From assembly GCA_017439305.1 (NCBI GenBank), contig JAFSJK010000018.1:21777-85776 (forward strand): 64,000 nucleotides of DNA, read 5' to 3'. Positions within the stretch are counted from its first letter, which is position 1. Every line of letters starts with the position of its first letter. The notes below the pieces were generated by a model that worked only from the letters and a program-made list of their open reading frames with translations, ran no database searches and was not told the DNA's origin. Of the stretch, positions 1 to 64,000 are shown one piece after another. The position numbers and the translations under genes are program-made. The DNA comes from Bacteroidales bacterium (GTDB lineage Bacteria; Bacteroidota; Bacteroidia; Bacteroidales; UBA932).

Positions 1-2081
1 CGGCGGACGCCGGCGGCAATGGCGCTCTCGGACACAATCTTGAACAGGCCGATATTGCCGGTGGCGGAGGTATGCGTGCCGCCGCAGAGCTCGACGGATT
101 CGCCGAAACGGACCACGCGGACAACGTCCCCGTACTTTTCACCGAACAGGGCCATGGCGCCCATTGCGCGGGCCTCGTCCATCGTCGCATCGCGCTTTTC
201 CCACAGGGGATTGTTGGCGCGGATGAGGGCGTTGACCTTCTTCTCCACGGCGAGCATTTCCTCGTCGGTCATCTTGGCAAAGTGGGAGAAGTCGAAGCGG
301 AAATAGTCAGGGCCCACGAAGGAACCCTTCTGCTCCACGTGGGTGCCCAGGATTTCGCGCAGGGCCTCGTGGAGGAGGTGCGTCGCGGAGTGGTTGGCCT
401 GGATCTTCGCACGGCGGGCCGCATCGACATGCAGGTCGAAGGATTCGGTGCCGTCGGCGGGCAGGCGCTCTGCGAGGTGGATCGTCAGGTTGTTCTCCTT
501 GACGGTGTTCAGAATGGCGATCTTCTCGCCGGAAGCGCTGACAATGTATCCGGTATCACCTACCTGACCGCCCATCTCGGCATAGAACGGGGTCTTGTCG
601 AAGACGAGCTGGTAGAGCTCCTTGTTCTTCTGCTTGACGGTGCGCTGCTTCAGGAGCGTAGCGCCCTCGTAGTCCGTGAGGTCGTACCCCAGGAATTCTA
701 CTTCGTCGCCGGCAGCGAACTCCACCCAGTCGCCGAACTCGTTGGCGGTCGCGTTGCGGGCGCGCTCCTTCTGCTTGCCCAGCTCCACCTGGAAACCCTC
801 GAGGTCCACGGTGTAGCCCTTTTCGGTGGCGATGAGTTCGGTGAGGTCGATCGGGAAGCCGTAGGTGTCGTACAGGACGAACGCATCCACGCCGGAGATG
901 ACCTTGGTCGAGGCGCTCTTCGCCATCGTATCCTCCAGCAGGCGGATACCGCGGTCCAGCGTACGCAGGAAGGCATTCTCTTCCTCGCGGATGACGCTTT
1001 CAATCAGCTTCTGCTGGGCCTTCAGTTCCGGATAGGCCTCGCCCATGTCGTCCACGAGCTGCGGGACCAGGCGGGTCAGGAACGGCTCGGTGAAGCCAAG
1101 GAAGGTGTAGCCGTAACGGACGGCGCGGCGGAGGATCCGGCGGATCACATAACCAGCCTTCACGTTGGACGGGAGTTGTCCGTCGGCGATGGAGAAGGCG
1201 ATGGCACGGATATGGTCGGCGCAGACGCGCATGGCCACGTCCACCTTGTCGTTCTCGTGGTACATGTGGCCGGAGAATTCCTCCAGCTTGCCGATCAGGC
1301 CACTGAATACGTCCGTGTCGTAGTTAGTCGCTTTGCCCTGGAGCACCATGCACAGGCGCTCGAAGCCCATGCCTGTGTCGATGTTCTTGGCGGGCAGCGG
1401 CTCCAGATGGCCGTCGGCCTTGCGGTTGTACTGCATGAACACGAGGTTCCAGATCTCGATGACGTCGTCGTTGTCGGTATTCACGAGTTCCCGGCCGGGA
1501 ATCTTCGCGATCTCCTCGTCGGGACGGAGGTCGATGTGGATCTCCGAGCAGGGGCCGCAGGGGCCCGTATCGCCCATTTCCCAGAAATTGTCGTGCTTGT
1601 TGCCCGTGAGGACGTGGTCCGCCGGCAGATGCTTGAGCCAGGCTTCCTGCGCCTCGGTGTCGAGGGTGGTGCCGTCGTCGGCCGCGCCTTCGAACACCGT
1701 CGCATAAAGCTTGGTCTTGTCGATCTTGTACACCTCGGTGAGGAGTTCCCAGGCCCAGTCGATGGCCTCGGTCTTGAAATAGTCGCCGAAGCTCCAGTTG
1801 CCCAGCATCTCGAACATGGTGTGGTGGCGGCCGTCGTGGCCAACCGCCTCCAGGTCGTTGTGCTTGCCGCTCACGCGAAGGCATTTCTGGCTGTCCGTGG
1901 CGCGTTTGAACTTGGGCTGGGAGTTCCCGAGGAAGATGTCCTTGAACTGGTTCATCCCGGCGTTGGTGAACATCAGGGTGGGATCGTTCTTGATTACCAT
2001 CGGCGCCGACGGCACCACCGTGTGTCCCTTGGAAGCGAAGAAATCCAAGTATTTCTGACGTATTTCCTTTGCAGTCATCAT
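1..2081 (-). CDS. alaS: alanyl-tRNA synthetase (3' end beyond window)
   Basis: Charges tRNA-Ala with alanine in the cytoplasm and edits mischarged Ser/Gly. About 693 residues are visible; the C-terminal oligomerisation part lies beyond base 1. The N-terminal class II core begins [18 protein letters not shown] and contains the family stretch GNWSFGDYF. The editing-domain zinc motif HSATHLL is near residue 565 and the second zinc half CGGTH near residue 670. The start is one of two adjacent ATGs (2081 or 2078), just downstream of a TATATTTG promoter element on the minus strand at 2102-2109, so alaS can be transcribed separately from the MATE gene 46 bp upstream. Family assignment is secure. Confidence 0.97.
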
Positions 2082-2101
2082 AATCATTTTATTATAGCCT
2101 G

Positions 2102-2109
2102 CAAATATA
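2102..2109 (-). promoter_or_regulatory. Bacteroidetes -7 element for alaS
   Basis: Reads TATATTTG on the minus strand, matching the TAnnTTTG consensus of the Bacteroidetes housekeeping sigma factor. It sits in the 46-bp AT-rich gap between the MATE gene stop and the alaS start, about 20 bp before the start codon. Confidence 0.65.
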
Positions 2110-2127
2110 CGGATTTTATATGGATTT

Positions 2128-3531
2128 TCAAGCGTCCGGGATGGCCTTCCGCCATCGGAGGGTCAGGTAGAGGGCCCGGATGGCCAGATGGGTGAAGTAG
2201 GCGCCCATCAGGATGTGGATGGCGAGGGTCTCCGGAACGGTTCCGAGGAGGGCTTTCGCCAGGCCGATGCCCGCGAACCAGACGCCGAAAAAGCCCACGA
2301 CGCACCAGGCTGTGGAGTTCCGCAGGTCCTTCGATGCGGTGGCACCGGTGAAGATGCCGTCCCACGTGAAGGCCGGGCAGCCGATGACGGGCATCAGCAG
2401 CAGCCAGGGTATGAATTCCCTCCCTGCTTCCACGACGCTCGCATCGGACGTCATCAGGCGGAGCAGCGGGACGCCGCCCACGCCATACACGAGGAAGAAC
2501 AGGCCTGTTACGCCCAGGCTCCAGACGAAGGTCTGCCGGATCGTGGACATCACGCCGTCATGGGATCCTTCCCCGATGAAACGCCCGGTCAGTGCCTCTC
2601 CGGCATAGGCGAAGCCGTCGGTGAAGTAACTGAAAATCATCAGCAGTTTCATCAGGATGGCTCCCACGGCCAGCATCATGTCCCCGTAGCGGGCCGAGAT
2701 CATCGTGAAGCCGATATACACGGCGATCATGCACATGGACCGGAGGAACAGGTCGCGGTTCAGCACGAAGAATGCCCGGAGTCCGCGGCCTTTGGTGACA
2801 GGGTTCGCGGCGTGCGCCCGGAAGAAGGTTCCGTACCGCCTCCGGACTGCGATGGCAGCATACAGGAAGCCGGTCCATTGGGTGATGAGCGTGCCGTAGG
2901 CGACGCCGGCGAAGCCCAGGGCGGGGAGGCCGGCATAGCCGAAAGCCAGACCGATGGATAGGAGGATGTTCACCGCGTTCACGAGGAGGTCGCAGACCAT
3001 CGGCCGGACCGTGTCCTGCATGCCGATGAACCAGCCCTTGAAGGCGAACAGGGAAAGGGTGGCGGGCGCCGCCCAGATGCGGATGTAAAAGTATTGGGTA
3101 GCAAGGGCTTGCACCTCGGGGGAGCATTCCACCAGGAGGAACGCGACCTGCACGACGACCCATTGCAGGGCGACGAGTGCGAGGCCGGAGGAGAGGGCGA
3201 TCCCCAGCGCCCGTTTCAGGGTCAGTGCGATATCGGTCTCGGCCTCCAGGACACCCGCTGCAGACGCTTCCTGGGAACTCGCGTGGTACCTTCCATAAGC
3301 CTGGGCCGTAAGGCCGCCGGTACCGCCCCGCAGGAATCCGAAATTCCAGTAGAGCATGTCGAAAAGCATCGAGCCGATGGAGATGCCGCCGATAAGGGCC
3401 GCAGCGCTGATCCCGCCGGAGGCGCCCAGATGCCCGGCCACGGCAATGTCCACCATGCCCACCAGGGGCACCGTGATGTTCGCGAGGATGCTCGGAACGG
3501 CGAGGCGGAGAATGTCCCGGTGGAGGTTCAT
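2128..3531 (-). CDS. MATE-family multidrug/Na+ antiporter
   Basis: Inner-membrane multidrug and toxin extrusion exporter of 467 residues, the usual MATE size. The N-terminus reads [20 protein letters not shown] followed by VAGHLG, the start typical of the DinF-like branch, and about twelve hydrophobic segments follow. Its ATG overlaps the stop of rsgA (ATGA at 3528-3531), so the two are translationally coupled in one minus-strand transcript. The substrate cannot be read from the sequence. Confidence 0.9.
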
Positions 3532-4460
3532 CGGAATTTCTTGTCTTCTTCCAGCATGCCCAGGTAGGATGCGTAGCGTTCCGCGGAGATATCACCCGTT
3601 TCCACGGCTTCCTTCACGGTGCAGCCGGGTTCGTGGGTATGGGTGCAGGGCGTGAACCGGCAGCCGGCCGACGCCCGGAGCATTTCGGGAAAATACTTTC
3701 CGATCTCCTCCTTTTCGAGATCGACGAGCCCAAAACCGCGAAGTCCCGGAGAATCAATGACATACCCACCGCTTGCCAGGGGGTACATCTCGTAGAGGGA
3801 CGTGGTATGCTTTCCCTGGAGATGGGCCGTGGAAATCTGCCCGATCTTGGGGTCCAGCGCCGGGTCCAGGGCCTTGATCAGGGAAGACTTTCCTACGCCC
3901 GATTCGCCGGAGAACAGGTTGACCTTTCCCCGGCAGGATTCCCGCAGGCAGTCGATGCCTTCCCCCGTAAGGACGGAGGTGTCGATGACCGGATACCCGG
4001 CCCCCTCGTAAATGGCGTGGAAGGCGTCGATCTGTTCCTGGGCCAGGGACCGGTACAGGTCCACCTTCGACAGGACGATCGTGGCGGGAATCCCGTACAC
4101 CCCGCAAGTGACAAGGATCCGGTCCAGGAAGGGCAGTTTGATTTCCGGAAAAAACAGCGAGACGACCAGGTAGGCCCTGTCCACGTTGGCCGCGATGATA
4201 TGGGCCTGCCGGGACAGGTTCGTGGAGCGGCGGATGACGTAATTCTCGCGCGGCAGCACTTCCGTGATCACGGCGGTGGCCTCTCCGTCCGTCCATTCGT
4301 ACCGCACCCGGTCACCCACGGCGACCGGATTGGTAATCTGGCTGGCTTTCAGACGGATACGTCCCCGGAGAACGGCCGGGAACAGCCGCCACTCCGGCAA
4401 GGAGGAAAGTTCGTAGTGACTTCCCGCGTTTTTGACAACCGTCGCTTCACCCCGTGTCAT
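3528..4460 (-). CDS. rsgA: small ribosomal subunit biogenesis GTPase RsgA
   Basis: Circularly permuted GTPase that checks late 30S subunit maturation. The 310-residue protein has an N-terminal OB fold (to about residue 75), then the permuted GTPase order: SKVD (G4) before the P-loop GESGVGKSS near residues 183-191, then a C-terminal zinc finger (CRFTPCTHTHEPGC near residue 265). The frame stays open upstream to 4784, but the start at 4460 (MTRGEATVVKN) is chosen because the minus-strand promoter element lies at 4490-4497, which places longer starts upstream of the transcript. It is divergent from malQ and overlaps the MATE gene by four bases. Confidence 0.95.
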   Translation of the reverse strand: MTRGEATVVKNAGSHYELSSLPEWRLFPAVLRGRIRLKASQITNPVAVGDRVRYEWTDGEATAVITEVLPRENYVIRRSTNLSRQAHIIAANVDRAYLVVSLFFPEIKLPFLDRILVTCGVYGIPATIVLSKVDLYRSLAQEQIDAFHAIYEGAGYPVIDTSVLTGEGIDCLRESCRGKVNLFSGESGVGKSSLIKALDPALDPKIGQISTAHLQGKHTTSLYEMYPLASGGYVIDSPGLRGFGLVDLEKEEIGKYFPEMLRASAGCRFTPCTHTHEPGCTVKEAVETGDISAERYASYLGMLEEDKKFR

Positions 4461-4489
4461 TCGTCGCGCTTTTTGAACAGTTCGTACCG

Positions 4490-4497
4490 CAAAGATA
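4490..4497 (-). promoter_or_regulatory. -7 element for rsgA-MATE
   Basis: TATCTTTG on the minus strand, 30 bp upstream of the chosen rsgA start. It forms a divergent promoter pair with the malQ element at 4530-4537. Confidence 0.7.
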
Positions 4498-4529
4498 AGG
4501 GTTTGTTTTGAAACTCCGTCCCGATTCCG

Positions 4530-4537
4530 TAATTTTG
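4530..4537 (+). promoter_or_regulatory. -7 element for malQ operon
   Basis: TAATTTTG on the plus strand, with a TTG at 4508-4510 about 19 bp upstream that fits the -33 element. The malQ ATG follows at 4570. Confidence 0.65.
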
Positions 4538-4569
4538 CTTCAACACGAAACGATAACCGATTTGACGTT

Positions 4570-6996
4570 ATGAATATCCGAATTACGATCCAATACCATA
4601 CCGAGTGGGGCGAGAACCTGGTGCTCCGTATCGGCAGGCGGCGTTTTCCGATGACCCCGGATTTTGCCGGCATGTGGCACATCGGGCTGACCGGCCGGAA
4701 CCTGCGGGACGGAGACCGTTTTTCGTTCGAGGTGGAACGGGATGGAAAGACGGTGCGCCGCGAATGGCGCGACCACCTGTACACCGCTCCCGCGAGTGCC
4801 GTATCCCTGATCCTTCGGGAACGCTGGATTTCCCGTCCGGCCGATTCCTCGTTCTATTCCGCCGCTTTCAGCGATGTCATTTTCCGTCGTCCCGACGGGG
4901 CGTCTTTCCGTCATCCCAGGGCTACCGCTCCCAGGAAGGGGAACGTTTCGTTCCGGGTGGCGGCCCCCCAGGTCCGCACCGGGGAATCGCTGGCCCTGGC
5001 GGGCAGCGGCCCGCTCGGCGACTGGAAGGTGTTCCACCTGATGGACGACGGCGCTTTCCCGTATTGGCGCATGTCGCTGGATGTCCATGAACCCTTCGAA
5101 TTCAAGTTCGTCATCGTGGACACGGAGACCCGCCGCCCCCTGTTCTGGGAAGAGGGCCCGAACCATTTCTTCGGGGAAGTCCCGGCTGCGGGAACACATC
5201 TGTCGGTGGCCGACCTCGTTCCGGAGTTCCAATGCATTCCCTGGAGGGGCGCCGGCGTCGCCGTCCCGGTCTTCGCCCTCCGGACGGAGGACAGTTTCGG
5301 GGTGGGTGAGTTCCACGATATCAAGAAACTGGTGGACTGGGCCGTCGCGGCCGGGCAGCACATCATCCAGCTCCTGCCCATCAACGACACCACGATGACC
5401 CATACCTGGCAGGATTCCTATCCTTACAATGCCGTCAGTTCCTTCGCCCTTCATCCGCAGTTCCTGCATTTGCCGGACGCCGGTGTCCGGAAAGACGCGA
5501 AATACAAGGCCCTGAAGGCTGAGTTGGAGGCCCTTCCCCAGATCGATTATGAGAAGGTCAACCAGGCGAAACTGGCGCTGCTCCGGAAAGTCTATGCGAA
5601 AAGCGGTGCGGAGGTGATGCAGACCCCGGCCTACCACGATTTCGTAGCGGCCAATGTCGAATGGCTGATGCCCTACGCCGTCTTCTCGGTCCTCCGGGAC
5701 CAGAACGGTTCCTGCGATTTCTCCACGTGGGGCGAATTCGCCACTTATGATCCGCGCCGGGTCGATGCGTTCGCCGCCGCCCATGTGGACGAGGTGAACT
5801 ATTATTGCTATGTCCAGTTCCTCTTGGACCGGCAGCTCCACGAAGCCGTCGCCTATGCGCACGGGAAAGGGGTAGCCCTGAAGGGTGACCTTCCCATCGG
5901 CGTGAGCCGCCAGAGCGCGGATGCCTGGCAGCACCCGGAACTCTTCCATATGGACAGCCAGGCCGGTGCCCCGCCGGATGCCTTCGCGGCCGACGGCCAG
6001 AACTGGGGCTTCCCGACTTACAACTGGGAGAAGATGGCGGAGGACGGCTATGCCTGGTGGAAGGCCCGGATGCGCAAGATGGCGGAGTATTTCGACGCCT
6101 TCCGCATCGACCACATCCTCGGCTTCTTCCGGATCTGGGAGATTCCCGTTCCGTACAAGAGCGGCCTGATGGGTCATTTCAATCCGGCCCTGCCGTACAG
6201 CGGGGAAGAACTCCGGAACAAGGGGTTCAATCCGGTGGCGACCGGCGATGCCAACGTCCTCTTCGTGGAGGATCCGCGCCAGAAGGACTTCTGGCATCCG
6301 CGGATTTCCGCCCAGTACACCGAAGCCTATGCCCAGCTTCCGGTGTGGCTGAAGGACCGCTACAACGAACTGTACAACGATTTCTTCTACCGCCGTCACA
6401 ACCAGTTCTGGAAGGAGTCGGCCTACCGGAAACTCCCGGCCCTGGTCCGCTCCACGGGCATGCTCTGCTGCGGCGAGGACCTCGGCATGATTCCGGACAG
6501 CGTCCCCGAGACGATGGCCGACCTCAATATCCTCAGCCTCGAGATCCAGCGGATGCCCAAGGATCCCCGGGACAAGTTCGCCGATCCGGCCCGCTATCCG
6601 TACAACTGCGTCTGCGCTACCGGAACCCACGACACGGCACCGTTGCGCGCCTGGTGGGAGGAAGACCGCGCCCTTACGCAGGAGTATTACAACACGATGC
6701 TCCATTGCGGCGGCGACGCACCGGCCTTCTGCGAGCCCTGGGTTGCCGACCTGGTGATCGGCGCCCACCTGAAATCGCCGGCGATGCTCGCCATCCTGCC
6801 CCTGCAGGACTGGCTGGCCACCGACGGGGAAGTCCGCTATCCGGGCAATCCCGCCGACGAGCGCATCAACGTTCCCGCCATCCCGCGCTACTACTGGCGC
6901 TACCGGATGCACTGCACCCTGGAATCCCTGATTGCCAACGATGCCCTGAACGCGCACATCAAGGGCATGGTGGATGCTTCTGGAAGGAACAGATAA
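4570..6996 (+). CDS. malQ: 4-alpha-glucanotransferase (GH77) with N-terminal starch-binding domain
   Basis: Amylomaltase: transfers alpha-1,4-glucan segments between maltooligosaccharides in cytoplasmic maltodextrin or glycogen metabolism. It has 808 residues, longer than enterobacterial MalQ because two beta-sandwich segments precede the barrel; the second (about residues 124-220, with SGPLGDWKVFHLMDDG) looks like a CBM20. The GH77 barrel shows the nucleophile region FRIDHILGFF near residue 512, the acid/base region CCGEDLGMIPD near residue 635, and THDT near residue 687. No signal peptide is present. This long architecture is usual in Bacteroidetes. Its stop shares a base with the next ATG. 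Confidence 0.95.
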   Translation: MNIRITIQYHTEWGENLVLRIGRRRFPMTPDFAGMWHIGLTGRNLRDGDRFSFEVERDGKTVRREWRDHLYTAPASAVSLILRERWISRPADSSFYSAAFSDVIFRRPDGASFRHPRATAPRKGNVSFRVAAPQVRTGESLALAGSGPLGDWKVFHLMDDGAFPYWRMSLDVHEPFEFKFVIVDTETRRPLFWEEGPNHFFGEVPAAGTHLSVADLVPEFQCIPWRGAGVAVPVFALRTEDSFGVGEFHDIKKLVDWAVAAGQHIIQLLPINDTTMTHTWQDSYPYNAVSSFALHPQFLHLPDAGVRKDAKYKALKAELEALPQIDYEKVNQAKLALLRKVYAKSGAEVMQTPAYHDFVAANVEWLMPYAVFSVLRDQNGSCDFSTWGEFATYDPRRVDAFAAAHVDEVNYYCYVQFLLDRQLHEAVAYAHGKGVALKGDLPIGVSRQSADAWQHPELFHMDSQAGAPPDAFAADGQNWGFPTYNWEKMAEDGYAWWKARMRKMAEYFDAFRIDHILGFFRIWEIPVPYKSGLMGHFNPALPYSGEELRNKGFNPVATGDANVLFVEDPRQKDFWHPRISAQYTEAYAQLPVWLKDRYNELYNDFFYRRHNQFWKESAYRKLPALVRSTGMLCCGEDLGMIPDSVPETMADLNILSLEIQRMPKDPRDKFADPARYPYNCVCATGTHDTAPLRAWWEEDRALTQEYYNTMLHCGGDAPAFCEPWVADLVIGAHLKSPAMLAILPLQDWLATDGEVRYPGNPADERINVPAIPRYYWRYRMHCTLESLIANDALNAHIKGMVDASGRNR

Positions 6997-7340
6997 TGAA
7001 AGACAACGACTGGAAATCCCGCCTGGGCGTGGTCTATTCCACCAACCCGGACTTTCACTACGAGACTCCCGCAGCGGAGGAGGCGGAAACGCTTCCTCCC
7101 GGGAAACAGCGGCTTATCGTTGCCATCGACCGGCGGAACCGCGGGGGGAAACAGGTGACGCTCGTGACCGGTTTCGTGGGAACCCAGGACGACCTGAAAG
7201 AATTGGGGAAGACCCTGAAGACCCGGTGCGGCGTGGGCGGAACGGCCAAGGACGGGGAGATCACCATCCAGGGGGATCTCCGGGACAAGGTGGTCGCCCT
7301 GCTCCGGGAAATGGGGTATAATGCAAAACGGGGGAACTGA
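6996..7340 (+). CDS. SUI1/eIF1-like translation factor (YciH type)
   Basis: A 114-residue protein with the SUI1 fold: KQRLIVAIDRRNRGGKQVTL opens the domain and GVGGTAKDGEITIQGD closes it. Bacterial YciH proteins are homologues of eukaryotic eIF1, which controls start-codon fidelity; the bacterial role is less certain. The basic GGKQVT segment resembles the RNA-contacting part of eIF1. The start overlaps the malQ stop by one base and its stop overlaps the next ATG (TGATG), so it is embedded in the operon. Confidence 0.85.
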   Translation: MKDNDWKSRLGVVYSTNPDFHYETPAAEEAETLPPGKQRLIVAIDRRNRGGKQVTLVTGFVGTQDDLKELGKTLKTRCGVGGTAKDGEITIQGDLRDKVVALLREMGYNAKRGN

Positions 7341-8041
7341 TGCTGCAGGACGTGTTCAAATCAGGCCGGCTGCTGTTGCCGGACACTCCTCCGGAAGCTC
7401 CGGCGCCGGTGGAGGAGGTCCCCTTGACGGGAACCCTCCTGGTGGTCGCGTCCATCCTGTTGTTCCTCCTGATCCTGCGGAGTTTCCTGACCGTACTGCC
7501 TTATCTTCGGGACACGGTGCTCCGCGCCCGCGGCAGCGCCGCCCTGGAGAACAGTGTCAAGGTGAGCCGGGACCGGAACCTGGTGGCCGCCGTCTTCCTG
7601 CTGCCTGCCGTGTTGCTCATTTACCGGTACCGCCTCTACGACCCGTCTTTCCTGCAGGGTGTGGGCCCGGATATCCGGCTTCTGGTCATCGCCGGTGTCT
7701 TTTTCGGCTACCTGCTGCTCCGCTACCTGCTGTCGCGGTGGGCGAGGCCCCGCCGCCGCTATGACGATTACCAGATGGCCTACCGGGCAGGCTACACCTT
7801 CTTCATCCTGCTGATGATGCTGGCGCTCGCGACGGTGGGCATCCTGTACCTGGCCGGTGTTGACGATCTCATTATCAATCGCTTCCTTTTGATCGAATCC
7901 GGCGTCATCTATTTGATCTATTTGCTGCGCCGCGGACAAATTTTGTCGTTATCTTGCAATCCTTTGACAACTTTTTTGTACCTTTGCGGCCTTGAATTGC
8001 TGCCGACCGCCCTGCTGGTCGTTTCGGCGGTGATCCTGTAG
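7340..8041 (+). CDS. DUF4271 membrane protein
   Basis: A 233-residue integral membrane protein with about six hydrophobic segments (for example LLVVASILLFLLILRSFL near residue 35). It matches the Bacteroidetes DUF4271 family by size, topology and location: the family typically sits directly before uroporphyrinogen-III synthase, as here. Function is unknown. The last 60 bp are AT-rich and appear to contain a promoter for the downstream genes. Confidence 0.75.
   Translation: MLQDVFKSGRLLLPDTPPEAPAPVEEVPLTGTLLVVASILLFLLILRSFLTVLPYLRDTVLRARGSAALENSVKVSRDRNLVAAVFLLPAVLLIYRYRLYDPSFLQGVGPDIRLLVIAGVFFGYLLLRYLLSRWARPRRRYDDYQMAYRAGYTFFILLMMLALATVGILYLAGVDDLIINRFLLIESGVIYLIYLLRRGQILSLSCNPLTTFLYLCGLELLPTALLVVSAVIL
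7979..7986 (+). promoter_or_regulatory. internal -7 element for hemD-rnpA-yidD-menG
   Basis: TACCTTTG lies inside the 3' end of the DUF4271 coding region, in an AT-rich dip, with TTG at 7954-7956 about 22 bp upstream. It would allow hemD and the ribosome/RNase P genes to be expressed independently of malQ. Confidence 0.5.
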
Positions 8042-8060
8042 GTTAGTGAAGTAACAGAGT

Positions 8061-8804
8061 ATGCCAGTCAAGAACATCCTGATTTCGCAGAACACGCCCC
8101 GTGTTCTCACCCCTTATCAGGCGGTCTCGGAGAAGTACGGCGTGGAATTCGAATTCCGCCCCTTCTTCCTCATCGAGCCGCTGACATCCCGGGAATTCCG
8201 CGCCCAGCGGATCAATATCCTCGATTACACCGCCATCGTCTTTTCGTCCCGGCACGCCATCGACGCATTTTTCTCCCTGGCGGAGGAGCTGCGGTGCAAG
8301 ATTCCCGAGACGATGAAATACTTCTGCACGACCGAGGTCGTCGCGATGTATCTCCAGAAGCACATCGTCTACCGCAAGCGCAAGATCTTCTACGGTACCG
8401 GCACTCCGGACAGCGTCATCGCGCTCATCGGTCCCAAGCACAAAGGAGAGAAGTTCCTGATTACCACTTCGGATTCATCCAACAATGATGCCCTTACCCG
8501 GCTTTTCGACGCACAGAAGCTGAACTATACGACGGGTGTCTTCGTCAAGTCCGTTCCCCAGGACCTTTCCGGCGTGGACCTGCACGCCTATGACATGATT
8601 GTCCTGTACAATCCCTCCGATGTCAAGTCCCTCTACGAGAATTTCCCCACGTTCGAGCAGGGCGACATCAAGTTCGTCTCCTACGGCCGTTCCATCGTGA
8701 AGGCGATGGAGGAGGCCGGTCTCACGATCGAAGTCAAGGCTCCGTCCCCCGAGGTTCCGTCCGTGGCCCGCGCCATCGAACTGTATCTCGAAAACCAGCA
8801 ATAG
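8061..8804 (+). CDS. hemD: uroporphyrinogen-III synthase
   Basis: Cyclises hydroxymethylbilane to uroporphyrinogen III in haem/sirohaem synthesis. The 247-residue sequence has the two-domain alternating alpha/beta pattern of the family, with YTAIVFSSRHAIDAFF near residue 55 and YDMIVLYNPSDVKSLYENF near residue 175. The family diverges strongly in sequence, so neighbourhood (DUF4271 before, rnpA after, a conserved Bacteroidetes order) is part of the evidence. No other hem genes are in the window. Confidence 0.85.
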   Translation: MPVKNILISQNTPRVLTPYQAVSEKYGVEFEFRPFFLIEPLTSREFRAQRINILDYTAIVFSSRHAIDAFFSLAEELRCKIPETMKYFCTTEVVAMYLQKHIVYRKRKIFYGTGTPDSVIALIGPKHKGEKFLITTSDSSNNDALTRLFDAQKLNYTTGVFVKSVPQDLSGVDLHAYDMIVLYNPSDVKSLYENFPTFEQGDIKFVSYGRSIVKAMEEAGLTIEVKAPSPEVPSVARAIELYLENQQ

Positions 8805-8811
8805 CCGCGGG

Positions 8812-9165
8812 ATGGCGGCCACCCTTCGGAAGTCCGAACGGCTCTGCGGCCAGGTGGCCATCGCAGGGCTGATGGAACGTGGAAAGGGTGGTGCAGCCGG
8901 TTGCCTGCGTTACAAATACCTCGTGAACGAGGGTGCGGAAGTCTCCCGCATCCTCGTTTCCGTTCCCAAACGGAGCTTCAAGCGTGCCGTCAAACGCAAT
9001 CTCCTGAAGCGGCGCATCCGGGAATCCTACCGGCTGCAGAAGGAACTTCTTCCGGTCCCCGTGGACATCCTGTTCGTCTACACCCCCCGCGAGGTGCTTC
9101 CTTATGCCGCCATTTTCGCATCGATGACCGATGTGCTGAACGCCGTAGCCGAGAGACTGAGATGA
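8812..9165 (+). CDS. rnpA: ribonuclease P protein component
   Basis: Protein subunit of RNase P, which matures tRNA 5' ends with the catalytic RNA. It has 117 residues and the diagnostic basic helix [19 protein letters not shown] near residues 57-75. Its stop overlaps the ATG of yidD (ATGA), the usual rnpA-yidD coupling. It starts 7 bp after hemD. Confidence 0.95.
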
Positions 9166-9401
9166 AACTTCCGAACTGGCTGAAACAGGTCCTGATCTTT
9201 CCCTTCGTGCTCCTGATCAAATTCTATCAGGTGTGCATCAGCCCGTTCACCCCGCCCGCCTGCCGTTTCACGCCCACCTGTTCCCAGTACGCCCTGGAGG
9301 CGTTCCGTAAATATGGACCGTTCAAGGGCTTGTACCTTGCCGTCCGCCGCATCCTCCGTTGCCACCCCTGGGGCGGAAGCGGTTATGACCCTGTTCCCTG
9401 A
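9162..9401 (+). CDS. yidD: membrane protein insertion efficiency factor YidD
   Basis: Small 79-residue protein of the YidD family, which sits at the inner membrane and assists YidC-dependent insertion. The family signature is clear: [20 protein letters not shown], then [12 protein letters not shown] and a C-terminal [12 protein letters not shown]. The start overlaps rnpA by four bases and the stop shares a base with the next gene. Confidence 0.95.
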
Positions 9402-10099
9402 TGCCCAAGAAAGAGAATATCAAGAAAATGTTCGACAGCATCGCGCCGTCGTACGACAGCCTGAACCATGTGATGTCGCTGGGAATCGACCGCCTTTGGC
9501 GGCGTGCCGCCGTGCGGGAGATCGTGGACGGCCGGGACCAGCAGATCCTGGACATCGCCTGCGGAACCGGCGATTCCACCATCGCCATCGCCCGGAAAGC
9601 GTCGGACGGAAGCCGGGTCGTGGGCACGGACATCTCGGACGGGATGATGGCGCTGGTTCGGCGCAAGGCCATCGACCGGGGCGTGGACTGGAAGATCGAG
9701 GTGGAGCAGGGTGACGGGGAAGCCCTCCGGTTCGGGGAGGGGCGTTTCGATGCGGTCACCTGCCAGTTCGGCATCCGCAACTTCGAACACAAGGAGCGCG
9801 GCCTCTCCGAGATGTTCCGGGTCTTGAAACCGGGCGGCAAGGCCGTTATCCTGGAGCTGTCCGTCCCGGACAACAAGCGGGTGCGGGCCGTGTATGACCT
9901 CTATTTCCTGCATGTGCTGCCCTGGATCGGCGGCATCGTCTCCGGCGACAAGGCCGCCTACCGCTACCTTCCCGCCTCGGTCCACAACTTCCCTTCCCCC
10001 AAAGACTTCTGCGGGATGATGGAGGAGGCCGGCTTCCGCAACGTCCGCTGCAAGACCTTCACCATGGGCCTGTGCCGGATGTTCGTGGGGGAGCGTTAG
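9401..10099 (+). CDS. menG: demethylmenaquinone methyltransferase
   Basis: C-methylates demethylmenaquinone to menaquinone (UbiE/MenG family), using S-adenosylmethionine. The 232-residue class I methyltransferase shows MFDSIAPSYDSLNHVMSLG at the N-terminus, the SAM loop DIACGTGDSTIAIA near residue 48, and the family motif CQFGIRNFEH near residue 120. Bacteroidetes make menaquinone, so MenG is the likely role. It is the last gene of the malQ transcript. Confidence 0.93.
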   Translation: MPKKENIKKMFDSIAPSYDSLNHVMSLGIDRLWRRAAVREIVDGRDQQILDIACGTGDSTIAIARKASDGSRVVGTDISDGMMALVRRKAIDRGVDWKIEVEQGDGEALRFGEGRFDAVTCQFGIRNFEHKERGLSEMFRVLKPGGKAVILELSVPDNKRVRAVYDLYFLHVLPWIGGIVSGDKAAYRYLPASVHNFPSPKDFCGMMEEAGFRNVRCKTFTMGLCRMFVGER

Positions 10100-10123
10100 T
10101 TTGTCCGTCCGGGGTTTTTTTGC

Positions 10124-10131
10124 TACCTTTG
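10124..10131 (+). promoter_or_regulatory. -7 element for the ligase-ACP pair
   Basis: TACCTTTG, with TTTG at 10100-10103 spaced 20 bp upstream. It decides the start of the ligase: the frame is open from 10101, but only the ATG at 10161 lies downstream of the promoter. Confidence 0.7.
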
Positions 10132-10160
10132 CGCTCCGGAAACTAAAACCTATTCAGAGA

Positions 10161-11651
10161 ATGTCCAATTATTTCTATGACATGGTCCCCCGCGAGGAGA
10201 TGGAGCGGATGCCTTATCTGCCCACAATGGGGGAATTCGTGGAATGGATGGAGAAGACCTACGCTGACAAACCGGCCCTCTCCGATCTCGCCCACACAAT
10301 CACTTACAAGGAATTAGGAGAACGCGTCGCCCGCCGGCGCGCCTTCATCAACGGTCTGGGACTGCCGAAAGGCGCCCATATCGCCATTTTCGACCGTAAC
10401 AGCCAGGACGCCATCGAGCTGTTCCTCGCCGTCACCAGCGCCGGTTACGTGGCGATGAATTTCCCGGCCTCCCTGCCGGAAATGGCCGTCATCGGCTCCT
10501 GCATGAAATTTGACATCGCCGCCATCTTCGTCCGCGAGGAGTTCATGCCCCTCACTGCGAAGCTCCAGGGCGTGAAGGTCCTGCCGGCCTCCTCCATCGC
10601 CGAGGAGACGGCCCCTGTCACCATCGTGGACAAGGAGCAGCCGGCCGCCATCTTCTTCACCGGCGGCACCACCGGCACCCCGAAGGGCGCCGTACTGAGC
10701 CACCGTGCGCTGATGCGCGGCTCGTTCAATGCCATCTTCAAGCCGGGCAAGGTCATCGGCGTCCACCGTTATATCGCCCTTCTGCCCCTGAGCCACGTGT
10801 TCGGCCTCATCGCCGGTACGATGGGCTGCTTCTACACCGGCAACCTCATCTTCACCTGCGAAGACATGAAGGGTACCATCGGCAAGCTTCCGATGATCAA
10901 GCCGACGGTCCTCGTGATCGTCCCGGGCATCTGCGACATCCTGGCCGGCCTGTGCAAGATGTACGGCCCGCAGTTCCTCGGCGGCAGCCTCCGGATGATC
11001 ATCTCCGGCGCTGCGAACGTGCCTCCGCGCCTGGTGGACATCTTCACCAAGCTGGGTGTCGAGTTCTGCTTCGGCTACGGCCTCACCGAGACGGCGAACC
11101 TCACCTCGGCCAACGCCGACGCCGTCACCCATCCCACTTCCATCGGCAAGGTCTATCCCGGCCAGGAGGTCAAGGTCGTGGACGGCGAACTCTGGGTGAA
11201 GGGTGACAACCTTTTCTCCGGATACTACAAGGATCCTGAAAAGACCGCTGAAGCCTTCACCGAGGACGGCTGGTTCCGCACCGGCGACCTGATGCGCATC
11301 GACGAGGAAGGGTTCCTGTACATCACCGGTCGTATCAAGAACCTCATCATTCTCTCCAACGGCGAAAACGTGAGCCCGGAAAGCCTGGAAGAGCCCTTCT
11401 ATGCCGATCCTTGCGTCCGCGACGCCATGGTAAAGGAGGACGAGCTGAACGGCGTCCCGGTCATCGCCGTGGAAATCCTTCCGTTCATGCCGGCCTTCGA
11501 AGGAAAGCCCTGGGAAGAGGTTACCGCGTATATGGACGCGCTCGTGAAGAAGATCAATGATACGCTTCCCACCACCCACCGGATCATGAAAGTTACCGTG
11601 CGCACGGAGGATTTCAAGCGCACCGGCAGTATGAAAGTCGCCCGCGTATGA
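10161..11651 (+). CDS. AMP-dependent acyl/aryl ligase (ANL superfamily)
   Basis: Adenylates a carboxylic acid and probably loads it onto the adjacent carrier protein or CoA. In its 496 residues it carries the AMP-binding P-loop FFTGGTTGTPKGAVLSH near residue 165, the A5-type motif YGLTETANLT, the GDLMRIDEEGFLYITGR segment, and a C-terminal lysine in RTGSMKVARV. The start at 10161 follows its own promoter. The stop overlaps the ATG of the acyl carrier protein by four bases, so the two are translationally coupled. The substrate is unknown; a fatty or aromatic acid is possible. Confidence 0.85.
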   Translation: MSNYFYDMVPREEMERMPYLPTMGEFVEWMEKTYADKPALSDLAHTITYKELGERVARRRAFINGLGLPKGAHIAIFDRNSQDAIELFLAVTSAGYVAMNFPASLPEMAVIGSCMKFDIAAIFVREEFMPLTAKLQGVKVLPASSIAEETAPVTIVDKEQPAAIFFTGGTTGTPKGAVLSHRALMRGSFNAIFKPGKVIGVHRYIALLPLSHVFGLIAGTMGCFYTGNLIFTCEDMKGTIGKLPMIKPTVLVIVPGICDILAGLCKMYGPQFLGGSLRMIISGAANVPPRLVDIFTKLGVEFCFGYGLTETANLTSANADAVTHPTSIGKVYPGQEVKVVDGELWVKGDNLFSGYYKDPEKTAEAFTEDGWFRTGDLMRIDEEGFLYITGRIKNLIILSNGENVSPESLEEPFYADPCVRDAMVKEDELNGVPVIAVEILPFMPAFEGKPWEEVTAYMDALVKKINDTLPTTHRIMKVTVRTEDFKRTGSMKVARV

Positions 11652-11887
11652 CCAAGGAACAAGTTTTCGACGGCCTGAAGGAAGTCCTCACCGTCCTGCG
11701 TCCGCATACGGACCTTACTGGCGTGGATTACGAGACCGAGCTCGTCCGCGGGCTGGGCATCGACTCCCTCACGATGATGCTCCTCTCCCTCGCTGTGGAG
11801 GAAAAGTTCAAGATGCGTTTCCCCGACGGACAGCCCATGCCCGTCACGGTCGGAGACGTGTGTGAGAATGTCTTGAAGGAGCTCTAG
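11648..11887 (+). CDS. acyl carrier protein
   Basis: A 79-residue carrier protein with the phosphopantetheine site GIDSLTMM, the attachment serine being residue 40. Its coupling to the ligase suggests a dedicated carrier rather than the housekeeping AcpP, which normally lies beside fabF. The 3' end overlaps the convergent gene by four bases (11884-11887), leaving no terminator between them. Confidence 0.88.
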   Translation: MTKEQVFDGLKEVLTVLRPHTDLTGVDYETELVRGLGIDSLTMMLLSLAVEEKFKMRFPDGQPMPVTVGDVCENVLKEL

Positions 11888-13002
11888 AGATCCATCACAT
11901 AACTGCGGCGCCGTTGGAACGGCTTCGGGTCGTATTCCCCGAACAGGGACTGGACCTTGTAGTTTTCCTCGAGCTGCGGATTCAGAAGCATCCGTTTGAT
12001 TCCCAAGCGGATGCAATTTTCATGGATGTACTTGAACATGAGGACGTTCGCCCCCTTGCCCTGATACTCCGGAAGGACGCCGATCAGGAGCGCCTCGATG
12101 GTGTCGTTGTGGCGGAGGGAATGCAGGATGGGGATGAAGCCGAAGGGGAAGAGACGGCCTTTCGCCTTGCGGACGGCGCGGGAGATAGACGGCATCGTGA
12201 CGGTGAAGCCCACGAGCTTGTCCTCCTCGTTCACGACGAAGGCGACGAGGTCCTTGTTCATCACGGGGACGTACTGCTTTACGTAGCCGTCGATCTGCTC
12301 TTCGGTGAGCTTGGAATATTCGTACAGCGGGGCGAAGGCGTCGTTCAGGACGTGGAACATCTCGCGGCCGCGCTTGGCCATTTCCCGGATGTTCCTGCCG
12401 CGCCAGATGTGCAGGCCGTACCGTTTTTCCACGAGGTCCGCGTACTGGAACATCGGGGGAAGGGTGTCGGGCAGGTCGATGTACCGCTGCGTCCAGTCCA
12501 CGTCTTTTGTGAAGCCCATCCGTTCCAGATATTCCCCGTAGTAGGGGAAGTTGTAGATGACGGTGAAGGGGGAGTCGTGCTCGAAGCCTTCCACCAGGAG
12601 ACCTTCCCGGTCCATGTCGGTGAAGCCGAGAGGGCCCTTGACCTTGGTCGCACCCCGTTCGCGGCCCCACGCGATGACGGCGTCGACAAGGGCTTTCGCC
12701 ACGTCGAAATCCTCGATGAAGTCGATCCAGCCGAAGCGGACGGTGTTCTCCTTCCATTTCTCATTGGCCTTGCGGTTGAGAATGGCGGCCACGCGGCCGA
12801 CAATCTTTCCGTCCCGCCGGGCGAGATACAACTCCCGTTCACAGAAGGACAAGGAAGGGTTTTCGTCGGACAGGGACTTCAGTTCATCGTCCTCGAAGGC
12901 GGGCACCCACTGGGGGCAGTCCTTGAACAGGTCGAAGGGGAAACGGATGAATTGCTTGAGCATGCGCCGCCCCCGGACGGGGACGATTTCGACAGATTCC
13001 AT
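11884..13002 (-). CDS. GNAT-fold N-acetyltransferase-like protein
   Basis: A 372-residue cytoplasmic protein with two GNAT-like halves; KIVGRVAAILNRKANEKW in the N-terminal half and the acetyl-CoA-type segment IGVLPEYQGKGANVLMFKYI near residue 310. Similar proteins are common in Bacteroidetes and usually annotated only as hypothetical or GNAT. The substrate is unknown. The frame is open to 13032, but the minus-strand promoter element occupies 13030-13037, so the start is set at 13002 (MESVEIVPVRG). Confidence 0.7.
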   Translation of the reverse strand: MESVEIVPVRGRRMLKQFIRFPFDLFKDCPQWVPAFEDDELKSLSDENPSLSFCERELYLARRDGKIVGRVAAILNRKANEKWKENTVRFGWIDFIEDFDVAKALVDAVIAWGRERGATKVKGPLGFTDMDREGLLVEGFEHDSPFTVIYNFPYYGEYLERMGFTKDVDWTQRYIDLPDTLPPMFQYADLVEKRYGLHIWRGRNIREMAKRGREMFHVLNDAFAPLYEYSKLTEEQIDGYVKQYVPVMNKDLVAFVVNEEDKLVGFTVTMPSISRAVRKAKGRLFPFGFIPILHSLRHNDTIEALLIGVLPEYQGKGANVLMFKYIHENCIRLGIKRMLLNPQLEENYKVQSLFGEYDPKPFQRRRSYVMDL

Positions 13003-13029
13003 AGGTTCGTACACATTGGTTTGGCAACA

Positions 13030-13037
13030 CAAATATA
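13030..13037 (-). promoter_or_regulatory. -7 element for the acetyltransferase-like gene
   Basis: TATATTTG on the minus strand, 28 bp before the chosen start. It is one half of a compact divergent promoter region. Confidence 0.65.
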
Positions 13038-13051
13038 ACGAGAATTATTCG

Positions 13052-13059
13052 TATCTTTG
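13052..13059 (+). promoter_or_regulatory. -7 element for the DUF2723 gene
   Basis: TATCTTTG on the plus strand, only 15 bp from the divergent element at 13030-13037. The start codon follows at 13083. Confidence 0.7.
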
Positions 13060-13082
13060 CAAAATATAGCGAAAAGAAGTAC

Positions 13083-16000
13083 ATGGACAAGAAGAAATTC
13101 AACCTGTGGAACCGGATCGTCGCGTGCGCGGTTTTCGTCATCGCCGCGGTGACCTACCTTTCCACCATAGAGCCGACCGCCTCCTTCTGGGACTGCGGCG
13201 AATTCATCGCGTCATCCTACAAGCTGGAGGTGGGACATCCCCCGGGAAACCCTGTGTTCCAGCTGTTTGCACGCATCTTTACCCTGCCCGTCCCGCCGGA
13301 GAAGGCGGCCGTGACGGTGAATGCGATGAACGCCATCCTGTCGGCCCTCACGATCTTCTTCCTGTATCTGACGACGGTGTTCTTCGGCAAGCGGCTCGTG
13401 AAGCCCGGAAAGGAAGGGGAGTACAGCCTGGCCCAGGCCATCGCCATCTTCGGCGCCGGTGCCGTGGGCGCCCTGGTGTACTGCTTCTCCGACACGTTCT
13501 GGTTCTCCGCGGTGGAGGGCGAGGTCTATGCGATGTCGTCCCTGTTCACGGCCCTGGTCTTCTGGGCGATGTGCAAGTGGTATGAGCAGGCCGACGAGCC
13601 CCATGCGAACCGGTGGATCGTCCTGATCGCCTTCCTGATGGGCCTTTCTATCGGCATCCATCTGCTGAACCTCCTCACCATTCCGGCTTTCGTGTTCATG
13701 TACTACTACCGGAAGAACGAGGACAAGGACCTGCCTTTCAAGAGACTCCTGGGCATCTTCCTGATCGGTGTCGTGATCGAGGCGCTGCTTGTTTTCCTGT
13801 TCATCCCGTACCTGCCCAAGCTGGCGGCCTTCTTCGACCGGATCTTCGTGAACGGTTTCGGCCTCCCGTACAACAGCGGCTCCCTGTTCTTCATGGTGGC
13901 CCTCCTGGTCCTCTGTTTCTGGGCGCTGTTCCGTACGCTCAAGAAAGACAAGGTGTTCTGGAATACGGTGATGCTGTGCGTCACGACCCTGGTCATCGGC
14001 TTCTCGCTGTTCTCCATCGTGATCATCCGCTCTGCGGCCAAGACTCCGACCAACGAGTACCAGCCGGACAACGCCTATACCCTCGTCCGCTACCTGTCCC
14101 GGGAGCAGTACGGCTCCACGCCGCTGCTGTACGGCCAGTATTTCGACGCTCCTTATGACCTCAAGACCGGCAAGTACTGGGCGCCGCTGAATGGAAAATA
14201 TGTCAAGGTGGACGCTCCCGCCGATGCCGAATACCTTCCGGAAGGGAAGATGCTCTTCCCGCGGATGTGGTCCAGCGCCAGCCCTTCGCACGTGGACTTC
14301 TACGAATCCTACATGAACGGAAAGGGCATCCGCGTGAAGGGGGCGAGCCACAAGAAGCCCACCTTCGGGGCGAATCTCCGCTTCTTCTTTGATTATCAGC
14401 TCAATTGGATGTACTGGCGGTACTTCATGTGGAATTTCGTCGGCCGCCAGAATGAAATCCACAGCCCGTCGCCGGGCGAGCTTTTCTACGGAAACTGGGA
14501 AAGCGGTGTCGGATTCATCGACCGGATCCGCCTGGGCGACCAGCAGGATGCTCCTGCCGTCCTCGCGGAGAACAAGGGAAAGAATCACTATTTCTTCCTT
14601 CCGCTCCTCCTTGGCCTGCTGGGCCTCGTATTCCAGTTCGACCGCGACAAGCGCGGCTCCTGGATTGTTTTCCTGATGTTCTTCATGACGGGCATCGCCA
14701 TCGTCCTGTACCTCAATCAGCCGCCTTACCAGGTGCGTGAGCGGGACTATGCGTACGCGGGTTCATTCTATATGTTCTCCATCTGGGTCGGATTGGGCGT
14801 GGCCGCTCTCTATGAGTGGCTCAACGATGTTTCCAAAGGGAAGGCCTCCAAGGTCGTGGCCGTGGGAACCTCCGTCCTCTGCCTGGGCGTTCCCGCCCTG
14901 ATGGCGGAAGAGAACTGGGACGACCACGACCGTTCCCATCGCTACACCTCCACCGAGATGGCGGCGAACTACCTGAACTCCGTCGGCCAGAACGGAATGC
15001 TCGTTACTCACGGCGACAACGATACCTTCCCGCTCTGGTACGCCCAGGAAATCGAAGGCGTCCGGACCGATGTCCGCGTCGTGAACACCTCCCTGCTGGG
15101 CACCGACTGGTACATCGACCAGATGAAGTGGGCCTGCAACGAGTCCAAGCCGCTGCCGCTCAGCATTCCCCAGGCGCAGTACCTGTACGGCACGAACGAG
15201 TACGTATTCATCGCCTATGACGACGGTTCCCCGATGTATATCAAGGACGTGATGGACGTGTTCAAGGATCCGAAGATGAAGGTGGAACTGAGTTCCGGCC
15301 GCAAGGTGGATTTCATCTGCGCCCGCAAGATCGTCATCCCGGTGAACAAGGAGAACTGCCTGAAGTACGGCATCGTCCCGGAGTCGCTCGCCGATGAGAT
15401 CCCTGAGTCCATCACCCTCACGATGTCCGAGGACAAGAGCTACCTGTCCAAGCCGGAACTCTTCATGTTGGATCTTCTGTCGGGCTATGAGTGGGACCGC
15501 CCGCTGAACCTCCTGAACATGGGCGGCGACCTGAATGTCGGCATCAAGGACTACCTGCTGTTCGACGGTTTCTCCTACCGCTTCACGCCGATCAAGAACC
15601 GTCCCGCCACCACCGACCCCGGCAAGGTGGACGCCCTGGAGCTGTATTCCAAGATGAAGGAGACTTTCAAGTGGGATGCCCTCCGCAGGACCGACTACTT
15701 CGTGGACTACCAGAACCTGTATACCTTCATGGGCGTTCTCTCGCAGCGCCAGATGTTCCTGAACGTTGCAAACGCCCTCATCGACGCCGGCGAGGACGAC
15801 AAGGCCCTGGAGATCCTGGACCTGTGCCAGAAGAATTTCCCGGAGGAGAACTATCCGCTGGAAAGCATTCCGATCGGATTCAGCGCCAATGACTACATGG
15901 TCATCCAGATGGTGGAGAACTACTACTACCTGGATGCGGACGACCAGGCGCGGGAACTGGGCCTCAAGATGTCGGAGGCCCTGCTGGAGACCGCCCGCTT

Positions 16001-16202
16001 CTACCTGGAATTCTATGAGTATGCCGGTTCCAGTTTCGAAACCACGCACCGCTGCATCGTCTACCTCGCCGATGTCTTCAAGCAGTACGGCGACAACGAT
16101 CTCTCCGACAAGCTCCTGGACGCGTATGAAATGCTGATGCGCGTCGCCACGGGCCGTGTCGAACCCGAAGAGGCGCCCGCCGATACGGCAGCCGTGGAGT
16201 AA
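13083..16202 (+). CDS. DUF2723 multi-spanning glycosyltransferase-like protein
   Basis: A 1039-residue membrane protein. The N-terminal DUF2723 region includes YLSTIEPTASFWDCGEFI, the family's conserved acidic motif in the first extracytoplasmic loop, as in GT-C type protein O-mannosyltransferases; the family includes eukaryotic TMEM260. About ten or more membrane segments follow to roughly residue 590, then a large soluble C-terminal part with helical, TPR-like repeats ending in an acidic tail. In Bacteroidetes it is a plausible enzyme of extracytoplasmic protein O-glycosylation, which is an inference. It has its own promoter and ends before a strong bidirectional terminator. Confidence 0.85.
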   Translation: MDKKKFNLWNRIVACAVFVIAAVTYLSTIEPTASFWDCGEFIASSYKLEVGHPPGNPVFQLFARIFTLPVPPEKAAVTVNAMNAILSALTIFFLYLTTVFFGKRLVKPGKEGEYSLAQAIAIFGAGAVGALVYCFSDTFWFSAVEGEVYAMSSLFTALVFWAMCKWYEQADEPHANRWIVLIAFLMGLSIGIHLLNLLTIPAFVFMYYYRKNEDKDLPFKRLLGIFLIGVVIEALLVFLFIPYLPKLAAFFDRIFVNGFGLPYNSGSLFFMVALLVLCFWALFRTLKKDKVFWNTVMLCVTTLVIGFSLFSIVIIRSAAKTPTNEYQPDNAYTLVRYLSREQYGSTPLLYGQYFDAPYDLKTGKYWAPLNGKYVKVDAPADAEYLPEGKMLFPRMWSSASPSHVDFYESYMNGKGIRVKGASHKKPTFGANLRFFFDYQLNWMYWRYFMWNFVGRQNEIHSPSPGELFYGNWESGVGFIDRIRLGDQQDAPAVLAENKGKNHYFFLPLLLGLLGLVFQFDRDKRGSWIVFLMFFMTGIAIVLYLNQPPYQVRERDYAYAGSFYMFSIWVGLGVAALYEWLNDVSKGKASKVVAVGTSVLCLGVPALMAEENWDDHDRSHRYTSTEMAANYLNSVGQNGMLVTHGDNDTFPLWYAQEIEGVRTDVRVVNTSLLGTDWYIDQMKWACNESKPLPLSIPQAQYLYGTNEYVFIAYDDGSPMYIKDVMDVFKDPKMKVELSSGRKVDFICARKIVIPVNKENCLKYGIVPESLADEIPESITLTMSEDKSYLSKPELFMLDLLSGYEWDRPLNLLNMGGDLNVGIKDYLLFDGFSYRFTPIKNRPATTDPGKVDALELYSKMKETFKWDALRRTDYFVDYQNLYTFMGVLSQRQMFLNVANALIDAGEDDKALEILDLCQKNFPEENYPLESIPIGFSANDYMVIQMVENYYYLDADDQARELGLKMSEALLETARFYLEFYEYAGSSFETTHRCIVYLADVFKQYGDNDLSDKLLDAYEMLMRVATGRVEPEEAPADTAAVE

Positions 16203-16245
16203 GGCGCCGGTTCGGCCAACCGATTGCCTGTCAGGCATTTATCAA

Positions 16246-16279
16246 AAAGTCCCTGGGAGTTTCCTCCCAGGGACTTTTG
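16246..16279. terminator. bidirectional intrinsic terminator
   Basis: A 15-bp perfect inverted repeat (16246-16260 with 16265-16279) with a 4-nt loop and an A-run before and T-run after, so it can stop transcripts from both directions. It lies between the convergent DUF2723 and pgk genes. The rest of this 118-bp gap shows only short weak inverted repeats. Confidence 0.9.
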
Positions 16280-16320
16280 CGTAAGCGACTGGCTTTCCGC
16301 CAGATAGGCGAACCGCCTTT

Positions 16321-17577
16321 TTAGTCCTCCTGGATCGCGGCGATGCCGGGGAGGATCTTGCCTTCGATGGCCTCGAGCATGGCGCCGCCGCCGGTGGAGA
16401 CGTAGGAGACCTTGTCGGCGTAGCCCATCTGGGTCACGGCTGCGACGGAGTCACCGCCGCCCACGAGGGTGTAAGCGCCCTTTGCGGTAGCCTCGGCGAG
16501 GTCTTCGGCGATCTGGAGGGTACCCTTTGCGAAGTTCGGGAGTTCGAACACGCCCACGGGGCCGTTCCAGAGGATGGTTTTGGAGGAGAGGATGATCTTC
16601 TTCCAGTTCTCGAGGGATGCCGGGGAAGCGTCCATGCCCTCCCAGTCGTCCGGGATGTTGTAGATGTCGAAGATCTTCTGCGGGGTGTCGTTGTCGAACG
16701 CCTGGCCGCAGACGGTAGCGACGGAAAGGGACACGTTCACGCCCTTCTCCTTCGCGGTGTTCAGGATCTCGAGGGCATCCGGCATGAGGTCATCCTCGTG
16801 CAGGGACAGGCCGATGTGGCCGCCCAGTGCCTTGATGAAGGTATAGCCCATACCGCCGCCGATGATGAGGTTGTCCACCTTGCCGACGAGGTTCTTGAGG
16901 ACTGCGAGCTTGGAGGAGACCTTGGAGCCGCCGATGATGGCGGTCAGCGGGCGCTGGGCGTTCTTGAGGACGTTGTCGATGGCCTTGATCTCACCTTCCA
17001 TCAGGTAGCCGAACATCTTGTCGTTCGGGAAGTAGGCGGCGATGAGGGCGGTGGATCCATGGGCGCGGTGGGCGGTGCCGAAAGCGTCGTTGATGTAGCA
17101 GTCGGCATAGGAGGCGAGCTTCTTGACGAATTCCTTCTGGGATTCCTTCACGGCCTTCTTGGCCGCCTTCTTCTCCTCTTCGGAGGCGTCCTCGGCGAGG
17201 CCGCGCGGCTTGCCTTCCTCTTCGGCGTAGAAGCGGAGGTTCTCGAGCAGGAGGGCCTCACCCGGCTTCAGGGCCGCGGCCTGTGCATCGGCCTTCATGC
17301 AGTCCTCGGCAAACTGGACGGGGACGCCCAGGCACTCGGACACGTGGTCCACGATGTGCTTGAGGGAGAACTTGGGATCCACCTTCTTCGGACGGCCGAG
17401 GTGGGACATGATGATGAGGGAACCGCCCTTCTCAAGGACTTTCTTGAGGGTGGGCATCGCCCGGCGGATGCGGGTGTCGTCCGTGATCTTGAAGTTCTCG
17501 TCCAGGGGGACGTTGAAGTCGACTCTCACGATGGCCTTCTTGCCGGTGAAGTCGTAGCTGTCGATGTACTGTTGCAT
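16321..17577 (-). CDS. pgk: phosphoglycerate kinase
   Basis: Interconverts 1,3-bisphosphoglycerate and 3-phosphoglycerate with ADP/ATP in glycolysis. The 418-residue protein has the substrate motif [20 protein letters not shown] near residue 20, [18 protein letters not shown], and the nucleotide-side motif GGGDSVAAV near the C-terminus. Length and motifs are standard. It has its own promoter at 17608-17615 and is the only gene of its transcript. Confidence 0.98.
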
Positions 17578-17607
17578 ATCTTAGGATTTATAGGTTTTTC
17601 CAATCTG

Positions 17608-17615
17608 CAAATTTA
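17608..17615 (-). promoter_or_regulatory. -7 element for pgk
   Basis: TAAATTTG on the minus strand, 30 bp before the pgk start and two bases from the divergent plus-strand element. Confidence 0.65.
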
Positions 17616-17617
17616 AT

Positions 17618-17625
17618 TATCTTTG
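17618..17625 (+). promoter_or_regulatory. -7 element for the methyltransferase gene
   Basis: TATCTTTG on the plus strand, 17 bp before the ATG at 17643. The divergent -7 elements are nearly back to back, so polymerase binding is likely mutually exclusive. Confidence 0.65.
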
Positions 17626-17642
17626 CATAAAATTCAAAGGCC

Positions 17643-18632
17643 ATGACCATCGAATATCCTGCCCCGTACTGGAAAGACTATGAACTGATTGACTCGGGCC
17701 GCGGCGAGAAGCTGGAGCGTTTCGGCAAGTATGTGCTCCGCCGTCCGGAACCCAAGGCGCTGTGGGCGCCCTCCCTGCCGGAGAGCGAGTGGAAGCGCCT
17801 GAGCCACGTCGTGTTCCGTCCGGGTGCCGGCTTCGGCAAGGCCGGGAAGGAAGATAGCGGCACCTGGGACAAAATCCGCAAGATGGATGACCAGTGGAGC
17901 ATCGCCTACAACGGGGCGCAGGACCCGGAAACGCACGCCGCGTCCGACCTTCACATTGCCCTCAGGCTGGGATTGACCTCCTTCAAGCACGTGGGCGTGT
18001 TTCCCGAGCAGGCTGCGAACTGGGAGTATATCTACCGGGAAACGCTTCGTCTGGGGCGTATCGCGAAAGCGAACGGCCTTGGGGCGCCCAAGATACTGAA
18101 CCTCTTCGCCTATACGGGCGCCGCTTCGCTGGCCGCCAAGGCCGCGGGCGCCGACGTCACGCACCTCGATTCCGTGCGCCAGGTCGTCACCTGGGCGCGC
18201 GAAAACATGGAGCGCAGCGGCCTGGACGGCGTGCGCTGGGTGGTGGAAGATGCCTTGAAGTTCGCCAAACGGGAAGCCAAGCGGGGAAATGTCTACCAGG
18301 GAATCATCCTGGATCCTCCCGCCTACGGCCACGGTCCTGACGGCGAAAAATGGAAGTTGGACGAACTTCTGTTCGACCTCCTGAAGAACGTCGCGCAGAT
18401 CCTTTCCCCCCGCGACTCGTTCATGGTCCTGAACCTGTACAGCAACGGCTACTCGGCGATGCTGGGCGAGACGACCGTCCGCGAGGCTTTCGGCCTGCGG
18501 CCCGAAGCCGGCTTCGAAGCCGCTCCCGGCCATGACGGCAACTACATCGCCCTCGAAAGCGGCGAGCTCGCCCTGCGGGATTCTTTCGGCAAGGTGCTGC
18601 CGCTGAGCATCTTCGTGCGGTTGAAGCGGTAG
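17643..18632 (+). CDS. class I SAM-dependent rRNA-type methyltransferase
   Basis: A 329-residue methyltransferase of the RlmI/RlmK-like group. The SAM-binding region contains LNLFAYTGAASLAAKAAGA near residue 155, followed by HLDSVRQVVTWARENMERSG, and the catalytic-type motif ILDPPAYGHGPDGEKW near residue 222. DPPAYG is the NPPY-like motif of base methyltransferases. The target is probably ribosomal RNA, but base and position cannot be inferred. It is monocistronic; lgt has a separate promoter. Confidence 0.8.
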   Translation: MTIEYPAPYWKDYELIDSGRGEKLERFGKYVLRRPEPKALWAPSLPESEWKRLSHVVFRPGAGFGKAGKEDSGTWDKIRKMDDQWSIAYNGAQDPETHAASDLHIALRLGLTSFKHVGVFPEQAANWEYIYRETLRLGRIAKANGLGAPKILNLFAYTGAASLAAKAAGADVTHLDSVRQVVTWARENMERSGLDGVRWVVEDALKFAKREAKRGNVYQGIILDPPAYGHGPDGEKWKLDELLFDLLKNVAQILSPRDSFMVLNLYSNGYSAMLGETTVREAFGLRPEAGFEAAPGHDGNYIALESGELALRDSFGKVLPLSIFVRLKR

Positions 18633-18674
18633 GGAATCGAAGGGCAGGGCATTGCCATTATCATAGATAATGCG

Positions 18675-18682
18675 TATATTTG
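18675..18682 (+). promoter_or_regulatory. -7 element for lgt
   Basis: TATATTTG. A potential TTG start at 18680 lies inside this element, so the lgt start must be downstream (18713 or 18719). Confidence 0.65.
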
Positions 18683-18712
18683 CAAATTAGTCCGGACCAA
18701 GACCGGACGGGT

Positions 18713-19600
18713 ATGATTATGAATGCACTTGTCGTCCATTGGCACATCGATCCGGCCATCCTGCATATCGGGAATTTCGAACTCCGCTGGTACTCCCTCC
18801 TGTTCGTAAGCGGGTTCATCCTGGGCTGGTTCATCTTCAAATGGTTTTTCCAGCGCGAGAAGATTGATACGAAGCTGCTGGATCCGCTGCTGTATACGCT
18901 CCTCATCTGTACGATTGTGGGCGCACGCCTGGGGCACTGCCTGTTCTATCAGCCGGACTACTACCTGGGCAGCTGGAAGGGCTTCTGGGAGATTTTCATG
19001 CCTTGGAAGGGCGGCCTGGCCAGCCACGGTGGCACCATCGCCCTGCTTCTCGGCATGTGGTGGTTTGCGAAGCACTATGGGAAGAAGCATGATTTCGATT
19101 TCGTCTGGCTGTTGGACCACCTGGCTATCGCCGTGGCTTTCGCCGGCGCATTCATCCGTTTCGGCAACCTGTTCAATTCGGAGATCTACGGGGATGTGAC
19201 GAATCTTCCCTGGGGCTTCGTCTTCGAACTTCGCGGGGAAACCGAACCCAAGCATCCGACGCAGCTCTACGAGGGTTTCACCTACCTGCTGCTGGGATTC
19301 GCCCTGATCGCCCTGTACAAGAACCGGTTGGACAAGATGTGGCGGGGCGAGTTCATCGGCATCTTCCTCCTGGTCTGCTTCGGCAGCCGCTTCCTCATCG
19401 AGTTCATCAAGGAACCCCAGGTGGATTTCGAGAAGACGATGCTCCTGAACATGGGCCAGTTGCTGTCGATTCCTTTCATCCTGCTGGGAATCGGGTTCCT
19501 CATCTGGGCTTTCGCGAAGAAGATTCCGGCGAGGGCTATCCATCCCGAGGTGCAGAAACCGAAAAAGGAAGCCACCCATTACGCAAAGCCTTTGTCCTAG
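18713..19600 (+). CDS. lgt: prolipoprotein diacylglyceryl transferase
   Basis: Inner-membrane enzyme that adds diacylglycerol to the lipobox cysteine, the first step in lipoprotein maturation; its clients include the many lipoproteins encoded in this window. The 295 residues include HGGTIALLLGMWWF near residue 105, the signature IRFGNLFNSEIYGDVT near residue 145, and HPTQLYEG near residue 183. The start is the ATG at 18713; an ATG two codons later is possible. Confidence 0.95.
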   Translation: MIMNALVVHWHIDPAILHIGNFELRWYSLLFVSGFILGWFIFKWFFQREKIDTKLLDPLLYTLLICTIVGARLGHCLFYQPDYYLGSWKGFWEIFMPWKGGLASHGGTIALLLGMWWFAKHYGKKHDFDFVWLLDHLAIAVAFAGAFIRFGNLFNSEIYGDVTNLPWGFVFELRGETEPKHPTQLYEGFTYLLLGFALIALYKNRLDKMWRGEFIGIFLLVCFGSRFLIEFIKEPQVDFEKTMLLNMGQLLSIPFILLGIGFLIWAFAKKIPARAIHPEVQKPKKEATHYAKPLS

Positions 19601-19656
19601 GTGCGTTTTTTGCAGTAAATGGACGACCTCAAAAAAGATTATCAGTTAGTTAGTAT

Positions 19657-21174
19657 ATGTATTTGAAACGTTTTGCCGTCCTCGTCGCAGGTGCCCTCCT
19701 GGCCCTGCCTGCCTTTGCGCAGTATCAGGACGGAACTCAGGCAGCCGGGGAAGGGAAAGTTGTCCTCACCCTGGAGGACGCCTTGAAGATCGCCCTTAGC
19801 GAGAATACCTCCGTGAAGGTGGCTGACATGGAGATCGAGCGGCAGAAGTATGCCCAGAAGGGCTCCTACTCCGCTTTGCTTCCGCAGGTCAGCGCCTCCG
19901 GGATGTACAGTTACGCCCTCAAGAAACAGAAAGTCTATTTCGGCTCGGACAAAACCGACGACAAGGAGGGCGGTTCCTCTTCCGGCGGCGGCATGGCCGG
20001 CATGATGGCCGGTCTCATGGAGCCCATCATGTATTACATCATGGACCTGTACGAGTCTACCGGCACTCCGTTCGTCCCGTATGTCCCCAAGCCCAGCGAG
20101 GACACCGGCTCTTCCTCCGAGCCGATCGAAATGGGGCGTTCCCATTCCGTCAACTTCGGCATCAATGCCCAGATGCCGCTGGTGAACCTGCAGCTCTGGG
20201 AGAGCCTCCGGCTCACCGGCGACCAGGTGGAACTGGCTGTGGAGCAGGCCCGTGAGTCCCGTCTCGGGACCGTCGCCTCCGTGAAGCAGGCTTTTTATGC
20301 CATCCTGTTTGCCAGGGAGGCGTACAACGTCTATAATTCGGTCTATGAGAATGCGGTGGAGAACTTCCGGCTCACCGAAATGCGCTATAATGCGCAGAAG
20401 ACTTCCGAACTGGACCTCACCCGTGCGAAATCCAATGTGGCGGCGGCTATCCCGAACCTGTACAACGCGGAGAGTTCCGTGGAGCTGGCCCTGTGGCAGC
20501 TCAAGGCCGTGATGGGCGTGGACCTGGACCTGGATGTCGACGTCGCCGGCACACTCGGGGACTATGCCGAGGAGATGTTCCGGGACATCCATGAGGCGGA
20601 GGACGCCTCCCTGGACGGCAATTCCCAGCTCCGCCAGCTCGCACAGCAGGCCGAGATGCTCTCCAAGCAGATCCGCATGCAGCAGTATGCCTATCTGCCC
20701 ACCCTGGCCCTGTCCTTCTCCTACTCCTTCCTGACCCAGAGCGATATCTTCAAACTAAGCCAGTGGAAGTGGTTCCCGTCCTCCACCCTGGGCCTGAGCC
20801 TGTCCATCCCGATCTTTTCCGGCGGACAGCGCTACCACGCCATCAAGCAGACCCGGGTCCAGGCCGACGAGCTGGAGCTCCAGCGCGTCAATGCCGAACG
20901 GCAGCTCCGCATCGGCATCCGCCAGAGCCTGAACACCATGGAAACGGCCATGAAGACTTACGACGCCTCCAAGGAGGCCCTTGCTTCCGCCGAAAAGGCC
21001 TATGACATCGCCGTCAAGTCCTACCAGCTCGGGAAAAGCACCCTTACCGACCTCAACAACACGGAACTGGTCCTTACCCAGTCCCGCCTCGCCGTCTCCC
21101 AGGCCGTTTACAACTTCGTCATCGCGAAGGCCGGCCTGGAGCAGACCCTTGGTTATGATTTCAACGAGAATTAA
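19657..21174 (+). CDS. TolC-family outer membrane efflux channel
   Basis: Outer-membrane exit duct of the RND pump encoded next. The 505-residue protein has a signal peptide ending LLALPAFAQ and the two repeated helical halves typical of TolC (ALKIALSENTSVKVADMEIE near residue 35; SAEKAYDIAVKSYQLGKSTL near residue 445). An unusual glycine/serine-rich and methionine-rich stretch near residues 105-130 (GGGMAGMMAGLMEP) interrupts the first half. No clear promoter lies in the 56-bp gap after lgt. Confidence 0.9.
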   Translation: MYLKRFAVLVAGALLALPAFAQYQDGTQAAGEGKVVLTLEDALKIALSENTSVKVADMEIERQKYAQKGSYSALLPQVSASGMYSYALKKQKVYFGSDKTDDKEGGSSSGGGMAGMMAGLMEPIMYYIMDLYESTGTPFVPYVPKPSEDTGSSSEPIEMGRSHSVNFGINAQMPLVNLQLWESLRLTGDQVELAVEQARESRLGTVASVKQAFYAILFAREAYNVYNSVYENAVENFRLTEMRYNAQKTSELDLTRAKSNVAAAIPNLYNAESSVELALWQLKAVMGVDLDLDVDVAGTLGDYAEEMFRDIHEAEDASLDGNSQLRQLAQQAEMLSKQIRMQQYAYLPTLALSFSYSFLTQSDIFKLSQWKWFPSSTLGLSLSIPIFSGGQRYHAIKQTRVQADELELQRVNAERQLRIGIRQSLNTMETAMKTYDASKEALASAEKAYDIAVKSYQLGKSTLTDLNNTELVLTQSRLAVSQAVYNFVIAKAGLEQTLGYDFNEN

Positions 21175-21177
21175 GAT

Positions 21178-22221
21178 ATGAATTGCAAGATCCTTCTCCC
21201 CATCCTGGCTGTCCTGGCCGTCACGTCCTGCGGCAGCAGGAGCGGTAATCAGCAGCCGGCCGGCGGATTTCCCGGCGCTCCCGCCGCGAATGTCACCCCC
21301 TCTGTCGAGGTAGTCACCGCCACGGCCCGGGATGTTGCCCAGGAGAGCACCTATTCTTCCACCGTGGAGGCTTACGCCACCAACAACATCATGCCGCAGA
21401 CCGGCGCCCGTATCCGCAAGATCAACGTGGAGGTCGGAGACTATGTCGCGAAGGGCCAGGTCCTGGCCGAAATGGACCGGTTCCAGCTGGAACAGCTCGA
21501 ACTCCAGATCCAGAACGACGAAGTGGAATTCGCCCGCCTGAAGGGCCTCTTCGAGGAAGGCGGCGTGTCCCAGTCCGACTTCGAGGCGGCCGAACTGGGC
21601 TACAAGGTCCGGAAGACCAACTACCAGAACCTGCTGGAGAACACCATCCTCCGCAGCCCCATCAACGGTTATGTGACCGCCCGCAACTTTGACGTGGGAG
21701 ACATGTTCGCGATGAGCGCTCCGCTGTTCACCGTCCAGCAGGTAGTCCCGGTGAAACTCCTCGTGGGCATCTCCGAGAACGAATACACCAAGGTCAAGAA
21801 GGGAGACGTCGTTTCCCTGACCGTGGATGCGCTTCCGGGACGTACTTTCTCCGGCAAGATCAACCGCCTGTATCCCACCATCAACGCGGCGACCCACACC
21901 TTCAACGCCGAGGTGATCGTTTCCAACGGGGACCGCGCCCTCCGGCCGGGCATGTTCGCCCGGGTGACCGTGAATTTCGGGACCAACCACCGGATCGTGC
22001 TGCCCGACCGCTGCATCGTCAAGCAGGAAGGCACCGGCCAGCGCTTCGTGTATCTGCTGCGGGAAGACGACACCGTGAATTATGTCCCCGTGACCCTGGG
22101 CCGCCACATCGGCTCCGAGTATGAGGTGGTGGAAGGCGTCCAGGAAGGCGAGACCGTGGTCAGCAAGGGCCAGGCGGCCCTCAAGGACGGGGTCAAGGTG
22201 CAGATCCTCAATGAAGAGTAA
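21178..22221 (+). CDS. RND efflux periplasmic adaptor lipoprotein
   Basis: Membrane fusion protein linking the inner-membrane pump to TolC. The 347-residue protein has a lipoprotein signal ending VTSCGS. A biotinyl-lipoyl-like domain is split around a hairpin: INVEVGDYVAKGQVLAEMD near residue 85 and ILRSPINGYVTARNFDVGD near residue 160, followed by beta-barrel and membrane-proximal domains. It starts 3 bp after tolC and ends 6 bp before the pump gene. Confidence 0.93.
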   Translation: MNCKILLPILAVLAVTSCGSRSGNQQPAGGFPGAPAANVTPSVEVVTATARDVAQESTYSSTVEAYATNNIMPQTGARIRKINVEVGDYVAKGQVLAEMDRFQLEQLELQIQNDEVEFARLKGLFEEGGVSQSDFEAAELGYKVRKTNYQNLLENTILRSPINGYVTARNFDVGDMFAMSAPLFTVQQVVPVKLLVGISENEYTKVKKGDVVSLTVDALPGRTFSGKINRLYPTINAATHTFNAEVIVSNGDRALRPGMFARVTVNFGTNHRIVLPDRCIVKQEGTGQRFVYLLREDDTVNYVPVTLGRHIGSEYEVVEGVQEGETVVSKGQAALKDGVKVQILNEE

Positions 22222-22227
22222 CAGGAT

Positions 22228-25200
22228 ATGAGCATCTACAGGACATCCGTCGACCATCCGGTCACGACCGCGCTGGTTTTCGTGGCGTTCGCGATCCTGG
22301 GCCTCTTCTCCCTGACCCGGCTTCCGGTGGACAATTTCCCGGATGTGGAGTCCAACGTCATCATGGTGATGTCGTCCTATCCGGGCGCCAGCGCCGAAGA
22401 CGTGGAGAACAACCTCACGAAGGTCCTCGAGAACTCCCTGAACGGCGTTGCGAACCTCAAGGACATCACTTCCAACTCCCGGGAGAACATCTCGGTCCTG
22501 ACCCTGGAATTCGAATACGGCACCGACATTGAAGTCGCGACGAACGACGTGCGCGACAAGCTGTCGATGGCCAGCCAGACACTCCCGGACGGGGCTTCTT
22601 CCCCGACCATCTTCAAGTTCAGCGCGGACGACATGCCCATCATGATCATGTCCGCGACGGCCGACCAGAGCGTTTCCGCCCTGGACAAGATCCTGGATGA
22701 ACGGGTTGCTACGCCCCTGGCCCGCGTCACGGGCGTGGGTACGGTCTCCGTGAACGGCGCCCCGCAGCGGGAGATCCACGTCTACTGCGACCCGAACAAG
22801 CTGGAGGCCTACGGGCTCTCCATCGCCACCATTTCCCAGATCATCGCGGCCGAGAACCGGAACGTCCCTTCCGGCAGCATCGACATCGGCTCCGACACCT
22901 ATACCCTCCGCATCAAGAAAGAGTTCCAGGATCCTTCCGAACTGGAAAACGTGGTCCTGGGCAACCTGAACGGGGGCGTAGTCTATCTCCGGGACGTCGC
23001 CCGCGTGACCGACGGCCTGGAAGAGAAATCACAGGAATCCTACACGAACGGCGTCCGCGGTGCGCAGATCATCATCCAGAAGCAGTCCGGCTACAATACC
23101 GTGAACGTCATCCGTGGCGTCAAGAAGGAACTGGCCAAGCTGCAGCGCAACCTTCCTTCCGACATCAAGATCACGCCGGTCGTCGACTCTTCCGATAACA
23201 TTCTCCGGACCATCAACTCCCTGAAGGAGACGATCCTCATCACCTTCCTGGTGGTGATGCTCATCGTGTACATCTTCCTGGGCCGTTGGAAGGGTACCCT
23301 CATCGTCATCCTGTCCATCCCGATCGCCCTCCTGGCTTCGCTGATGTACCTGTTTGCGACGGGTAATACGCTGAATATCATCTCAATGTCGGCCCTGTCG
23401 ATTGCCATCGGCATGGTCGTGGACGATGCCATCGTGGTCCTGGAGAACGTGACGACGCATCTGGAGCGGGGAGAAAAACCGAAGGAGGCCGCCGTCCACG
23501 GCACCGCCGAGGTGGGTATCTCCGTCATCGCCTCCACCCTCACGATGCTGTGCGTGTTCCTCCCGCTCACGATGATTTCCGGCATGGCCGGCATCATGTT
23601 CCGCCAGCTGGGCTGGATCGTGTCCATCATCATGATCGTCTCTACAACCGCCGCCCTTACCCTCGTCCCGATGCTGTGTTCGCAGCTCCTCACGATCGAG
23701 AACAAGAGCGGCCGCCTGTACCACTTCATCTTCGACCCGGTGAACCGCTTCCTCGATGCCGTTTCCCGCGGGTACTCCCGGATGATCGCCTGGTGCATGA
23801 AGCACAAGCGGATCGTCCTGCTGGCTGCTGCCGTCATCTTTGCGGTGGTGATCGCCATCTATGTCCCCCGGATGAAGACCGAGTACTTCCCGACGGCGGA
23901 CCAGGGCCGTATCCAGGTGTCCGTGGAACTGCCCATCGGGACGGCGCAGGACGTCACCCGCGACCTCGCGGCGCGTATCTACGAGAAGATTGTCGCCGAC
24001 GTGCCCGAGGTCAAGGTGCTCAGCTATAACTTCGGCCAGGCCGATTCCCAGAATGCCTTCGCGTCCATGCGGAACAACGGCACCTACCTGATATCGATGA
24101 ACATCAACGTCGGGTCGATGGAAAACCGCAAGCGGTCCACCTCCGAGATTGCCGACCTCATCCGCGAGGACCTCAAGCTTTTCCCGGAAATCAACAAGTC
24201 CACCGTCACGGAAGGCGGCATGGGCATGGGCGGCCGCAGCGCCGTCCAGCTGGAGATCTACGGGTATGACTTTGAGACCACAGAGAACGAGGCCCGGAAG
24301 ATCCGGGCGAAGATGCTGGAGAATCCGAACTTCGTCCAGGTGGTCCTGAGCCGCGACCAGTACACGCCGGAATACGAGGTCGATTTCGACCGCGAGAAGC
24401 TGGCGCTCAACGGGTTGACTTCCACTACCGCCGCTGCTGCCGTGAGTGCGGCGATGAGCGGTACCGTGGCCTCCTATTACCGGGAGGACGGTGAGGAGTA
24501 CAATATCCGCGTCCGTTTCGCGCCGGAATTCCGCGAGAGCGTGGAGGACATCGAGAACATCGTGGTCCACAACGCGCAGGGCCGGGGCATCAAGGTGCGC
24601 GACCTGGGCCAGGTCGTGGAATCCCGCGTCCCGCCCACCATCACGCGCAAGAACCGTGACCGTTATATCACCGTCACCGGCATGATGGCCCGCGGACATG
24701 CCCTGAGTGAGGGCGTCGAGGCCGTGACGGCCCTGATGGAGGCTGAACCGCTTCCGGCCGAGCTGTCCTGGGACATCGGCGGCGACTATGAGGAACAGCA
24801 GTCCATGTTCTCCGACATGATCCTCCTGATGCTCCTCATCGTCATCCTCGTGTACATGGTGATGGCTTCCCAGTTCGAGTCCTTCCTGGGCCCGCTGGTG
24901 ATCATGTTCTCCATTCCGTTCGCCTTCACGGGCGTCGCCCTGGGCAACATGCTCCACGGCATGGCTGTGGGTGTGATGAGCCTCATCGGCATCATCATCC
25001 TCCTGGGTATCGTGGTGAAGAACGGTATCGTCCTGATCGACTACACCATCCTGTGCCAGGAGCGCGGGATGAGTGTCCGGGAATCGTCCGTGACAGCGGC
25101 CCGGAGCCGTCTCCGCCCGATCCTGATGACCACCCTCACGACCGTCTGCGGCATGCTCCCGATGGCCTGGGGCCGGGGCGAAGGTTCCGAAATGTGGAAC

Positions 25201-25332
25201 GGCCTCGGTGTCACCGTGGCCTGGGGTCTTTCCATCTCCACCCTCATCACCCTCGTCATCATCCCGGTCCTCTATTGCGGGATCACCGAACACCTCGAGC
25301 GCCGCAAGGCCCGTAAAAACGCGAAATCATGA
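22228..25332 (+). CDS. RND multidrug efflux permease (AcrB/HAE1 type)
   Basis: Proton-driven inner-membrane pump of 1034 residues, standard length. The N-terminus is typical (IYRTSVDHPVTTALVFVAFA). Transmembrane segment 4 carries SIAIGMVVDDAIVVLENV near residue 395 with the two adjacent aspartates of the proton relay, and the C-terminal half repeats the fold with ILLGIVVKNGIVLIDYT near residue 925. The two-Asp motif favours drug or organic substrates over metals; the substrate is not determined. It overlaps the next small gene by four bases. Confidence 0.95.
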   Translation: MSIYRTSVDHPVTTALVFVAFAILGLFSLTRLPVDNFPDVESNVIMVMSSYPGASAEDVENNLTKVLENSLNGVANLKDITSNSRENISVLTLEFEYGTDIEVATNDVRDKLSMASQTLPDGASSPTIFKFSADDMPIMIMSATADQSVSALDKILDERVATPLARVTGVGTVSVNGAPQREIHVYCDPNKLEAYGLSIATISQIIAAENRNVPSGSIDIGSDTYTLRIKKEFQDPSELENVVLGNLNGGVVYLRDVARVTDGLEEKSQESYTNGVRGAQIIIQKQSGYNTVNVIRGVKKELAKLQRNLPSDIKITPVVDSSDNILRTINSLKETILITFLVVMLIVYIFLGRWKGTLIVILSIPIALLASLMYLFATGNTLNIISMSALSIAIGMVVDDAIVVLENVTTHLERGEKPKEAAVHGTAEVGISVIASTLTMLCVFLPLTMISGMAGIMFRQLGWIVSIIMIVSTTAALTLVPMLCSQLLTIENKSGRLYHFIFDPVNRFLDAVSRGYSRMIAWCMKHKRIVLLAAAVIFAVVIAIYVPRMKTEYFPTADQGRIQVSVELPIGTAQDVTRDLAARIYEKIVADVPEVKVLSYNFGQADSQNAFASMRNNGTYLISMNINVGSMENRKRSTSEIADLIREDLKLFPEINKSTVTEGGMGMGGRSAVQLEIYGYDFETTENEARKIRAKMLENPNFVQVVLSRDQYTPEYEVDFDREKLALNGLTSTTAAAAVSAAMSGTVASYYREDGEEYNIRVRFAPEFRESVEDIENIVVHNAQGRGIKVRDLGQVVESRVPPTITRKNRDRYITVTGMMARGHALSEGVEAVTALMEAEPLPAELSWDIGGDYEEQQSMFSDMILLMLLIVILVYMVMASQFESFLGPLVIMFSIPFAFTGVALGNMLHGMAVGVMSLIGIIILLGIVVKNGIVLIDYTILCQERGMSVRESSVTAARSRLRPILMTTLTTVCGMLPMAWGRGEGSEMWNGLGVTVAWGLSISTLITLVIIPVLYCGITEHLERRKARKNAKS

Positions 25333-25622
25333 AAGCGATATTCATAGTGTATAACCAGGCTTACAATCAGGAGATTGTCGAGCTGCTGGAAGCCTGCGGA
25401 CAGCGTGGGTATACCGTGTGGGAAGAAATTGGCGGACGGGGGAGCGAGACGGGTGAACCCCATCTGGGAAACCATGCATGGCCAACCCAGAACCATGCGG
25501 TACTCACCGCGGTGGACGATTCGCTGGTGGATGAAATCATGCTGCGTCTCCGGGAAACGGACCGGGACAATGCCAAGCTGGGCCTCCGGGCCTATGTGCT
25601 CCCGGTGGAGGACGCGTTGTAA
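25329..25622 (+). CDS. small cytoplasmic protein, possibly PII-like
   Basis: A 97-residue protein with no signal peptide. Its start overlaps the RND permease stop (ATGA), so it is made together with the pump. The pattern beta (MKAIFIVYN), helix (QEIVELLEACGQRGYTVWEE), loop rich in G/H/N (about 40-55), beta (HAVLTAVDD), helix (VDEIMLRLRETDRDN), beta (LRAYVLPVE) resembles the ferredoxin-like fold of PII-type regulators; a distant analogy is DUF3240 proteins beside metal RND pumps. A pump regulator is an inference. Confidence 0.55.
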   Translation: MKAIFIVYNQAYNQEIVELLEACGQRGYTVWEEIGGRGSETGEPHLGNHAWPTQNHAVLTAVDDSLVDEIMLRLRETDRDNAKLGLRAYVLPVEDAL

Positions 25623-25634
25623 AAATTATTTGCT

Positions 25635-25642
25635 ATATTTGC
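25635..25642 (+). promoter_or_regulatory. -7 element for trxA
   Basis: TATATTTG, 21 bp before the trxA ATG and 12 bp after the previous stop. Confidence 0.65.
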
Positions 25643-25663
25643 GAAACGCTAAAACCCTTTGAT

Positions 25664-25978
25664 ATGCCGAAAGTAGCAACCAATACCAATTTCGAGGAGC
25701 TTCTCCAGGACGGGAAGCTCGTCATCGTGGATTTCTGGGCCACCTGGTGCGGCCCCTGCCGGATGCTTTCTCCGCTCCTGGACGAGGTCGAGGAGGAGAT
25801 GGCTGACAAAGTCACCGTCGTCAAGGTCAATGTGGACGATGCCGACGAAATCGCGATGCGGTACCGCATCATGAACATCCCCACCCTTCTGTTCTTCAAG
25901 AATGGACAGCTGGTGGACAAGACCGTGGGCGCCATGCCCAAGAATGTCCTGGTGGACAAGATCAACGCTAACCTTTAA
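25664..25978 (+). CDS. trxA: thioredoxin
   Basis: A 104-residue cytoplasmic disulfide reductase with the active site WCGPC near residues 28-33 within FWATWCGPCRMLSPLLDEVE, and the cis-proline segment MNIPTLLFFKNG near residue 70. Size and motifs are canonical. It has its own promoter; the next gene starts 6 bp downstream. Confidence 0.97.
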   Translation: MPKVATNTNFEELLQDGKLVIVDFWATWCGPCRMLSPLLDEVEEEMADKVTVVKVNVDDADEIAMRYRIMNIPTLLFFKNGQLVDKTVGAMPKNVLVDKINANL

Positions 25979-25984
25979 ATAGTT

Positions 25985-26632
25985 ATGAAGAAAATTCTCG
26001 TCGTAGCCGCCCTTTTCGCTTCGATGGCGGTTGCCAGCGCCCAGCAGTTCGGCGTGATCGGCGGACTCGCCCTCTCCACCTTGGACGGCGCCAAGAACCC
26101 CAAAGAAAACAAGCTGATGACCCTGTACCAGGCCGGTGTCGCCTTCAAGGCCGACCTCGGTGCGGGCTTCGCTCTCCAGCCCACCCTGACCTATCAGGTC
26201 AAGGGCGCCAGCGTCAAGCAGGGCAATGACATCACCTCCACCTCCAAGACCGGTTTCGTGGAGCTCTCCGTCGGTGCCCAGTGGGGACCGGACCTGCTGG
26301 CTTTCCGCCCTTACCTGTTCGTCGAGCCTTACGTCGGCTATGGTGTCGGCGGAAGCGAGAAACTCGGCTGGTCGAATATCAGCGAGGAACTCCTGAAGAA
26401 GTACAATACGGCCCTGAGCGAAGCCAAGAACAAGCTCGAGTATGGTGTCGGCGCCGGTCTCGGCGTGGAAATCGCCCAGCATATCCAGCTCTCCTGCCAG
26501 CTGTTCCGCAATTTCGGCCCGCTGTACAAGCAGGATAAGTTCGGAGAAGGCGACCTGGCGAAGGTCAAGTCCGCCTATGATGGCCTCAAGAACTATCAGG
26601 GCGTCAAGATCAACCTGGCCATCCTGTTCTAA
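25985..26632 (+). CDS. outer membrane beta-barrel protein (PorT-like)
   Basis: A 215-residue protein with a signal peptide (MKKILVVAALFASMAVASAQ) and alternating beta strands ending in NLAILF, an outer-membrane C-terminal signature. Conserved features of the Bacteroidetes PorT/OmpW-like 8-strand barrels are visible: FGVIGGLALSTL, then LQPTLTYQVKGA. The helical-looking insert near residues 125-150 (SEELLKKYNTALSEAKN) may be a plug or loop. Specific function unknown. Confidence 0.75.
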   Translation: MKKILVVAALFASMAVASAQQFGVIGGLALSTLDGAKNPKENKLMTLYQAGVAFKADLGAGFALQPTLTYQVKGASVKQGNDITSTSKTGFVELSVGAQWGPDLLAFRPYLFVEPYVGYGVGGSEKLGWSNISEELLKKYNTALSEAKNKLEYGVGAGLGVEIAQHIQLSCQLFRNFGPLYKQDKFGEGDLAKVKSAYDGLKNYQGVKINLAILF

Positions 26633-26635
26633 CCG

Positions 26636-27169
26636 ATGCCGGAGCGTAGGGCTGTCGTTTTCTGCTCGGCCAGTTACGACATCGATCCCAAGTACAACGA
26701 GGCAGCGCGTGAAGTAGTTCGCGCGCTGCGTGCTTATGGATGGACCCTGGTCTCGGGCGGCAGTTTCCGGGGAACGATGGGCGCGGTTGCGGACGAGATG
26801 GAGCGGCAGGGAGGCTGTCACATTGGCGTGCTGCCCCGTTTCATGGCCGGTCTGGAGTATCCGCGGCTGAATGAACTGGTGTGGACCGATACGATGGCGG
26901 AGAGGAAGGAGCGGATGCGGGAAGGCGCTTCCGCCGTCATTGCCCTTCCCGGCGGCATCGGCACCCTTGACGAGTTGATTGAAACCCACGTGCTGGCCAA
27001 ACTGGGCCGTTTCCAGGGGAAGATATTTGCCCTGAATCTGGATGGGTTCTTTGAGCCTTTCAAGGCGTTGCTGGACCACTATGAGAAAACCGGCATGCTG
27101 GATGCCCGCGACCGCGGCCTGGTGGTTTTCGCCGATACGGTGGAGGAATTGGCCGGATATCTGAAATAA
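26636..27169 (+). CDS. LOG-family nucleotide 5'-monophosphate phosphoribohydrolase
   Basis: A 177-residue protein of the LOG/TIGR00730 family, which cleaves cytokinin riboside or purine monophosphates to base plus ribose-5-phosphate. The two conserved motifs are SGGSFRGTMGAVADE near residue 42 and LPGGIGTLDELIE near residue 104 (the PGGxGTxxE signature). It starts 3 bp after the barrel gene and is followed 6 bp later by the polyprenyl synthase. The physiological substrate is unknown. Confidence 0.88.
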   Translation: MPERRAVVFCSASYDIDPKYNEAAREVVRALRAYGWTLVSGGSFRGTMGAVADEMERQGGCHIGVLPRFMAGLEYPRLNELVWTDTMAERKERMREGASAVIALPGGIGTLDELIETHVLAKLGRFQGKIFALNLDGFFEPFKALLDHYEKTGMLDARDRGLVVFADTVEELAGYLK

Positions 27170-27175
27170 GGAAGG

Positions 27176-28153
27176 ATGGACCTGCAAGAAATCAAAGTTT
27201 TTCTCTCCGGCCCGCTGGCGGAGGTGGATGCGATGCTGGAGGAATCCCTCCGGAGCGACATCGCGCTGCTGTATGCGACGAACCGGTCCCTGCTTTTGCA
27301 GGGCGGAAAGCGGATGCGCCCCGCCCTGTCGCTGCTGTCTGCCGGGGCCTGCGGCGGCATCAACCCGGATTCCATCCGCTTTGCGGCCGCTTCGGAACTG
27401 ATCCACAACTCTACGCTTCTGCACGACGATGTCGTGGACGGGGCGACGCTGCGGCGGGGAAGGCCGACGGTGATGTCCATCCTCAGCGGCCCGGCCTCGG
27501 TGCTGCTGGGAGACTTCTGGCTGGTAAAAGCCGTCCGATGCATCCTGGATGCCTCCCGGGAAAGTGAACGGGTGATCCGCCTGTTTGCCAAGACGCTTTC
27601 CGATCTGGCGGAAGGGGAGTTGCTCCAGATGCAAAAAGCATCCTCCGCGGATACTACCCGGGATGATTACCTGCGCATCATCTATTCCAAGACCGCATCC
27701 CTGTTCGAGGCGTCCGTCCTGTCCGGGGCTGTTTCCGCCGGGGCTCCGGAGGAGTGGACGGCGGCTCTCGCCGGTTATGCGCGGAACCTTGGCCTCGCCT
27801 TTCAGATAAAGGACGATATCTTCGACTATGCCGGCGGAGATTCGCTGGGAAAGCCGGTGGGCATCGATCTCCGAGAGCAGAAAATCACCCTTCCACTGCT
27901 TTGTGCGCTGGATTCCGTACCGACGGAAGAGGCCGCGGAGGTCCGGTCCAAGGTCCGCCGGATCGTCGATGCGCCGGAATCGGCGGAACCGGTGCGCGAC
28001 TTCGTGCTGACGCACGGCGGTGTGGAAGGCGCGGCCTCCGAAATGGAAAAATACATCGATACGGCGATTTTCTGTCTGGAGGAACTTCCCTCTTCCACGG
28101 AAAAATCGTATCTTGCACAATTGGCCCGTTATGTGGGCGAAAGAGCTTATTGA
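27176..28153 (+). CDS. polyprenyl diphosphate synthase
   Basis: A 325-residue trans-isoprenyl diphosphate synthase that extends isopentenyl units for menaquinone side chains (likely octaprenyl-type). The first aspartate-rich motif is LLHDDVVDGATLRRGRPT near residue 84 and the second QIKDDIFDYAGGD near residue 210. GGKRMRPALSLL near residue 42 is the usual substrate-binding basic segment. Chain length cannot be read with confidence. It ends 3 bp before holB. Confidence 0.93.
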   Translation: MDLQEIKVFLSGPLAEVDAMLEESLRSDIALLYATNRSLLLQGGKRMRPALSLLSAGACGGINPDSIRFAAASELIHNSTLLHDDVVDGATLRRGRPTVMSILSGPASVLLGDFWLVKAVRCILDASRESERVIRLFAKTLSDLAEGELLQMQKASSADTTRDDYLRIIYSKTASLFEASVLSGAVSAGAPEEWTAALAGYARNLGLAFQIKDDIFDYAGGDSLGKPVGIDLREQKITLPLLCALDSVPTEEAAEVRSKVRRIVDAPESAEPVRDFVLTHGGVEGAASEMEKYIDTAIFCLEELPSSTEKSYLAQLARYVGERAY

Positions 28154-28156
28154 GAG

Positions 28157-29149
28157 ATGGAAACCCTGGCCAGCAACGCACCGGTAGCAGCGGCCCTCCA
28201 CCAGATGGCGGAGAGCGGCCGGATCCCGCATGCGATGCTGTTCCACGAGAACGACGGCGGGGGAGCCTTCCCTCTCATCCTCGGCTTCCTGGACGAGGTG
28301 TATGGGCATAATCCCCGTGTCGCGAAGCTCATCCATCCCGACATCCATTTTGTCTTTCCGGTCACCGGACCGGCCAAGGACAAGCCGGTTTCGGACCAGT
28401 TCATCCGCCCGTGGCGCGAGTTGCTGCAGGAGAATCCCTGCTTTTTCGAGAACGAGCTCTACACTGCCCTCGGCATCGAAGGGAAACAAGGGCTCATCTC
28501 GGTCAACGAAGCCCGTTCCATCCTGGACAAACTGTCTCTGTCCGCCGTAGAAGGCGGGTATCGGACGGTCGTGATGTACTTGCCCGAGAAAATGAACCAG
28601 CAGGCGGCCAACGCCCTCCTGAAGATGATCGAGGAACCGCCGGAGAACACGCTTTTCCTGCTGGTCACGCTTCAGCCCGAAAAGGTGATGACGACCATCT
28701 TCTCCCGTTGCCTTTTCCTGCGTGTCCCGCCATTCTCGCGGGAGGAGGACCGTGCCATCCATGCGAAGGAAGTGGCGGAGACGACGGAATTGTCCGATTT
28801 GTTCCACGACTTGCTGGACGCACTGGTCCGCAAGGACCTTCTGGGTGCCTTGGAGACGGGAGAGGCCGTGGCCGCCCTGGAATCCCGGGAAAAGCAGAAG
28901 GCTTTCTGCCGGGTGGCTTCGGACGGACTACGGAACATTTTCCTGCTGCAGCAGGGACTTCCGGATCTGGCGGACCTCCTCGGAGACGAGCGGCCTTTCT
29001 TCGAAAAGATGGCCGCGACGCTCCGTCGCAACTTCCCCCGCCAGGCCCTCGCCGCCCTGGACAGGGCGCTTTTGCTGCTGGAGCGGAACGTAAACCAGAA
29101 AATCCTGTTCACCGACCTGGTGGACCGGCTCTATATATCAACGCTATGA
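28157..29149 (+). CDS. holB: DNA polymerase III delta-prime-like clamp-loader subunit
   Basis: A 330-residue clamp-loader subunit. Recognisable pieces are AVAAALHQMAESGRIPHAML at the start (the HAYLF-type segment), MNQQAANALLKMIEEPPENT near residue 150 and LLVTLQPEKVMTTIFSRC near residue 165, the sensor-1/SRC region. An ATP-binding Walker A is degenerate, as expected for delta-prime. Its stop overlaps the ricT start (ATGA). Confidence 0.88.
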   Translation: METLASNAPVAAALHQMAESGRIPHAMLFHENDGGGAFPLILGFLDEVYGHNPRVAKLIHPDIHFVFPVTGPAKDKPVSDQFIRPWRELLQENPCFFENELYTALGIEGKQGLISVNEARSILDKLSLSAVEGGYRTVVMYLPEKMNQQAANALLKMIEEPPENTLFLLVTLQPEKVMTTIFSRCLFLRVPPFSREEDRAIHAKEVAETTELSDLFHDLLDALVRKDLLGALETGEAVAALESREKQKAFCRVASDGLRNIFLLQQGLPDLADLLGDERPFFEKMAATLRRNFPRQALAALDRALLLLERNVNQKILFTDLVDRLYISTL

Positions 29150-30312
29150 TGGATTCAAACGAAAATGTAAGATATGACTGCTTCCGCGGGTGCGTGATCA
29201 GCGGAAATGAGGAGACGGGGATGGAGGAGATCCGCTACCGCCAGGGTTGCTGCAAGTTGGAGGTGTACGACTACCTCAAGGGCATCGGCCAGGAGCAGTT
29301 CGGCAACCTCTTCGAGGTCCGTTTCAAGAATACCCGCAAAGGCATCTATGTCAATGCCTCCGGCCAGAGCATCAAGACCGGCGACCTGGTTGTCGTTGAG
29401 GCGCAGACGGGCCACGATCTGGGCATCGTGACCCTGGAAGGGCCGATCGTCGCGCGCCAGATGAAGTGCAAGGGCATCGACCCGGAAAAGACGGTCTTCA
29501 AGAAGATTTACCGGAAGGCGAAGCCTTTCGACATCGAACGCTGGCAGGACGCCATCGCCCGCGAGCAGGAAACGATGATCCGCTCCCGCGTGCTGGCCGC
29601 CAACCTGGGCCTGGAGATGAAGATCGGCGACGTGGAATTCCAGGGGGACGGTACGAAGGCCATTTTCTATTATATCGCCGATGGCCGCGTGGATTTCCGG
29701 CAACTGATCAAGGATTTCGCCGAGGAGTTCCATATTCGCGTGGAAATGAAGCAGATCGGCGCCCGTCAGGAAGCGGGCCTCATCGGCGGCCTGGGTATCT
29801 GTGGGCGTGAACTGTGCTGCGCCAATTACATCACGGAGTTCAAGTCCATCACGACCTCCGCGGCCCGGGTGCAGGACCTTTCCCTGAACCCGCAGAAATT
29901 GGCCGGCCAGTGCGGCAAGCTCAAGTGCTGCCTGAACTATGAGGTCTCGGCCTACATGGATGCCCACACCCGGATTCCGAAAGTGACGGAACCGCTTGAG
30001 TTCGAGGACGGTCTGGCTTACCTTGTGAAGACGGACATCCTCCGTGAGACGATGTATTTCTCCTATGAGAAAGGCTCCCTGGCAAAAATGTACCCGCTTC
30101 CGGCCTCCGAAGTGCGCGAAATCATCATGATGAACCGCAACGGCCAGAAACCGGAAACGCTTCTTCCCGATGTGGAGCCGGCCGCCCCGGAATTCGTCTC
30201 CGCCGTCGGTGACGACAGCATCTCCCGCTTCGACGAGGCGCGCAAGAAAAAGCACCGGAACAAGTCTGGGAACCGGAATCGAAAGAATAACAAACCTAGG
30301 AAAGATGCGTAG
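29146..30312 (+). CDS. ricT: PSP1/RicT-family regulatory protein
   Basis: A 388-residue homologue of YaaT/RicT, which in Bacillus works with partners in RNase Y-dependent mRNA processing. The PSP1 domain spans about residues 40-280 and includes IGARQEAGLIGGLGICGREL. Two cysteine clusters, CGRELCC and QCGKLKCCLNYE, match the proposed iron-sulfur ligands. The C-terminus is a basic, disordered K/R/N-rich tail (KSGNRNRKNNK). The stop codon at 30310-30312 lies inside the left arm of palindromic element copy 1. Confidence 0.88.
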   Translation: MMDSNENVRYDCFRGCVISGNEETGMEEIRYRQGCCKLEVYDYLKGIGQEQFGNLFEVRFKNTRKGIYVNASGQSIKTGDLVVVEAQTGHDLGIVTLEGPIVARQMKCKGIDPEKTVFKKIYRKAKPFDIERWQDAIAREQETMIRSRVLAANLGLEMKIGDVEFQGDGTKAIFYYIADGRVDFRQLIKDFAEEFHIRVEMKQIGARQEAGLIGGLGICGRELCCANYITEFKSITTSAARVQDLSLNPQKLAGQCGKLKCCLNYEVSAYMDAHTRIPKVTEPLEFEDGLAYLVKTDILRETMYFSYEKGSLAKMYPLPASEVREIIMMNRNGQKPETLLPDVEPAAPEFVSAVGDDSISRFDEARKKKHRNKSGNRNRKNNKPRKDA

Positions 30313-30835
30313 ATCGGGTATGACTTCCACAAACCGTCGCTCCGCGACCCCTCCCATCAAAGATGGGCCCCTCCCTCTTATGCGCCCGAGGGTGGGCACA
30401 GGTTTGTGGAAGTCATACCCGATCTACATCGTGCTATTGATAATCTTAGTGTCGGGTTGCAAGGAACCGATGTCGGTGGAGAGGTTTGTGAAAGGGGAGG
30501 GACCGTATACGTTCTTCGTCGATCTGAGTGACAGTACGGCTACCTATGATTTTGAATTCTATACACGGGTGGATGCGCCGCTGGATTCCCTGCGGAAGTT
30601 GTCGGCCCTGCCGCTCCAGGTGACTTGGACCTCTCCTTCTTTCCATGTTTTCCGGGAGGAAGTGTATATGCCCCTGGAGGGCAGGACTACCTTCTTCTCC
30701 CGGGAAGTCCGGGCTCCCTACCGGGCGGATATCCAGCCGGTGGAACCGGGACCCTGGACGCTGATGGTCCGGGCGGAAGATCTTCCGGAAGGATTCTGCG
30801 GACTGGGGTTGGTCGTCAAACGGAATCGACAGTAA
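30305..30835 (+). CDS. GldH-like lipoprotein with palindromic insertion at its 5' end
   Basis: A 176-residue predicted lipoprotein. The hydrophobic segment YIVLLIILVSGC ends in a lipobox (cysteine near residue 55), unusually far from the first ATG, because palindromic element copy 1 (30309-30427) occupies codons 2-41. Two readings of the start are possible: ATG 30305 overlapping the ricT stop, or ATG 30380 inside the element, which gives a compact signal peptide MRPRVGTGLWKSYPIYIV. The mature part (DFEFYTRVD, LPLQVTWTSPSF) fits gliding-motility lipoprotein GldH, commonly found after ricT, but similarity is weak and I assign no symbol. Confidence 0.6.
   Translation: MRRSGMTSTNRRSATPPIKDGPLPLMRPRVGTGLWKSYPIYIVLLIILVSGCKEPMSVERFVKGEGPYTFFVDLSDSTATYDFEFYTRVDAPLDSLRKLSALPLQVTWTSPSFHVFREEVYMPLEGRTTFFSREVRAPYRADIQPVEPGPWTLMVRAEDLPEGFCGLGLVVKRNRQ
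30309..30427 (+). repeat. palindromic in-frame insertion element, copy 1
   Basis: A 119-bp element: perfect 27-bp inverted arms (30309-30335 and 30401-30427) around a core. The shared core with the innermost arm bases is 30331-30405 (75 nt) and contains three small hairpins: GTCGC/GCGAC at 30336-30348, CCCATC/GATGGG at 30353-30367, and GCCC/GGGC at 30384-30397. The core is translated in the gldH-like frame as NRRSATPPIKDGPLPLM and onward. It matches copy 2 at 73 of 75 core positions. There is no T-run after the arms, so it is not a simple terminator. Confidence 0.92.
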
Positions 30836-31776
30836 TGGGACACGGTAAACTCAGGAAATTTGCGGAGAACGAGACTTTCCGCTGCCTGCTGCAACCGGAT
30901 GCGGCCTCGGTCCTGGCCAAGCCGGAAGGTTCGAAGGAATTGATTCTCAGGGACCATGCCATCAAGGGCCGGTGGAATGCCGAGATGTTCGCGAAGCCCC
31001 AGCCCATCGTCGTGGAACTGGGCTGCGGCAAAGGGGATTACACCATCGCCCTGGCCCGCCGGCATCCGGAAATGAATTTCATCGGCGTGGACATCAAGGG
31101 TGCCCGGCTGTGGAAAGGGGCCAAGGAAGCGACGGAGGACGCGCTCGGGAACGTGGCCTTCCTCCGTACGCGCATCGAGTTCATCGACGCCTTTTTCGGG
31201 CCCTCCGAGGTTTCCGAAATCTGGCTCACCTTCTCCGACCCCCAGCTCCGCGGCAGCGAGAACGCCCGCCTCACCTCTCCGCTCTTCCTGCAGCGCTACA
31301 GCCGTTTCCTGGCCCCCGGCGGCATCGTCCATCTGAAGACGGATTCCCGTTTCCTGTACGAATACACCCAGTCTGTCATCCGCGCCAATGATTTGCAGGT
31401 CCTGGCATCGGGAACGGATATATACAGCGAGGGAGTTCGGACAGGGGTGACTCTTGAAAACCGTCGCTCCGCGACCCCTCCCATCAAAGATGGGCCCCTC
31501 CCTCTTATGCGGCCGAGGGTGGCCACAGGTTTTCAAGAGTCACCCCTGTCCGATAATGTCGAATGGGATATCGAGTCAGTGTTCGAGGTGCAGACTTTCT
31601 ATGAGAGTATGTTCCTGAAGATGGGGCTGCCCATTACCTATCTGGCGTTCCGGCTGGACCGGGCAGACCTTCCGGCGGGGGCGCCGTTCGCGTATCCGAC
31701 GGATTTTGATGCGACTTACTGGCGCGAGGCGGAGGGACCGCGCCGGTCGTTCTCCCATCAGCCGACGAAAGGATAG
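30835..31776 (+). CDS. trmB: tRNA (guanine-N7)-methyltransferase with internal insertion
   Basis: Makes m7G46 in tRNA using S-adenosylmethionine. It has 313 residues, longer than usual for the family. The SAM motif VVELGCGKGDYTIALARRHP lies near residue 60; FIGVDIKGARLWKGAKEA follows, and the signature TFSDPQLRGSENARLTS near residue 137 corresponds to the DPWPKKRH region. The C-terminal VQTFYESMFL matches the conserved end of TrmB. Between DIYSEGV and DNVEWDIES lies a 32-codon palindromic insertion (copy 2). It falls in a variable segment, so activity may be kept. Start overlaps the gldH-like stop by one base. Confidence 0.9.
   Translation: MGHGKLRKFAENETFRCLLQPDAASVLAKPEGSKELILRDHAIKGRWNAEMFAKPQPIVVELGCGKGDYTIALARRHPEMNFIGVDIKGARLWKGAKEATEDALGNVAFLRTRIEFIDAFFGPSEVSEIWLTFSDPQLRGSENARLTSPLFLQRYSRFLAPGGIVHLKTDSRFLYEYTQSVIRANDLQVLASGTDIYSEGVRTGVTLENRRSATPPIKDGPLPLMRPRVATGFQESPLSDNVEWDIESVFEVQTFYESMFLKMGLPITYLAFRLDRADLPAGAPFAYPTDFDATYWREAEGPRRSFSHQPTKG
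31437..31553 (+). repeat. palindromic in-frame insertion element, copy 2
   Basis: A 117-bp element inside trmB: perfect 26-bp inverted arms (31437-31462 and 31528-31553) around the same core as copy 1 (31458-31532 by the 75-nt definition). Arm sequences outside the inner AAACC/GGTTT differ completely from copy 1. The only core differences from copy 1 are at 31512 (G for C) and 31523 (C for G), which form a base pair in the third hairpin. It is translated in the same frame as copy 1 (NRRSATPPIKDGPLPLM). Confidence 0.92.
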
Positions 31777-32589
31777 TCAGGGTTTTACCCAGTGGATGCG
31801 GACCCCGTCGCGCTCCATGCCGCGGAACCAGGTCATCTGCCGTTTGGCAAACTGATGGATGGCGTTGGCAAGGAGGATGTGCATCTCCTCGTAGGACAGT
31901 TGGCCCAGCAAATACTGTGTAACGAACTTATATTCAAGTCCATACCATAGCAGGTCCTCAGCAGGGACGCCGCTGTCCAGAAGGCCCTGGACTTCTTCGA
32001 CGAGGCCCTCTTCCAGCCTTTCGTCCAGACGGCGGTCAATCCGGGCGACGCGTTCTTCGCGGGAAACCAGGGTGCCGATGTAGAAGGTCTTCTGCGGAAG
32101 CTGCCCAGCAGGGACACCATTCTCCTTGTCGAACTTGTAGGCGCGGGTGGCGGCTTCGATATACAGGCCGGAGCCGCCGCACAGGATGGGGATGCGGCCC
32201 CGGGAGCGGACGTCGGCCCAAGCCTCGGCGAAAGCCGACTGGAACTCGTAGATGTTGTATTTGCTGCCGGCCGGCACGATGTCGATCAAATGATAGGGCA
32301 CCTCGCCATACTCCCCGAGGTCCTTTCCCGTCCCGATATCCATGCCGCGGTACACCTGCCGGGAATCGGCCGACAGGATTTCGGCATTGCCCAAGGCGCG
32401 GGCCAGCTGCACCGCATACCGCGTCTTGCCGGAGGCGGTGGGCCCGAGGACGCAGATGAGGTCGATGTCCCCGTCGGCACAGGCTTTCGCCAGGGCGGCG
32501 GTGTCGATGGTTTCGGCCTCGGGCATCGCAGCCATCGGCGGGATGCCGGGCCGGTCGGGCAGGAGATTGGTTTTGTTCGGGAGACCCAT
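31777..32589 (-). CDS. miaA: tRNA dimethylallyltransferase, short form
   Basis: Transfers dimethylallyl to A37 of UNN-reading tRNAs. The P-loop GPTASGKT is at residue 48, later than usual, so translation may start at ATG 32535 or 32526. [30 protein letters not shown] and the C-terminal [20 protein letters not shown] and [17 protein letters not shown] match the Bacteroidetes family. At most 270 residues, it appears to lack about 60 residues between [11 protein letters not shown] and KTFYIGTLV, where relatives carry the RAIRAIEI-type region. It is convergent with trmB (stops adjacent). Confidence 0.85.
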
Positions 32590-32593
32590 AGTA

Positions 32594-32601
32594 CAAAATT
32601 A
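32594..32601 (-). promoter_or_regulatory. -7 element for miaA
   Basis: TAATTTTG on the minus strand, ending 4 bp before the most upstream miaA ATG (32589). Either the transcript is leaderless or the true start is ATG 32535 or 32526. Confidence 0.55.
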
Positions 32602-32613
32602 GAGAAATTTCCG

Positions 32614-32621
32614 TACCTTTG
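32614..32621 (+). promoter_or_regulatory. -7 element for smpB
   Basis: TACCTTTG, ending 7 bp before the smpB ATG at 32629, which implies a leaderless or nearly leaderless transcript. Confidence 0.6.
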
Positions 32622-32628
32622 CAACCCT

Positions 32629-33084
32629 ATGCCGAAAGCGAAGAGTACCATCCAGATCAAGAACCGCCGGGCCTCGTTCGATTACGAGTTCCTGGAGACC
32701 TATACCGCCGGCATCCAGCTGGTGGGTACGGAGATCAAGTCCATCCGGGCGGGCAAGGCCTCGCTCCAGGACGCGTATTGCTTCTTCGCCGGCAACCAGC
32801 TCTTTGTCCGCGGGATGAACATCGCCCAGTATCACTGGGGCTCCTGGGGGCAGCACGAGCCTGTCCGGGACCGTCGGCTTCTTCTGAACCGGAAGGAACT
32901 CAACCACCTTTTCATGGAGGACAAGAAGGCCGGTCTCACCATCGTCGCCGTCAAGCTCTTCATCGCCGACAACGGCTACGCCAAACTCCTCATCGCCCTT
33001 GCCCGGGGCAAAAAGGAGTACGACAAGCGAAACACCATCAAGGAACGCGACGTCCGCCGCGAAATGGATAGGGGCGACTATTGA
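32629..33084 (+). CDS. smpB: SsrA-binding protein
   Basis: Binds tmRNA and delivers it to stalled ribosomes for trans-translation. The 151 residues show the conserved order: [39 protein letters not shown], then [15 protein letters not shown] and the basic C-terminal tail [11 protein letters not shown]. The start follows directly from the very close promoter element. The gene is divergent from miaA. Confidence 0.97.
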
Positions 33085-33124
33085 AAAAAGTCAAATATTT
33101 TCTTGCGGATTCAAAAAATAGTCG

Positions 33125-33132
33125 TACCTTTG
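33125..33132 (+). promoter_or_regulatory. -7 element for the metK leader
   Basis: TACCTTTG with TTG at 33103-33105 about 20 bp upstream. It gives a leader of roughly 125 nt carrying the riboswitch and terminator. Confidence 0.7.
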
Positions 33133-33149
33133 CCGTCCCAAAAATAGAA

Positions 33150-33201
33150 GTGGAGAGATTTGGATTGCTTGCAACCACGTTAAAAAATGCTAAATTACAT
33201 T
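33150..33201 (+). ncRNA. SAM-II-type riboswitch aptamer
   Basis: The metK leader contains a GATTTGG segment, a stem GGATTGC-TT-GCAACC, then CACGTTAAAAAATGCTAAAT, which resembles the compact H-type pseudoknot core of SAM-II riboswitches, known from alphaproteobacteria and Bacteroidetes. It is followed by an intrinsic terminator just before the metK ATG, a fitting expression platform. The class assignment is from memory of the consensus and not a covariance search. Confidence 0.7.
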
Positions 33202-33222
33202 TCATATCAGTGTTTTGTGTTT

Positions 33223-33260
33223 TTAGCCTCCGCATTCTAGCTCGGGGCTAATTTTTTTTT
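33223..33260 (+). terminator. intrinsic terminator in the metK leader
   Basis: Stem TTAGCC..CCG with CGGGGCTAA (33223-33251, one bulged base) followed by nine T residues (33252-33260), ending 3 bp before the metK start codon. The placement fits ligand-controlled premature termination. Confidence 0.85.
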
Positions 33261-33263
33261 GAC

Positions 33264-34565
33264 ATGAACTACTTATTCACTTCCGAATCGGTTTCCGAAG
33301 GCCATCCCGACAAAGTGGCCGACCAGATCAGCGACGCCATCCTGGACGAGTTCCTGCGCCAGGATCCCGAGTCCAAGGTTGCCTGCGAGAGCTTCTGCTC
33401 CACGGGCATGGTCGTGGTGATGGGCGAAGTCAAGTCCGAGGCCTATGTGGACATCCAGTCGACGGTCCGGAATACGATCAACCGCATCGGCTACAACAAG
33501 GCCGAATACATGTTCGACGGCAATTCCTGCGGCGTGATGTCCGCCTTGCATGAGCAGAGTGCCGACATCAACCGCGGCGTGGAACGTGCCGATGCCGATG
33601 ACCAAGGTGCCGGCGACCAGGGAATGATGTTCGGCTACGCCTGTCGCGACACGGAGGACTATATGCCGTTGCCGCTGTACCTGAGCCACTTCCTGCTCAA
33701 GATACTCGCCGACATCCGTCATCAGGAGCCGGAGCTGATGCCCTATCTCCGTCCGGATGCGAAATCCCAGTTCACCATCGAGTACGATGGGGACACCCAC
33801 CAGCCGGTGAAGGTCCATACCATCGTCGTCTCCACCCAACACGATGAATTCGTCCCGGCCAGCCTGGGCAGGATGTCCTATTCCGAGGCCGTCGAGCAGT
33901 TCGGCCAGGCCAAGGTCGATGCCGAAATGCAGGCGAAGATCCGCAGCGATGTGGAGACCATCCTCATCCCGCGCCTCCAGGCCGCCCTTCCGGAAGAGAC
34001 GGCCCGTCTCATCCACGGTTTCATCCTGCACGTGAATCCTACGGGGAAGTTCGTCGTCGGCGGCCCCCACGGGGACACCGGCCTTACCGGCCGCAAGATC
34101 ATTGTCGATACCTACGGCGGCAAGGGCGCCCACGGCGGCGGCGCTTTTTCCGGCAAGGATCCGTCCAAGGTGGACCGCAGCGCGGCCTATGCCGCCCGCT
34201 ACATCGCGAAGAACCTCGTCGCGGCCGGCGTGGCGGACGAGTGTCTGGTCCAGCTTGCCTACGCGATCGGCGTGGCCAGGCCGGTGAGCGTGTTCGTGGA
34301 TACTTACGGGACCGCGAAGAACGGTCTGCAGGATGGTGAAATAGCGAAAAAGGTGAGTGAACTCTTTGACCTGCGCCCGGCGAAGATCATCAGGAAGTTC
34401 GGACTCAAGAATCCGATCTACGCCCCTACCGCCGCCTACGGCCACATGGGCCGTACCCCGTACACGAAAGCGGTGACCGTCCAGGGCAAGCCCAAGATCG
34501 TTCAGTTCTTCGGTTGGGAGCTCCTGGACAGCGTTCCGGCTGTGAAAAAGGCTTTCGGACTCTAA
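33264..34565 (+). CDS. metK: S-adenosylmethionine synthetase
   Basis: Makes SAM from methionine and ATP, supplying the methyltransferases in this window (menG, trmB and others). The 433-residue protein shows [20 protein letters not shown] at the N-terminus, [12 protein letters not shown] near residue 113 and [20 protein letters not shown] near residue 270, all canonical ATP/methionine-site motifs. The gene is preceded by a SAM-II-like riboswitch and terminator, so feedback by its product is likely. Confidence 0.98.
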
Positions 34566-34622
34566 TTCATAAAAATATTTAAAAAATATTCGATAGTGTT
34601 TCTCTTTCTCCGAAAAATAGAC

Positions 34623-34630
34623 TACCTTTG
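34623..34630 (+). promoter_or_regulatory. -7 element for the first TonB-dependent receptor
   Basis: TACCTTTG in the 122-bp AT-rich gap after metK. A TTG start at 34628 would lie inside it, so the receptor starts at 34688. Confidence 0.65.
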
Positions 34631-34687
34631 CGCCCGGTTAGTGAAAGTAGATTGAGAACAACTATTCATTCTATATCAAATCAACTT

Positions 34688-37600
34688 ATGAAGAACGCTT
34701 TCAAAAGCCTTCTGCTCGCTTTCTGCATGATGATAGCGGGCACTGCCGCCTTTGCCCAGGTGACGACCGCCTCCCTCGGCGGCCGCATCGTGGACAACAA
34801 GGGCGAAACCATCATCGGCGCCGCCGTCATTGCGACCCACGTCCCTTCCGGAACGACCTATGGCGCCGTCACCAACATGGACGGGCGCTACATCATCAAC
34901 GGTATGCGTGCGGGTGGTCCCTATACCATTGAGATTTCCAATCTCGGTTACCAGAGCGTCCGGTTCACGGATGTCACCCTGCAGCTCGGTGAAGCTTTCA
35001 CGCTGGATGCCTGGCTCGAAGAGCAGACAGAGTCCCTTTCCGAATCCGTCGTCGTTGCCGACGCGTCCCGCTTCCGCCGGGAGCGTAACGGTGCCGCCAC
35101 GAACATCGGCCGCCTGACCCTGGAAAACATCCCGACCGTGTCCCGCAGCATGAATGACGTGATGGCTCTCACGCCGCAGGCTTCCACCACCACGAGCGGT
35201 TTCGCCGTGGGCGGCGGTACCTATCGCGGCTCCTCCGTCACCGTGGACGGTGCGGCTTTCAACAACGCCTTCGGTATCGGTTCCAACCTGCCGGCCGGCG
35301 GCAGCCCGATCTCCCTGGATGCCATCGAGCAGATGTCCATCAACATCACTCCGTTCGACGTGCGTCAGAGCGGCTTCCAGGGCGGTGCCATCAACGCCGT
35401 TACGAAGTCCGGTACCAATGAGTTCCATGCCAGCGTGTATGACTACTATTCCAACGAGCAGTTCCGTGGTACGGAGGTGGGCGACGAGACGGTGAGCCGT
35501 TCCAAGTCCCTGAACCATACCATCGGCGCCACCGTCGGCGGTCCCATCATCAAGAACAAGCTCTTCTTCTTTGTCAACGGCGAGTATTCCTTCGATACCG
35601 TTCCCGGTTCCAGCAGCGTGGCCCGTATCAGCGGGACCGAAAAGTGGGGGAGCGATGTTCCCGCCAACTTCCCGACCGTTGCCCAGATGGACATGATGAA
35701 GAAGTTCCTTTCCGACAAGTTCGGATATGATCCGGGCCGCTACCAGGGCTATTCCCTGGAGACCCCGGACTGGAAGGTCCTGGCCCGTCTGGACTGGAAC
35801 ATCAACGACAGCAACCGTCTGAATGTCCGGTTCAGCCACACGCACAACTACTACTCTTCCTCTCCTTCTTCCTCCATGTCTCCCGTTGGCGGAACCAACA
35901 GCAAGTTCACGAGCCCTTCCGGCGATGCGATTTCCTTCAACCGCTATTCCGCCGGCCGTCAGGCTGCTTCCGCTCTCTATTATGAGGCTGCCCGTTATTA
36001 TCAGGAGCAGAATTTCACCTCCGTCGCTGCCGAACTCAACTCCCGCATCGGAAATGGCAACAACATGCTTCGCGTTGCCTATTCCCATCAGTTCGAGCCC
36101 CGTTCCTACGTGGGCGATTTCTTCCCGACCGTGGACATCCTTGCCAAGGACAATGCCGCCGGTACCGACACGCATGCCATCATGACTACCATCGGCATCG
36201 ACCCGTTCACTTACGGTAACCTCCGCGACGTCCGGACTGTCACCGCTACCGACGAGTTCTCCTTCAATGCGGGTATCCACAACTTCATCACCGGTGCCCA
36301 GTTCGAGTGGAACCGTGCCGTCAACGGCTTCATGCAGGGCGGTGCCGGCTGGTTCATCTATGACAGTTGGGATGCTTTCAAGAAGGATGTGGAAACCGGA
36401 GAGTCCCAGGCTTCCGCCTTCATGATCACCCACGCCAACCTGGATGATCCCACGGCCCAGGCTTTCCCGGCCTTCGACTACACCCAGGTTTCCGTGTATG
36501 CCCAGGACGAGATGAACTTCTCCCCGTATTTCAAGCTGACTGCCGGCCTCCGTCTGGAAATGCCCATCATTTCCATCCCGACCGACAATGAGAACAAGGA
36601 ATTCACTTCCCTGGGAGTCAACAACCCGAACTCTTCTTTCGCCGGTCTCAAGACCTCCGACGTGCCGGCCGCCCGGGTGAGCGTTTCCCCGCGCCTCGGC
36701 TTCAACTGGGATGTCCTTCACGACCGTACGTTCACGGTCCGTGGCGGTACCGGAATCTTTACCGGCCGTATCCCGAACGTGTGGCTGGTTTCCGCCATCG
36801 GTAACTCCAACGTCCTTCAGTATCAGCACATTGTGAAGAAAGCCGGCGAAGGTATCCCGGCATTCTCAAAAGACCGCGCCGAAATCATCAACCGGATTTG
36901 GAACGGTGGTTTCAAGAAGGCCGACCTGGCTGCTCCGACCGCGACGACCATCCTGGCGAAAGACCTGAAGATGCCTTCCAGCTGGAAGAGCTCCCTTGGC
37001 CTGGATTACGTGCTGCCCGGTGGCTTCAAGGCTACGCTCGAGGGTATCTACAGCACGAATTTCAACGAAGTCTACGCTTCTCCGCTCGGTTATAAGCAGG
37101 AAGGAACCATTCAGCTTCCCGGTGAGCCTGCCGCCCGTAACGTCTGGGTTCTCGAGGGTGTGAAGAACAGTGGCGGACGCGACGTAAACGGCTACTATGC
37201 CCACAATATCTCCAACCTGCGCGGAAACTACTGGTCTTTGACGGCCCAGCTTTCCAAGTCCTTCTCCTGGGGCCTCGACCTGATGGCCGCCTATACCCGC
37301 AGCGATGCCAAGTCCGTTTCCGACGGTAACGGCGACCAGATTTCCGAGTTCGCGAACACTTATTGCCTGAACGGCTCCAACGAGCCTGTCCTCGGCCGGG
37401 CTTACTATGTGGCTCCGCACCGTGCCATCGCCAACGCGTCCTGGACCATCCAGGAGGGCAACCATGGCGCCTCCAAGGTCAGCGCTTTCTATGAGGGCTA
37501 CAACATCGGCTTCATCAGCAGCTATTCCTATTCCCGTGTCTCCTATCTGATGAGCAATGTCAGCGGCGGCACCGGAGCTTCCCAGCTGGTCTACATCCCG

Positions 37601-37999
37601 ACCGCCGCGGAATTGAAATCCATGCCGTTCACGAGCGATGAAAACCGTGACGCCTACGAGGCTTTCATTTCCTCCGACAAGTACCTCAGCAAACACCGTG
37701 GCCAGTACAGCGAGCGTAACGGCGCAGTCGCCCCTTGGCTGAACCGGATCAATGTCCGCTTCTCCCACGAGTGGTATTTCAACATCGCCGGCCGTCGCCA
37801 GACCTTTGAAGTGGGCATGGATGTGAACAACGTGGCGAACCTTTTCAACAGCAAATGGGGTGTGTACAAGCAGCTTTCCTCGAATACGATCCTGAAGTAT
37901 GAGGATGGGGCCTACACCTTCACCAAGCCGGAATGGAAGAATTACAACAATCTCGCTTCCACCTGGCAGATGCTCCTGAACGCCCGCTGGTCGTTCTAA
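34688..37999 (+). CDS. TonB-dependent receptor, Oar-like (1)
   Basis: Outer-membrane receptor of 1103 residues. A signal peptide ends GTAAFAQ. The N-terminus is a carboxypeptidase-regulatory-like domain (SLGGRIVDNKGETIIGAAV to about residue 105), then a plug (VDGAAFNNAFGIGSN; ITPFDVRQSGFQGGAINAVT) and a large barrel ending LLNARWSF. The VTKSGTNEFHASVYDYY segment and lack of a SusD partner place it with Oar-like receptors rather than SusC. It has its own promoter and is separated from its paralogue by a terminator. Substrate unknown. Confidence 0.88.
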   Translation: MKNAFKSLLLAFCMMIAGTAAFAQVTTASLGGRIVDNKGETIIGAAVIATHVPSGTTYGAVTNMDGRYIINGMRAGGPYTIEISNLGYQSVRFTDVTLQLGEAFTLDAWLEEQTESLSESVVVADASRFRRERNGAATNIGRLTLENIPTVSRSMNDVMALTPQASTTTSGFAVGGGTYRGSSVTVDGAAFNNAFGIGSNLPAGGSPISLDAIEQMSINITPFDVRQSGFQGGAINAVTKSGTNEFHASVYDYYSNEQFRGTEVGDETVSRSKSLNHTIGATVGGPIIKNKLFFFVNGEYSFDTVPGSSSVARISGTEKWGSDVPANFPTVAQMDMMKKFLSDKFGYDPGRYQGYSLETPDWKVLARLDWNINDSNRLNVRFSHTHNYYSSSPSSSMSPVGGTNSKFTSPSGDAISFNRYSAGRQAASALYYEAARYYQEQNFTSVAAELNSRIGNGNNMLRVAYSHQFEPRSYVGDFFPTVDILAKDNAAGTDTHAIMTTIGIDPFTYGNLRDVRTVTATDEFSFNAGIHNFITGAQFEWNRAVNGFMQGGAGWFIYDSWDAFKKDVETGESQASAFMITHANLDDPTAQAFPAFDYTQVSVYAQDEMNFSPYFKLTAGLRLEMPIISIPTDNENKEFTSLGVNNPNSSFAGLKTSDVPAARVSVSPRLGFNWDVLHDRTFTVRGGTGIFTGRIPNVWLVSAIGNSNVLQYQHIVKKAGEGIPAFSKDRAEIINRIWNGGFKKADLAAPTATTILAKDLKMPSSWKSSLGLDYVLPGGFKATLEGIYSTNFNEVYASPLGYKQEGTIQLPGEPAARNVWVLEGVKNSGGRDVNGYYAHNISNLRGNYWSLTAQLSKSFSWGLDLMAAYTRSDAKSVSDGNGDQISEFANTYCLNGSNEPVLGRAYYVAPHRAIANASWTIQEGNHGASKVSAFYEGYNIGFISSYSYSRVSYLMSNVSGGTGASQLVYIPTAAELKSMPFTSDENRDAYEAFISSDKYLSKHRGQYSERNGAVAPWLNRINVRFSHEWYFNIAGRRQTFEVGMDVNNVANLFNSKWGVYKQLSSNTILKYEDGAYTFTKPEWKNYNNLASTWQMLLNARWSF

Positions 38000-38027
38000 C
38001 CGTCCCATACGGAAAAACCTTCCCATG

Positions 38028-38056
38028 ACGGGGCCCCTTTTCAGGGGCTCCGTTTT
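38028..38056 (+). terminator. intrinsic terminator after receptor 1
   Basis: A 10-bp stem (38028-38037 with 38044-38053, one G-T wobble), 6-nt loop and a T-run. It separates the first receptor from the long operon that follows. Confidence 0.85.
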
Positions 38057-38081
38057 ATTTGTGCTTTTCCGAAATATTGGT

Positions 38082-38089
38082 TAAATTCG
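38082..38089 (+). promoter_or_regulatory. -7 element for the receptor/nuclease operon
   Basis: TAAATTCG, one base off the TAnnTTTG consensus, with TTTG at 38058-38061 about 20 bp upstream. It is the only promoter-like site seen ahead of the 38128-54749 gene run. Confidence 0.5.
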
Positions 38090-38127
38090 CAAGTTAAGGA
38101 ACAAGAACACAAAACAACAATAACCGT

Positions 38128-41100
38128 ATGAAAAAATCCCTTAAAAGCCTTGTGCTTGCGTGCATTGCTTTGTTCGCAGGCATCGCTGCCTCCGCCCAGG
38201 TGACCACTTCGTCCCTCGGCGGCCGTGTGGTGGACCAGAACGGGGAGCCGGTGATCGGTGCCGCCGTCGTGGCCATCCACGAGCCTTCAGGCACATCCTA
38301 TGGCTCCATCACCAACGCGGACGGCCTGTATACCATCCAGGGTATGCGTACCGGCGGCCCGTACCGGGTCGAGGTTTCCTGCCTGGGCTACCAGCAGGTG
38401 AACTACACCGACGTGACCCTGTCCCTGGCCGAGACCTTCAACCTGAACGCGCAGCTTCCGGAGTCCTCCGAGTTCCTTTCGGAAGCCGTCGTCATCGCGG
38501 CGCCCACCTCCAAGTTCGCGGCCGTCGAGAAGACCGGTGCCTCCACCAACATCTCCTCCCGCCAGATGATCGAGATGCCTACCATCAGCCGGAGCTTCTC
38601 CGACATGGCCAAGCTCTCGCCTTACGGAGGTAACGGGATGAACTTCTCCGGCAGCTCCGGACGTTCCACCAACTTCACCGTGGACGGTGCCAACGTGAAC
38701 AACAACTTCGGTCTCTCCACGGCCCTGCCGGGCGGCGGCAACCCCATCTCCATCGACGCGATCGAGGAAATGCAAGTCGTCGTATCCCCGTATGACGTCC
38801 GCCAGTCCAACTTCATCGGCGGCGGTATCAACGCCATCACCAAGTCCGGTACCAACACCTTCAAGGGTACGGCCTATGTCTATTACCAGAACGAGAACAT
38901 GCACGGCAACCGGATTGACGGCGTCGACCTTGAACGTACCCCGGAGAGCCAGACCACGTACGGCTTCACCCTGGGCGGACCGATCATCAAGAACAAACTG
39001 TTCTTCTTCGTCAACGCCGAACGCACCCCGAGCCCTTCTGAAATCATCAAGTGGCGTCCTTCCCAGGACGGTGTCGAGGACGAGACCCGCATGATCACCC
39101 GTGTCCGGGAGTCCGAGGCCCAGCAGATGAAGGACTTCCTCATCAAGAACTACAACTACGATCCGGGTTCCTACAACAACTACAACAAGGACCAGGGCAA
39201 CCTGAAGCTCCTCGCCCGCATTGACTGGAACATCAACCGGAATCACAAGCTGGCCCTCCGGTACAACTATACGAAAAACAACAAATGGAACGCTCCGTCC
39301 ACGTCCCGTGACGTGTCCGACATGAGCTTCGGCATGGCGTCCAAGTACGGCCTGGTCTTCTCCAACTCGCTGTACAACCAGATGAACAATCTCTGGACCG
39401 TCTCCGCCGACCTCAACAGCCGTTTCGGCGACCGCGTTTCGAACCAGCTTCTCGTCACCTATTCCGACATCCAGGATGTCCGCGGCAACGACGGCGGTTT
39501 CTTCCCGTTCGTGGAAATCCTCGCCGGCGACCTGGGTTCCGACTATGCCAACGAGCCTTACATGGACTTCGGTACTGAACTCTTCACCTACCGTAACAAG
39601 GTGCAGAACACCGTCCTGAACATCAAGGACGACGTTACCATGTACTTCGGTTCCCACAAGGTGATGGCAGGTGCCACCGTCGAGGCCCAGATGGCGCTCA
39701 ACACCTACATGCGTAACGGTACCGGCATGTTCCGGTTCGCCAGCATGAGCGATTTCATGTCGGGCCACGCCCCGATCGAGATGGCTTTCGACTGGGGCTT
39801 CGATGGGGATGAGAATCCTTCCGCCAAGGTGCGTTTCGCCCAGGTCGGCGCTTACGTCCAGGACGAATGGACCGTAAACGACCGCTTCAAGCTCACCGCC
39901 GGCCTCCGTCTGGACAACCTGTCCTTCAACAACAAGGACGTCATGACGAACAACGAGACCTATAAGCTCGATTTCGGCGGACGCCACGTGGACACCGGCA
40001 AGTGGCCCAAACCCAGCATCCAGGTGAGCCCCCGACTGGGCTTCTCCTGGGATGTCTTCGGCGACAAGAGCCTGAAGTTCCGCGGCGGTACCGGACTCTT
40101 CTCCGGTCGTATTCCGCTGGTGTTCTTCACCAACATGCCTACCAACGCCGGTATCGTGAAGGGCCGTATGACCCGGATGAAGGATCCTGCTATCCTGAGC
40201 CAGATGATGCCGGGCGGCCATCTCGTGACCGACCGTTGGGACATCCTCAACATCCTCAACGGCATTGACGCGGCCAAGTACCCGACCACTATCACCCCGG
40301 AGACGGCTCCCGCTCCGAGCGAAGTCGCCGGCGTGGACTACAACTTCAAGATGCCCCAGGTGTGGAAGAGTTCCCTGGCCGTCGACTATGCCTTCCCGTT
40401 CGACTTCCCGCTGACCATCAGCGCCGAGTATATCTTCAACAAGACCATCAACGGCGTGATGCTCACCAATTACAACATCCCGGAGGACAATGCGGGCTGG
40501 GTCACCTTCAATGGGGCCGACAACCGTCACATCTATCCTTCCGACTATCGGTACACCACGAAGGACGCCTACGTGCTCACCAACACGAACAAGGGCTGGG
40601 GCTCCATCACCACGGTCTCCCTGAACGCCCAGCCGCTGCAGAACCTCAGCATCACGGCGGCCTACACGCACACCGTGAGCAAGGAAGTGACCGGCATGCC
40701 GGGCTCCAACGCCTCCGCCGCCTGGAAGTATATCCCTTCCGTGGACGGTCCCAACTATAACATCCTCCACAACTCCTCCTACAACCTGCCCGACCGGCTC
40801 ATGGCCTCCGTCGCCTACACCGACGCTGCGCACAACCACTGGAGCCTGTTCTATGAGGGCCTCCGCTATTCGGGCAACAGTTACGTCTATGCCAACGACA
40901 TCAACGGAGACGGCAACGCCTATGACCTGATGTACATCCCGAAGGACAAGAGCGAGATCCGCTTCATCGACGATGAAAGCGCCAAGGCCTACTGGGCTTT
41001 CGCGGACCAGGACAAGTATCTGAGGACGCACGCCGGCCAGTATGCCGAGGCCTACGCCGTGAACCAGCCGATGCGCCATGTGTTCGACTTCCGCTTCGCC

Positions 41101-41391
41101 CATGATTTCATCGTGAAGGTGGGCAGTGTCCGCAACACCCTGCAGGTGAGCCTGGACATCCAGAACGTCAGCAACCTGTTCAACTCCCGTTGGGGCGTCA
41201 CGAAGGCCTTCAACCCCGATGTCCCCAATGCCAGCGGCAACGCCAAGATCCTGAAGTATGAGCGGACGGATCCGGACGGTGTTCCCGTGTTCTCCACGAT
41301 GGTGGATCCCGGCGTCAAGACCTGGGACTACCAGCATACCCTGGGCAACTGCTGGTACATGCAGGTTGGTATCAAGTATCTTTTCAATTAA
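38128..41391 (+). CDS. TonB-dependent receptor, Oar-like (2)
   Basis: A 1087-residue outer-membrane receptor paralogous to the preceding one: signal peptide to IAASAQ, regulatory domain SLGGRVVDQNGEPVIGAAVV, plug with VDGANVNNNFGLS and SPYDVRQSNFIGGGINAITK, barrel ending QVGIKYLFN. It is the first gene of a run of eight genes with gaps of 3-30 bp. No SusD-like protein is encoded; the downstream OB-fold lipoproteins may act as the surface binding partners, which is an inference from gene order. Confidence 0.88.
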   Translation: MKKSLKSLVLACIALFAGIAASAQVTTSSLGGRVVDQNGEPVIGAAVVAIHEPSGTSYGSITNADGLYTIQGMRTGGPYRVEVSCLGYQQVNYTDVTLSLAETFNLNAQLPESSEFLSEAVVIAAPTSKFAAVEKTGASTNISSRQMIEMPTISRSFSDMAKLSPYGGNGMNFSGSSGRSTNFTVDGANVNNNFGLSTALPGGGNPISIDAIEEMQVVVSPYDVRQSNFIGGGINAITKSGTNTFKGTAYVYYQNENMHGNRIDGVDLERTPESQTTYGFTLGGPIIKNKLFFFVNAERTPSPSEIIKWRPSQDGVEDETRMITRVRESEAQQMKDFLIKNYNYDPGSYNNYNKDQGNLKLLARIDWNINRNHKLALRYNYTKNNKWNAPSTSRDVSDMSFGMASKYGLVFSNSLYNQMNNLWTVSADLNSRFGDRVSNQLLVTYSDIQDVRGNDGGFFPFVEILAGDLGSDYANEPYMDFGTELFTYRNKVQNTVLNIKDDVTMYFGSHKVMAGATVEAQMALNTYMRNGTGMFRFASMSDFMSGHAPIEMAFDWGFDGDENPSAKVRFAQVGAYVQDEWTVNDRFKLTAGLRLDNLSFNNKDVMTNNETYKLDFGGRHVDTGKWPKPSIQVSPRLGFSWDVFGDKSLKFRGGTGLFSGRIPLVFFTNMPTNAGIVKGRMTRMKDPAILSQMMPGGHLVTDRWDILNILNGIDAAKYPTTITPETAPAPSEVAGVDYNFKMPQVWKSSLAVDYAFPFDFPLTISAEYIFNKTINGVMLTNYNIPEDNAGWVTFNGADNRHIYPSDYRYTTKDAYVLTNTNKGWGSITTVSLNAQPLQNLSITAAYTHTVSKEVTGMPGSNASAAWKYIPSVDGPNYNILHNSSYNLPDRLMASVAYTDAAHNHWSLFYEGLRYSGNSYVYANDINGDGNAYDLMYIPKDKSEIRFIDDESAKAYWAFADQDKYLRTHAGQYAEAYAVNQPMRHVFDFRFAHDFIVKVGSVRNTLQVSLDIQNVSNLFNSRWGVTKAFNPDVPNASGNAKILKYERTDPDGVPVFSTMVDPGVKTWDYQHTLGNCWYMQVGIKYLFN

Positions 41392-41410
41392 CCTGTAAGC
41401 GCGTAACGAT

Positions 41411-43291
41411 ATGAGACTCAAGAATTTCTTCCTTTCCATCCTCGCCGGTGCGGCGCTCGCCGCCGGCTGCGCGCAGGAGCAGGTCATTTCCTCCATCCCC
41501 GAATTCAAGGTGGACCAGTCCTATCTGGGGATTCCCCTCGCGGGTGGCATCACTTCCGCGGGTTTCACGGCCACGGCTCCCTGGTCCTTTGACGTGGAGT
41601 CCGTTCCCGACTGGCTGACCATCTCCCCGATGTCCGGTTCGGCCGGCTCCGACCACATCGTCTTCGCCGCCGATGCGAATCCGGGCAGCTCCGAACGGAC
41701 GGCCAACCTGCTGGTCAGCGTGGCCGGCCAGAAGCAGCGCTTCACCGTGATCCAGGAAGGTCCCGGCGCCGTGGAGGCCCCGATTTCGACGATCGCCCAG
41801 GTCGTGGCCGGCAAGGACGGCGAGGTCTTCCGCGTCCGCGGTACCGTAACCACCATCGCCAATACGAACTACGGCAACCTGTACATCGAAGATGAGACCG
41901 GTTCCATCTACATCTATGGCCTGTTCAATGCGAAGGGCCAGTATCCGAAGGATGCCGGTGGCTGGAACACCTTTGGTGTGGAGGCCGGTGACGTGATCAC
42001 CGTCCAGGGCCCGCGTACGCTCTATAACGGCACTACGCTGGAACTGGTGGACGCCACCCTCATCAAGGTGGAGAAGTCCCTCATTGAAATCGATCCGTCC
42101 GAGGTTGCGCTCGAGAGCGCCGATGCGGGCACCTTCACCCTCTCCGTGGTCTCCAAGGCCAACGGCATGGCGGTCCTTCCTTCCGCCGACTGGGTCAAGG
42201 TGACCGACATTGCCGCCGGTGAGGGCGACGCCGCCGTCTATACCTTTGCCTACGAGGCCAATACGACCACGGCCGCCCGTACGGCGACCATCCAGTTCAA
42301 GGCCACCAACTCCTCCAAGAGCGTGACCGTCAGCCAGCCGGGCATCCCGCCCACCGGCCAGTCCGTGACCGAGATCGTCGCCCTGCCGGACAACTCCGGC
42401 GTGGAGACGCTCGGGTCCGTCGTCGTGGCGATGACCACCAAGGGCTTCGTCATCTCCGACGGGACCACGGCCATCTACGTCTATGACAGCGGCGCCAACG
42501 CCGTCGAACTCGGTGATGCGGTGAAGGTGTTTGCAACGAAGACCACCTACAACGGTGTTCCCGAACTCGCCACCGTCACCTCCGTGGAGAAGATCGACGT
42601 GTCCTCGTGGAACCATCCCGCCGTGAAGGACATCACGGCCGAGGCGCTTACCTATGAGGCGTCTGTCGCCGAGTACATCCAGTTCAAGGGTACCCTCAAG
42701 GTGTCCGGCAACTATTACAATGTGGAGATCGACGGCGTGGATTCCAGCGTCCGGCAGGGAAGCATCGTCTATCCGGTGGAAGCGCTCGGCGCCGCCGCGT
42801 TCGACGGCCAGTCCATCATCGTGTCCGGCTATTTCAACGGCCTTTCCGGTGGTGGCAAGTACATCAACGTCATTGCGACGAAGATCGTCGGCGCCGATGC
42901 CAAGGGTACGGCCTCCAATCCATACTCTCCGGCAGAGGCGGCTGCTGCCGTCGCCGGCCTTTCCTGGACCTCCAATACGGAATACGAGTCCACGGACGAG
43001 GTGTATGTGAAAGGCAAGATCTGCAAGATCGCGAACAAGGGCACTTATACCGAAGGCGGCACTTACGGCAACGCCTCCTTCTATCTGTCTGCGGACGGCA
43101 CCGGCGACGGCGAGTTCTATGTGTTCCGTGCCCTGTATCTCGGGAACGTGAAGTTCACGGAGGGCAAGACCGACATCAAGGTGGGAGATGACGTGGTCAT
43201 CTACGGCAAGCTGATGAACTACCAGGGCAATACCCCGGAAACCGTATCCGGCAAGGCCTACTTGTACTCCCTCAACGGTAAAACCGAATAA
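41411..43291 (+). CDS. BACON/OB-fold surface lipoprotein
   Basis: A 626-residue lipoprotein (lipobox LAAGC, Cys20). Layout: BACON-type domain about 30-115, OB-fold about 115-220 (GNLYIEDETGSIYIYGLF), second BACON about 220-305 (WVKVTDIAAGEGD), two further OB-like segments to about 495, and a C-terminal OB domain of the type repeated in the next protein (VYVKGKICKIANKGTYTEGG; YGKLMNYQGNTPETVSGKAY). Such OB folds resemble those of YhcR-type extracellular nucleases. Nucleic-acid or glycan binding at the cell surface is plausible. It starts 19 bp after receptor 2. Confidence 0.75.
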   Translation: MRLKNFFLSILAGAALAAGCAQEQVISSIPEFKVDQSYLGIPLAGGITSAGFTATAPWSFDVESVPDWLTISPMSGSAGSDHIVFAADANPGSSERTANLLVSVAGQKQRFTVIQEGPGAVEAPISTIAQVVAGKDGEVFRVRGTVTTIANTNYGNLYIEDETGSIYIYGLFNAKGQYPKDAGGWNTFGVEAGDVITVQGPRTLYNGTTLELVDATLIKVEKSLIEIDPSEVALESADAGTFTLSVVSKANGMAVLPSADWVKVTDIAAGEGDAAVYTFAYEANTTTAARTATIQFKATNSSKSVTVSQPGIPPTGQSVTEIVALPDNSGVETLGSVVVAMTTKGFVISDGTTAIYVYDSGANAVELGDAVKVFATKTTYNGVPELATVTSVEKIDVSSWNHPAVKDITAEALTYEASVAEYIQFKGTLKVSGNYYNVEIDGVDSSVRQGSIVYPVEALGAAAFDGQSIIVSGYFNGLSGGGKYINVIATKIVGADAKGTASNPYSPAEAAAAVAGLSWTSNTEYESTDEVYVKGKICKIANKGTYTEGGTYGNASFYLSADGTGDGEFYVFRALYLGNVKFTEGKTDIKVGDDVVIYGKLMNYQGNTPETVSGKAYLYSLNGKTE

Positions 43292-43306
43292 CCAATGATC
43301 CATCAT

Positions 43307-46300
43307 ATGAAATTCAGTACACGCTTCCTAACGCTCCTTGCCGCCGCGGCCGCCCTCTTTACCGGCTGCCGGCAGGAAGAAGCCGACTACGACCTCCCGT
43401 CCATCAAGATCGACGGGGCGGGACTGACGGTCGACAACGAGACCAAGAAGGCTTCCTTCGCGGCCGACAAGGACCTTACGGTCATCAATCTCAGCGTGAC
43501 CGCCACCCGGGACTGGACGGCGTTGATCGACTGGGATGCGGACGAGGTGCCGTGGATCGCCGTCACGCCCGACGCGGGTGACGGAACGGGTTCTCCGACT
43601 TCGGCCAAGATCACCATCCTGGAAAACGCCGGTTACAACCGGGCCAAGCAGATCAAGTTCGACATCAACTACGATTACAAGACCCTCTACATCACCCAGG
43701 CGGGTGAGAAGGGTGAGGAAATCGTCGGCACCCTGGAGAATCCGTTCACCGTGGCCGGTGTCAACAAGTATGTCAAGACCCTCGGTTCCGACGTACAGAG
43801 TCCTGACGTGGTGTATGTGAAGGGTATCATCTCCCAGATCGCCGATGCGGGCACCTTCACCGAAGGCGGCACCTTCGGCAACGCTACGTTCTACATCTCC
43901 GACGACGGCTCCACGAACAACCAGTTCTACTGCTACCGCATCCTGTATCTGGGCAACAAGAAGTTCCAGAGCGGCCAGACCGACATCAAGGTCGGCGACG
44001 AGGTCATCGTCTGCGGCAAGGTCGTCAATTACAAGGGCAACACCCCGGAGACCGTGCAGGGCACCGCGTTCCTGTATGAGCTGAACGGTGTCAGTGACGG
44101 TGGCGCTCCCACGCCGGCCGGAGAGGCGAAAGGTACCGGTACCCTCGACGATCCGTACAACCCGGCAGGTGCCATGGCGGCTGTCGCGTCCCTTACCTGG
44201 ACGGACAATAACACCTACGACACCACGGGCGACGTGTATGTGAAGGGCAAGATCTCCCGCATCGCGGACAACGGCACCTTCACCCAGGGCGGCACCTTCG
44301 GCAACGCCTCCTTCTACATCTCCGAGGACGGCACTTCTGCCGGCGAGTTCTACTGCTTCCGGGTCCTGTATCTCGGGAACCAGAAGTATCAGAGCGGCCA
44401 GACCGACATCAAGGTCGGCGACGAAGTCATCATCTGCGGCCAGCTCATGAACTATCGCGGCAACACGCCCGAGACGGTGGCTGGCAAGGCTTATGTGTAC
44501 TCCCTGAACGGTGATACGGGCGGCGGAGTCACGCCTCCGGGTCCTTCCGGCGAAGCCAAGGGAACCGGTACCGTCAGCGATCCGTACAACGCCCTCGGTG
44601 CTGCCAATGCCGTCAAGAACCTTACCTGGACGTCCAATACGGAGTATGACACCACGGGTGAAGTGTATGTGAAGGGCAAGATCTCCCGCATCGCGGACAA
44701 CGGCACCTTCGGTCAGAGCGGCACCTTCGGAAACGCCTCTTTCTGGATTTCCGACGACGGTACCCAGACCGATGAGTTCTACTGCTACCGCATCCTGTAT
44801 CTCGGCAATGTGAAGTACACTTCCGGCACGGATATCAAGGTGGGTGACGAAGTCGTCGTCTGCGGTCAGCTGATGAACTATCGCGGCAATACGCCCGAGA
44901 CGGTTGCCGGAAAGGCCTATCTGTATTCCCTGAACGACGGCGGCACGCCTCCGGGCCCGGATACGGGTGACGTGAAGGCGGTGACCATCGCTGAGTTCAA
45001 TGCGGCTCCCGAGTCCGACTCCCAGGTGTACGAACTTGTGGGTACGATCGGTGGCACCATCAACGCGACCTACGGCAACTTCGACCTGACGGATGCCACG
45101 GGCACCGTGTATGTGTATGGCCTGACCGCTACGGAGCTGGGCTATGGCGCGAAGAACGACAAGAGCTATGCTTCGCTCAACCTGAACGAAGGCGACAAGA
45201 TCAAGATCCGCGGCTACCGCGGCTCCTTCGGCGACAAGATTGAAGTGATGTATGCCTGGTTCATCGAGAAGGTGGGCGGCGACACCCCCGGCGGTGATAC
45301 GGGTGAAGTAAAGGCAGTGTCCATTGCCGAGTTCAATGCGGCTCCGGAATCCGACAAGCAGGTTTACGAGCTGGTTGGTACGATCGGTGGCACCATCAAC
45401 GCGACCTACGGCAACTTCGATCTGACGGATGCCACGGGCACCGTGTATGTGTATGGCCTGACCGCTACGGAGCTGGGCTATGGCGCGAAGAACGACAAGA
45501 GCTATGCTTCCCTCGGCCTGAACGAAGGCGACAAGATCAAGATCCGCGGCTACCGCGGCTCTTTCGGTGACAAGATCGAAGTGATGTACGCCTGGTTCAT
45601 CGAGAAGGTGGGCGGCGACACGCCCGGCGGTGATACGCCCGGCGGCGGTACCGTTGACAGTCCGTACACCGTAGCCCAGGCACTTGATGCCGTGAAGGAC
45701 CTTACCTGGACGTCCAATACGGAATACGAGAGCACGGACGAAGTGTATGTGAAGGGCAAGATTTCGCGCATCGCTTCCGGTGGCACCTTCACGGAGGGTG
45801 GCACCTATGGCAATGCTTCCTTCTACATCTCCGACGACGGAACGGAGACGAATGAGTTCTACTGCTTCCGCGTCCTGTATCTCGGGAACAAGAAGTTCGA
45901 GGCCGGCCAGACCGACATCAAGGTGGGCGACGAGGTGGTTATCTGCGGCAAGCTGATGAACTACAAGGGCAATACGCCCGAGACCGTCTCCGGCAAGGCC
46001 TATCTGTATTCACTGAACAGCAGTAGCACTCCGGGCGGCGGTGACACGCCGGGTGGCAGTTCGGTCTCCTTCGCGACGAATGCGGACACCCAGAGCTGGG
46101 CGGCGGAAACGGACGGTACCTATGGCACCGGATTCGGCACCACGGCCCAGGGTCTGAAACTCGGTTACTACAAGCACACTTCCACTTCGAACCCGGTGGC
46201 TCCGAATGCCAACCACGTGCGCGTGTACAAGAATTCGGTCCTGAGCATCGCCAGCGCGGAAGGGAAGAAGATCAAGAAGATCGTCATCGGCTGTGCGCCG

Positions 46301-46474
46301 AATGCCGGCACCACTTCCTACTGCTTCGACATGACGGGCCTGGAAGGCGGTGCCTCCGCGACGGCTGACAAGTCCGCCCTGACCGTGACGTGGACCGGAT
46401 CCGCCTCCAAGGTGGTCCTCCACGCGAACAACGGACAGGTCCGGATGGAAAAAATCTCGGTCGAGTTTGAATAA
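43307..46474 (+). CDS. multi-OB-fold repeat surface lipoprotein
   Basis: A 1055-residue lipoprotein (LFTGC, Cys21); the ATG at 43307 is preferred over 43295 because it gives a compact signal peptide. After a BACON-like domain come four type-A OB domains (starting near 43727, 44130, 44560 and 45648) with the shared pattern VYVKGKISRIADNGTF, GEFYCFRVLYLGN and GNTPETVAGKAY. Two nearly identical type-B OB domains (44967-45638) lie between the third and fourth. Linkers are Gly/Pro/Thr-rich (GGDTPGGDT). The C-terminal about 135 residues form a separate beta-rich domain. Likely a multivalent ligand-binding surface protein; the ligand is unproven. Confidence 0.75.
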   Translation: MKFSTRFLTLLAAAAALFTGCRQEEADYDLPSIKIDGAGLTVDNETKKASFAADKDLTVINLSVTATRDWTALIDWDADEVPWIAVTPDAGDGTGSPTSAKITILENAGYNRAKQIKFDINYDYKTLYITQAGEKGEEIVGTLENPFTVAGVNKYVKTLGSDVQSPDVVYVKGIISQIADAGTFTEGGTFGNATFYISDDGSTNNQFYCYRILYLGNKKFQSGQTDIKVGDEVIVCGKVVNYKGNTPETVQGTAFLYELNGVSDGGAPTPAGEAKGTGTLDDPYNPAGAMAAVASLTWTDNNTYDTTGDVYVKGKISRIADNGTFTQGGTFGNASFYISEDGTSAGEFYCFRVLYLGNQKYQSGQTDIKVGDEVIICGQLMNYRGNTPETVAGKAYVYSLNGDTGGGVTPPGPSGEAKGTGTVSDPYNALGAANAVKNLTWTSNTEYDTTGEVYVKGKISRIADNGTFGQSGTFGNASFWISDDGTQTDEFYCYRILYLGNVKYTSGTDIKVGDEVVVCGQLMNYRGNTPETVAGKAYLYSLNDGGTPPGPDTGDVKAVTIAEFNAAPESDSQVYELVGTIGGTINATYGNFDLTDATGTVYVYGLTATELGYGAKNDKSYASLNLNEGDKIKIRGYRGSFGDKIEVMYAWFIEKVGGDTPGGDTGEVKAVSIAEFNAAPESDKQVYELVGTIGGTINATYGNFDLTDATGTVYVYGLTATELGYGAKNDKSYASLGLNEGDKIKIRGYRGSFGDKIEVMYAWFIEKVGGDTPGGDTPGGGTVDSPYTVAQALDAVKDLTWTSNTEYESTDEVYVKGKISRIASGGTFTEGGTYGNASFYISDDGTETNEFYCFRVLYLGNKKFEAGQTDIKVGDEVVICGKLMNYKGNTPETVSGKAYLYSLNSSSTPGGGDTPGGSSVSFATNADTQSWAAETDGTYGTGFGTTAQGLKLGYYKHTSTSNPVAPNANHVRVYKNSVLSIASAEGKKIKKIVIGCAPNAGTTSYCFDMTGLEGGASATADKSALTVTWTGSASKVVLHANNGQVRMEKISVEFE
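44967..45302 (+). repeat. 336-bp tandem OB-domain repeat, unit 1
   Basis: First of two directly adjacent 336-bp (112-codon) units within the OB-repeat lipoprotein. Long stretches are identical to unit 2 at DNA level, including synonymous positions, which indicates a recent tandem duplication or gene conversion. Confidence 0.85.
45303..45638 (+). repeat. 336-bp tandem OB-domain repeat, unit 2
   Basis: Second unit, offset 336 bp from the first. The encoded domains differ at only a few residues, for example DSQ versus DKQ and SLNLNEG versus SLGLNEG. Confidence 0.85.
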
Positions 46475-46495
46475 TCCGCAATAACCATCACCATT

Positions 46496-47665
46496 TTGAA
46501 CGCGAGCAAATCCATATTCCGCTTTCTGGGGGCAGCCCTTCTGACGGTGCTGTCCCTCGGAACGGTGTCTTGCGAAAAGGAAGAGCCGGTGACACCGGCC
46601 CCTGTCCTGAAGCTGGCCAAAACCCAGGTCGGCAGCGGGAAGGGCAGCCAGTTCATCGAGGTGCAGGCAATCGGTCCCTGGACCCTCTCCACGGAGGCTT
46701 CTTGGGTCCGGTTCACCCCCGCCTCCGGTTCGGGCGACAATGCGGCCGTTTCCCTCACTTATGAGGCGAATCCGGACGACAAGGCCCGGTCGGCGTCCAT
46801 CACCCTTTCCTGCGGCGACAGAAAGACCGTCGCCACGCTTCGGCAGAACGCTCCTTCCGAGGATCCGCAGCCGGAAGTGGATGGAGGCTCTTCCACCAAG
46901 CGCCGCTGGCTGGAACTGCCCGAGACCCGGGATAACGATGGCCTGTATTTCTATACACACGATATGACCGTCGGTGCCAAGACGATCCGGAACTATTCCT
47001 TCTACTGGGATGAAAAGGCTCTTGTGGCCCATTGGGTGGCCTATCCGCTGAATACGGCCCTCCGGGGAAGCGGCAGCCGTTTCGATGCCTGGGGCCTGGA
47101 CCCCCTGCTTCCCGCTTCGAAGCAGCCGACGGTCACGTCGACCTTCCGGGGAGGCTGGACCCGCGGGCATCAGATCCCTTCGGCCGACCGGCTGAACCGT
47201 GCCGCCAACGAGGCTACCTTCTACGGGACCAACATGACCCCGCAGGAATACAACTTCAACGGCGAGATCTGGGCCCGGCTGGAAGGTTCGGTCCGCGGAT
47301 GGGCTTCCCGCTGCGATACCTTGTACGTGGTTACGGGATGTGTCGTGGAAGGCAGCACGGAGACGGCCCGCGACGTGGACGGGAAAGTCATCAAGGTCCC
47401 CGTGTCCTATTACAAGGCCGTGCTTGCCTACAACAAGTCGAACGCGGCGAACGGAGGATACCGGGGGTGCGCAGTCCTGTTGAATCATGACAAGGCGCTT
47501 GCAGGCCAGACGGTAACGAAGACCCATCCTTCCGTGATGTCCATCCGCGCCTTGGAAGAGAAACTGGGTATCAACCTGTTCGTGAACCTGCCCGAGGCCG
47601 TGGGAGCATCTGCAGCCGAAGCCATTGAGACGGAGAATCCTGCCGGCGTCAGCTGGTGGTGGTAA
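46496..47665 (+). CDS. secreted DNA/RNA non-specific endonuclease (NUC1 family) lipoprotein
   Basis: A 389-residue predicted lipoprotein (lipobox SLGTVSCEK) starting with TTG; no in-frame ATG lies at a suitable place. A BACON-like domain (WTLSTEASWVRFTPASGSGD) covers about residues 40-125. The C-terminal nuclease domain has TRGHQIPSADRLNRAANEAT near residue 222, containing the general-base histidine of the RGH motif, and NMTPQEYNFNGEIWARLE with the Mg-binding asparagine. It would cut DNA or RNA at the cell surface or outside the cell. It starts 21 bp after the OB-repeat lipoprotein. Confidence 0.88.
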   Translation: MNASKSIFRFLGAALLTVLSLGTVSCEKEEPVTPAPVLKLAKTQVGSGKGSQFIEVQAIGPWTLSTEASWVRFTPASGSGDNAAVSLTYEANPDDKARSASITLSCGDRKTVATLRQNAPSEDPQPEVDGGSSTKRRWLELPETRDNDGLYFYTHDMTVGAKTIRNYSFYWDEKALVAHWVAYPLNTALRGSGSRFDAWGLDPLLPASKQPTVTSTFRGGWTRGHQIPSADRLNRAANEATFYGTNMTPQEYNFNGEIWARLEGSVRGWASRCDTLYVVTGCVVEGSTETARDVDGKVIKVPVSYYKAVLAYNKSNAANGGYRGCAVLLNHDKALAGQTVTKTHPSVMSIRALEEKLGINLFVNLPEAVGASAAEAIETENPAGVSWWW

Positions 47666-47682
47666 TACAAAATATTCAGATT

Positions 47683-48753
47683 ATGAAAAGATTGATCTAT
47701 ACCCTTGCGATCCTTCTGGTCCTGGCGCCGGCTTCGGCCTCCGCCCAGGGAAAGAAGAGCTATGTGATCGGTTTCTACAACCTGGAGAACCTCTTCGACA
47801 CCTACCACGACGAGGGAAAGAACGACTACGAGTATCTCCCCGACGGGGCGAACGAGTGGACCGACTTCAAATACGAGAAGAAACTCGCCAACATGGCCCG
47901 GGTCATCCGGGCGATGCGGGATGAGAACAAGGCCTATCACGCCATCCTCGGTGTCTCCGAAATCGAGAACCGCCACGTCCTGGAGGACCTGGTGATCGAG
48001 CCGGCCATCGCCGATGCGCATTATCAGATTGTCCATTACGACGGCCCGGACCGCCGTGGCGTGGATGTGGCCCTGCTGTACAGGCCCGAACTGTTCACGG
48101 TCCTGGAATCCAAGGCCATTACCTTCAACTTCGACAGCACCCTTGATTTCGGGATGACCCAGGAAGAGCAGGACGCTTTCCGCACCCGTGACATCCTGAT
48201 GGTCCGCGGCTTGCTGGGCGGTGAAATGTTCGCCTTCTTCGTGGCTCACCTTCCTTCCCGTCTGGGTGAAAAGAGCGGAGCCCTCCGTTCCCGGGGTGGT
48301 GAGATCATGTACGAGGAGAGCATGCGTCTGATGCGGGAGTTCCCCGGCATCAAGATCGTGGCCATGGGCGACATGAACGACAATCCCACCGACGACAGCA
48401 TGTTTGTATACATGCACGGCCGTGAAAAGCCGGAACAGGTGGGTCCCGACGATTTCTTCTCTCCTTTCGTGTCCATGCTCAAGGCGGGATACAGTTCCCT
48501 GTATTACCGGGGCGAGAACAACATCTATGACATCCTGGTTGTGAACGAACGGCTTCTCAATGCCCCGAAGGGGACGCTGAAGATCCAGCCGATCGTCCGG
48601 AACAAGTACTATGCACGCATCTTCCAGCAGCCGTTCATGACCCAGCAGGAAGGCCAGTACGCCGGCCAGCCGTTCCGCACTTTCTCGAACGGCGCCTTCG
48701 TCGGCGGCTACAGCGACCACTATCCGACCTATATCATCGTAAGTAACAAGTAA
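47683..48753 (+). CDS. secreted endonuclease/exonuclease/phosphatase-family protein
   Basis: A 356-residue exported protein (signal peptide ending APASASAQ) with the DNase I-like EEP fold: FYNLENLFDTYHDEGKND, LGVSEIENRHVLEDL with the metal-binding Glu, MGDMNDNPTDDSM and GGYSDHYPTYI with the catalytic Asp-His. Starts at 47683; upstream alternatives would lack the signal peptide. With the preceding NUC1 nuclease it suggests stepwise breakdown of extracellular nucleic acid; a phosphodiesterase of other substrates is possible. Confidence 0.87.
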   Translation: MKRLIYTLAILLVLAPASASAQGKKSYVIGFYNLENLFDTYHDEGKNDYEYLPDGANEWTDFKYEKKLANMARVIRAMRDENKAYHAILGVSEIENRHVLEDLVIEPAIADAHYQIVHYDGPDRRGVDVALLYRPELFTVLESKAITFNFDSTLDFGMTQEEQDAFRTRDILMVRGLLGGEMFAFFVAHLPSRLGEKSGALRSRGGEIMYEESMRLMREFPGIKIVAMGDMNDNPTDDSMFVYMHGREKPEQVGPDDFFSPFVSMLKAGYSSLYYRGENNIYDILVVNERLLNAPKGTLKIQPIVRNKYYARIFQQPFMTQQEGQYAGQPFRTFSNGAFVGGYSDHYPTYIIVSNK

Positions 48754-48761
48754 CCTCAGAT

Positions 48762-51656
48762 ATGACGAAGAAACTAACCTTAGCGCTGGCCGCCGTCCTG
48801 TGTGCCCTGGGCCTTTCCGCCCAGACATTCACGGGCGGAGTCAAGGGAACGGTCGTGAGCCGTTCCGACAGGACGCCGGTCGCCGGTGCCGCCCTCGAGT
48901 TGTATCAGGGGACGGAACTCGTCGCAACGGTCACGGCCGACGAGACCGGACAGTTCCTGATCCCCGACCTCGACAACGGCATCTACGACCTGGTCATCCG
49001 GGCGCAGGATTTCCTGGAGACGCGCGTCAACGTCACCGTCAACGACGGCTATGTCAAGAACATGTTCAACCTCTCCCTGACCCGGGGAGCGGTCGTCAGC
49101 GAGGTGGATATCGACAACCTCGTGGAGTTCGACATGGACGACACGGGGTACAGCGATTCCCCGACGGTCCTGTTCGGCCAGAACGACGTGTTCAACAACA
49201 TGGCGGGCTATAACTTCAGCTCGGTCCGGTACCGGGTGAGGGGTTATTCCTCGGAAAGCCAGGACGTGTACCTCGCAGGTGTCAAGATGAACGATGCCAT
49301 CACCGGTTATTCCCCGTTCTCGCTGTGGAGCGGCCTCAACGAGGCCACCCGCACGAAGTATACGGTGAACGGAGCCGAGATTTCGGACTACGGCATCGGC
49401 GGCTACAACGGTCTCACCAACCTTCCGGTCAACGCCCTTTCCGTCCGCAAGGGATGGCGGGGGAGCGTGCTCACCAACAGCCAGCTGTACCGGCTGCGCC
49501 TGATGCTGACCTACGCCTCCGGTCCCCAGGACAACGGCTGGTCCTACGCGTTCAACGTGTCGGCCCGCCTGGGCGGAAACGACTGGATCAAGGGTGTTTA
49601 CTACCGTTCTTTCGCCTACTATGCCGCTGTGGAGAAGCAGTTCAACGACACCCACAAGCTCGGAGCCGTCTTCATGGGAACTCCGGGAGAAAGGGGCGCC
49701 CAGAACTCTTCCACGCAGGAGGTGTATGACCTGATGGGCGACAACATGTACAACTCCAACTGGGGTTATCAGAACGGAAAGGTCCGCAACTCCCGCATCC
49801 GCAGGACCCACGAGCCCATTGCCATCCTCAAGTACGATTTCACCCCGTCCCAGGCGTTCAACGCCGCGGCGACGGTCCTGTATCGCTTCGGCAAGAACGG
49901 CTACACGGCCCTCGACTGGTACGACGCCCAGGACCCGCGTCCGGACTACTACCGCAACCTGCCCAGCTATTTCTTCATGGACGACGACGATTACAACCGC
50001 GACAACGGAATGAAGGCTGCCTGGGCCCAGGAGGCTTGGGCACAGGACCGTCCCGATTACGCCCATGTGAACTGGGCGCGTCTGTACGCCGTGAACAAGC
50101 TGAACATCGAGGATGGCGAGCGCCGTTCCAAGTATGCCCTCCAGGAGCGCCGGGTGGACCAGCGCGACCTCAACTTCGCCCTGAATTTCAAGTGGCGTCC
50201 GTTCCGCTGGCTGACTGTGACCGGCGGCGGTGATGCGAAGATCAACCGGACCGAGTACTACCAGAAGATGGACGACCTGCTGGGTGGTGACTACTTCTAC
50301 AATATGGACTCCTTTGCCGAGCGTGATTACGCCGCTTTCCCGTACATGACCCAGAACGACCTGGCCTACTGGATGGCGAACGGTCACGCCCAGAAGATCC
50401 GGGTGGGAGACAAGTACGGCTACGACTATTACGCAAACGTGCGGAAATGGAACGGCTGGTTGTCCGGAAGACTGAACCTGGGACCGTTCGAACTCTCTGC
50501 CGGCGGCCGGGTGGGCCGCACCTCCTTCTGGCGTCACGGCCTGAACCGCAAGGGTTTGTTCCCGGGCGTGAACGACGACGGCACCCCGTTCGTCATCGAC
50601 GACCAGGAAGTGACCACCTATGACGAGAACGGCGATCCCATCAGCTCTTATGGCAAGTCCAAGGTCGCGTCGTTCCTGACCTATGCCGGCAAGGTGAACC
50701 TGAACTACGTCCTGCCGGGCGGTCACCGTTTCTATGCCAATGCCGGTTATTTCAACGACGCCCCGAACTTCAACCAGTCCTTCATGTCCCCGCGTACGCG
50801 CAACCAGCTGGCTCCGGGCCTGACGACCGTCAAGACCCTGACCGGTGACATCAACTACCAGGTTTCGTCCAACGGGTACAATTTCCGGATTACCGGTTAT
50901 TACACCGACATCATGGACCAGGCCAAGGTGATGAGCTTCTATGACGACAGCCAGAACTCCTTCACCAACTTCGCGCTGACCGGCATCGACGAGCGGCACG
51001 TGGGCATGGAGATGGGCTTCAAGATCCCCACCGACTTCCCGAACCTGGCCCTGCAGGGCGTGATCGGCTATGGCGAGTACTACTACACTTCCAATCCGAC
51101 GATGTATCAGACCATCGACAACAGCGCAAGCATTGTCGAGGACACCTACGGAGTCGTGATCCCGTACTGGAAGAGCCATCCTGACGTGGACGGCCGCATC
51201 ATCCGCCACTATGTGGAATCCACTCCGCAGTTGGCCGTGAGCCTGGGTCTCGCCTGGAACTGGAACTACTGGTTCGTGGATGCCGACATCGACTATTTCG
51301 CACACTCCTACCTGTCGATGAACCCGCTCTACCGGACGGACTTCGCGACAGCCGGTCCCGACCGCGAGGTCACGCCTTTCGAGGTCGTGTACATGTGCGA
51401 ACAGGAGAAGTTCGATCCCGCCTGGCTCCTGAACGTTTCCGTGGGCAAGTCCTGGTACATCCAGCGGAAGTACCAGCTCGGCTTCTCGCTGAATGCGAAG
51501 AACCTGCTGAACAACACCTGGGTGAAGACCGGCGGTTATGAGCAGACCCGCATCGTGAAGAACACCGTGTCGAAGTCGATGTTCTACCGTTTCGACTCGA
51601 AGTATTTCTACATGAGCGGCTTCAATTACATGTTGAACATCTATTTCCGTTTCTAA
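48762..51656 (+). CDS. TonB-dependent receptor (3)
   Basis: A 964-residue outer-membrane receptor. Signal peptide to ALGLSAQ, a carboxypeptidase-regulatory domain (GTVVSRSDRTPVAGAALELY), plug region with YRVRGYSSESQDVYLAGVKM and GGYNGLTNLPVN, and a barrel ending NYMLNIYFRF. It is a different subfamily from the two Oar-like receptors and sits between the EEP nuclease (8 bp gap) and a DUF5689 lipoprotein (4 bp gap), making import of the nuclease products its likely job. Confidence 0.87.
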   Translation: MTKKLTLALAAVLCALGLSAQTFTGGVKGTVVSRSDRTPVAGAALELYQGTELVATVTADETGQFLIPDLDNGIYDLVIRAQDFLETRVNVTVNDGYVKNMFNLSLTRGAVVSEVDIDNLVEFDMDDTGYSDSPTVLFGQNDVFNNMAGYNFSSVRYRVRGYSSESQDVYLAGVKMNDAITGYSPFSLWSGLNEATRTKYTVNGAEISDYGIGGYNGLTNLPVNALSVRKGWRGSVLTNSQLYRLRLMLTYASGPQDNGWSYAFNVSARLGGNDWIKGVYYRSFAYYAAVEKQFNDTHKLGAVFMGTPGERGAQNSSTQEVYDLMGDNMYNSNWGYQNGKVRNSRIRRTHEPIAILKYDFTPSQAFNAAATVLYRFGKNGYTALDWYDAQDPRPDYYRNLPSYFFMDDDDYNRDNGMKAAWAQEAWAQDRPDYAHVNWARLYAVNKLNIEDGERRSKYALQERRVDQRDLNFALNFKWRPFRWLTVTGGGDAKINRTEYYQKMDDLLGGDYFYNMDSFAERDYAAFPYMTQNDLAYWMANGHAQKIRVGDKYGYDYYANVRKWNGWLSGRLNLGPFELSAGGRVGRTSFWRHGLNRKGLFPGVNDDGTPFVIDDQEVTTYDENGDPISSYGKSKVASFLTYAGKVNLNYVLPGGHRFYANAGYFNDAPNFNQSFMSPRTRNQLAPGLTTVKTLTGDINYQVSSNGYNFRITGYYTDIMDQAKVMSFYDDSQNSFTNFALTGIDERHVGMEMGFKIPTDFPNLALQGVIGYGEYYYTSNPTMYQTIDNSASIVEDTYGVVIPYWKSHPDVDGRIIRHYVESTPQLAVSLGLAWNWNYWFVDADIDYFAHSYLSMNPLYRTDFATAGPDREVTPFEVVYMCEQEKFDPAWLLNVSVGKSWYIQRKYQLGFSLNAKNLLNNTWVKTGGYEQTRIVKNTVSKSMFYRFDSKYFYMSGFNYMLNIYFRF

Positions 51657-51660
51657 GGCC

Positions 51661-52755
51661 ATGAGAAAGCATATTCTGATTGTTGCGGCTGCCGCCCTTT
51701 CCCTTGCTTCCTGCGAGGAATGGGAACCGGTATTCACCGGATCCTACGGCGACGTCTATATGTATGAGCCCGCGAAGCTGGAAGTGACGTCCACCATCGC
51801 CCACCTCAAGGATCTCTACGAAAAGAACGGTGCCCTCAAGATCGAGGACGACGACATGGTCATCGCCGGAAAGGTGATTTCCGACGACCATTCCGGCAAT
51901 ATCTACCGCGAACTGTACATCCAGGACGAGACCGGCGTGATCAGCGTCAAGATCGGCCTCTCCTCCCTGTACAGCGACTATAAGCTGGGACAGACCGTCT
52001 ATGTCCGCTGCGGCGGACTCACCATCGGCCAGTACAACGGCATGCCGCAGCTGGGCGTGGAGGATCCTTCCGGCGAGTATGAGACGGCTTATCTGGATAA
52101 CCGGTATCTGATTGATACCCACGTCATCCGCGGCGCCTGGGGCGATCCCGTCCCGCCGCGTCATGTGACCGAGGCGGAACTGAACGAGGCCTTGAAGGTG
52201 GGTTATTCCCACGATATCTGGGGCCAGCTCGTCACCATCAACGACCTCCAGTATGGCGCCAAGGGCAGCTATGCCTCCGACCATTTCAAGCGGATCTTCA
52301 TCCTCCTGTACGTGGATCCCTACAAGGACAAGAAATCGTCGACCAACCGCGTTTTCTGTTCGTCCGAGACCTATGGGGTCACGACCTGGGCGATGTCCAA
52401 GAACAAGTTCCTGGAGTATCTGGATGCGGGTTGCTTTGACCAGTGCGGCACCTCTGACAAGGGGATGAACGATGTCTTCGACGAGCAGACGGGCCTTACC
52501 GTCAAGCAGAGCCTCCGGGCCAATGCGACGGCGGTGACGACCAGCCAGTACTTCCATCTGCCCGACGGCCTTCCGGTCCAGATCCGCACCAGCGGCTTCG
52601 CCAAGTTCGCGGATACGGAGATCGATCCGGCCATCCTCGGCCATTCGGATGCGGAGGACGGCGCCAAGTGTTCCGCGACCGGCATCATCACCGTGTATAA
52701 CGGCGCGGTCCAGCTCGCCCTCGTGGACGAGAACAGCGTCAAAATCCAGAAATGA
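51661..52755 (+). CDS. DUF5689 OB-fold lipoprotein
   Basis: A 364-residue lipoprotein (lipobox SLASCEE) with an N-terminal DUF5689/OB region: MVIAGKVISDDHSGNIYREL then LYIQDETGVISVKIGLSSLY near residues 60-105. A second similar segment follows near residues 175-210 (IWGQLVTINDLQYGAKG) and the C-terminal part (TSQYFHLPDGLPVQIRTSGF) is less clear. Such proteins often accompany TonB receptors and may take the SusD-like role of surface ligand capture. It overlaps the next gene by four bases. Confidence 0.8.
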   Translation: MRKHILIVAAAALSLASCEEWEPVFTGSYGDVYMYEPAKLEVTSTIAHLKDLYEKNGALKIEDDDMVIAGKVISDDHSGNIYRELYIQDETGVISVKIGLSSLYSDYKLGQTVYVRCGGLTIGQYNGMPQLGVEDPSGEYETAYLDNRYLIDTHVIRGAWGDPVPPRHVTEAELNEALKVGYSHDIWGQLVTINDLQYGAKGSYASDHFKRIFILLYVDPYKDKKSSTNRVFCSSETYGVTTWAMSKNKFLEYLDAGCFDQCGTSDKGMNDVFDEQTGLTVKQSLRANATAVTTSQYFHLPDGLPVQIRTSGFAKFADTEIDPAILGHSDAEDGAKCSATGIITVYNGAVQLALVDENSVKIQK

Positions 52756-54749
52756 AGATGAAAAGAATCCTCTTGTTTGCCATGGCATTAGCGATGACTG
52801 CCTGCGGCCCCAAGGCCGGTAAGATTTTCAGCGAAACGTGGGACACCCCGTATGGGACGGCTCCTTTCAGCAAGATTTCCGTGGAGGACTATGTGCCTGC
52901 CATCAAGGCCGGCATCGAGGCCCAGAAGGCCGAAATCCGCGCGATCGTGGAGACCCCGGACGCTCCCACCTTCGAGAATACGATTGCCGCCTATGAGCGC
53001 TCCGGCGAGCTTCTTGCGAAGGCTTCGGGCGTGTTCTTCAACCTTTCCGAATCCGACTCCACCCCTGCGATCCAGCAGATCGAGGAGGAACTGACCCCGA
53101 TCCTGGCGGCGGCCGATGACGAGATCTTCATGGACGCTGCCTTCTTCGCCCGGGTCAAGGCCGTGTATGAGAACATGGACGGCCTGACCCGCGAGCAGCA
53201 GATGGTCACGAAGAAACTCTATGACCGGTTTGTCCGCAACGGCGTGGATTTGGACGAGGCGGGGAAAGCCCGTTTTGCGGAGATCAACAGCCGTCTGGCC
53301 GTCCTGAGCCAGAAGTTCGGCCAGAACCTCCTGGCGGAGAACAACGCCTTCCGCGACGCCATCGGCGTGACGGTATCCGAATATCCGACCTTCATGACTA
53401 CCTGCGAAGACCGCGCCCTGCGGGAGAAGGCGTTCAAGGCCTACTCCAACCGCTGCAACAACGGGGGAGAGCACGACAACAACGCCATCGTCCTGGAAAT
53501 CATGAAGCTCCGTACGGAGAAGGCCAACCTGCTGGGTTACAAGACTTCCGCCGAATACCTCCTCGCCGACAAGATGGCCGGCGACCCGGAGACGGTGGAT
53601 GCCTTCCTGAAGCCCATCATGGATGCGTCGATGCGCAAGGCCCGCGAGGAGATGGCCGACATGGAGGCCGTCGCCGGACACGAGATCGAGCCTTGGGACT
53701 GGTTCTACTATGCGGAAAAGGTCCGTGCCTTGAAGTATGACCTGGACGAGTCTGTCACGAAGCCGTATTTCTCGGCCGACAGCGTCTCCAAGGGAGTCTT
53801 CCACGCCGCCGAGAAGGTTTACGGCATCCACATCGAGCCCGCGCCCGAGGTGGAGGTGTACAACCCGGTCGTGAAAGCCTTCAAGCTTACGGATGGCGAC
53901 GGTTCCCTCCTCGGAATCTTCTATCAGGACTGGTTCACCCGCGACACCAAGCGCGGAGGTGCCTGGATGAACAATTTCCGGGACCAGTACGTCATCGACG
54001 GCGTGGAAACCCGGCCGGTCATCGTGAATGTTTGCAACTTCCCGCCGCCCACGGAGGAAGTTCCGTCCATGCTTTCCATCGACCAGGTGCAGACGGCCTT
54101 CCACGAGTTCGGACACGCCTTGCACGGCTTCCTGACCCAGTGCAACTACCGCGACGTCAGCGGCACCTCCGTGACCCGCGACTTCGTGGAGATGTTCTCC
54201 CAGTTCAATGAGAATTTCGCCTTCCAGCCGGAGATTCTCTCCGTCTACGCCCACGACTACCGCACGGGCGAACCCATCCCGGATGCGCTTGTGGAGAAGA
54301 TCGGCAACTCGCTGAAATTCAACCAGGGATTCACGACCGGCGAACTGTGCGCCGCCTCCATCCTGGACATGAAGTGGCACGAACTCACGCTGGACGACCT
54401 GGCCAACTTCACGGATGCGCAGTCCATCCGGGATTTCGAGACGAAGGTATGCGGTGAAATGGGCCTGATCGACGAGATCATCCCGCGCTACCGCACGACC
54501 TACTTCAACCACATCTTCAACAGCGGTTACAGCGCCGGTTACTACAGCTACCTGTGGTCCGAGGTGCTGGACGTGGATGCCTGGGAGAAGTTCGAGAAGG
54601 ACGGTGTCTTCAATCCGGCGACGGCAAAGGCTTTCCGCCAGACGTTCCTCGAGAGAGGCGGTTCCGAAGAACCGATGACCCTGTTCCGCAGTTTCCGCGG
54701 GGCCGATCCCGATCCGGCGGCCCTGCTTCGTTCCCGCGGACTGGAATAA
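52752..54749 (+). CDS. M3-family metallopeptidase (Dcp/oligopeptidase A-like) lipoprotein
   Basis: A 665-residue zinc peptidase with a lipoprotein-type signal (MALAMTACGPK). The catalytic motif FHEFGHALHG lies near residue 452 and the third zinc ligand in RDFVEMFSQFNENF near residue 480. The M3 fold is otherwise full length (QLNFxx-type C-terminus YSAGYYSYLWSEVL). Members cut oligopeptides, usually as dipeptidyl carboxypeptidases. It is last in the operon; its stop lies 3 bp from the convergent manA stop. Confidence 0.92.
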   Translation: MKMKRILLFAMALAMTACGPKAGKIFSETWDTPYGTAPFSKISVEDYVPAIKAGIEAQKAEIRAIVETPDAPTFENTIAAYERSGELLAKASGVFFNLSESDSTPAIQQIEEELTPILAAADDEIFMDAAFFARVKAVYENMDGLTREQQMVTKKLYDRFVRNGVDLDEAGKARFAEINSRLAVLSQKFGQNLLAENNAFRDAIGVTVSEYPTFMTTCEDRALREKAFKAYSNRCNNGGEHDNNAIVLEIMKLRTEKANLLGYKTSAEYLLADKMAGDPETVDAFLKPIMDASMRKAREEMADMEAVAGHEIEPWDWFYYAEKVRALKYDLDESVTKPYFSADSVSKGVFHAAEKVYGIHIEPAPEVEVYNPVVKAFKLTDGDGSLLGIFYQDWFTRDTKRGGAWMNNFRDQYVIDGVETRPVIVNVCNFPPPTEEVPSMLSIDQVQTAFHEFGHALHGFLTQCNYRDVSGTSVTRDFVEMFSQFNENFAFQPEILSVYAHDYRTGEPIPDALVEKIGNSLKFNQGFTTGELCAASILDMKWHELTLDDLANFTDAQSIRDFETKVCGEMGLIDEIIPRYRTTYFNHIFNSGYSAGYYSYLWSEVLDVDAWEKFEKDGVFNPATAKAFRQTFLERGGSEEPMTLFRSFRGADPDPAALLRSRGLE

Positions 54750-54752
54750 CCG

Positions 54753-55769
54753 TCAGCGGATATAGCTCGTCAGAACCTTCATCCCTTCTTCGGAGGGGGT
54801 GAAGGTTACGTTTTGTGACGTGGCGGGAATGAGGACGGTCTCTCCTTGGTGAAGGTCGATGAGATGCCCTTTGGTGGGGCCGCGCCGTCCTTCTTCATCG
54901 TAGACGGGCTCGGCATCCGTGAGCGTTCCGTGACCGGAAAGGCACATGACCACGAGGAAGGAATCAATGTCTGCAAGGTCTTTCCGGACGGTCTTGTCCA
55001 GGTCGTAGAGGCTGGTCGTGAAATACCGGCAGGAAATCAGTTCGATTTCGGCATCCTTGACAGGGGTGTAGGGCGTCCGGTAGTCCGGATAGACTTTGTA
55101 GTCAATGGCTTCCTTCGCCAGTTCCGTGTGGAGCTCGCGCGGTTTGCCATCCAGACCGGGGCGGTTGTAATCAAAGATGCGGTAGGTAAGGTCGGAAGTC
55201 TGCTGGATTTCGGCGATGAAGCAGCCGCTGCAGATGGCGTGGATGCGTCCGGCGGGAAGGAAGAACACATCGCCGGGATGCACGTCGTGCCGGGCCAGCA
55301 CGTCGGTGATGGTCCCGTCGGCGATATGCTTCTCGTATCCTTCGGGGGTCAGTTCCTGCGTCAGGCCCGAATAGAGGCAGGCGCCGGGATCGGCCGCGAC
55401 GACATACCACATCTCGGTCTTTCCGTTGGGCTGCCCGTGCCGGCGCAGGGCCATGGCATCGTCGGGGTGGACCTGGATGGACAGGTCATCCCGCGCGTCG
55501 ATGAACTTGATGAGGAGGGGGAACTCGTCGCCTTTCCAGGCGTAAACGTGTTCTCCCACGAGCTTTCCCTTGTACTCCTTCACCAGGTCGGTAACGGTCC
55601 TGCCGCGCAGGGCGCCGTTCACCACGGCGGTCTCATGCTCTCCGACGCCGGACAGTTCCCAGCTTTCGCCGATATGGTCCAGTTCGGTTTCAATTCCCTT
55701 GTAGCGGGCTATCTTCTGTCCTCCCCAGACCATCGTCCGGAGAAAGGGCTCAAATTTCAGTGGATACAT
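54753..55769 (-). CDS. manA: mannose-6-phosphate isomerase, class I
   Basis: Interconverts mannose-6-phosphate and fructose-6-phosphate, feeding mannose into glycolysis. The 338 residues show the zinc and active-site motifs SIQVHPDDAMA near residue 95, GKTEMWYVV near residue 114 and PAGRIHAICSGCFIAEIQQT near residue 172. It overlaps the 3' end of the ROK kinase by 20 bp and is last in the mannoside operon, so it completes the pathway from released mannose. Confidence 0.95.
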   Translation of the reverse strand: MYPLKFEPFLRTMVWGGQKIARYKGIETELDHIGESWELSGVGEHETAVVNGALRGRTVTDLVKEYKGKLVGEHVYAWKGDEFPLLIKFIDARDDLSIQVHPDDAMALRRHGQPNGKTEMWYVVAADPGACLYSGLTQELTPEGYEKHIADGTITDVLARHDVHPGDVFFLPAGRIHAICSGCFIAEIQQTSDLTYRIFDYNRPGLDGKPRELHTELAKEAIDYKVYPDYRTPYTPVKDAEIELISCRYFTTSLYDLDKTVRKDLADIDSFLVVMCLSGHGTLTDAEPVYDEEGRRGPTKGHLIDLHQGETVLIPATSQNVTFTPSEEGMKVLTSYIR

Positions 55770-56889
55770 GATTCAATTTTTTCAAAGCGTCCAGTTGGGC
55801 CAGGGCGAAGTCGTAGGCACCGACGGAGATGGCCTTGGAAGCGCCGATCTTGGAGATCAGGACGCCGATGCGCTTCTGCGGGTCGTAGGTGACGGTCCTG
55901 TCGGAACCGTAGACCTTGATTTCGCGGGCACTGCCTTTGGCGAATGCAGCGAATTCGGTTTCGTCGTCCAAGTTGTAGACTTTCATCTGCACCTTGGCGA
56001 GCGTATCGCCGGAAAGGGTGTGGGTCGTGCCGCGGAGAGCGTCCAACAGGTTGGGCATGAAGTACTTCTTGGATGCCGTGATGCCACCACCAATGACGAT
56101 GATGCCGTCCATCAGCTGGGCGGCAAGCGCCATGGCATTGCCGGCGACGGTGCCCATCTCGGCGAAAGCGGCCTGGGCAGCATCCGGATTGCCGGGGCGT
56201 GTGCCTTCGGCGATGTCGAAGATGTCCTTGGGCGTGAGGTTCGGGTCATTGTCGCCCGAACGTTCGCCGTAGACGCGCTTGATGGCCCGGACTGCGACAC
56301 CGTCTTCCACGATGACGTCCTGGATGCGGCTGTGCGGCAGACAGTAGGTCTCCACGCAGGAATTGTCGCCCCGGTTCAGCTGGCCGTTGATGACGCAGCC
56401 GATACCGAAGCCCGTGCCGAAGGTGTAGCCGATGAGGTTGTGATAGCGCTTGGAGCTGCCGAGGTACTCCAGCTGCGCATTGATCTGGGGCAGGACGCCG
56501 CCGAGGGCCTCGCCGTAGGCATACAGGTCCCCGTCGTTGTTGATGAAGACGGGGATGCCGAACTTCTCCTGCAGGAACGGGCCCAGGGCCACACCGTCGC
56601 GGAAAGACGGGAAATTCGGGAGATAGCCGCCGATGATTCCGTTCGGATAGTCGGCCGGACCGGGGAAGGCGAAACTGATGGCGACCGGTTTCTCTCCGCC
56701 GAGGGTGTTCATGACGGACTCGAACCCGAGGACCATCGTCTTCAGGCACAGGTCCAGGTCATTGGCGTTGGACGGGAGCGTGATCGGCGCCCCGACGTAT
56801 TCTTCGCCCCGCATGGCGCCGAACACCATGTTGGTGCCGCCGGCGTCCAGGGTGAGGACGATTCTGGAATCGTTGGTGTAGTTTCCCAT
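55750..56889 (-). CDS. ROK-family sugar kinase (probable mannokinase)
   Basis: A 379-residue ATP-dependent sugar kinase. The phosphate-1 loop LTLDAGGTNMVFGAM is at the N-terminus, ISFAFPGPADYPNGIIGGY follows, the catalytic region INNDGDLYAYGEA lies near residue 135, and GTGFGIGCVINGQLNRGDNS near residue 175. The usual ROK zinc motif (CxCGxxGCxE) is not visible. Context with manA directly downstream and mannosidases upstream suggests mannose as substrate, an inference. Start at 56889 (MGNYTND) just after the GH92 stop. Confidence 0.87.
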   Translation of the reverse strand: MGNYTNDSRIVLTLDAGGTNMVFGAMRGEEYVGAPITLPSNANDLDLCLKTMVLGFESVMNTLGGEKPVAISFAFPGPADYPNGIIGGYLPNFPSFRDGVALGPFLQEKFGIPVFINNDGDLYAYGEALGGVLPQINAQLEYLGSSKRYHNLIGYTFGTGFGIGCVINGQLNRGDNSCVETYCLPHSRIQDVIVEDGVAVRAIKRVYGERSGDNDPNLTPKDIFDIAEGTRPGNPDAAQAAFAEMGTVAGNAMALAAQLMDGIIVIGGGITASKKYFMPNLLDALRGTTHTLSGDTLAKVQMKVYNLDDETEFAAFAKGSAREIKVYGSDRTVTYDPQKRIGVLISKIGASKAISVGAYDFALAQLDALKKLNHVSTEI

Positions 56890-56890
56890 A

Positions 56891-59107
56891 TTATTTTCCC
56901 ATTGTGAATTCAAGTGTTCCGCCCTTCACGATGTCCTTGTATCCGATGTACGGAAGATCGTAGGGCTGGCCGTTCAGCTTGATGCCACGGATGTGGCCGT
57001 TCTCGGCGGAAAGGCCTTTCGCCAGGATCGTAAAGTCACCTCCGGCGACCTTAACAACTGCTTTTTCGAAGTTCGGGGCACCGAACCAGAAACGCGGGCA
57101 GGCGGGTTCCACCTGGTAGAAGCCAAAGCTGGACAAGACGTACCAAGCGCTCATCTGGCCCACGTCCTCATTGCCTGCAAGACCTTCTACGTCATTGAAA
57201 TACATCTCCTTATAGACCTGGCGGATGCGGTCGGCCGCCTTGTCGGGTTCGCCGAGCATCGCGTACAGGTACAAGGTATGGTGGCCGGGTTCATTGCCGT
57301 GGGCATACTGGCCGATAAGGCCGGAAATATCCGGGGATGCGTTCTCGCCTTCCACGTGGTCCGGCGCCTCGAAGAGGCCGTCCAGTTTGGCGATCGTGGC
57401 TTCGCGGGAACCGAAGAGTTCCACGAGGCCGTCCACATCCTGCGGAACGAGCCAGATGTACTGCCAGGCGGTACCCTCGGTGTAATCGGAGGTCTCGTGG
57501 CGGGAGTAGATCGGGTCAAAAGGCTCCGTGAAACTGCCGTCCATCTGACGGCCGCGCATGAACTGGATATCCGGATCCCAGAAATGGCGGTAGGAGTGGC
57601 TGCGGTCGCGATAGACGAGGGCCGTAGCTTCGTCGCCGAGGAATTCGGCGGCGTTCGCGAGAGCACCGTCCGCAATGGCGTATTCCATGTCATTCGCCAC
57701 GGATTCCCGGTACAGGTCGGCCGGGATGTATCCGTATTCCATCCGCAGGTCCTGGCCGCGGTCGGGCCTGGTGGCGGTCTTGGTCATCGCGGTGAGCATC
57801 TGCTCCTTGGTGAGGCCGGCCTGGAAGCCTTTGACGATGTTGTCGGCAAAGGCCACGAGGCCCGGATTGCCTACCATGCAGTCGGTCTCGTTGCCCATCA
57901 GGTGCCAGACCGGCAGGTCGCCCTGCTCCTCGTAGATGTGGTAGAAGGTCGCCGTGATATCGTTGCAGCGGTCCGCATGCAGGATGGTCATCAGGGGCAT
58001 CTGGGCCCGGTAGGTGTCCCACAGGGAGAAGGTGGTGTAGTTCTGGAAGTTCCCTTTGCGAACGACGTCGTCCGAACCGCGGTATTGGCCGTCCACGTCG
58101 TTGTAGACGGACGGAGCGACCATGGTATGGTACAGGGCGGTGTAGAAGACAGTCTTCTTGTCGATGTCGTCGCAAGTGACGGCGACACGCCCCAGTTCCT
58201 CGTTCCAGGCCTTGCGGGCATTGGCCTTCACGGCCTCGAAGTCCCAGCCGGGGAGTTCCGCGGCCATGTTGGCCTTGGCACCCTCGATGGAAACGGGAGA
58301 GAGGGCGACTTTCACGAGAACCTGCTCGTTTTCAGCGGTTTCACCCAGTGTGTAGTACCCGTAAAGGGGTTTCCGGACCATTCCGCGTTCACTGTCATTG
58401 GACGGATTTTCGGCTACGGAGAATTCCACTGACGGGCGGGAGAATTCGGCCCAGAAGAAGATTTTCTGGTTCTTCGCCCATCCGGTGGAGAACCGGTAGC
58501 CCCCCAGGGCCTTCACGTGGCCGGCGTCGTCCTTGACGACCTCGAAGCCGGCGTCGGTGACATCATCCCAGCAGCCGCCGTTCTCCAGGTCGAAGACGAG
58601 GTTGGCGTTGTCCGAAGCCGGGAATGTGTAGCGGTGGAAGCCCACGCGGGCCGTGGCGGTCATTTCCGCCTGGATGCCGTAGCGCTCCAGGGGAACGCTG
58701 TAATAGCCGGGCTCGCAGACTTCTTTCGACCGGTCCGCATAGGACCATGCTCCGCTTCCGGGCCTGTCTTCACTACCGCGCTCCGGCATCGTGGGACCAA
58801 TGGTGGGCATCACCGTAATGTCGAACAGGTCGCCGATACCGGTGCCGCTCAGGTGGGTATGGCTGAAGCCGATGACGGTCCGGTCGCTGTCGTGGTATCC
58901 GGAGCACCAGTCCCAGGTCTGCGGGATGCTGGTAGGGCCCAGCTGGACGAAGCCGAAAGGCACGTTCGCGCCCACGAACACATGGCCGTGGCCGCCGGTC
59001 CCGATCTTCGGGTTCACGAATGCGGCGTAGTCTTCGGTGGCCGGTTCAGCTCCGCAAGCGGCCAGCAGGAGGGCCGGGGCGGCGAGGAGAAGAGTGCGGA
59101 ATTTCAT
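56891..59107 (-). CDS. GH92 alpha-mannosidase lipoprotein
   Basis: A 738-residue exo-alpha-mannosidase, exported as a lipoprotein (ALLLAACGAE). GH92 enzymes are calcium-dependent inverting mannosidases active on N-glycan and yeast-mannan side chains. Seen here: GTGGHGHVFVGANVPFGFVQ, GYHDSDRTVIGFSHTHLSGTG and GNEDVGQMSAWYVLSSFGFY near residue 655. The start is the ATG at 59107, downstream of a promoter-like site at 59127-59134. The linkage specificity is not determined. Confidence 0.93.
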   Translation of the reverse strand: MKFRTLLLAAPALLLAACGAEPATEDYAAFVNPKIGTGGHGHVFVGANVPFGFVQLGPTSIPQTWDWCSGYHDSDRTVIGFSHTHLSGTGIGDLFDITVMPTIGPTMPERGSEDRPGSGAWSYADRSKEVCEPGYYSVPLERYGIQAEMTATARVGFHRYTFPASDNANLVFDLENGGCWDDVTDAGFEVVKDDAGHVKALGGYRFSTGWAKNQKIFFWAEFSRPSVEFSVAENPSNDSERGMVRKPLYGYYTLGETAENEQVLVKVALSPVSIEGAKANMAAELPGWDFEAVKANARKAWNEELGRVAVTCDDIDKKTVFYTALYHTMVAPSVYNDVDGQYRGSDDVVRKGNFQNYTTFSLWDTYRAQMPLMTILHADRCNDITATFYHIYEEQGDLPVWHLMGNETDCMVGNPGLVAFADNIVKGFQAGLTKEQMLTAMTKTATRPDRGQDLRMEYGYIPADLYRESVANDMEYAIADGALANAAEFLGDEATALVYRDRSHSYRHFWDPDIQFMRGRQMDGSFTEPFDPIYSRHETSDYTEGTAWQYIWLVPQDVDGLVELFGSREATIAKLDGLFEAPDHVEGENASPDISGLIGQYAHGNEPGHHTLYLYAMLGEPDKAADRIRQVYKEMYFNDVEGLAGNEDVGQMSAWYVLSSFGFYQVEPACPRFWFGAPNFEKAVVKVAGGDFTILAKGLSAENGHIRGIKLNGQPYDLPYIGYKDIVKGGTLEFTMGK

Positions 59108-59126
59108 TTCAATGTGGTTTATCACG

Positions 59127-59134
59127 TAAAGATA
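59127..59134 (-). promoter_or_regulatory. possible -7 element for GH92-ROK-manA
   Basis: TATCTTTA on the minus strand, one base from consensus, 20 bp before the GH92 start. It would let the three-gene unit be expressed separately from the upstream part of the locus. Confidence 0.4.
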
Positions 59135-59145
59135 CGGATTATTTG

Positions 59146-60912
59146 TCATTTTTCAATCCAGCGGAGGTTGAACCGGTAATGGACGCGGCTGGAAAGGAGG
59201 TGGATCATTCCGTCGGGGGTTTGGGTGCAGGCCAGATAGCCCTTGGGCTCGGCGTGCGTGGCGTCCATCGTGAAGGTGCCGGTCCAGGCGCCGCCGTTCA
59301 GCACGCGGGTTTTGCCGTCGGTGAGGAGTTTCTTCACCGGCCAGGTGGCGCCTTCGTCATAACTCAGGGCCACGAACAGGCCGTTCTCGCCGAAGGAGCA
59401 GAGCATGATGGGCCCTTCCTGCAACCGCTTGAGTACCAGTCTTTGACCGCTACCGATGGGTGGGAACTCGGTCGCACTGTAGGTCCAGGTGTACCCGCCG
59501 TCATAGGAAATGCTGCAGGGCATGTGGCCGTCGATGGCGTTGCCCCGCCCGAAGGCCATCAGGGAGCCGTCCTTTCGCTCCACGATGCCTGCATGGATGC
59601 CGGCGATGGTGCTGCCGGTGTCTTCCCAGGTGAGGCCGTTGTCACGCGAGACGTGCAGGGATGTTCCATCTTCACCGCCCGGCCCCGCGTCGCAGCACAG
59701 CAAGATCCGCCCGTCCTGTGTGACGATGGGCCCGGAAATCACCTGGTGGCGGACGCGGTGTTCGGGTTCGATGAGGCGGGTTTCTGTCCAGGTGTAGCCG
59801 CAATCCGTACTTTTCCGTATGCCGAGCGCGAGATCCTTCCACTCGCCTGCATCACCGATGCCTTGGAAATGTAAGATATTGCTTCCGTATGTCAGCAGGG
59901 CGCTCCCCGTCATGTTCCGGTCGGGGACTTTGTAAAACCGCGAAGCGGGCTCCCAGCTGCCTTCATGGAAACGAGATTGCAGGACGACCATTTCGCGTCC
60001 GGCTTCGGCATCGGTGGAGAACCAGACAGCCAGCAGGTCGAGGGAGCGCGAACTTCCTTCTCCCGTCCAGGTGACGGCCGGCTGATGGTTATGGGCATAG
60101 AAGGGCGTCAGGCTGTCCGTCGGGGGAACGATGTAGGGAATCGGTTCCAGAAAGACCGGTTTCCGTGCGCGTCTGGCCATCTTGGCCCATCCAACCGGAT
60201 GTCTGGACAGTCCGCCGCAAACCCGGATGGTTTCTTTGGAACTCTCTATCACCCGGAAACCCAGCAGGACCGAACGGTCTGCTTGGACGGAAGCGGAACG
60301 GTTGGCGCTCCGGAGATACCGCACCGGGGTGTTGTGGCTGCCCCCGCGGACGACGCGGAATTCCGTGTCGCCATAATAGTCCGCACACCACTCCTCCACA
60401 TTCCCATGCATGTCATACAACCCCCACGCATTGGGCTCAAACTGAGCCACTTGCAGGGAGACATGCTCCTTGTCGCGGGTGTTCTTCTGTACCTTCCACT
60501 GGCTTTCCGGAAACGTGTCGCCGGTATTGTAAGCCGTGGTCGTACCTGCCCGGCAGGCGTACTCCCATTCCTCCTCGGTGGGGAGGCGATAGTGCTTGCC
60601 GGTCTGTTCGGAGAGCCATCGGCAGTAAGCCATGGCATCGTCCCACGACACCATGATCACCGCCTCGTCGTCTCCGATGGAGAACCCCTGAGCTCCTCTT
60701 TGATGCGTCGGGTCGAACGCCTCGTACTGCGCGTTGGTGATTTCCGTCGCGCTCATCCGGAACGCATCGACCTTCACCTCCCGCCGAGGCGCCTCGTCCC
60801 AGTCCTCCATGGGCGGATGGTCCGTCCCCATCCAGCACGTTCCGGCGGGAATGTCCACCATCCGGGGAAGGGGAAGTGCCTGTAGCAGAAGGGAGAGCAG
60901 GAGGGTCAGCAT
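59146..60912 (-). CDS. FGE-sulfatase-like domain fused to sialidase-like beta-propeller
   Basis: A 588-residue two-domain protein with an N-terminal hydrophobic export signal. Residues about 18-230 form an SUMF1/formylglycine-generating-enzyme-like domain (RLPTEEEWEYACRAGTTTAY; GNVEEWCADYYGD; VVRGGSHNTPVRYLRSANR). Residues about 250-588 are a sialidase-type propeller with Asp-box motifs STDCGYTWTET, SRDNGLTWEDT, SYDGGYTWTYS and SYDEGATWPVK. The FGE-like part may be a structural or glycan-binding relative rather than an oxidase, as an active-site cysteine pair is not evident. The ATG abuts the GH130 stop. Confidence 0.8.
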   Translation of the reverse strand: MLTLLLSLLLQALPLPRMVDIPAGTCWMGTDHPPMEDWDEAPRREVKVDAFRMSATEITNAQYEAFDPTHQRGAQGFSIGDDEAVIMVSWDDAMAYCRWLSEQTGKHYRLPTEEEWEYACRAGTTTAYNTGDTFPESQWKVQKNTRDKEHVSLQVAQFEPNAWGLYDMHGNVEEWCADYYGDTEFRVVRGGSHNTPVRYLRSANRSASVQADRSVLLGFRVIESSKETIRVCGGLSRHPVGWAKMARRARKPVFLEPIPYIVPPTDSLTPFYAHNHQPAVTWTGEGSSRSLDLLAVWFSTDAEAGREMVVLQSRFHEGSWEPASRFYKVPDRNMTGSALLTYGSNILHFQGIGDAGEWKDLALGIRKSTDCGYTWTETRLIEPEHRVRHQVISGPIVTQDGRILLCCDAGPGGEDGTSLHVSRDNGLTWEDTGSTIAGIHAGIVERKDGSLMAFGRGNAIDGHMPCSISYDGGYTWTYSATEFPPIGSGQRLVLKRLQEGPIMLCSFGENGLFVALSYDEGATWPVKKLLTDGKTRVLNGGAWTGTFTMDATHAEPKGYLACTQTPDGMIHLLSSRVHYRFNLRWIEK

Positions 60913-61902
60913 CTACAGGATGTTGGTGCGCTTGGTGAATTCGACAATCTCCGGGATATAGCCGAAGGCGAGGCCGGTAACGGTGTCTGCGCAGCCGTAG
61001 TAGACGGCGATGCGGCCGGTCCCCGGGTCATGCAGGGCGGCACAAGGGAAGGTGACGCTGGGCACGTCACCTACGAGCTCGTAGTACTCGCGCGGGCTGA
61101 TGAGGTACTGGCCGCTGCGGGCGAGGACCTTCCAGGGCTGCTCGAGGTCCAACAGGGCGCTGCCAAAGGCGTAGACATAGCCGTTGCAGGAGCGGAGTAC
61201 GCCGTGGTAGAGGAGCAGCCAGCCTTCGGAAGTTTCGATGGGAACGGGGCCTGCGCCGATTTTCATGCACTGCCAGGCACTCACCTCGAAGGGGGCCGGC
61301 GCCATCACGTGCCGATGGTGTCCCCAGAACTCCAAGTCGGGGGATTCGCTATAGAAAATGTCGCCGAAGGCCGTGTGACCGGTGTCGGACGGGCGGGAAA
61401 GCATCGCAAAGCGGCCGTCGATCTTCTTCGGGAACATCACGCCGTTGCGGTTGTACGGCAGGAAGGCGTTCTCCATCTGGTGGAAGGTCTCGAAATCGTC
61501 GGTCCAGGCCACGCCGATGGTGGGCCCGTGGTACCCGTTGCACCAGGTTACATAGTAGCGGCCGTCGATCTCCACGACGCGCGGGTCATAGCCATAGACC
61601 CACTCTGCGACCTCGGGGATGTCGCAGGAAAACTTGATGGTCTCCGGCTTGATGTCCCACTGGATGCCGTCCTTGGAGAACCCCGCGTGCAGGGTCATCC
61701 TGCGGTTCTTGTCATCGCAGCGGAACACGCCGGCGAACCCGCCCTTGAACGGGACTACCGCGCTGTTGAAAATGCTGTTGCTGTCCGGGAGCAAGTCTCT
61801 CGGGATCACGGGGTTCTTGCTATAACGCCACAGGACGTCCTTGCATCCTGCCGGTCTTTCTTCCCAGGGCATGCCCGGGAGGGGATTTCCAATAATCTTC
61901 AT
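60913..61902 (-). CDS. GH130 beta-mannoside phosphorylase
   Basis: A 329-residue cytoplasmic or periplasmic phosphorylase of family GH130, probably the group acting on beta-1,4-mannosyl-N-acetylglucosamine from N-glycan cores, judged by length, neighbours and the pattern [40 protein letters not shown] and [20 protein letters not shown]. It would release mannose-1-phosphate and GlcNAc. It starts 3 bp after the upstream GH92 and has no signal peptide. Confidence 0.88.
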
Positions 61903-61905
61903 AGT

Positions 61906-64000
61906 TTATTCTTGACTGAATGAATAGGGTTTGTCTTCTTTTTCCGTGCCGCGGTCCATGGCGGGTTTCGTGCCCATCCCGAACTGCAGCCTGGCGCCCT
62001 GCACCAGGTCGCCGTATTCCACGTAGTTGTGCGTCCAGTTTTTGCCGTTGAGCTTCAGGGACTGCACATAGAAAGCCTCGGCACTGTTGTCCGGAGCGTT
62101 GATTTCGAAGCGCTTGCCGTCCGGGCGCGTCACGACCGCTTTCCTGAATAACGGCGTTCCCAGTGCATATTGCGTACTGGCGGGGCATACCGGATAGAAG
62201 CCCAGGGCGGAGAAGACGTACCAGGCCGATGTCTGGCCATTGTCCTCGTCGCCGCAGTAGCCGTCGGGCGTGGCGCGGTACAGGCGGTCCATCGTCTCGC
62301 GGATATGCTGCTGGCCCTTCCAGGGCTGCCCGGCCCAGTCATAGAGGTACAGCATATGCTGGGCAGGCTGGTTTCCGTGGGCGTAATTGCCCATGTCGGC
62401 CACCTGCATCTCGGCGATTTCGTGGATGCGGAAGCCGTAGTAACTGTCGTCATAGACGGGCGGGACCACGAAGACGGAATCCAGCATCTGCACGAAAGAG
62501 GACTCGCCGCCCATGGCGTCCACCAGGCCCTGGACATCGTGGAAGACGGACCAGGTGTAATGCCAGGCATTTCCTTCCGTGAAGGCGCCGCCCCACTGGT
62601 AAGGGCTGAACGGGGTCTGGAAGGATCCGTCGGCATTGCGGCCGCGCATCAGGTGCGTCTCGGGGTCGAAGACGTTCTTCCAGTTATCCGCGCGGGCAAC
62701 CCATTTGTCCAGTTCCTCCTGCGGCCTCCCTAGAACCTTCGCTAGCTGAAGGATGCACCAGTCGTCATAGGCATACTCCAGGGTACGTGCGGCGCTTTCG
62801 TTGATACCGACGTCGCAGGGAACATAGCCCAGCGAATTGTAGTACTCGTGCCCCAGCCGGCCGGTAGAACTAACCGTCGGATGTACGTGTTCCGTACCAT
62901 ACTGGATGCAGTCGTAAAGTACTTGTAAATCAGTAGTATTCACGCCCTTTACGACCGCGTCGGCCACGACCGAGGCGGAGTTGTTGCCCACCATGCAGCC
63001 GCGGTGGCCCGGGGAGGCCCATTCCGGGAGGAACTCGTTCTCACGGGCGACGTTGGCATAGCCGGTCTGGATTTCCGCGTTGACATCGGGATACACGAGG
63101 TTCAGCAGCGGGAATAGGGCACGGAAGGTGTCCCAGAAGCCGCTGTCGGTGTACAGGTAGCCTTTCTCGATCTTTCCGTTATAGGGACTGTAGTGGACCG
63201 GCTGCCCGTCGGCGTCGATCTCATAGAACTTCCTCGGAAACAGGACGGCGCGGTACAGGCAGGAGTAGAAGGTGCGGTATTGGTCCTCGGTGCCGCCGCC
63301 GACGGCGATGCGGCCCAGGATCTCGTTCCAGCGGGCCTTCGCATCGGCGCAGACCTCCTCGAAAGAGGCGCCTTCCACCTCGCGGAGGTTGCGGTTGGCC
63401 TGCTCCAGGGAGATGAAGGAGGAGGCCACGCGGGCGTTGACCTGCTCTCCCCGGACGGTGGCGAACTTCACGACGGCGATCGAGTGCTCCCGCGGCCGGT
63501 CCTCGGGATACTCCAGCGCATCACCGTTGTAGATGTCAAAAGAGACGATATCCTTGTCGAAAACGATTGTGAACCAGTTCTTGAAATCTCCGACTACGCC
63601 GCCGTGGTTGTTGGTACAGTAGCCTACGACCGTGCGTTTGTCGTTCAGAACTTTCACGTAGGAACCGCCTGCGTATGCGTCGATGACCACGCCGGAGGTC
63701 TCGCTGTCCGGGAAGGTGAACCGCATCACGGCGGCCCGTTCGGTCGGGGCGATTTCGGTGCGGATGTCGTGGTCGGCCAGGTAAACGCTGTAGTAATAAG
63801 GCTTTGCGATTTCGCTCAGGTGGGAAAAGATGCTGGCGCGCTCGTCCTCACCGGGCTTCGAGGCATCCCGGACGGGCATCAGCGAGAAAGCGCCATAGTC
63901 GTTGATCCACGGGGAGGGCTGGTGCGTCTGCTTGAAGCCGCGGATGTGATGTGCATCGTAGGTATAGGCCCATCCGTCCCCGTTCCTGCCCGTCTGCGGG
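61906..64000 (-). CDS. GH92 alpha-mannosidase (5' end beyond window)
   Basis: Second GH92 enzyme; 697 residues are visible and the frame runs out of the window at base 64000, so the N-terminus and signal are missing. The visible start YTYDAHHIRGFKQTHQPSPW is the conserved GH92 N-terminal segment, followed by INDYGAFSLMP. WASPGHRGCMVGNNSASVVA and CGDEDNGQTSAWYVFSALGF near the C-terminus are family motifs. The sequence differs clearly from the other GH92 (about 738 residues), suggesting a different linkage preference. Confidence 0.93.
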   Translation of the reverse strand, partial: PQTGRNGDGWAYTYDAHHIRGFKQTHQPSPWINDYGAFSLMPVRDASKPGEDERASIFSHLSEIAKPYYYSVYLADHDIRTEIAPTERAAVMRFTFPDSETSGVVIDAYAGGSYVKVLNDKRTVVGYCTNNHGGVVGDFKNWFTIVFDKDIVSFDIYNGDALEYPEDRPREHSIAVVKFATVRGEQVNARVASSFISLEQANRNLREVEGASFEEVCADAKARWNEILGRIAVGGGTEDQYRTFYSCLYRAVLFPRKFYEIDADGQPVHYSPYNGKIEKGYLYTDSGFWDTFRALFPLLNLVYPDVNAEIQTGYANVARENEFLPEWASPGHRGCMVGNNSASVVADAVVKGVNTTDLQVLYDCIQYGTEHVHPTVSSTGRLGHEYYNSLGYVPCDVGINESAARTLEYAYDDWCILQLAKVLGRPQEELDKWVARADNWKNVFDPETHLMRGRNADGSFQTPFSPYQWGGAFTEGNAWHYTWSVFHDVQGLVDAMGGESSFVQMLDSVFVVPPVYDDSYYGFRIHEIAEMQVADMGNYAHGNQPAQHMLYLYDWAGQPWKGQQHIRETMDRLYRATPDGYCGDEDNGQTSAWYVFSALGFYPVCPASTQYALGTPLFRKAVVTRPDGKRFEINAPDNSAEAFYVQSLKLNGKNWTHNYVEYGDLVQGARLQFGMGTKPAMDRGTEKEDKPYSFSQE

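What the first reader, a model, noticed from the sequence alone, without database searches (positions are those of the whole stretch)
30309..31553. Two copies of an undescribed-looking palindromic element translated inside protein genes
Elements at 30309-30427 and 31437-31553 share a 75-nt core (73 of 75 identical) and lie 1 kb apart in the same orientation, one at the 5' end of a gldH-like gene and one in the middle of trmB. Both are translated in the same frame (NRRSATPPIKDGPLPLM). This parallels Rickettsia palindromic elements, which sit in frame in essential genes, but the sequence is unrelated to any family I recognise.
Basis: partly seen in the sequence, partly recalled or inferred. Interest (0 to 1): 0.9.

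Follow-up and report, generated by a model that had tools for sequence, protein, structure and literature searches.

The report
Mobile folded DNA with unshared arms
A gut bacterium of the Bacteroidales carries about 18 scattered copies of a short self-folding DNA element that sits even inside conserved genes and is translated with them; its folded centre is shared by the copies, but most copies have their own, near-perfect pair of matching arms, a layout that the known families it resembles do not show.

Summary
Both elements are there: a 65-nt core inside perfect 27- and 26-bp inverted arms that differ between the two. The genome holds 18 copies; 37 of 61 genus genomes and 54 of 199 family genomes carry it (own included). 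Eight of 16 copies tested lie in frame inside genes (trmB, truA-like, murB-like, others), in several frames and both orientations. The core is a conserved structure: three hairpins and a pseudoknot, with strong compensatory change. Wobble-type mismatches (G-U over A-C, 91 to 26 in arms, 29 to 4 in hairpin P2) suggest that the complementary strand, antisense to the two host genes, is the one that folds. The oddity is the arms: in two genomes with near-identical cores (0.94-0.96), outer arms align no better than random sequence, yet each pair is almost perfectly complementary. The core often flips between the arms. I favour an element moved in trans by an unidentified enzyme, with arms rewritten locally by replication template switching; arm synthesis on the target at insertion is a live rival. 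It works like Rickettsia palindromic elements but fails their shared-sequence feature. New variant, possibly a new kind.

The parts
30309..30427 (-). Element copy 1, whole; the wobble-tolerant (probably functional) strand is minus
30309..30335 (.). Arm of copy 1, 27 bp, perfect complement of 30401-30427; it overlaps the stop codon of the upstream ORF
30401..30427 (.). Other arm of copy 1
30336..30348 (-). Core hairpin P1 (GTCGC..GCGAC)
30353..30367 (-). Core hairpin P2 (CCCAT..ATGGG)
30381..30400 (-). Core hairpin Pa (30381-30387 with 30394-30400)
30373..30392 (-). Pseudoknot: 30373-30377 (CCCTC) with 30388-30392 (GAGGG), the latter in the loop of Pa
30305..30835 (+). Host ORF of copy 1 (short, lipoprotein-like by eye: hydrophobic stretch then Cys); the core holds an in-frame ATG at 30380 that could serve as start
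   Evidence: no Pfam/NCBIfam hit
31437..31553 (-). Element copy 2, whole
31437..31462 (.). Arm of copy 2, 26 bp, perfect complement of 31528-31553
31528..31553 (.). Other arm of copy 2
31463..31527 (-). Core of copy 2: P1 31463-31475, P2 31480-31494, Pa 31508-31514 with 31521-31527, pseudoknot 31500-31504 with 31515-31519
30835..31776 (+). trmB, tRNA (guanosine-46-N7)-methyltransferase, host gene of copy 2
   Evidence: NF001080, 6.8e-70; relatives

Best explanation
SHOWN: the structure is conserved with compensatory change; wobble pairs lie on the minus strand; copies are dispersed and some sites are empty in relatives; half of the tested copies are inside genes in frame; most arms are particular to the copy and near-perfect; core orientation differs between relatives at shared sites. 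INFERRED: an enzyme in trans recognises the folded minus strand (single-stranded DNA or RNA) and inserts the unit at tolerated places (gene ends, protein loops). After insertion, replication template switching in the palindrome copies one arm onto the other, draws flanking host DNA in as inverted copies, and inverts the core, so that arms become locus-specific while the core stays under selection for recognition.
For: Dispersal: 17 distinct places in the core search plus one from the covariance model; 37 of 61 genus genomes, 54 of 199 family genomes in 10 of 25 genera, 5 of 295 order genomes of which 3 lie outside the family (own genome included, lower bounds because of filters). Structure: 31 pairs on 56 sequences, 94.5% of cells paired, 16 pairs with changes on both sides, 208 such cells against 61 in shuffles, 0 of 500 shuffles as high for these and for the covariation score; pseudoknot CCCTC/GAGGG in the main family, CCCGT/ACGGG in a sister family. 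Strand: arms of 200 elements, 4839 cells, 193 mismatches, G-U 91 and A-C 26 on the minus strand (p 1e-9); P2 29 to 4; the excess is significant in two of three gene contexts. Private arms: G449 (7 copies read of at least 23) core identity 0.94, outer-arm identity 0.56; G014 (8 copies) 0.96 and 0.53; random 0.54; G449 has 2 mismatches in seven arm pairs. G000 arms have no other match in the genome below E 0.48. Flips: 10 of 13 sites shared by two or more genomes show both orientations; at L006 arms are 29 of 30 identical and the core is reversed. Native DNA in arms: at the copy-1 site the upstream gene's last codon and stop lie in the arm of G064, G231 and G294, partly in G000 and G216, with the inverted copy on the far side. 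Template switching is reported to homogenise arms and invert spacers (PMC8604942, passages).
Against: No mover identified: Y1 (HUH) genes occur in 31 of 37 element-positive and 11 of 24 negative genomes (my tally; Fisher p 0.004), but six positive genomes, among them the copy-rich G014, G016 and G058, have none, and my motif search found no element in 20 Y1 loci of about 2.5 kb each side, some cut by contig ends. No clean target-site duplication. One of five covariation measures, further pair types, was reached by 57 of 500 shuffles; pair 9-24 fails in 21 of 56. Arms as unlike as random need very fast rewriting, and they do not resemble their own flanks more than other flanks (159 elements). 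Spacer inversions in the cited paper are of short spacers in the rows I saw (3-5 bp), far below 65 nt. Private arms are not universal: in G014, L300's two copies are alike and L305 shares part of that arm; G756 copies share arms. The wobble excess could be a mutational strand bias, and is 12 to 7, not significant, where the folding strand is the coding strand.
Confidence: 0.5

Rival explanations
1. Target-templated insertion: the core is joined to a nicked target after sequence X, folds back by its CC/GG ends, and a polymerase extends it on X, so that the far arm is made at insertion as an inverted copy of native DNA (X-core-reverse(X)-Y).
For: In an ABC-type ATPase the arm codes SSGG where element-less relatives have ASGA. 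It would explain at once private arms, near-perfect pairing in G449 and the weak arm consensus as a target preference.
Against: At four sites some element-less relatives have only 1-8 nt between the flanks, so neither arm (L003 5 of 6, L006 3 of 7, L011 4 of 7, L019 2 of 7; approximate lengths); a G014 site is empty in seven relatives. In two genes the extra length is the whole element plus 2-5 nt; in trmB and the ABC gene it is 12-15 nt less than the whole, between the two predictions. The G148 site is also explained by deletion between GAAAA repeats, and L055 looks like a scar with both outer arms.
Confidence: 0.25
2. An ordinary MITE or Rickettsia-type palindromic element whose arms merely diverged, with cores homogenised between copies by gene conversion.
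For: Arms share a weak register-fixed consensus; at site L009 arms are 92% alike between G000 and G335 while the variable core part is 66% alike, and the G000 form recurs at two other G000 sites; G756 has arms shared by copies at seven places.
Against: No genome-wide homogenisation in 50 elements at 14 sites: P1/P2 similarity between sites of one genome 0.615, permuted mean 0.632. Random-level outer arms with 0-1 mismatches per pair in G449 are hard to reach by slow divergence.
Confidence: 0.15
3. A host-useful structured RNA or attenuator spread by selection, not a selfish element.
For: Strong structure conservation, mainly on one strand; fewer copies inside long ORFs than random stretches (106 of 186 against 527 of 625).
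Against: Both orientations to host genes, different core orientation at shared sites, absence in close relatives, insertion inside unrelated conserved genes.
Confidence: 0.1

Closest known systems
Rickettsia palindromic elements (RPE)
   Same: About 150 bp, palindromic, dispersed, often translated in frame inside unrelated genes (review PMC10969869, passages).
   Different: The review describes RPE families with a conserved peptide, and RPEs are reported to lose repeat identity with time (PMC6649704, passages); here most arms are particular to the copy and stay complementary, the conserved part is a pseudoknotted core, and several frames are used. Sequence relation to RPEs was not tested.
REPIN / RAYT system
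   Same: Non-autonomous hairpin-forming miniature element; compensatory changes; a single-strand intermediate is plausible; the genus has several Y1 genes per genome (RAYT-like by my reading).
   Different: REPINs have conserved ends and a less conserved spacer and are extragenic (PMC3116915, passages): the reverse of this layout. No element found next to 20 Y1 loci.
MITEs
   Same: Short, terminal inverted repeats, no gene of their own.
   Different: MITE ends are shared with a related IS (PMC10969869, passages); here most ends are not shared even between copies, and no parent element was seen in the loci read.
Template-switch palindromes (quasipalindromes)
   Same: Arm homogenisation and spacer inversion (PMC8604942, passages) match the perfect arms and core flips.
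   Different: Those are local mutations, with short spacers in the inversion rows seen; here a dispersed conserved core sits at the tip.

Membership tests
Rickettsia palindromic elements | Dispersed palindromic element translated in frame in unrelated genes | tested here: met
   8 of 16 G000 copies in frame inside genes, compared with relatives
Rickettsia palindromic elements | Sequence shared along the element by the copies of a family | tested here: not met
   Core shared, outer arms at random level in G449 and G014, unique in G000; exceptions L300/L305 and G756
Rickettsia palindromic elements | Sequence homology to a described RPE family | not tested
   No RPE sequences were compared
REPIN/RAYT | Two conserved inverted REP ends around a variable spacer | tested here: not met
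   Core conserved, ends variable
REPIN/RAYT | Copies beside a Y1 (RAYT) gene | tested here: not met
   None found in 20 Y1 loci read; other Y1 loci not read
REPIN/RAYT | Extragenic | tested here: not met
   106 of 186 copies inside long ORFs
MITE | Terminal inverted repeats shared between copies and with an autonomous IS | tested here: not met
   Arms mostly not shared; no systematic search for a parent IS was made
MITE | Target-site duplication | tested here: inconclusive
   Possible TA at L019, possible short repeat at L007
Described RNA family | Match to an Rfam model | tested here: not met
   Window 30100-31800, E up to 5: one weak hit outside the elements
Retroelement moved by a cellular RT | RT in element-bearing genomes | tested here: not met
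   RVT_1 in 13 of 37 positive and 6 of 24 negative genomes (my tally; p 0.57); drafts may miss genes

The most novel reading that the evidence does not exclude
A new kind of mobile element: a structured single-stranded (probably RNA) core that at each insertion builds a fresh, locus-private palindrome around itself by templated inverted synthesis, so that only the folded core is inherited between copies and each palindrome is a record of its own insertion.
Probability: 0.3. Interest if true: 0.92.

Novelty: new variant of a known kind. Interest (0 to 1): 0.77.

Why it matters
Palindromic mobile DNAs usually share their ends, because ends are what transposases read (general knowledge). Here the ends are mostly private and the centre is conserved, so either recognition is by a folded core or the ends are rebuilt after or during each move. 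It also gives many natural in-frame insertions in conserved enzymes at protein loops, a ready test of how proteins absorb such inserts, and a natural record of palindrome evolution (arm copying, core flipping) across many related genomes.

Tried and rejected
Held at first, then dropped: that L056 (G148) proves a target-derived arm; it is equally a deletion between GAAAA repeats, and other empty sites lack both arms.

Arms copied from nearby flanks: longest common stretch with own flanks no greater than with other flanks (159 of 200 elements; 32 with arms under 18 nt and 9 with short flanks were left out). Arms copied from elsewhere in the genome: apart from the elements' own arms, nothing below E 0.48 for 16 arms (L004 not in the query). 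Arms as phage-targeting guides: 49 perfect arms against 50,697 phage records gave two 24-25-nt hits at E 1 and 4. Core in viral contigs: 0 exact matches to one pattern; in plasmids: none.

Genome-wide concerted evolution of cores: not found in the G000 clade. Reverse transcriptase as mover: no association. Y1 transposase: association without adjacency.

G449 insertion sites: ten of eleven relatives matched, flanks 66-91% alike; I did not align the spacers further, because they looked too diverged to define empty sites. Left undecided.

Not in print, so far as searched: (open-access library only; listings seen; passages read in four papers).

Full report
WHAT IS THERE. The two window elements are real and exact. 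Each is a 65-nt core inside perfect inverted arms (27 and 26 bp). The 75-nt repeat, which includes the inner arm ends, differs at 2 positions; the rest of the arms are different sequences. Copy 1 overlaps the stop codon of the upstream ORF and the first codons of a short lipoprotein-like ORF; copy 2 lies in trmB.

COPIES IN THE GENOME. A search with the 75-nt core gave 21 rows, of which three are second halves of other rows and one (L021) I take as chance, leaving 17 places; the covariance model adds one more (G000:C27:1071-1152), so 18. Of the 17, 16 have inverted arms with a score of 13 or more; L014 is the exception, score 8 (L004 is cut by a contig end). Two copies (L019, L020) belong to a sister family with a different core tail.

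RANGE. 37 of 61 same-genus genomes matched the core; 54 of 199 genomes of the family, in 10 of 25 genera, and 5 of 295 of the order, three of them outside the family, matched the model at E 1e-4. The own genome is in each count, and filters make them lower bounds. No exact match to that pattern in viral contigs and none to the core in plasmids.

STRUCTURE AND STRAND. In 200 distinct elements found by a core motif with arm score 11 or more (218 before removal of duplicates), from the loci held at that time, 83 have no arm mismatch and 65 have one. The alignment of 56 cores (of 82 that passed a length and motif filter) supports a closing stem, hairpins Pa, P2 and P1 and a pseudoknot. Four of five measures exceed all 500 shuffles; the fifth, further pair types, does not (57 of 500). 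Some cores with long P1 were misaligned and count against the model. Four pseudoknot pairs never vary in that set; the support for it is the sister family, which has CCCGT in place of CCCTC and ACGGG (once GCGGG) in place of GAGGG (ten places). P2 shows the same, 29 to 4 among 100 distinct P2 sequences; P1 is uninformative, 1 to 1. By context the arms give 39:12, 40:7 and 12:7; the excess lies in the outer arm (82:18), not in the inner ten positions (9:8). So the functional single strand is most likely minus, antisense to trmB and to the ORF of copy 1. Both strands fold far better than shuffles, which does not tell the strand.

WHERE IT SITS. Of 186 copies with enough flank, 106 lie in an ORF with at least 150 aa outside the element; random stretches of the same loci, 527 of 625. 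It is tolerated in genes but rarer there than chance. For G000, eight of 16 copies tested are inside genes, in frame: trmB, truA-like, murB-like, a sugar nucleotidyltransferase-like gene, a glycosyltransferase-like gene, an ABC ATPase-like gene and two others (names other than trmB are my reading of the sequence, not from a family search). In trmB, 17 of 29 relatives read carry an element or a decayed one in the same loop, with different arms; 12 do not. The 29 are the best matches and not a random sample. Unrelated palindromic repeats also sit in that loop in frame.

THE ARMS. In G449, seven copies (of at least 23 matches) have cores 0.94 identical and arms of 27-36 bp with mismatches 0,0,0,1,1,0,0, yet outer-arm identity is 0.56; in G014 eight copies (L303 and L304 fell out by the motif filter) give 0.96 and 0.53, with mismatches 2,2,1,0,3,2,2,2; the random baseline is 0.54. 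Against this, in G014 the two L300 copies are a tandem duplicate with the same outer arm, and L305 shares part of it; and a distant genome, G756, has the same arm at seven places. Over 121 arms of 22 nt or more, chosen also by their inner end, a weak consensus in fixed register remains (about GGRGGRGGGTATACCTCC towards AAACC at the core), with 0.36-0.39 identity per position in the outer part against 0.25 expected. In the G000 clade, arms and the variable core part diverge alike at shared sites (0.71 and 0.72, 80 pairs). Between G000 and G335 some sites keep arms nearly identical and others have unlike arms, which looks like replacement rather than gradual change; independent insertion at the same hot spots is another reading.

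HOW IT MAY WORK. Two facts point to replication template switching: arms that stay complementary while changing, and core inversion (10 of 13 multi-genome sites show both orientations; at L006 arms are 29 of 30 identical and the core reversed). Both are described effects of template switching (PMC8604942, passages), though the inverted spacers in the rows I saw are of 3-5 bp; a second paper on the theme, PMC8794818, was seen only in a listing. Outward extension also fits: at the copy-1 site the end of the upstream gene (GCA/GCG TAG) is part of the arm in G064, G231 and G294 and partly in G000 and G216, with the inverted copy on the far side, while G335 has mismatched arms there. What this does not explain easily is the random-level difference of near-perfect arms. 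For that, synthesis of the far arm on the target at insertion is a simple answer, and trmB and the ABC gene lean that way by their protein sequence; four sites outside or at the ends of genes and two genes lean to insertion of the whole unit. I could not settle it, because the genomes held are one per species.

MOVER. Neither RT nor Y1 genes are found in all element-bearing genomes; Y1 shows an association that genome completeness may confound. The mover is unknown.

CAVEATS. Most genomes are draft assemblies. The 200-element set is not a random sample and related copies are not independent. Some frame calls may rest on spurious ORFs in GC-rich DNA. On checking, I corrected some counts (flank test, trmB relatives, in-gene lengths, empty sites); none required a change of odds.

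Noticed in passing
L057, L059, L225-L227, L236, L256, L257 (same protein-loop or gene-end sites as the element): Another palindromic repeat, about GTCATTCCGAGCGAAGCGAAGGAATCT, sits at the same places and is in several cases translated in frame (e.g. VIPSEAKESL in trmB); the loops are hot spots for unrelated palindromes.
   Followed up: partly
L258, L259, L268, L273, L274, L278: A further repeat type, around ATTCCCGGTCAAGCCGGGAATGACGG and GGCCGGTC..GGCCATGACG, sits at the murB-like, truA-like and one gene-end site.
   Followed up: no
L052, L055, L244, L246: Some cores carry an extra hairpin (GGGGCCCCCGAAAATCTG..GATTTTTGGGG) in place of CCTCTTATG, at two different sites and in three genomes, as if the core itself were a target for a module.
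   Followed up: no
L069, L070, L072: In trmB of some relatives a longer core variant (GGCGCCAGCAGGCGCC..CCGCGGGGGATAATAGGGGGC) replaces the usual one.
   Followed up: no
L079 (G037 trmB): Two elements of different families in one gene, one truncated, plus a third repeat; the frame stays open.
   Followed up: partly
window 30380: The core of copy 1 has an in-frame ATG followed by a basic, then hydrophobic stretch and Cys; the element may supply the start codon of the lipoprotein-like gene.
   Followed up: no
L378, L383, L387, L389-L393 (G756): A distant family has copies with shared arms and partly shared outer flanks but variable cores, the opposite of the window family.
   Followed up: partly
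L348-L367: Genomes of the genus carry several diverse Y1 (HUH, RAYT-like, about 300 aa) genes without a copy of this element found nearby.
   Followed up: partly
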